25,085 bases of DNA, from the IMG/VR virus record IMGVR_UViG_3300043410_000771, positions 1 through 25,085 of that record; one strand, given 5' to 3'. This document shows positions 1 to 25,085 of the stretch, piece after piece. The position numbers were made by a program, and so were the translations under genes. The stretch's first letter is position 1. The number at the start of each line of letters is the position of its first letter. The DNA is from a virus. Below the pieces are notes generated by a model. It was not told the origin of the DNA. It saw only the letters and a list, made by a program, of their open reading frames with translations, and did not search any database.

Positions 1-368
1 CCTAAGTGAACACCGCTTTGAGCAACAGTGTTTAGTGATCTATTAACAGTAAGACCAGCTTCTGCAACTTGCCCGCCCATTTCGCCGAACGCACGGCCAA
101 CTGGACCAGCAACACCAGATAGTTGTTTAACGTTTGTTAATGCGTCATTAACACCGTACAACCCAGATGCAAACTTAGATGTTGCACCCAATGCGTTGCT
201 CATACCAGTAGAAGTTGCGCTAAGGATGTTGTTAATAGTAGAACCACCCGAACCAGAACTTCCGCCGCCGGATGGTGCAGAGTAACTACTTCCAATCATG
301 CTGTTATTGCGAGCAATACCCCTTGCTACAGCATCACCTAGCTTATCATAATCAATTGGGTCGTTCAT
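1..368 (-). CDS. Tail/baseplate structural protein, N-terminal fragment (possible tape measure)
   Basis: The reverse strand is open from an ATG at 368 to the window edge, giving about 122 residues with no stop. It begins MNDPIDYDKLGDAVARGIAR, followed by a Gly/Ser linker (residues ~27-43) and an Ala/Ser/Gly-rich helical stretch with many small residues. A GGA lies 7 bases before the ATG, and a late-type GATAAATA box lies 43 bases upstream. Neighbour: it is divergent from the gp26-like gene. The composition and its place next to a frameshifting assembly factor would suit a tape measure or hub protein, but no diagnostic motif is visible in this fragment, so the identity is inference. Gly/Ala/Ser-rich stretches of the same kind occur in the tube-cap and hub proteins further right. 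Confidence 0.6.
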   Translation of the reverse strand, partial: MNDPIDYDKLGDAVARGIARNNSMIGSSYSAPSGGGSSGSGGSTINNILSATSTGMSNALGATSKFASGLYGVNDALTNVKQLSGVAGPVGRAFGEMGGQVAEAGLTVNRSLNTVAQSGVHL

Positions 369-392
369 TTATTTTTCCAAGAAAACTGCGTA

Positions 393-400
393 TATAAATA
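393..400 (+). promoter_or_regulatory. Late promoter (TATAAATA) for the gp26-like gene
   Basis: TATAAATA is an exact match to the T4 late promoter -10 element, placed 30 bases before the ATG at 431. Late promoters of this type are read by gp55, which is encoded in this window. A GGAG ribosome site follows at about 420-423. Confidence 0.75.
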
Positions 401-411
401 CGGATACAATA

Positions 412-419
412 TATTTATC
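412..419 (-). promoter_or_regulatory. Probable late promoter (GATAAATA), leftward
   Basis: On the reverse strand GATAAATA differs by one base from the T4 late consensus and lies 43 bases upstream of the ATG at 368. Together with the rightward box at 393-400 it forms a compact divergent pair. Confidence 0.5.
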
Positions 420-430
420 CGGAGTCTTTT

Positions 431-1255
431 ATGGCATCAAATCCACTACAGCAGTTTTTTAGACAACCTAAAATCTTTATTAGCTTACCTAGCTTAGGGA
501 TTTACAATACAACCAATATCTTTACAGGCGATGTAAGCCATTTGCCCGTTTACGGTATGACTGGCATGGACGAAATCTTAGTCAAAACTCCGGATGCTTT
601 ATTAGCCGGCGATAGCACAGTTAAAGTTATTACTAGCTGTATTCCTTCGATTACTGACCCATGGCAGCTTTCAACAATCGATTTAGACAGCATCTTAACT
701 GCTATTCGTATTGCAACATACGGCAATAGATTAGAGTTAGATAATACATGTCCAAAGTGCGGTACAGAACACGATTACGACTTTGATCTTTCAACATTTA
801 TTGAATACTATGCAACTTGTAAATTTGAAGATAAAGTTGTAACAGGTGATTTAACTATTAAACTTCGCCCACTAACGTACAGACAAAGTACAGATTTTAG
901 TATTCGTAATTTCCAATTACAACAGACACTAAAACAAATACAAGATTTAGAAGAAGCCGAGAAACGTTCAAAGTTAGCTGAAATCTACAGTCTACTTGCT
1001 GATCTACAAAATGATATTTTTGTTACAGGAATTGAATCTGTTAATACTGGATCCGAAACTGTTACCGAACGTGGATTTATTAAAGAGTGGGTTGAAAATT
1101 GTGACAGCACAATTTTAGAAGAAATTAGAAAACAAATTACTCACAACCAAGAAAAGTGGCGTAGCCCAGCACAAACTGTAGTTTGCGATAACTGCGGATA
1201 CGAGCAAGCAATTACAATTGCACTCGACCAATCAGATTTTTTCGTGCCAGCCTAA
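431..1255 (+). CDS. 26: gp26-like baseplate hub assembly protein (zero-frame product)
   Basis: A 274-residue protein that I place in the T4 gp26 baseplate hub family (about 208 residues in T4), which acts in assembly of the central tail hub. Two Cys-x2-Cys knuckles, C107/C110 (CPKC) and C252/C255 (CDNC), look like the halves of one split zinc ribbon; between them is a charged helical segment (~160-195). The start is the ATG at 431, with GGAG six to seven bases upstream and a late promoter before it. The last codons, GAT TTT TTC GTG CCA GCC TAA, contain a perfectly phased slippery heptamer, so a fraction of ribosomes probably continues in the -1 frame to give a longer protein. That arrangement recalls the G/GT tail assembly chaperones of lambda. 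The gp26 assignment is from remembered family features; no alignment was run. Confidence 0.8.
   Translation: MASNPLQQFFRQPKIFISLPSLGIYNTTNIFTGDVSHLPVYGMTGMDEILVKTPDALLAGDSTVKVITSCIPSITDPWQLSTIDLDSILTAIRIATYGNRLELDNTCPKCGTEHDYDFDLSTFIEYYATCKFEDKVVTGDLTIKLRPLTYRQSTDFSIRNFQLQQTLKQIQDLEEAEKRSKLAEIYSLLADLQNDIFVTGIESVNTGSETVTERGFIKEWVENCDSTILEEIRKQITHNQEKWRSPAQTVVCDNCGYEQAITIALDQSDFFVPA
1237..1243 (+). promoter_or_regulatory. -1 programmed frameshift slippery heptamer T TTT TTC
   Basis: Relative to the ATG at 431 the codons are GAT TTT TTC, so bases 1237-1243 form X XXY YYZ in the right phase (1238 is a codon start, 807 bases from 431). Slipping back one base re-pairs both tRNAs and enters the only open frame across 1256-1476. 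Confidence 0.8.
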
Positions 1256-1476
1256 TTAAATTATCCGCCTCGGAAATTGAAGAATATCTAGTTAGGCTAG
1301 AAACTGAAGTAAAAGATTTTAAAACTGAGTTAGTACGAATAAGTTGGTTCTTGCGAGGCGGAGTAACCTTAGAACAGTTACTACATATGTACTCTGCTGA
1401 CGATCGTCAAGTAATGTATGATGTAATTAAGGAAAACATTGAGCTAACTAAATCAGCTCAAATGCCGTTCTTGTAA
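1237..1476 (+). CDS. -1 frameshift extension of the gp26-like protein (predicted 348-residue fusion)
   Basis: From the slippery site the -1 frame runs 79 codons to TAA 1474-1476. After the shift it reads RASLIKLSASEIEEYLVRLE and ends KSAQMPFL: a short coiled-coil-like helix, then a helical domain containing MYSADDRQVMYDVIKENIEL. In this frame the nearest upstream stop is a TAA near 1190, and I find no ATG or GTG before the Met at ~1387, which would give only about 29 residues and has no evident ribosome site. It therefore lacks a plausible start and is best explained as a frameshifted C-terminus (residues ~272-348 of a fusion). Its stop abuts the stop of the convergent gene exactly (1476/1477), so the neighbour respects it as coding. 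It could correspond functionally to T4 gp51 or another small hub chaperone, but that is inference. Confidence 0.75.
   Translation, partial: FFRASLIKLSASEIEEYLVRLETEVKDFKTELVRISWFLRGGVTLEQLLHMYSADDRQVMYDVIKENIELTKSAQMPFL
1249..1298 (+). promoter_or_regulatory. Predicted frameshift-stimulating stem-loop
   Basis: AGCCTAATTA (1249-1258) pairs with TAGTTAGGCT (1289-1298): ten base pairs, including one G-U, around a 30-base loop. The spacer from the slippery heptamer is five bases (1244-1248), in the range typical for -1 stimulators. The 5' arm contains the zero-frame stop at 1253-1255. Confidence 0.65.
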
Positions 1477-2238
1477 TTAATTACTGCCGTCGGAGTTAGG
1501 GCTAGATCTGTTAGTCCAAGCACCTGTACCAGAATCAAACTTCATGCCCATTGGATTAGCTGCTTGTGGGATATCTTTAAATGCATCGCTTACACTGTTT
1601 CCAGTTGCAGATCCTTGAATTGGACCTCTAGCATCTTCGTGCCCAGTTAATGCATCGTACGCTTCCTTAGTCCAACTACCAACCCAATCACGCATGAATT
1701 CAGCTAGCCACGGAGCAAATGATTCTCCAACAAACCATTGTGCAAATTGACGAGCGCCTAGTGGTGTTGTTAAGTAAACACCAAAGCTAGCGGCAGCAGT
1801 TCCACCTAATAAAGAAATTAGTTTACCTGCTTTTTTACCAAACGGAAGAGAACCGATAAGTTTTCCAACTAATGTAACTGAAAGGGTAGTAACACCAATT
1901 GTTGCTATTTGTGCAACGCATTTACCTAATGTCCCTTGAACATAAGCTTCATAATCTTGAGGAGTTATGTCCCCTGCGTCTAGTTGTTTTTTTAATTTAG
2001 AAAGATCGATTGCAGTAGCAACCATAGGTTCAAGAAAACCCCACGCAAGTGCTACATTCCTAATAACTTTCCACCAATTACCTAGAACTCCGCCTATCAT
2101 AGCAAGTTCAGCTTTAGTATGTGCTTTTTCTGCTGCTTTAGCTGCTTGTCTAATTGCTGCTGGACGAAATAAATCAGCTGCTTTACCAACAACAGTTGCG
2201 GCTATTCCTTTTTCAGTAATGATTTCTCGAACTTTCAT
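1477..2238 (-). CDS. Hydrophobic protein with a capsid-targeting-like N-terminus
   Basis: I do not recognise the body. I start it at the ATG at 2238 (253 residues), because AGGA lies seven bases upstream there, while an earlier in-frame ATG at 2271 has no ribosome site. With this start the protein begins MKVREIITEKG, which resembles the T4 internal-protein capsid-targeting peptide MKTYQEFIAEA; T4 gp21 protease cuts after I/L-x-E, here after residue 9. Three hydrophobic stretches follow (about 44-79, 108-128 and 139-158) with small residues, then a polar C-terminus ending near NPMGMKFDSGTGAWTN. This would fit a protein packaged in the head and possibly delivered with the DNA. The role is inference; the hydrophobic segments and the N-terminal peptide are visible. 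Its stop abuts that of the plus-strand frameshift ORF. Confidence 0.7.
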   Translation of the reverse strand: MKVREIITEKGIAATVVGKAADLFRPAAIRQAAKAAEKAHTKAELAMIGGVLGNWWKVIRNVALAWGFLEPMVATAIDLSKLKKQLDAGDITPQDYEAYVQGTLGKCVAQIATIGVTTLSVTLVGKLIGSLPFGKKAGKLISLLGGTAAASFGVYLTTPLGARQFAQWFVGESFAPWLAEFMRDWVGSWTKEAYDALTGHEDARGPIQGSATGNSVSDAFKDIPQAANPMGMKFDSGTGAWTNRSSPNSDGSN

Positions 2239-2276
2239 TTTGATATCCTGTGATATGATATTTAGTTTCATTTTAA

Positions 2277-2330
2277 AGAAGAACTAACGTTCTTCTGTTC
2301 TTCGCTTTCGCTCGAACTTTTCTTTTTTTT
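2277..2330 (+). terminator. Possible rho-independent terminator, rightward
   Basis: The AGAAGAAC/GTTCTTCT hairpin (2277-2284/2289-2296, loop TAAC) is followed by a weaker GTTC...GAAC hairpin (2297-2317) and then a thymine-rich run at 2318-2330. This would stop plus-strand transcription coming from the gp26-like gene through the convergent gene. The second stem is weak, so confidence is low. Confidence 0.35.
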
Positions 2331-2365
2331 AATTATTATTGAAGTAATTAACGCGAAGCGTTTAA

Positions 2366-2450
2366 GATATTATCTAGATTCGTCAGTCACAATTGCCCGT
2401 TTGCACGGGCAAAATAAAAAGTAGAACATTATCTGAGTTCTTACAGTCAC
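2366..2450. repeat. Imperfect direct repeat pair flanking a hairpin
   Basis: Copy one (2366-2390) and copy two (2424-2450) share the frame ATTATCT.GA.TTC followed by CAGTCAC. They lie 58 bases apart, and the 7-bp hairpin 2393-2412 lies between them. No third copy was found. Confidence 0.5.
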
Positions 2451-2576
2451 TAGCGTTATAGCATTACTAAGGCGGTTGTCCGGTACCTCTAGCTACGTCT
2501 TTGTCCTTTTACGGAAACAACGGCAGTTTATATAACATACGCTAACATATTATACAAACCTGGGGTTTCTCTCCCC

Positions 2577-2717
2577 TCATTGGGCTCTAATATTATCTTC
2601 AAACAGCAAAACCGCGGCAGTTGCGATCTTCGTCCTGTAAAGGATAGTTGCTGAGTACTTTTTGCGGCAAAAAGAGTTTCCGTCCCTGCGACCCGAGGTC
2701 CAGGTATAAGGGCGCAT
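2577..2717 (-). CDS. Doubtful 46-residue ORF
   Basis: From the ATG at 2717, 20 bases after the endonuclease stop, a 46-codon frame runs to TGA 2577-2579. The product begins MRPYTWTSGRRDGNSFCRKK and is strongly basic. An AGG lies about eight bases before the ATG. The frame overlaps two perfect hairpins (2633-2644, 2658-2674) and is followed directly by the GGGG/CCCC hairpin. I do not recognise it. It could equally be chance within a structured RNA. Confidence 0.25.
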   Translation of the reverse strand: MRPYTWTSGRRDGNSFCRKKYSATILYRTKIATAAVLLFEDNIRAQ

Positions 2718-2736
2718 GAAGTTGGCCTGCGCGAGC

Positions 2737-3198
2737 TTAAACCGCTGATTGTGCCTTAGCTTGTTCTATTAGTGCCTGTCTCAAGGACGGTGATCCGCCT
2801 ACCCGTAAATTGATAATACCGTTATAGTAATCATCAGTTTCTAGTACCCTGCGGTCAAACTGTTCTCTAGCCTCTATATACGACATTTCTGCTTTTGTTT
2901 TGCAGAAATATAATATTTCTCTTGTAAAATGTTCTGCGCCTAGTGCCTGTATGTCTGCTGTTAGATTAGGACTTGACCCGTAATATTCTTTCCAATCACT
3001 GTCAATTAGTGTTCTAATCTTCTTTTTCTTTTTATTGCCGTTTTTAAGTTTTACAGTTTTTTGAGAAGTTTTTTGAAATTTTGCTAGTTTTTTGCCTATG
3101 TACTTACGATTGTTAGTAGTGTTTGTAATGATATACACGAAGCCTAAACAATCTTCTGGTAATGTTTCTATTACTGATCCTCGGTAAGTCCATGACAT
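2737..3198 (-). CDS. GIY-YIG family endonuclease
   Basis: A 153-residue protein with a GIY-YIG nuclease signature: GFVYIITN at residues 19-26 (Phe in the place of the usual Ile) and KYIGKK at 32-37, a Lys-rich insertion (~50-62), DWKEYYGSS at ~68-76, and YIEAREQF at ~107-114 holding the likely catalytic Glu. The family cuts DNA at one metal-dependent site. Small stand-alone members like this are common in T4-like phages as homing-type or putative endonucleases. It is the last gene of the minus operon, 15 bases after the preceding gene. No extra DNA-binding domain is visible, so target recognition is unknown. Next to it lies the structured region 2239-2736, which may or may not be related. Confidence 0.8.
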   Translation of the reverse strand: MSWTYRGSVIETLPEDCLGFVYIITNTTNNRKYIGKKLAKFQKTSQKTVKLKNGNKKKKKIRTLIDSDWKEYYGSSPNLTADIQALGAEHFTREILYFCKTKAEMSYIEAREQFDRRVLETDDYYNGIINLRVGGSPSLRQALIEQAKAQSAV

Positions 3199-3213
3199 GC
3201 TGTAGTTAGCATA

Positions 3214-3471
3214 TCAGTCCTTGTCTGCCTCTCTCTTTTGAGCCTGTCGTTTTGCCTCGCGTTCTGCTAATTCTTCTTCTTTTACTCTGCACCACTCACG
3301 TACAACTACGCGGCGTTTAGAGCATATGCGCCTAATTTCTGATAATTTTTGCCTTAATCTAACTGCTGATGCTTTTGTACCTTCTGAAAGCCAACGCTGG
3401 TTTTCCTCAAAGTATTCTCGAAATACTTTAAGTAGTTCAGCGTGTAGCTCTTCATCTTGATCCGGTAGCAT
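3214..3471 (-). CDS. Small charged protein, Hc1/histone H1-like pattern
   Basis: An 85-residue, highly charged, mainly helical protein. The stretch FREYFEENQRWLSEGTKASA followed by VRLRQKLSEIRRICSKRR resembles small phage and bacterial histone H1-like proteins of the Hc1 type (E-N-x-x-x-x-x-G-x-KA-x2-x-R-x-R-x2-L-x-E-I). The C-terminus is a run of Glu/Arg/Lys. Its ATG shares one base with the gp46 stop (TAATG), so it is translationally coupled to gp46. A nucleic-acid-binding accessory role is plausible but not shown by the sequence. The family call is a remembered pattern only. Confidence 0.65.
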   Translation of the reverse strand: MLPDQDEELHAELLKVFREYFEENQRWLSEGTKASAVRLRQKLSEIRRICSKRRVVVREWCRVKEEELAEREAKRQAQKREADKD

Positions 3472-5246
3472 TATTCTTTAATTTCAATATCCGTTGCGTA
3501 AGACGTAAAGCCGTTTTCCTTAATAACTTTAAGAACATTGTTAACTCTACCGATTAATTCGTCTTTATGCGAAATTAAGAAAATGTTCTTATTACGGTCT
3601 CTAGCCATCTTTTTAAGCACCGCTAACGCTGATTCAACACCGCTAGCGTCTAGTCCGTTGTCAATTAATTCGTCAACAAACAGCAAGTTTACGTTCTGAT
3701 ATAGTGATTCCCAAACGTCTCTAAACGACCAAGATAAGCCCAAAATGAGCCTATTTCGTTCGCCTCTACTGAGGTTATCGAAGTCTAGATCCTGTCCTAA
3801 TTGTGTAATAATTACCGTTAAATCGTTCTGGAAAGTAACAGTATGTGGCAAGCCCATAGCATACAAATAGTGCGTTAAACGGTTGTTTAAGTATGCTAAG
3901 TTCTGGTCAATAATCTTCTTACGAATGAAGGAATCTTTGCTAGTTAGCAGTTTAAGCAAGAACTCTTGGTGATCCTTCAAGCTAGTAAGCGTGTTGATAG
4001 TGTCCCATGAGATCTCTTGTAGCGCAGTATGCTTGAGCTCATCGATTTGCTCTTGGAACGGATCCTGTTCACCTGCCTTAATAGTTAGGTTAGTTTCGAG
4101 AGTTTTGAGGTTATTTTGGTGTTTTAACGCTTCTTCAACGGTGTCATAATACGTGTTAGGGCGTGTGTCAACAGTGCCGATTTCTTCAATTTCTTTATGG
4201 ATTTTGTAGTAATCGTTGAGTACTTTAGTAGCATAACGCTGTGCTTCGTCTAAGTTTTCTTGCGCTTTAGAAGTTAATTCTTCGTGCTTGTGATCATGTA
4301 GATCTTGTTCACACGCATGGCATTTTTTGTTAGCCAGCGACGCAAGCTCGCTTGCGTATTTCTTTACTTGCTTGTCCGCTTGCGCGGTTGCGCTTTCTAG
4401 CGTTGCCTTCTGCTTGTTCAAGCCGAGCAGCTTCGCTGATTTTTCTAAGTACACTTTTAATTCAGTATGAGCAGCAAGTTCTACTTCAATATCTACGCTT
4501 TCTAGCTCGATAATTGCACGACCAATCTTTTCTAAATCTCGCTCGTGCTGCTCTAACCATGCTGATTGTTTTAACATTAAGCTATCGATGCTTTTTTGTA
4601 TATTCTCGTTGCTCTTCTTTGTAGCTTCGATGCTAGCAGTTTCAATCGCAATTTGATCTTTAGTTTCTTTTACTAGTTCTTTCAGTGCTTCTGCTTTTTC
4701 TGACAGAATTGTAATACCTAGCAACTGTTCGATAATTGCACGTTGGTCTGATGACTTTAAAGATAAGAACGGTTCGGTGTATGTGTTTAGTGCAACAATG
4801 TGCTTAAACATATCGTGGGACATATCTAATAACGCATCTAAATCTTTTTGCGTTTCTCTCATGTCACCTTGACTATCATCCGTCTCTTCTAGCTGTTCTT
4901 CTTCGTTAACAAAGAACTTCATAACGGTTGGTTTGCGCCCACGCTCAATTCGATAGTTAACTCCGTCTTTCTCAAAAGATAACGTGACTAACATGTTTTT
5001 GTTGTTAATCTTATTAATTAAGTTGTCTTTCTTGATGTTAGTTAACGCATTACCGTATAGCGCAAAACTTAGTGCATTTACAATAGTTGTTTTACCTGTA
5101 CCATTGCGTGAGCCACTGTCATCACCGCCCATGTCTAAGTTTTCACCTAGCACAAGCGTGAGATGTTCTTTATCAAAGTGTACTGCTTGAGTCTGGTTGC
5201 CCACACTCATAAAATTCTTAACTGTTAATTCTTTTAATTTAATCAT
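3471..5246 (-). CDS. 46: gp46 recombination endonuclease subunit (Rad50/SbcC-like ATPase)
   Basis: A 591-residue SMC-type ATPase. The Walker A region NGTGKTT is at about 48-54. A coiled coil with a Cys-x2-Cys zinc hook (CHAC) lies near 310-313. The ABC signature LSRGERNR is near 493-500, Walker B LLFVDELID near 522-530, the D-loop NGLDASG follows, and the switch SH is near 560. In T4, gp46 with gp47 resects double-strand ends for recombination-dependent replication and takes part in host DNA breakdown. The gene overlaps the gp47 stop by four bases (ATGA), which suggests coupled translation of the two subunits. Length is close to T4 gp46 (560). The start is set by the overlap. Confidence 0.95.
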   Translation of the reverse strand: MIKLKELTVKNFMSVGNQTQAVHFDKEHLTLVLGENLDMGGDDSGSRNGTGKTTIVNALSFALYGNALTNIKKDNLINKINNKNMLVTLSFEKDGVNYRIERGRKPTVMKFFVNEEEQLEETDDSQGDMRETQKDLDALLDMSHDMFKHIVALNTYTEPFLSLKSSDQRAIIEQLLGITILSEKAEALKELVKETKDQIAIETASIEATKKSNENIQKSIDSLMLKQSAWLEQHERDLEKIGRAIIELESVDIEVELAAHTELKVYLEKSAKLLGLNKQKATLESATAQADKQVKKYASELASLANKKCHACEQDLHDHKHEELTSKAQENLDEAQRYATKVLNDYYKIHKEIEEIGTVDTRPNTYYDTVEEALKHQNNLKTLETNLTIKAGEQDPFQEQIDELKHTALQEISWDTINTLTSLKDHQEFLLKLLTSKDSFIRKKIIDQNLAYLNNRLTHYLYAMGLPHTVTFQNDLTVIITQLGQDLDFDNLSRGERNRLILGLSWSFRDVWESLYQNVNLLFVDELIDNGLDASGVESALAVLKKMARDRNKNIFLISHKDELIGRVNNVLKVIKENGFTSYATDIEIKE

Positions 5247-6256
5247 AGGTTGTTATAGATTGATAATAGCACATTTTTATCGTATGTGTCACTCTCAATA
5301 CTAACTAATTGGTTACTCACTATTTGATCAACTGACTCGAATGATTGCACATCGATGTCTGTATTAATTTCAACAACTTTCTTTTCCGCAATTAATGTTA
5401 GTTCTCTAATGTCAAAGCGTCCCATAAAGTCTTCTTTAATAAAACTTGCTTCTTCGTAGGTAATATCAATGTCCAATGTAACACGTAAATGTTGTTTAGG
5501 CAATATTAATGTGTCCTGCTCGTCAATCAATCTGCTTAGTGTTACAGTACGGAATGTAGGTTGTCCAGGCCAAGCAAAGTATTGCGGCTCACCACCCCAT
5601 TCTAAAATCATCATGCCACGGTCATCGTCCCATGCATCTGCATAATTGTGAGGAAATGCATTGCCAATGTAGTGCATATTGCCTTTATTCTGACGTTTGT
5701 GGAAGTGCCCACTGAATCCAAGTTTATAGTTTTCAAAGTTATCTAATTGGATTTCGCCAGTGTCTGGCATTTGAACCATTGCGTTCATATAAAAGTGCGG
5801 AAGTTCAAAGTGGCCAAAGATGTAGTCTGCTTTTTTCTTACCAATTTGCTTCCATTCTTCGCCTACTAGCCACGGGCACAATGTTACATTACCGATTGTT
5901 TGAACCTCTGAAACGACAGTAATACCGGGGATATACTTACCAAACTCCACAGAATGAATGTCTCGTTTGTCTTTATAGTATAAGTCATGATTGCCAGGAA
6001 AAAAGTAAAATTGATCAAACGCCTGACCCAACTTTTCCAAGGCCCTAAGGCTATAGTCCATAGTAGTGATATTAAGACTATTCCGATTATGGTGCCAGTC
6101 ACCAAGAAAAATTCCTGTATCACACCCTTCCTCCTTTGCTTTCTCAATGTACCAATCAACAAAGTCTAAACAGTCTTGATTGTGTACGTTACTGTTTGAT
6201 TTTAGTCCAAAGTGAATGTCTGTAAAACATGCAACTTTGTTAAACAAATTACTCAT
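5243..6256 (-). CDS. 47: gp47 recombination nuclease subunit (Mre11/SbcD-like)
   Basis: A 337-residue calcineurin-like phosphoesterase with all motifs in order: DIH (13-15), GDWHH (52-56), GNHD (88-91), GHFE (148-151) and GHFH (183-186). These residues bind two metal ions for nuclease action. It is the partner of the gp46 ATPase, and T4 gp47 is of nearly the same length (339). The start has AAGGA seven bases upstream and overlaps the end of gp55 by eight bases; the stop overlaps gp46. The order gp55-gp47-gp46 on one strand follows the T4 arrangement. No motif is missing. Confidence 0.95.
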   Translation of the reverse strand: MSNLFNKVACFTDIHFGLKSNSNVHNQDCLDFVDWYIEKAKEEGCDTGIFLGDWHHNRNSLNITTMDYSLRALEKLGQAFDQFYFFPGNHDLYYKDKRDIHSVEFGKYIPGITVVSEVQTIGNVTLCPWLVGEEWKQIGKKKADYIFGHFELPHFYMNAMVQMPDTGEIQLDNFENYKLGFSGHFHKRQNKGNMHYIGNAFPHNYADAWDDDRGMMILEWGGEPQYFAWPGQPTFRTVTLSRLIDEQDTLILPKQHLRVTLDIDITYEEASFIKEDFMGRFDIRELTLIAEKKVVEINTDIDVQSFESVDQIVSNQLVSIESDTYDKNVLLSIYNNL

Positions 6257-7097
6257 CTTGTTGTCCTTCGTTGGCTCGCTTTAATGCTGCCTGATGTTCG
6301 CCTTCGCCTATGCGTGTATAACTTGGATTCATGCCATTCATTTCTAGAATGTCATCACGGATGTTTTGGTTACGTTTTTCAATATTAATAACACGAACAA
6401 AACTATTAGTAACAGCCGCAGTAAAATACGCAAAAGGATTGTCTGATTTCGACTCATCAAATTGTAGTCCTATTTGTGTTAATTGTAAAATGGCTTGGCC
6501 CTTCATCTCGTCGTTATAAGTGTAGCCACGCACGTTACCACGTGTTGCATAACGTTCACACAGTTTAATCATCATTCGAGCGAGATTATTAGTTATCTGT
6601 CCTGCATCTTTATCAAAGTGACCAGTTTTCATCCCGCCCTTCCAGTGGCTTTTTCCAACACAAATTAACTCATCTTCATCGTTAAACTTAAAATGCTGGA
6701 ACGGTGGGAAGTTAACCTTATCATGTTTGTCAGCAGTGCTTTTAGGATTCTTTTTACGAGTGCTATTACCTGGAATATGTTCGAATGTCATAATCCTAAA
6801 GATTAAATCGGTTTTAGCAATTTTCTTATAATCTACTTCACAATCAGCTTGTTTAACCTTTTCGCCTGCTGCTTTACGTCTAGCGTATTCTGCATCGCCT
6901 AGTCGTTTAGCTTGATTGCGTTTAGCTTCTGCTATTGTTCGAATGTTAATTTTATCTATGCTAGGTAGGATAATATCATATTGGTGATATTCTGGTTTTA
7001 CAAAGCTACAGTAAGTATTTTTACTTCTGTGTATCTCTGCTAGCATGTCCTTATTGTTTAAATAATTTTGTTTTACTGGTGTTGTTATTGTTGTCAA
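6249..7097 (-). CDS. 55: gp55 late transcription sigma factor with large internal insertion
   Basis: About 282 residues from a TTG start at 7097, chosen because GGAG lies eight bases upstream and a good promoter ends just before it. An upstream in-frame TTG at 7163 would begin ahead of the promoter and has no ribosome site. NYLNNKDML (residues 11-19) matches the N-terminus of T4 gp55 as I remember it (NYVNNKELL). The sigma region 2 core is at about 170-246, including GYTYNDEMKGQAI, LQFDESKSDNPFAYFTA and VRVINIEKRNQN. Between them is about 115 residues absent from T4 gp55 (185 residues), rich in Lys/Arg. No region 4 is present, as in T4. The C-terminus ends NEGQQDE, without the T4 sliding-clamp-binding tail (SLDFLYE). 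gp55 directs polymerase to TATAAATA late promoters, which are present here. Confidence 0.85.
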   Translation of the reverse strand: MTTITTPVKQNYLNNKDMLAEIHRSKNTYCSFVKPEYHQYDIILPSIDKINIRTIAEAKRNQAKRLGDAEYARRKAAGEKVKQADCEVDYKKIAKTDLIFRIMTFEHIPGNSTRKKNPKSTADKHDKVNFPPFQHFKFNDEDELICVGKSHWKGGMKTGHFDKDAGQITNNLARMMIKLCERYATRGNVRGYTYNDEMKGQAILQLTQIGLQFDESKSDNPFAYFTAAVTNSFVRVINIEKRNQNIRDDILEMNGMNPSYTRIGEGEHQAALKRANEGQQDE

Positions 7098-7118
7098 AAT
7101 AGAGTCTCCGGAACTGTA

Positions 7119-7147
7119 ATAATAAACTACGTAGATAATAAAGTCAA
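7119..7147 (-). promoter_or_regulatory. Sigma70-type promoter for the gp55-gp47-gp46 operon
   Basis: On the reverse strand, TTGACT (7147-7142), a 17-base spacer and TATTAT (7124-7119) give a close match to host sigma70 promoters. The predicted start lies around 7112, followed by GGAG and the TTG start of gp55. This implies early or middle expression by host polymerase. Confidence 0.75.
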
Positions 7148-7154
7148 ATAAATA
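7147..7154 (+). promoter_or_regulatory. Late promoter (AATAAATA) for the baseplate cluster
   Basis: The box lies within TCAAATAAATAC (7144-7155), a 12-mer that recurs exactly upstream of gp6 (12661-12672). It stands 23 bases before the ATG at 7178 and abuts the -35 box of the leftward promoter. Confidence 0.7.
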
Positions 7155-7177
7155 CTTTGCCAAAGAGGATATTTATT

Positions 7178-8203
7178 ATGACAAGAGCGAAATCGTCGTC
7201 TGCACCGTTAGGGCAAGGGATAACATCAACCATTACTGCTGCAACTGCAACATTTGGTGCAGTTACTAGCGCCGCGGGTACTGTTAGCGGGCTGTTAAGC
7301 GGAGGTGGTGGCAGTTTAGGCGACAAATTATTAAGCGGCACTGGTTTATCTGCAGGAGCAGAAGCTATCGGTGATGTTATGGACGCCGTATCAATGTTTG
7401 GCGGAAGTGACGCAAGTGATAATGATTGGCGTGTCAGACTAAGTCTCCCAAGATGGCAAAGTTTTCAAAACAGTCCTGTTTTAAAACCATTAAAAGATGC
7501 TGGTGGATTAATTTTCCCATATACTCCGCAGATTCAAATTCAATCTAGCGCAAGATATACCGCAGCCCAGCCTGTACATACAAACTATCAATTCCAGGCA
7601 TACAAGAGTAGTGATCCTGGACAAATTCAAATTACAGCACCAATGAACGTTGAAGATCCAACTCAAGCGTTGTATTGGATTGCTTGTGTACATTATTTAA
7701 GATCACTGTCAAAAATGTTTACAGGATCTGATCCAAAAGCAGGAAACCCGCCACCGATTGTTTTTTTAAACGGTTATGGCAACTATGTGTTTAAAAATAT
7801 TCCAGTTGCAATTACATCATTTAGTACAACGCTTCCAAATGATTGTGATTATATTGCAACAGATGTTGTTGGATCGGCAGCAGGCGCAGTAGCAGGTATT
7901 GCTGATAGCGTTGGTAGCTTATCAGATTCAATTGGTGGAACATTTGGTGACGCATTTGGAGGAGCAGTTGGCGACATTGCAGGTGCAGTTGGATCTGCTG
8001 CCGGGTTTGTAGGCAACGTAGCAAGTCTTGCTGGAACGTTTGGATTAGGCGGAACTACAAGTGGCGGACAAGCGTATGTTCCAACAAAGAGTCAATTTTC
8101 AGTCACGCTACAACCAATGTACAGCAGACAAAGTGCAAGAACATTTAGCCTTGATAGATTTGTACAAGGCGGATATTTAAACAATCCATTCGGGTATCTC
8201 TAA
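7178..8203 (+). CDS. Baseplate tail-tube cap protein (gp48/gp54-type)
   Basis: 341 residues from the ATG at 7178, chosen for its AGAGGA site eight bases upstream; an upstream TTG at 7157 lies too close to the late promoter. The centre (about 65-220), with FPYTPQIQIQSSARY, VEDPTQALYWIACVHYLRSL and FLNGYGNYVFKNIP, and the C-terminus, with QFSVTLQPMYSRQSARTFSL, look like a T4-like tube cap or tube initiator, the layer on which the tail tube polymerises. Two Gly/Ala/Ser-rich stretches interrupt it: residues ~10-60, and a ~65-residue insertion at ~225-290 between CDYIAT and VPTKSQ. The position before gp53 supports a baseplate role. Whether it matches gp48 or gp54 cannot be settled by eye. Confidence 0.65.
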   Translation: MTRAKSSSAPLGQGITSTITAATATFGAVTSAAGTVSGLLSGGGGSLGDKLLSGTGLSAGAEAIGDVMDAVSMFGGSDASDNDWRVRLSLPRWQSFQNSPVLKPLKDAGGLIFPYTPQIQIQSSARYTAAQPVHTNYQFQAYKSSDPGQIQITAPMNVEDPTQALYWIACVHYLRSLSKMFTGSDPKAGNPPPIVFLNGYGNYVFKNIPVAITSFSTTLPNDCDYIATDVVGSAAGAVAGIADSVGSLSDSIGGTFGDAFGGAVGDIAGAVGSAAGFVGNVASLAGTFGLGGTTSGGQAYVPTKSQFSVTLQPMYSRQSARTFSLDRFVQGGYLNNPFGYL

Positions 8204-8205
8204 TC

Positions 8206-8508
8206 ATGAACACACAATATTCAAATACAAGTCCTTGGTATACTACCCAAATCAAACAAAATTATTTGGACGTATTATCTATTAGACCAGTTAGTGCAGA
8301 GCCTGACGATGTATTGTACGCAATAGATGCTAAGTTTGCTTACAGACCAGATTTATTAGCGTATGCGCTATACGGCGATCCGGGCTTATGGTGGGTTTTT
8401 ATACAACGCAATCTTGATGTTCTTCAAGATCCTGTGTTTGATTTTACTCCTGGAACTAAAATTTACCTACCAAAAGGTAGCAGTCTAAGAACGGTGTTAG
8501 GAATTTAA
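8206..8508 (+). CDS. 53: Baseplate wedge protein gp53
   Basis: A 100-residue protein resembling the gp53 wedge family: YRPDLLAYALYGDPGLWWVF then LQDPVFDFTPGTKIYLP, a LysM-like fold seen in T4 gp53. It is about half the length of T4 gp53 (196), keeping the N-terminal core only. In T4, gp53 joins neighbouring wedges around the hub. It begins three bases after the tube-cap stop and ends two bases before the next ATG, so the genes are coupled in one operon. Confidence 0.85.
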   Translation: MNTQYSNTSPWYTTQIKQNYLDVLSIRPVSAEPDDVLYAIDAKFAYRPDLLAYALYGDPGLWWVFIQRNLDVLQDPVFDFTPGTKIYLPKGSSLRTVLGI

Positions 8509-8509
8509 T

Positions 8510-10834
8510 ATGGTAGATGTTACTGGAGCTACAACAGCCCTTGGTGCAGTTTCAAATGCTGCGGGCACTGTCTCGAATTTAGTAGGTGGCGGCCCAGCAG
8601 CAGCATTGTCAAATATTACTGGCGGACTTTCTGATGCATTAGGTGCAGCAGGATCTTTTCTAGGACAGTTTGGTGGAAACCCTGGCGGTATAACAAAACT
8701 ACCAGTACCAAATCCGCTATCAGCATACGCAAGTTACAATTACAATATAACATTAAGTGCAATGTCATGGACTGATCACAACTTTCCAGACACCTCTTAT
8801 AAAGCAGGAAAAACTCTTCCTATTATTTGTGCTACGGCTAGTAAAAATCCAAACAACAGAGTTCAAACAAAATTTGGTAAGTTTGAATTTTACATCGATA
8901 ACGTAAGATTTGATTCTGCAATTGGATTAAACAATGCTAAATCTACTAACGTTACTACTGTTCAGTTTGACATTATTGAGCCTTATAGCATTGGTATGTT
9001 TCCACTGGCATTGCAAACAGCAGCACAGAAGTTAAATCCTAAGTCTAACTGGCGCGATTGTTTCTTTTTACTTACAATTGAATTTAGAGGTAATAAAGAA
9101 GCTGGTACATTGACTTCAATTCCTAATTCAACACGACATATACCAGTTAAACTTACTACAATGACCTTTAAGGCAAATGAACAAGGTGCATCTTACGGAT
9201 TTAATGCTTATGCAACTAATTCGCAGGCGCTAACAGTTCAGTATGCAAATTTAAAAACAGAATCGACTATTAGAGGAAAAACAGTTCAAGAAATTTTACA
9301 AACTGGTGAGCAAAGTTTGCAAGCTGTTCTTAACAGAAAAGAAAAAGAATACGTTGCAAAAAAAGACAAAGCAGTTGCAGACGAATACGTTATTTTATTT
9401 CCTCAAGATATGACCTCTGCAGTAGTAGCCAACGCAGCAAATACAAATACTAGCTCAACAGTAAACCCAGGTCTTCAATCTAGTGCCGATACTGTTTATA
9501 GCAAATTAGGTGTTGTTGAAAGTTCTATTAACAGTTCTCATATTCAACAAGATAGTTCATTAAATGAATTAGGTGCAGCTAGTATGGGTTACGACTTATC
9601 AAAATTAGGTGATCCTACTACAAAGAGCGAAGTTAAAGTTCTTAAGAATAATGTGTTTATTCGAGGTAATGTTGTTTCAGATATCAAAGAAGGTAGCTTG
9701 CGTTTTACTCAAGATACTGATATACCAACAATTATTAATACTGTATTAATGATGAGTGACTATCCTCGAATTGCATTAGATACTAATAATGAAAAAGACG
9801 GCTTTAAAACATGGTGGAGGATTGATACACAAGTTTATTGTATTGACACTAGCCAAAACGAAACATCAACTAACACTATTCCTAAAATTATTGTTTATAG
9901 AGTTGTACCGTACGATGCACATGCAAGTGCAGCACCGTCTGTTAACGTAAAAGCAGAAGGTCTTGAAAAGATTGATAAGCAACTTGTAAAGGTATACGAC
10001 TATATCTTTACTGGAAAGAATTCAGAAGTAATTAAATTTGATATTGACTTTAGTATTAGCTTTGCTAACGTGTTAGCAGCAGACGCTGGTAGAAATAACA
10101 TGGATATTATTTCTGCAAAATCTGAAGGCGGCGAAGAAGCAAAAGAACCTACAGTAAATCAAAACCCTAAAGGTATTTCAAACCCAACCGGTGTTATTGA
10201 TAATACATCTGTTAGACTCGATGGTACTAGAACATCCCTTGATGGTAAAGGCGGTGGCGGTCGTGAAACTGCAATTACTCGTGCTGCAAAAACATTCCAT
10301 GATGCAATTACATCGCCACTTGACATGGTTGTCCTTAATATGGAAATACAAGGAGATCCTTTCTGGATCATTAATAGTGGTGTAGGAAATTACACTTCTA
10401 AGAAAGCACCGTTGTCAAAAGATTTAAACTCTGACGGTTCTGTTAACTGGCAAAGTAGCGAAGTACATATTAAAGTTAATTTTAGAAATCCAATCGATAT
10501 TAATCAAACAACTGGTTTATATAATTTTAAAGCCGGTGGTTACAACAGCGGGTCTGGTACTAGCGACCAAGTTGGTTTTAACGGTTTGTATAAAGTTAAC
10601 ACTATTGAAAGTAATTTTAGAAACGGTGAGTTTAGACAAACCCTTCGTGGACAACGAATTAAAAACCAAGACAACCCAGCACCGGCGCAAAAGAGCGGCC
10701 CGTCTTCAAACATTCCGGATGTTATATCAGATGTTGCAGGACAAGTATCGTCGCTTATTTCGTCTGGTGTATCATCAATTACGTCTGCGGTACAGTCAGT
10801 AGTAAGTGATGTAAAGAACGCAATTAACAATTAA
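8510..10834 (+). CDS. Large baseplate hub-type structural protein
   Basis: 774 residues. N-terminus 1-62 is Gly/Ala/Ser-rich and resembles the start of the tube-cap protein (both contain GAV-x2-AAGTVS). A folded beta-rich body follows: residues ~70-250 include FYIDNVRFDSAIGLNNAKST; ~464-530 include VVPYDAHASAAP and YDYIFTGKNSEVIKFDIDFS; ~605-720 include VVLNMEIQGDPFWI and LYKVNTIESNFRNGEFRQTL. The C-terminus (~735-774) is an amphipathic Ser/Val stretch. The last beta domain is like those of phage hub proteins. Its place directly before the gp5 spike suggests the gp27-equivalent hub or a hub-associated subunit. T4 gp27 is only 391 residues, so this is not a simple counterpart. The function is inferred from context and remembered marine-phage structural proteins. 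Confidence 0.65.
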   Translation: MVDVTGATTALGAVSNAAGTVSNLVGGGPAAALSNITGGLSDALGAAGSFLGQFGGNPGGITKLPVPNPLSAYASYNYNITLSAMSWTDHNFPDTSYKAGKTLPIICATASKNPNNRVQTKFGKFEFYIDNVRFDSAIGLNNAKSTNVTTVQFDIIEPYSIGMFPLALQTAAQKLNPKSNWRDCFFLLTIEFRGNKEAGTLTSIPNSTRHIPVKLTTMTFKANEQGASYGFNAYATNSQALTVQYANLKTESTIRGKTVQEILQTGEQSLQAVLNRKEKEYVAKKDKAVADEYVILFPQDMTSAVVANAANTNTSSTVNPGLQSSADTVYSKLGVVESSINSSHIQQDSSLNELGAASMGYDLSKLGDPTTKSEVKVLKNNVFIRGNVVSDIKEGSLRFTQDTDIPTIINTVLMMSDYPRIALDTNNEKDGFKTWWRIDTQVYCIDTSQNETSTNTIPKIIVYRVVPYDAHASAAPSVNVKAEGLEKIDKQLVKVYDYIFTGKNSEVIKFDIDFSISFANVLAADAGRNNMDIISAKSEGGEEAKEPTVNQNPKGISNPTGVIDNTSVRLDGTRTSLDGKGGGGRETAITRAAKTFHDAITSPLDMVVLNMEIQGDPFWIINSGVGNYTSKKAPLSKDLNSDGSVNWQSSEVHIKVNFRNPIDINQTTGLYNFKAGGYNSGSGTSDQVGFNGLYKVNTIESNFRNGEFRQTLRGQRIKNQDNPAPAQKSGPSSNIPDVISDVAGQVSSLISSGVSSITSAVQSVVSDVKNAINN

Positions 10835-10846
10835 CACAGGTAAACA

Positions 10847-12202
10847 ATGACAGATAGAATAGATAAAATAGATGCCGGCAGTAGTCAGCCTCGTCCTGGT
10901 CCTTTTCTTGCTAAGGTAGTTAGCCACCTCGATCCTGGTTATATGGGAATGTTAGAAGTAAGAATTTTAAGACCCGTAGGCGGATCAGACGACCCGGGTC
11001 AATTGTATACTGTGCAATATATGACACCGTTTTACGGAGTTACTAACGTTGACTTTGTAACAGATGATCCGGACAATTATAACAACACACAAAAGTCATA
11101 CGGTATGTGGATGGTTCCGCCTGATGTAGGCACTACTGTTATTGTTATTTTTATCGACGGCAACCCAAAGGCAGGTTATTGGATCGGATGCGTTCCGGAC
11201 GAAAATATGAATTTTATGTTACCGGGCATTGCAGCTACAAAGTACACGTCAGATGGCGACGGCAGAGTTCCAGTTGCTGAGTACAATAAGGCAATTAATA
11301 CACAAGTTACGAATGTAACAAAAATACCAAAACCAAAACATCCGTTAACTGATACGCTAACAACGCAAGGTCTTATCAAAGACGACATTAGAGGTATTAC
11401 AACAAGTAGTGCAAGACGAGAAGTGCCTAGTTCTGTATTTGGAATTAGTACACCCGGACCGGTTGATAAAAAGCCTAATGCTAAGAAGGGAAACATTGGT
11501 AAGGGCGACGATAAAGTAATGACGTTTGTTAGTCGCCTTGGCGGCACAACGTTTGTAATGGATGACGGTGACGATAAGTTTTTAAGAAAAACAACGGCCG
11601 ATAAAGGACCGCCGGTGTATGCTGCTGTTGAACAGGGAGAAACAGACGGCGACCCAACAATACCACACAACGAATTAGTTCGTATTAGAACACGTACTGG
11701 TCATCAGATTTTAATGCACAATAGCGAAGATTTAATTTACATTGGCAACGCTAAAGGAACAACTTGGATAGAACTAACAAGTAACGGTAAAATTGATATC
11801 TTTGCTGAAGACAGCATCAGTATTCATACTAAACAGGATTTTAATTTTACTGCTGACAGAGATATTAACCTTACGGCCAAGGGCGACATTAACATGAACG
11901 CTACTGGAAACGTTAATATGACTGCTACTAAAAATACAAATATTAATAGTGCTCATCATTATGAGACCGCTGGTAAAATTGATATGAACGGTCCAACAGC
12001 TACTAAAGCAAATAAAACAGTTCGAGTTCCGCAACACGAGCCATGGAACGGTCACGAAAATTTAGACCCAACTGCATTTACACCTGCAAAAACAAAATCA
12101 GTAGCAGCACCACCCGCAGGCGCAGCCCCTGCAGCGTTCCAACAATATACAACAACTACTGATACTTTTGAACAAATTACACCTCCTGAGGAGAATCAAT
12201 AA
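10847..12202 (+). CDS. 5: gp5-type baseplate central spike, without lysozyme domain
   Basis: 451 residues. The N-terminal OB-fold is at about 17-118 (FLAKVVSHLDPGYMGMLEVR, then MWMVPPDVGTTVIVIFIDGN). A linker containing IKDDIRGITTSSARREVPSS is at ~177-196. A triple beta-helix stretch is at ~314-382, built of eight-residue repeats (GKIDIFAE, DSISIHTK, QDFNFTAD, RDINLTAK, GDINMNAT, GNVNMTAT). This is the membrane-piercing spike at the tail tip. T4 gp5 has a lysozyme domain between OB-fold and helix; nothing lysozyme-like is seen here. A polar tail follows, VRVPQHEPWNGHENLDP then an Ala/Pro-rich end. The start has ACAGG eight bases upstream. The stop shares a base with the gp25 start (TAATG). 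Confidence 0.85.
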   Translation: MTDRIDKIDAGSSQPRPGPFLAKVVSHLDPGYMGMLEVRILRPVGGSDDPGQLYTVQYMTPFYGVTNVDFVTDDPDNYNNTQKSYGMWMVPPDVGTTVIVIFIDGNPKAGYWIGCVPDENMNFMLPGIAATKYTSDGDGRVPVAEYNKAINTQVTNVTKIPKPKHPLTDTLTTQGLIKDDIRGITTSSARREVPSSVFGISTPGPVDKKPNAKKGNIGKGDDKVMTFVSRLGGTTFVMDDGDDKFLRKTTADKGPPVYAAVEQGETDGDPTIPHNELVRIRTRTGHQILMHNSEDLIYIGNAKGTTWIELTSNGKIDIFAEDSISIHTKQDFNFTADRDINLTAKGDINMNATGNVNMTATKNTNINSAHHYETAGKIDMNGPTATKANKTVRVPQHEPWNGHENLDPTAFTPAKTKSVAAPPAGAAPAAFQQYTTTTDTFEQITPPEENQ

Positions 12203-12642
12203 TGTCATCGAATTCGTCTTTATATAATAAGATTGTACTTAATCCTGCTAACAAAGGACCAGTAGCAACATCTAAGATGTACAAAGGGTTTAGCACAATA
12301 AATGCTAATGCCGAAAACTACAATTTGTATGACTTTTATCTAATTCAACAAGATATCTTAAATCATTTTAGTATCCGTCAAGGCGAACGTTTGATGAATC
12401 CAGAGTTTGGTTGTGTAATATGGGATTTTATATACGAACCATTAACTAGTGACGTACAGAATTTAATTATAGAAAACGTTAATAGAATTATCAATTACGA
12501 TCCTAGAGTCCAAGCAACACAAGTTATGATTACTAGTTATCAATCAGGAATTCAACTAGAGTGTGTGTTAACGTACCTGCCATACAACGTCAGCCAGACA
12601 ATGCAAGTGCGTTTTGACCAAGCAAACGGAATGCTAGTATAA
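12202..12642 (+). CDS. 25: Baseplate wedge protein gp25
   Basis: 146 residues of the gp25/TssE family, which nucleates the sheath at the baseplate. The core RQGERLMNPEFGCVIWDFIY followed by EPLT at ~59-82 matches the family hallmark (RxGER...P.FG..IWD.IFEP). The rest, to VRFDQANGMLV, fits the expected length (T4 gp25 is 132). It is translationally coupled to the spike gene by TAATG. No oddities. Confidence 0.95.
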   Translation: MSSNSSLYNKIVLNPANKGPVATSKMYKGFSTINANAENYNLYDFYLIQQDILNHFSIRQGERLMNPEFGCVIWDFIYEPLTSDVQNLIIENVNRIINYDPRVQATQVMITSYQSGIQLECVLTYLPYNVSQTMQVRFDQANGMLV

Positions 12643-12663
12643 AATACGCACATAATTCTATCA

Positions 12664-12671
12664 AATAAATA
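12664..12671 (+). promoter_or_regulatory. Late promoter (AATAAATA) upstream of gp6
   Basis: It lies within TCAAATAAATAC (12661-12672), identical to the 12-mer before the tube-cap gene. The gp6 ATG is 18 bases further on, with AGGA between. It occupies the only gap (12643-12689) in the baseplate cluster. Confidence 0.7.
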
Positions 12672-12689
12672 CACTTATTAGGACAAATC

Positions 12690-15600
12690 ATGAGCGTAAC
12701 AACTAGACAAAATAGACTATTAATCGCAGAAGATTGGAAAAAAATATATCAAAGTTTCCGTAATGCAAACTTTCAAAGTTATGACTTTGAGACTCTTCGT
12801 CGCACAATGATTGACTACATTCGTGTTAATTATCCAGAAGATTTTAACGATTATATTGAGTCTAGCGAATACCTTGCGCTAATAGATTTAGTAGCATTCT
12901 TAGGGCAAAGCATATCATTCCGTGTTGATTTAAACGCACGTGAAAACTTTTTAGAATTAGCCGAGCGCCGCGATAGCGTTTTACGTTTAGCACGATTAAT
13001 TAGCTACAACGCAAAACGTAATACATCTGCAAGCGGTCTATTAAAGTTTAATACTATCTCTACTACAGAAAACGTAATTGATAGTAACGGCAGAAATTTA
13101 GCAAATCAAGTTATTGGGTGGAACGATTCAAGCAATAGCAACTGGTATGATCAGTTTATTAAAGTAATGAACGCATCATTCCCTTCTATTCAACAGTTTG
13201 GCAATCCTGCTGACTCTGCATCAATTTATGGAATACCAACCCAACAATACCAATTTAATAGTGTATCGTCCGGCATTCCAATTTTTACATTTACAAAAAC
13301 AGTTGCTGGTAGATCAATGAACTTTGAAATTGTTAGCACAACATTTTCTGGTCAATCATTTATCTATGAAGATGCACCTAAAGTAGGCAATCAATTTAAA
13401 TGCGTATACCGAGATGACGGTCACGGTGCAAGTAGTCCGGGCACTGGATTTTTTGTTCGTTTTGTTCAAGGTACACTTAATACTGGTGTGTTTTCTGTAA
13501 CACAACCGAGCAGCAATCAATCGATTGATATTGATGCACAAAACATTAATGACACAGATGTCTGGTTATATAAACTTGATTCTAACGGCATTGAGTCAGG
13601 ACAGTGGACATCTGTATCTAATTTTGAATCTAACAACGTTATCTATAACAGCCTTAATAAAAATATTAGAGATATTTTTGCTGTATTAACAAGAGCTAAT
13701 GATGCAGTTAGTTTACAGTTCAGCGATGGAACATTTGGTAATTTACCTCTTGGATCATTCCGCACATATTATCGTGTAAGCAACGGACTATCATATACAA
13801 TTAATACATCAGATATTAGAAATGTATCTTTCTCTATTCCGTATATTTCACAAACAAATCAAGTTGAAACTTTAACAATCAATTTAAACTTAGCAACAAG
13901 TGTTTCTAATGCAACAGTAACTGAAACTAACGCTAGTATTAAAGCAAATGCACCTGCAACATTCTATACACAAAATAGAATGATTACCGGCGAAGACTAT
14001 AACATTAGTCCTTTATCAGCAAATGGTTTAGTTTCAAAGATTAAAGCAATTAATAGAACATCAAGCGGCATTAGTCGTTATTTTGATTTAATTGATCCTA
14101 CAGGAAAATATAGCAGTACAACGTTATTTGCGGATGACGGTGTCATCTATTTAGAAAATTATGCTAATCAAGTTAACTTTACATACAATGTAAGAACTGA
14201 CATTGAAGGCATTATTTACAATACCGTATTTGATATTTTAAAAAGAAAAAATTTAAGAAACTTCTACTACACAAATTACATTAATTTAATTTCTGAAAGT
14301 TTATTAAACATTGAGTGGGTAAGAGTTACGGAAGATAGTTCTTCATCTACTGGTTACATTAAGGCAATTCAAGCAGCAACAGTATATCCGTTGGGGTCTT
14401 ATACAATTACTGGATTAAAATATTTTACTCCAGGTTCGCTAGTTAAATTTACAGCACCTGCTGGTACGTATTTTAATAAGTTAGATAGTAACTCGATCGT
14501 TAACGGATCAGCAACTGCGTTTGGCTCAACAACTACATTATGGGCTGAAGTTGTTTCTGTTGTAGGAGACGGAACAGGTGTAAGCAGTTCTGGTGTTGCA
14601 GCTACAGGATATGGAGCAGTTACACTAAATCAAAACATTCCAGAAGGTGCAATTATTACACAAATCATTCCAAAGTGGAGAACTGTAATTGATACTAATA
14701 CTATCACTACAATGATTGATTTAATATTTGCAAACAAACCATTTGGATTAAGTTACAATGCATCGACGCAAGCGTGGCAATTAGTGTTTGAAGTTAACTT
14801 AGATGCAACAAATCCGTTTAGCTTATCGAAACAAGGCGACAACAGTAACCAATCCCAAGATGCAAGCTGGATGTTACTATTCACAACAGATAATATTACA
14901 TATACAATCACTTCAAGAGAACAGCGTTATGTTTTTGAAAGTGATGCACAAATTAGATTCTATTTTGACTCGTCTAAGAAAATATATGATAGCAGATCAT
15001 CGTCTGTTGTTAAAGACTATATTAATGTTCTAAGCATTAATGCTCAGCCAACAAGTTCTACAAATCCGGGCGGAACTATTCCGTTTACTACTGATCAGAA
15101 ATGGGATATTATTTCTGAGTTTATTGGATTAGATGGTTATGTAGATAGCAAAAAATTAGTAGTTTCGTTTGCAGACGAAGACGATGATGGTGTAGTTGAC
15201 GATCCTGAAACATTCTTAAACATTGTTAACCCATCGTACTTGCCTTCTACAAAATACATTGTATTAGAGAAATATTTAATTACTGTTGGTCAGGAAGATT
15301 ATAGATATGTTAAAAACGATTCTATACTTGGCCCGGTTATTATTCGTGATAAGAAAGAAAACGTTCAATACTCCGAAAAGGTTAATGGTCAATATTTTTA
15401 TTTTACAACTACCGGCGTAGTAATGAAGTATGATGCAACAACTGGATTATTTAACGCATCGTTAGATTACAAAGTATACCCAGGTCGCGACGGCCTTAAA
15501 TTCCAATATAATCATAGTGCAGATTATGATTCTAGAATTGATGCTGGCGCAAGCAACATCATTGACATATATGTGTTAACAAAGACATATGACACTAATT

Positions 15601-16175
15601 ACCGTCAATGGTTAGCAGGTGCCATTTCTAAAGAACCATTACCTCCGGGATCTGATGAATTGCACGACATGCTTGCACCAAACTTAAATCTAATAAAATC
15701 AATTAGCGATGAAGTTGTATATCATCCTGTTAAGTACAAATTATTATTTGGTCCTTCTGCTGCTCCTGAGTTACAAGCAACATTTAAAGTAGTAAAAAAT
15801 TCAGGACAAGTTGTATCGGATAACGATATTAAATCGAGAATTATTGGTGCAATAAATCAATTCTTTTTATTAAACAATTGGGACTTTGGTGATACATTCT
15901 ATTTTACAGAATTATCAACATATGTTGTAACACAACTAAGCCCAGATATTTCAAACTTTGTTATAGTACCAAAGCAAAGCGGATTAAGTTTTGGTAGTTT
16001 ATTTGAAATTAAATCTGGAAATAATGAGCTATTCATTAGTAGCGCAACAGTTGACGATGTTGAAATTATATCTGGAATCACTGCAAGTTCTATTAAAGCA
16101 ATTGCTGGAACAACTACAACTACAAATGTGTCAAGTCAACAATCAATTACAAGTTCAAAATTCGGGAGTAACTAA
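12690..16175 (+). CDS. 6: Baseplate wedge protein gp6
   Basis: 1161 residues, starting at the ATG after AGGACAAATC. The N-terminal region (~20-115), with FETLRRTMIDYIRVNYPEDF and YLALIDLVAFLGQSISFRVD, LNARENFLELAERRDSVLRL and ARLISYNAKRN, is the gp6/gpJ wedge core. The C-terminal region (~1040-1130), with NWDFGDTFYFTELSTYVVTQ and SFGSLFEIKSGN, resembles the end of T4 gp6. T4 gp6 is 660 residues, so about 500 are extra, probably in the middle (~540-900), where the sequence is beta-rich and Ser/Thr-rich. gp6 forms the inner wedge ring connecting to gp25, gp53 and gp7. It is coupled to the next gene by TAATG at 16173-16177. Confidence 0.93.
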   Translation: MSVTTRQNRLLIAEDWKKIYQSFRNANFQSYDFETLRRTMIDYIRVNYPEDFNDYIESSEYLALIDLVAFLGQSISFRVDLNARENFLELAERRDSVLRLARLISYNAKRNTSASGLLKFNTISTTENVIDSNGRNLANQVIGWNDSSNSNWYDQFIKVMNASFPSIQQFGNPADSASIYGIPTQQYQFNSVSSGIPIFTFTKTVAGRSMNFEIVSTTFSGQSFIYEDAPKVGNQFKCVYRDDGHGASSPGTGFFVRFVQGTLNTGVFSVTQPSSNQSIDIDAQNINDTDVWLYKLDSNGIESGQWTSVSNFESNNVIYNSLNKNIRDIFAVLTRANDAVSLQFSDGTFGNLPLGSFRTYYRVSNGLSYTINTSDIRNVSFSIPYISQTNQVETLTINLNLATSVSNATVTETNASIKANAPATFYTQNRMITGEDYNISPLSANGLVSKIKAINRTSSGISRYFDLIDPTGKYSSTTLFADDGVIYLENYANQVNFTYNVRTDIEGIIYNTVFDILKRKNLRNFYYTNYINLISESLLNIEWVRVTEDSSSSTGYIKAIQAATVYPLGSYTITGLKYFTPGSLVKFTAPAGTYFNKLDSNSIVNGSATAFGSTTTLWAEVVSVVGDGTGVSSSGVAATGYGAVTLNQNIPEGAIITQIIPKWRTVIDTNTITTMIDLIFANKPFGLSYNASTQAWQLVFEVNLDATNPFSLSKQGDNSNQSQDASWMLLFTTDNITYTITSREQRYVFESDAQIRFYFDSSKKIYDSRSSSVVKDYINVLSINAQPTSSTNPGGTIPFTTDQKWDIISEFIGLDGYVDSKKLVVSFADEDDDGVVDDPETFLNIVNPSYLPSTKYIVLEKYLITVGQEDYRYVKNDSILGPVIIRDKKENVQYSEKVNGQYFYFTTTGVVMKYDATTGLFNASLDYKVYPGRDGLKFQYNHSADYDSRIDAGASNIIDIYVLTKTYDTNYRQWLAGAISKEPLPPGSDELHDMLAPNLNLIKSISDEVVYHPVKYKLLFGPSAAPELQATFKVVKNSGQVVSDNDIKSRIIGAINQFFLLNNWDFGDTFYFTELSTYVVTQLSPDISNFVIVPKQSGLSFGSLFEIKSGNNELFISSATVDDVEIISGITASSIKAIAGTTTTTNVSSQQSITSSKFGSN

Positions 16176-19100
16176 TGGCTGATAAAACAAATCCAAATTC
16201 ATCTAGCGGTAAAGGCTATGAATTTTTGCCAAAGATTTATCAATCAGATGCAAATAAAAAGTTTTTACAAGCAACAATTGATCAGCTAATTCAACCCGGT
16301 ACTGTTAATAAGATTAACGGATATATTGGTAGACAGTATGCAAAAGCAACAGTTGGTAAAGATGTCTTTATTAACGCTGCTACTCAAATGCGTCAGAATT
16401 ATCAGCTAGAGCCAGGATTAACAGTACAAGACACGTTAGGCAATACAACATTTTTTAAAGATTACCAAGATTATATTAATCAGTTAAACGTGTTTGGTGC
16501 CCCTACTGCTGATCATCAACGCATTAACAAACAAGAAATGTATAGCTGGGACCCGCACATTGATTGGGATAAATTTGTAAACTTTCAAAATTACTACTGG
16601 CTACCTTATGGCCCAGAACCTATTGTAATTTTTGGAGCTCAGGAAAAAATTACAAGCGAGTACAATATTACTATTGAATCCGAAGGTGACAATAATGTTT
16701 ATATTTTTGAACCTAATGCACTTGTAAGAAACCCGACAATTAAATTGTATAGAGGGCAAACTTACAAATTTAATATTAATAGTCCAGGCAATCCTTTTAG
16801 TATTAAAACACGCAGAACTCCATACGGACAAGATTTATATAATACTCCTGACATTGATAATCAAAGTGTAGAAGTTGGCTCAATTACTTTTACAGTGCCA
16901 TTTAGCGCACCTGATGTATTATTTTACATGAGTGAATCTGATAGCGACCTTGGTGGACTATTTCAAATTGAATCTATAGACACTAATACAGTTATAGACG
17001 TTAGCTCTGAAATTTTAGGAAAAGTTAATTACACATTAGCAGACGGTACAAAACTTAGCAACGGAATGAAGGTGCGATTTATTGGAACCGTTATTCCAGA
17101 ATCATATGCATCTGGTTTTTATTATGTAGAAGGTGTAGGAAGTTCAATTGAATTGGTCCCTGAGTCGATTCTTGAAATTGTAAGCGATTATACAAAGACT
17201 GAAAACGTTCAGTTTGACAGCACTCCGTTTGATGCTATGCCATGGGGTGAAGCAACTTCGTTTGCAGGAACAAGAGATTACATTGTTATTAACCGTTCTA
17301 GTCAAGATCACAACCCGTGGAGCCGTATTAATCGTTGGTTCCACAAAGATGTAATTGAAGCAAGTGCAAAATACAACAGCCAAGTACCTGCGTTAGACCA
17401 GTCGTCGAGAGCAGTTCGTCCAATTATCGAATTTGAAGCAAACGTTAAGTTATTCAATTTTGGAACAAGAGCTATTGCTGACGTAGATTTAATTGACAAT
17501 TTTACCAAAGATGTATTTTCGACAATTGAAGGTAGCTTAGGTTATAACGTTGATGGAATTCAATTAAGTCAAAACCAACGTGTGTTGTTTACTGCTGATA
17601 CTGATAGATTAGTTAAAAATAAAATTTATAAAGTAACATTTACTACAATACAAGGTCGTCGACAAATTCATTTAGAACTTGAATCAGAGCCGGTAGAGGG
17701 TAACACTGTACTAGTTAAGCAAGGAGTTTCGTCTCAAGGGCTAATGTACTGGTATGACGGATCAACTTGGCACTATGGTCAGCAAAAAACAAAATTAAAT
17801 CAAACACCGTATTTTGATATTTTTGACGATAACGGATATAGTGTTAGCAATACAGATGTCTATAATGGTTCTACATTTAGTGGGACTGCATTATTTTCTT
17901 ATAAAGTAGGAACAGGCACAGTTGATAGCAATTTAGGATTTGCATTATCACATAAAAATATTAACAACATTGGTGACATTGTTTTTAATTTTAATATTTT
18001 AAATGACACATACCAATATAAAACAATTAGCGAGGTTGTTACTAAAAGCACAAACATTGGTTATTTAAAGAAGACTAATGTCGATGGAACAACGTCATTT
18101 ATTAACGGATGGCAAAAGTGTCTGGCTACAACTACACAAGCAGCAGTTAGAATTTACAAAAATTCTAATCAAGTAAACAACTTTAACATTGATATTTTTG
18201 ATGATGTTAACAGTTTATCTGACTTAGTTGTAAAAGTTTATGTTAACGGTATTAGATTAGATAATACTAAATGGTCTATAGTTTCGGGAATAGTGTACAA
18301 ACGTATTGTGCTAGATTCTGATATTTCGACAGATGATGTCTTAACAATCAAAGCGTATGCATCACAACCGATTAACAAAAACGGTCATTATGAAATTCCT
18401 CCGATTTTACAAAATAACCCTCTAAATGAAGAGATATCAACTTTTACATTAGGTGAAGTAATTGATCATGTTGAGTCTATTGTAGAAAATATTAATGGAT
18501 TTTCTGGAAACTTTCCTGGCGCTGGAAATTTACGAGATTTAGGAAACGTTACACCGTATGGCGTTCGTTTTGTGCAACATAGCGGTCCTGCAAGTTTAAG
18601 CATATATCATATAACAAACGAAAATAACAACGTTGTTAAAGCTATTGAAAATGCTCGTGATGAATACGGCAAATTTAAAAGAAACTTTATTATTGTAGCA
18701 GAATCTTTAGGTATTGATTCTAACGCTGTATCACAAGTAGATTTAATTTTAGAAAAACTTAACAAAGATACACCAAACACTTCGCCGTTTTATTTTAGCG
18801 ATATGGTTCCGTATGGCGGCAAAATTAAAACTAATTTACATGTTGTTGATTACAGAATTAAAACATATCCACTAACTAACGTGTTTAGTATCGACGAACT
18901 TTCAAATAAAGCTGTTGGTGTTTATTTAAACAACGTACAATTATTAGTAAAGCGTCATTATACTTTTGACCCTCAGGGATTTATTGTCATTGATAGCAGT
19001 GTTGAACTAGCTAACGGCGATACTATTACTATTATTGAATATGATAATACTAATGGATGTTTTGTACCACAGACACCTACTAAGTTAGGTATTTGGCCAA

Positions 19101-22100
19101 AGTACGAACCTAAGATGTATTTGGATACAACGTTATTAGTTCCACAAAATGTTATTCAAGGCCACGATGGAAGTATTACACTTGCATATGGCGATTATCG
19201 TGATGATTTAATTATAGAATTAGAAAAAAGAATCTATAACAATATTAAAGTAACATACGATACAAGTATTTTTGACATTGACGATATTGTTCCTAACTAC
19301 AATAGAGCAACTGATTATTCTTTAGAAGAATTTAATATAGCACTATCATCTAGTTTCTATAAATGGTTACCGCTAGTTGATAAAGATTTTACAAAACATT
19401 TAAGTTACGATAGAAATAACCCAATGACTTTTAACTATAAAGGTCATGCAGCTCCGGATGGCAGAGAAACTCCCGGATATTGGAGAGGTGTATATCGTTG
19501 GATATTAGGAACTGACCGTCCTCATCTATGCCCATGGGAAATGTTAGGGTTTAGCGAAGAACCATCGTGGTGGACCTCAGTGTATGGGCCTGCTCCTTAT
19601 ACAAGTGACAATATTCCGTTGTGGACAGATTTATCTAACGGATTAGTTAGAGAGCCAGGCACTCCTGGCGTAGTATTGCCAAAATATATTAGAAAGTATT
19701 TGTTAAATCACATCCCAGTAGATGCTTCTGGAAATGTTCTTAGCCCGTTAATGTCTGGGTTATCTCAAGGCATTATTACAACATCTACTGATAGCAGTTT
19801 TACATTTGGCGATGTAAGCCCAGTAGAAGCAGCGTGGAGAAGAAGCAGTTACTATCCTTTTGCAGTGTTGTTAACTTCTATGTTATTGCAACCAGCTAAG
19901 ACATTTGGATTATTGTTAGATAGATCAAGAATTATCAGAAATGTTACTGGACAACTAGTTTATAAAGATACAAACTTACGAGTAACACCGAAAGATATCG
20001 TATTACCTAGCATCTACTTGAGCCAAGCATTTGTTCAAACAGCTGGTATTATAAATTATATTGTTGATTATATTTTAAGTGATAATTTAAAATCTTATAA
20101 TTCATATCTATACGATTTGAATAATATTGAAGCAAAACTAAGCTACCGTGTTGGTGCATTTACTAGCAAAGAAAAATTTAATTTATTATTAGATAGTAAA
20201 ACACCGTTAAGCCAAGGTAGTGTATTTGTACCCCAAGAAGACTATTCAATTATTCTTAATTCATCTAGTCCTATTAAGAAGATTACATACAGTGCAGTAA
20301 TTGTTACAAAGTTTGCTGATGGATATAGTGTAACTGGGTACAGTTTAACTGAGCCGTATTTTAAATATTATCCTTGGACACAGTCTGGCGTATCAATTAA
20401 CGTTGGCGGAATTTCGGAATCATATGCTATATGGACTCCCGGATATCAATATGCCGCAGGTAAAATTGTTGAGTACAACAAAAAATATTATAGATCGTTA
20501 TCATTACATACAACAACCGCAACATTTGATCCTACAAACTATCAAGTGTTGGGAGCATTACCAATCATTGGCGGTAGAGATGCAATTTTAAGAAAAACAT
20601 GGGATCGCACAGATCCTATTGTAATCCCATACGGAACTAAATTTAGTTCAACCCAAGAAATAGTTGATTTCTTACAAGGATACGGGGAGTATCTAAAAGA
20701 TCAAGGATTTATCTTTGATAATTTTAACAACACATTAAATGTAGTTTCTAATTGGGAAACCAGTGCTAAAGAATTTTTATTCTGGACAACACAAAACTGG
20801 TCTAGCGGCCAAGACAAGTGGAAAGAATGGACTCCAAATCAACACGTTAATTACGGTGAAATTGTTAGATACAACGGAGAGTATTACAGATCTAGCCAAG
20901 ATAACGTTCCTACAACACTGTTTGATTCAACAGCATATGTTAAGTTAGAAGGTTTAAGTACTGTTGGAAGTTCAGTAATATCATTAAGCCCAAGTGCTAC
21001 AAATATTACATTTAAAACACCACTATCTGTTGTTGATAATATTAATAATCCTTTTAACAATTATGAAATATTTAAAGTTGATGGAACTCCCCTTGCTTCT
21101 AACTTTTTAAATTCTTACAGAGAAGAAAATGCAGTTAGTTACACACCTAGAGATGACTACGGTATTTTTGGTGCAAGTTTCTACTTAATTCAGCAAGAAC
21201 AAGTTGTTCTTATCAATAACACAACAATTTTTAATGATACAATTTACAATCCTGCTAGCGGGTATCGCCAAGAAAGAATTAAAGTTGCCGGCTATGTAAG
21301 TACTGATTGGTATGGTGGATTTGATGTTCCTGGATTTATATTTGACCAAGCTGTAATTCAAAATTGGGAACCATGGCAAGATTATGCGCTTGGCGATATT
21401 GTTAAGTATAAAGAATTTTATTACAGCGCAGGATCGTTTGTCCCAGGTGCTGAAACTTTTGACGCAACTAAATGGATTAAAGACACTGACAAACCAACTC
21501 AAACTTTACTACCAAACTGGACATACAGAGCTGGGCAGTTTATGGATTTTTACAGTTTAGACAGTGATAATTTTGACTCGTCTCAACAGCAATTAGCACA
21601 GCACTTAGTTGGATATCAAAAACGTCAATACCTTTCAAACATTATTAAAGATGATGTTAGTGAATTTAAATTCTATCAAGGTATGATTGCTGAAAAAGGA
21701 ACACAGAACGTTCTTAATAAATTGTTTGATGTATTAAGTGCAGCAGACCAATCAAGTTTGTCATTCTACGAAGAGTGGGCATTAAGATTAAGCCAATACG
21801 GTTCTACAGCGGCATTTGAGAATATTGAATTTAATTTAGACGAGTCTCTATTCAAAGCAAATCCTCAAGGAATTGAATTAGTACAAACTGTTGACAATGC
21901 ATTAGTAGACTTTATCATTCGTCAAACACCTAATGATGTTTACTTAAAACCTTTAGGTTACAATAATGCACCGTGGCCTGTAATTGATAAATTTAAACCT
22001 TATCTAAGAACACCGGGGTATGTTCGTTCAGACGATGTTACTGCAACATTGGCATCGCTTGAAGATATATTAACACAAGATGTTTCATTGTTTAGTGAAG

Positions 22101-25085
22101 GAAGTTACATTTGGTGTGCATTTGACAATCCTCCTCATTTTTGGAATGTTTATAGATTAACTAATGACAATTTAACAGTTACTGATGCTGCGTATGCAGG
22201 TACAACATTAACTATAACTTGCAGCAATACTATCACATACAATGTAGGTGATTACATTGCTATCAAGGGTGTTCAAAAATTTAGTAACTTTTATAAAATT
22301 ATAAACGTTGACACAAATTCTTTTGATGTCACGGCAACAATTAGCGGTTGGGAACCATTTGCTGAACAAAGCACAATTCAAATATTTTCTATTAACACAC
22401 AAAGAGTTGGTAGAATTGACGATGCGCAAACAATCCTACCATTAACATTAACCGAAAACGAGATTATTTGGACTGACGACAATGGCTCGGGAAAATGGAC
22501 TGTTTGGCAACATAACAACATTTACTCTAAATCTGAACTTTCGAATTCTATACCGCAAGATGGATTGCTATATGGCAGACAGGTTCTTGTTAACAAGTCT
22601 AATTCAATATCTATCCTGTCAAACAGTTTAGGCGAAATTATTGTTTACGATAAGGCAACCTCACTATCGCCTTGGATCCAACGTCAGATTATTGTACCGC
22701 CGTTTATTTCTGCTACTGACATAAATGGCAACCCAACATCTGACACTGAAACTGGTGATGTTATTGCACTGTCATCTAATAGTGTTTGGTTTGCGTCAGG
22801 AGTTCCGACAGCATCACAGGCTGTAACTATATCAAATACTAATTTAAACATTGTTGACAGTACTGGTACAACTAGCGGGTTTGATAATCAAGGTGTTGTT
22901 ACTATCTATAAAAAGGATAACAACAATATTTTCACTCCAGAATATACTATAGCAAGTCCTAACCCAGACAATGATGAAATGTTTGGATCCTCTTTAGTAT
23001 TCGGAGATAACAGATTATTTGTTACAGCATCTGGTTCTAATCAAATTTATCAATTAGAATATGTAACTGCAACTCAAGCTACAGCATCTTACAACCCAGT
23101 TGGCAGTTCAGAGTATACTGTAAAGATTTCTGTGTTAAGCGGAACAATTACAGAAGGAATGACAGTAGTTGGTGACGGATTTACCAGCGGACAAACAGTT
23201 GTACAAGTTGTTGATTCAAACACAATTATTATAAGCAGTTTACCTGACAGCACACCGTCTGGTGTTTTACAGTTTACATTAACTTATTGGCAGTACACAA
23301 ATAATGTACTTACTCCGGCTGTGCCTGATACAGCATTTGGAGAAAAGTTAGTAATGAGTGATGACAATTCGACATTATTTGTTACTAGCCCAACTGTAAA
23401 TCGAACTTATTACTATTCAAATAATTCAGGCACATATGATTATGTAGGTTATATAACCGGAAGCTCGGATATATGTGTGTCTTCTGATGCAACATATGTT
23501 GCAGTATCGGATATTTCTTACAATTCTGGAAGAGGAAAAGTTACAGTCTACGTTAATACTGGTTCGGGGTATGAAGAATACCAGCCAATCTTAAACGATC
23601 AAGGTGAAGCTAATGATTACTTTGGATCTAAAATTAGATTCATGAATAACTTCCAAACACTTGTAATTTTTAGTGAAACTTCTAATAACGTTGGCAGAAT
23701 TAGTACATATGATAGATACTCATTAAAATGGGTATATGGTGACACAATAACAAACCCATCTAATGATGCTGATGGATTTGGTTCTAGTTTTAGTGTAGGT
23801 AACAACATTATTTTTGTTAGTGCTCCTAGTGCAGATGATCAAGGAGTTATGTCTGGAAAAGTTTACACATTTGTTAAATCTGCAAATGCATTGAGCTGGA
23901 AAGTATTACACGAACAGATCGATAAACCAGATGTTACAAAAATTAAACAAGCATTCTTATACAATAAGCAAACTAATCAGTTAGTTACTTACTTAGATGT
24001 TATAGATCCAACACAAGGAAAAATTCCTGGAATTGCTGAAGAAGAATTAAAATACAAAACATTTTATGATCCAGCAGTTTATTCTGTTGGTACAGATGCA
24101 GTTAATGTTGATGATGGCATTGCTTGGTCCGCAGCCCAAGTTGGAACACTGTGGTGGGATTTAAGAACTGCTAAATTTATCGATAGTTCTGACAATGATG
24201 TTGTATATAGAAACAGTACTTGGAATACTTTATTCCCAGGTGCAAGTATTGATGTGTATGAATGGGTGAGCTCTACTATGCTTCCATCTGCATGGAATAC
24301 ATTAGCAGATACTGAAGAAGGTCTAGCAGTAGGTATAAGCGGCACAACACTTTATGATGATACTGTTTACAGTATTACTAAACGTTATGATAATGTTTCT
24401 AAAACATTTAAGAGAACGTATTACTATTGGGTTAAAAACAAAGTTACTTTACCTAATTTAAAAAATAGAAATATTACAGCTAAGGATGTTGCTGCATTAA
24501 TCGAAAACCCAAGAGGTCAAGGTTACAGATATATTGCATTAACTAGCGCAAATAGTTTTAGTCTAGTTAACGTTAAGCCTTTATTAAACGATGTTAATAT
24601 TGTACTATCTATTGAATACTGGACTGTTGATAGCGATACTAGAAATATTCACACAGAGTGGAAATTAGTTAGCAACGATGTTGAGTCAGCATTACCGGCA
24701 AGTATTGAACAAAAGTGGTTTGATAGCTTGTGTGGAAAAGACAGTTCGGGTAGAATAGTTCCTGATACTACTCTGCCTATTAAGCTGCGTTATGGCATTG
24801 AAAACAGACCACGTCAAGGTATTTTTGTTAATCGCTTTGAAGCATTAAAACAATTAATTGAACAAGTTAACAGAGTTTTAATTAAAAATCAAATTTCCGA
24901 AAATCGTGATTTAAGTCTTCTTGGTGTATATGACTCTGAGCCTAATGTTATTAAAGGCTTATATGATGCAACACTTGATACTGATGCTGAATTAAAATTT
25001 GCAGTTATTAGTACATTTGTAAAACCGTCTTTATCTCCAGTAATTACAGATGGTAAAATTACAGGTGTTGATATTATTAATAAAG
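16175..25085 (+). CDS. Giant modular baseplate protein at gp7 position (partial)
   Basis: The frame is open from the ATG at 16175 to the window edge: 2970 codons and no stop. The N-terminus (1-150), with YEFLPKIYQSDANKKFLQAT and SWDPHIDWDKFVNFQNYYWL then PYGPEP, resembles large structural proteins of marine T4-like phages that follow gp6. The next ~1250 residues are beta-rich, with a Trp/Tyr-rich segment near ~1095-1160. Three chitin-binding-like modules start at W1420, W1552 and W1731 (W-x-P ... Y-x2-G-x-I-V-x-Y-x4-Y-Y). A beta-propeller-like section at ~2170-2580 has FG-GAP-like motifs at F2270, F2388, F2483 and F2535, the last reading GFGSSFSVGNNIIFVSAP. T4 gp7 has 1032 residues, so this is at least threefold longer and probably a wedge protein with added surface-binding parts. 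The stop lies beyond 25085. Confidence 0.75.
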   Translation, partial: MADKTNPNSSSGKGYEFLPKIYQSDANKKFLQATIDQLIQPGTVNKINGYIGRQYAKATVGKDVFINAATQMRQNYQLEPGLTVQDTLGNTTFFKDYQDYINQLNVFGAPTADHQRINKQEMYSWDPHIDWDKFVNFQNYYWLPYGPEPIVIFGAQEKITSEYNITIESEGDNNVYIFEPNALVRNPTIKLYRGQTYKFNINSPGNPFSIKTRRTPYGQDLYNTPDIDNQSVEVGSITFTVPFSAPDVLFYMSESDSDLGGLFQIESIDTNTVIDVSSEILGKVNYTLADGTKLSNGMKVRFIGTVIPESYASGFYYVEGVGSSIELVPESILEIVSDYTKTENVQFDSTPFDAMPWGEATSFAGTRDYIVINRSSQDHNPWSRINRWFHKDVIEASAKYNSQVPALDQSSRAVRPIIEFEANVKLFNFGTRAIADVDLIDNFTKDVFSTIEGSLGYNVDGIQLSQNQRVLFTADTDRLVKNKIYKVTFTTIQGRRQIHLELESEPVEGNTVLVKQGVSSQGLMYWYDGSTWHYGQQKTKLNQTPYFDIFDDNGYSVSNTDVYNGSTFSGTALFSYKVGTGTVDSNLGFALSHKNINNIGDIVFNFNILNDTYQYKTISEVVTKSTNIGYLKKTNVDGTTSFINGWQKCLATTTQAAVRIYKNSNQVNNFNIDIFDDVNSLSDLVVKVYVNGIRLDNTKWSIVSGIVYKRIVLDSDISTDDVLTIKAYASQPINKNGHYEIPPILQNNPLNEEISTFTLGEVIDHVESIVENINGFSGNFPGAGNLRDLGNVTPYGVRFVQHSGPASLSIYHITNENNNVVKAIENARDEYGKFKRNFIIVAESLGIDSNAVSQVDLILEKLNKDTPNTSPFYFSDMVPYGGKIKTNLHVVDYRIKTYPLTNVFSIDELSNKAVGVYLNNVQLLVKRHYTFDPQGFIVIDSSVELANGDTITIIEYDNTNGCFVPQTPTKLGIWPKYEPKMYLDTTLLVPQNVIQGHDGSITLAYGDYRDDLIIELEKRIYNNIKVTYDTSIFDIDDIVPNYNRATDYSLEEFNIALSSSFYKWLPLVDKDFTKHLSYDRNNPMTFNYKGHAAPDGRETPGYWRGVYRWILGTDRPHLCPWEMLGFSEEPSWWTSVYGPAPYTSDNIPLWTDLSNGLVREPGTPGVVLPKYIRKYLLNHIPVDASGNVLSPLMSGLSQGIITTSTDSSFTFGDVSPVEAAWRRSSYYPFAVLLTSMLLQPAKTFGLLLDRSRIIRNVTGQLVYKDTNLRVTPKDIVLPSIYLSQAFVQTAGIINYIVDYILSDNLKSYNSYLYDLNNIEAKLSYRVGAFTSKEKFNLLLDSKTPLSQGSVFVPQEDYSIILNSSSPIKKITYSAVIVTKFADGYSVTGYSLTEPYFKYYPWTQSGVSINVGGISESYAIWTPGYQYAAGKIVEYNKKYYRSLSLHTTTATFDPTNYQVLGALPIIGGRDAILRKTWDRTDPIVIPYGTKFSSTQEIVDFLQGYGEYLKDQGFIFDNFNNTLNVVSNWETSAKEFLFWTTQNWSSGQDKWKEWTPNQHVNYGEIVRYNGEYYRSSQDNVPTTLFDSTAYVKLEGLSTVGSSVISLSPSATNITFKTPLSVVDNINNPFNNYEIFKVDGTPLASNFLNSYREENAVSYTPRDDYGIFGASFYLIQQEQVVLINNTTIFNDTIYNPASGYRQERIKVAGYVSTDWYGGFDVPGFIFDQAVIQNWEPWQDYALGDIVKYKEFYYSAGSFVPGAETFDATKWIKDTDKPTQTLLPNWTYRAGQFMDFYSLDSDNFDSSQQQLAQHLVGYQKRQYLSNIIKDDVSEFKFYQGMIAEKGTQNVLNKLFDVLSAADQSSLSFYEEWALRLSQYGSTAAFENIEFNLDESLFKANPQGIELVQTVDNALVDFIIRQTPNDVYLKPLGYNNAPWPVIDKFKPYLRTPGYVRSDDVTATLASLEDILTQDVSLFSEGSYIWCAFDNPPHFWNVYRLTNDNLTVTDAAYAGTTLTITCSNTITYNVGDYIAIKGVQKFSNFYKIINVDTNSFDVTATISGWEPFAEQSTIQIFSINTQRVGRIDDAQTILPLTLTENEIIWTDDNGSGKWTVWQHNNIYSKSELSNSIPQDGLLYGRQVLVNKSNSISILSNSLGEIIVYDKATSLSPWIQRQIIVPPFISATDINGNPTSDTETGDVIALSSNSVWFASGVPTASQAVTISNTNLNIVDSTGTTSGFDNQGVVTIYKKDNNNIFTPEYTIASPNPDNDEMFGSSLVFGDNRLFVTASGSNQIYQLEYVTATQATASYNPVGSSEYTVKISVLSGTITEGMTVVGDGFTSGQTVVQVVDSNTIIISSLPDSTPSGVLQFTLTYWQYTNNVLTPAVPDTAFGEKLVMSDDNSTLFVTSPTVNRTYYYSNNSGTYDYVGYITGSSDICVSSDATYVAVSDISYNSGRGKVTVYVNTGSGYEEYQPILNDQGEANDYFGSKIRFMNNFQTLVIFSETSNNVGRISTYDRYSLKWVYGDTITNPSNDADGFGSSFSVGNNIIFVSAPSADDQGVMSGKVYTFVKSANALSWKVLHEQIDKPDVTKIKQAFLYNKQTNQLVTYLDVIDPTQGKIPGIAEEELKYKTFYDPAVYSVGTDAVNVDDGIAWSAAQVGTLWWDLRTAKFIDSSDNDVVYRNSTWNTLFPGASIDVYEWVSSTMLPSAWNTLADTEEGLAVGISGTTLYDDTVYSITKRYDNVSKTFKRTYYYWVKNKVTLPNLKNRNITAKDVAALIENPRGQGYRYIALTSANSFSLVNVKPLLNDVNIVLSIEYWTVDSDTRNIHTEWKLVSNDVESALPASIEQKWFDSLCGKDSSGRIVPDTTLPIKLRYGIENRPRQGIFVNRFEALKQLIEQVNRVLIKNQISENRDLSLLGVYDSEPNVIKGLYDATLDTDAELKFAVISTFVKPSLSPVITDGKITGVDIINK

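Follow-up and report, generated by a model that had tools for sequence, protein, structure and literature searches.

Results

A predicted -1 frameshift site at the end of a gp26-like gene

Positions 431-1476 of IMG/VR virus record IMGVR_UViG_3300043410_000771 (positions 1-25,085, the whole stretch analysed, here termed the window) very probably constitute a single gene for tail assembly chaperones of the T4 gp26/gp51 family, in which a -1 ribosomal slip gives the long form. The 0-frame gene extends from ATG 431 to TAA 1253-1255 on the + strand and encodes 274 aa. Its final codons are GAT TTT TTC GTG CCA GCC TAA, with GAT at 1235, TTT at 1238 and TTC at 1241. The heptamer T_TTT_TTC (1237-1243), located 9 nt before the 0-frame stop, has the X_XXY_YYZ form and is in exact phase for tandem -1 slippage, as proposed in the initial annotation of this DNA. 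The -1 frame opens at 1192, upstream of the heptamer as is inevitable for such an overlap, and runs to the stop at 1474-1476. Counted from the heptamer it has 79 codons, and the predicted slip product has 348 aa. The earliest ATG, GTG or TTG in the -1 frame is TTG 1351, and none of its start codons has a ribosome site. The stop of the convergent gene starts at 1477 and abuts the -1 stop. The initial annotation was thus correct both in finding no usable start in the -1 frame and in describing its end as coinciding with that of the convergent gene. The features of the locus are as follows.

3..368, - strand: divergent upstream neighbour, N-terminal part (runs off the contig), candidate tape measure protein (conserved position; identity inferred)
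431..1255, + strand: 0-frame gene for the 274-aa short form (TAC-N), gp26-like, with two CxxC zinc-ribbon pairs (PF12322, phrog_150, AlphaFold, BFVD)
1237..1243, + strand: slippery heptamer T_TTT_TTC in 0-frame phase (sequence; invariant in 84 distinct related sequences; also in jumbo phages and cyanophages)
1237..1476, + strand: -1 segment of 79 codons plus stop, putative C-terminal extension (TAC-C) in the long form (pN/pS, AlphaFold)
1250..1260, + strand: stem 5' arm GCCTAATTAAA, 6 nt past the heptamer, proposed to be stimulatory (RNAalifold, -12.8 kcal/mol; covariation)
1253..1255, + strand: 0-frame stop TAA, within the hairpin 5' arm (sequence)
1287..1297, + strand: stem 3' arm TCTAGTTAGGC, with a 26-nt loop between the arms (RNAalifold, covariation, AGG codon bias)

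Three further observations were made elsewhere in the window. Rfam RF01718 (Polynucleobacter-1 RNA) matched 2601-2737 on the - strand with 109 bits (cut-off 37), which hints at a freshwater host. A homing-endonuclease-like gene (2737-3198, - strand) adjoins gp46/gp47-like SbcC/SbcD genes, and an open frame on the + strand (16175-25084) encodes at least 2970 aa and runs off the contig end.

The gene product belongs to the gp26/gp51 family

The short form matched PF12322 (T4_baseplate) with E=9.1e-19 and 68.4 bits (curated cut-off 24.5), and phrog_150 (baseplate hub) with E=1.4e-18. Its AlphaFold model had a pLDDT of 86, and the BFVD matches were models of T4-like baseplate hub assembly proteins. 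These findings support membership of the predicted product in the T4 gp26/gp51 family (PF12322), as implied by the earlier designation gp26-like. The PDB fold search with the short form returned common helical arrangements only, and no chaperone match. The -1 extension had a confident predicted fold of four helices (pLDDT 90). The fold search with the extension gave weak matches only; the best were small phage proteins, and gp51 of phage ZZ1 was a very weak match.

Comparison of a single-profile HMM of the fusion or the tail with T4 gp26/gp51 was unconvincing, and whole-family profile-profile comparison was needed. A fusion profile joined with jumbo phages aligned end to end with a profile of gp51 and cyanophage proteins (E=1.7e-6, a single comparison). 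The -1 tail fell on the gp51 extension in register; the tail alone gave E=0.012, which is not significant.

The heptamer and the -1 frame are conserved

A search with the 348-aa product as query revealed 80 IMG/VR contigs, nearly all matched across both frames. One of them, L052, has a stop inside its 0-frame gp26-like gene, far upstream of the heptamer, and was excluded from the counts of this search. In the remaining 79 loci and the window, an in-phase T_TTT_TTC precedes a G, and the 0-frame stop is close behind; the gap between heptamer and stop is 9 nt in most loci and 3 nt in a few variants. The fusion search represented 56 distinct regions. Because the fusion query was biased toward contigs that retain the extension, a second search used only a short-form alignment as query. 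Again, 80 of 80 relatives had the heptamer in phase and a -1 ORF, which had exactly 79 codons in 78 of them. The two sets overlap; combined, they comprise 84 distinct 78-nt regions, and TTTTTTCG was present in all 84.

pN/pS was 0.354 in the -1 frame, versus 1.0 and 1.47 when the same DNA was read in the other two frames. Judged from this substitution pattern, the -1 frame is protein-coding and under purifying selection. The conservation of the heptamer and the constraint on the -1 frame in orthologous loci, named in the initial annotation as a check of the proposal, were thus both found. The second Phe codon at the slippery site was TTC in 58 of 58 cases, versus 86 of 542 Phe codons in the rest of these genes; the codon before the Phe pair always ended in T. 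The residues FFR are invariant, and the conserved -1 coding region begins at the heptamer itself. The match between heptamer and -1 ORF evidently goes far beyond chance.

These data bear on the possibility that a small gene of its own occupies the -1 frame, translated by termination-reinitiation or from an internal start after the gp26-like gene. A -1-frame ATG adjoins or overlaps the 0-frame stop in Atu_ph07, Phosso and PBECO4, and the Phosso and PBECO4 loci are annotated as two genes; however, all three loci retain the heptamer. The first start codon is at codon 39 in 39 of 60 distinct ORFs of the window clade, but in all 60 distinct -1 ORFs the earliest start codon counted from the heptamer lacked an SD-like motif. 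Orthologues encoding this region from a separate start with a ribosome site, regarded in the initial annotation as the case against frameshifting, were found only as the full-length paralogue gp51 of T4. An independent gene would also be at odds with conserved coding that begins at the heptamer, and would leave the invariant in-phase heptamer and the hairpin described below unexplained. We consider it very improbable.

A covarying hairpin follows the heptamer

An 11-bp stem was predicted between 1250-1260 and 1287-1297, with a 26-nt loop, beginning 6 nt after the heptamer. The window's own stem has one mismatch, at the tenth pair. Across the 56 distinct sequences, pairing was retained in 95.8% of stem cells, and five pairs showed double changes. 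Double-changed cells numbered 44, versus 14.9+-4.0 in shuffles; the shuffle counts ignore relatedness, so this comparison gives no probability. The stem is still supported by slid-partner controls, in which pairing fell to 13-56%. Arg codons in the 3' arm were AGG in 52 of 52 Arg cases; in the 0-frame genes, AGG accounted for 13 of 449 Arg codons. The stem position is within the range of 5-9 nt downstream used for stimulatory RNA structures, which are common but not universal at such sites. We infer that the stem stimulates -1 slippage. Several distant phages have a predicted stem 5-9 nt after the heptamer with different sequences (single folds only).

Two additional structures were considered. 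For a pseudoknot between the hairpin loop and its flanks, the best candidate was present in only 36% of sequences, and an additional stem within the loop in only 13%; both were rejected.

RNA polymerase slippage on the six-T run, yielding mRNA with an altered number of U that encodes the fusion, has the homopolymer itself in its favour. However, six T is short for bacterial transcriptional slippage, and such a mechanism needs no codon phase, no invariant C and no downstream hairpin at ribosomal spacing. It is a very unlikely source of the fusion. An assembly error or a decayed gene, broken by loss of one base, has nothing in its favour, although one contig by itself would be compatible with it; it is refuted by the identical one-base offset in 80 of 80 contigs and in isolated phage genomes, and can be dismissed for practical purposes.

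Distribution in isolated phages

The gp26-like gene ends in an in-phase T_TTT_TTC with a -1 ORF in Atu_ph07, RaK2, Phosso, PA5oct, PBECO4 and SCTP-2, and likewise in BF, 7t3, CBB, Hallingskeid and cyanophages S-RIM8 and S-RS29; RaK2, PBECO4, Atu_ph07 and PA5oct are among the jumbo phages of this set. XacN1 has the variant heptamer T_TTT_TTT. The two cyanophages (Kyanoviridae) share with the window the in-phase heptamer, a -1 extension directly before the stop, and a hairpin predicted 5-9 nt downstream; they differ from it by low sequence identity, and their records list the -1 part as a separate gene. In cyanophage loci L095 (3115-3252) and L096 (2621-2758), an annotated 45-aa 'baseplate hub assembly catalyst' corresponds to the end of the gp26 -1 extension. 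In Bacillus phage SP-15 (L102, 1477-2416) a similar extension lies in the +1 frame and TTTTTTC is out of -1 phase; a +1 frameshift is possible there.

Whole-record searches with PF12322 revealed one copy in each genome of the frameshift type where the profile matched, and likewise in each related contig. SCTP-2 was below detection by the profile, and its locus was found by tblastn. The window is a 25-kb fragment. T4 and all seven other Straboviridae tested had two copies, short gp26 and long gp51; the Straboviridae were selected as gp51 matches, so this is a contrast between groups and not a random sample. In T4, which has PF12322 in common with the window, gp26 has 208 aa, gp51 has 249 aa with a C-terminal extension, and the end of gene 26 has no slippery heptamer; the window instead has one gene with a predicted -1 slip. 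Because one PF12322 gene is present in frameshift-type genomes and two in T4-type genomes, the frameshift and the second gene look, from these gene contents, like alternative routes to short and long tail assembly chaperones.

Discussion

The heptamer and its phase, the coding character of the -1 frame, the covarying hairpin and the contrast of one versus two gene copies are evident from sequence comparison. In the mechanism that we propose, most ribosomes would end at TAA 1253-1255 and produce the gp26-like short form of 274 aa (TAC-N). A minority would slip -1 at U_UUU_UUC, aided by the hairpin at 1250-1297, and produce the 348-aa long form (TAC-NC) carrying the helical C-terminal extension. 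That a minority of ribosomes slip, that both proteins are made and that they act as chaperones is what these features suggest. A 348-residue fusion of this kind had been predicted in the initial annotation with lambda G/GT as the parallel, and the conserved heptamer, phase, -1 ORF and covarying hairpin argue strongly for it.

The tail assembly chaperones lambda G/GT and P2 E+E' are among the closest known systems, and the function of the window proteins is assigned by analogy. On the lambda gpG/gpGT model (Atkins et al. 2016, PMC5009743), the short form may coat the tape measure protein, with the long form recruiting tail tube subunits. The divergent neighbour of the window gene has a conserved position in relatives, where it mostly has 650-830 aa. 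Family searches with the neighbour gave no tape measure family match and no informative family match; in RaK2, the annotation of this neighbour gives similarity to a tape measure. Position and size suggest that the divergent neighbour may be the tape measure protein.

Frameshifting in T4-like tail chaperones was already described in 2022. Vladimirov, Gautam and Davidson (Virology 2022) reportedly identified gp26 and gp51 as tail assembly chaperones of T4-like phages, and their abstract is said to state that frameshifting is conserved in several T4-like groups and that T4 uses genes 26 and 51. A later paper (PMC12846349, citing Vladimirov 2022) credits that study with poly-T -1 signals that T4-like phages carry in their TAC-N genes. 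The earlier view that no signal of this kind had been described in T4-type gp26 does not hold. Another paper states that some T4-like phages have a short gene and a long gene in place of the frameshift (PMC10885494, citing Vladimirov 2022). In the TAC locus of Vandenendeviridae/Andersonviridae, as presented for phage Adele in the excerpt of PMC12846349, -1 frameshifting takes place at the poly-T site GTTTTT and is followed by a -1 extension of >200 bp; unlike the window, no hairpin is described in that excerpt. Our searches of open-access papers turned up neither the covarying hairpin nor jumbo phages in this connection. Possibly new are the hairpin with its covariation, the clade of uncultured phages and the reach into jumbo phages.

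The heptamer and the hairpin form a compact signal that is testable in E. coli. The findings also call for a correction of annotations: the public jumbo phage and cyanophage records examined give the short form, and the extension is omitted or listed as a gene of its own, hypothetical or 'hub assembly catalyst'. Hairpin-stimulated -1 frameshifting may be widespread and perhaps ancestral in T4-like phages including jumbo phages, with a second, longer copy swapped in by Straboviridae; we offer this scenario tentatively, as a little less probable than its opposite. One gene with a predicted slip in some phages, and two genes without it in others, supports T4 gp26/gp51 as the equivalent of lambda G/GT.
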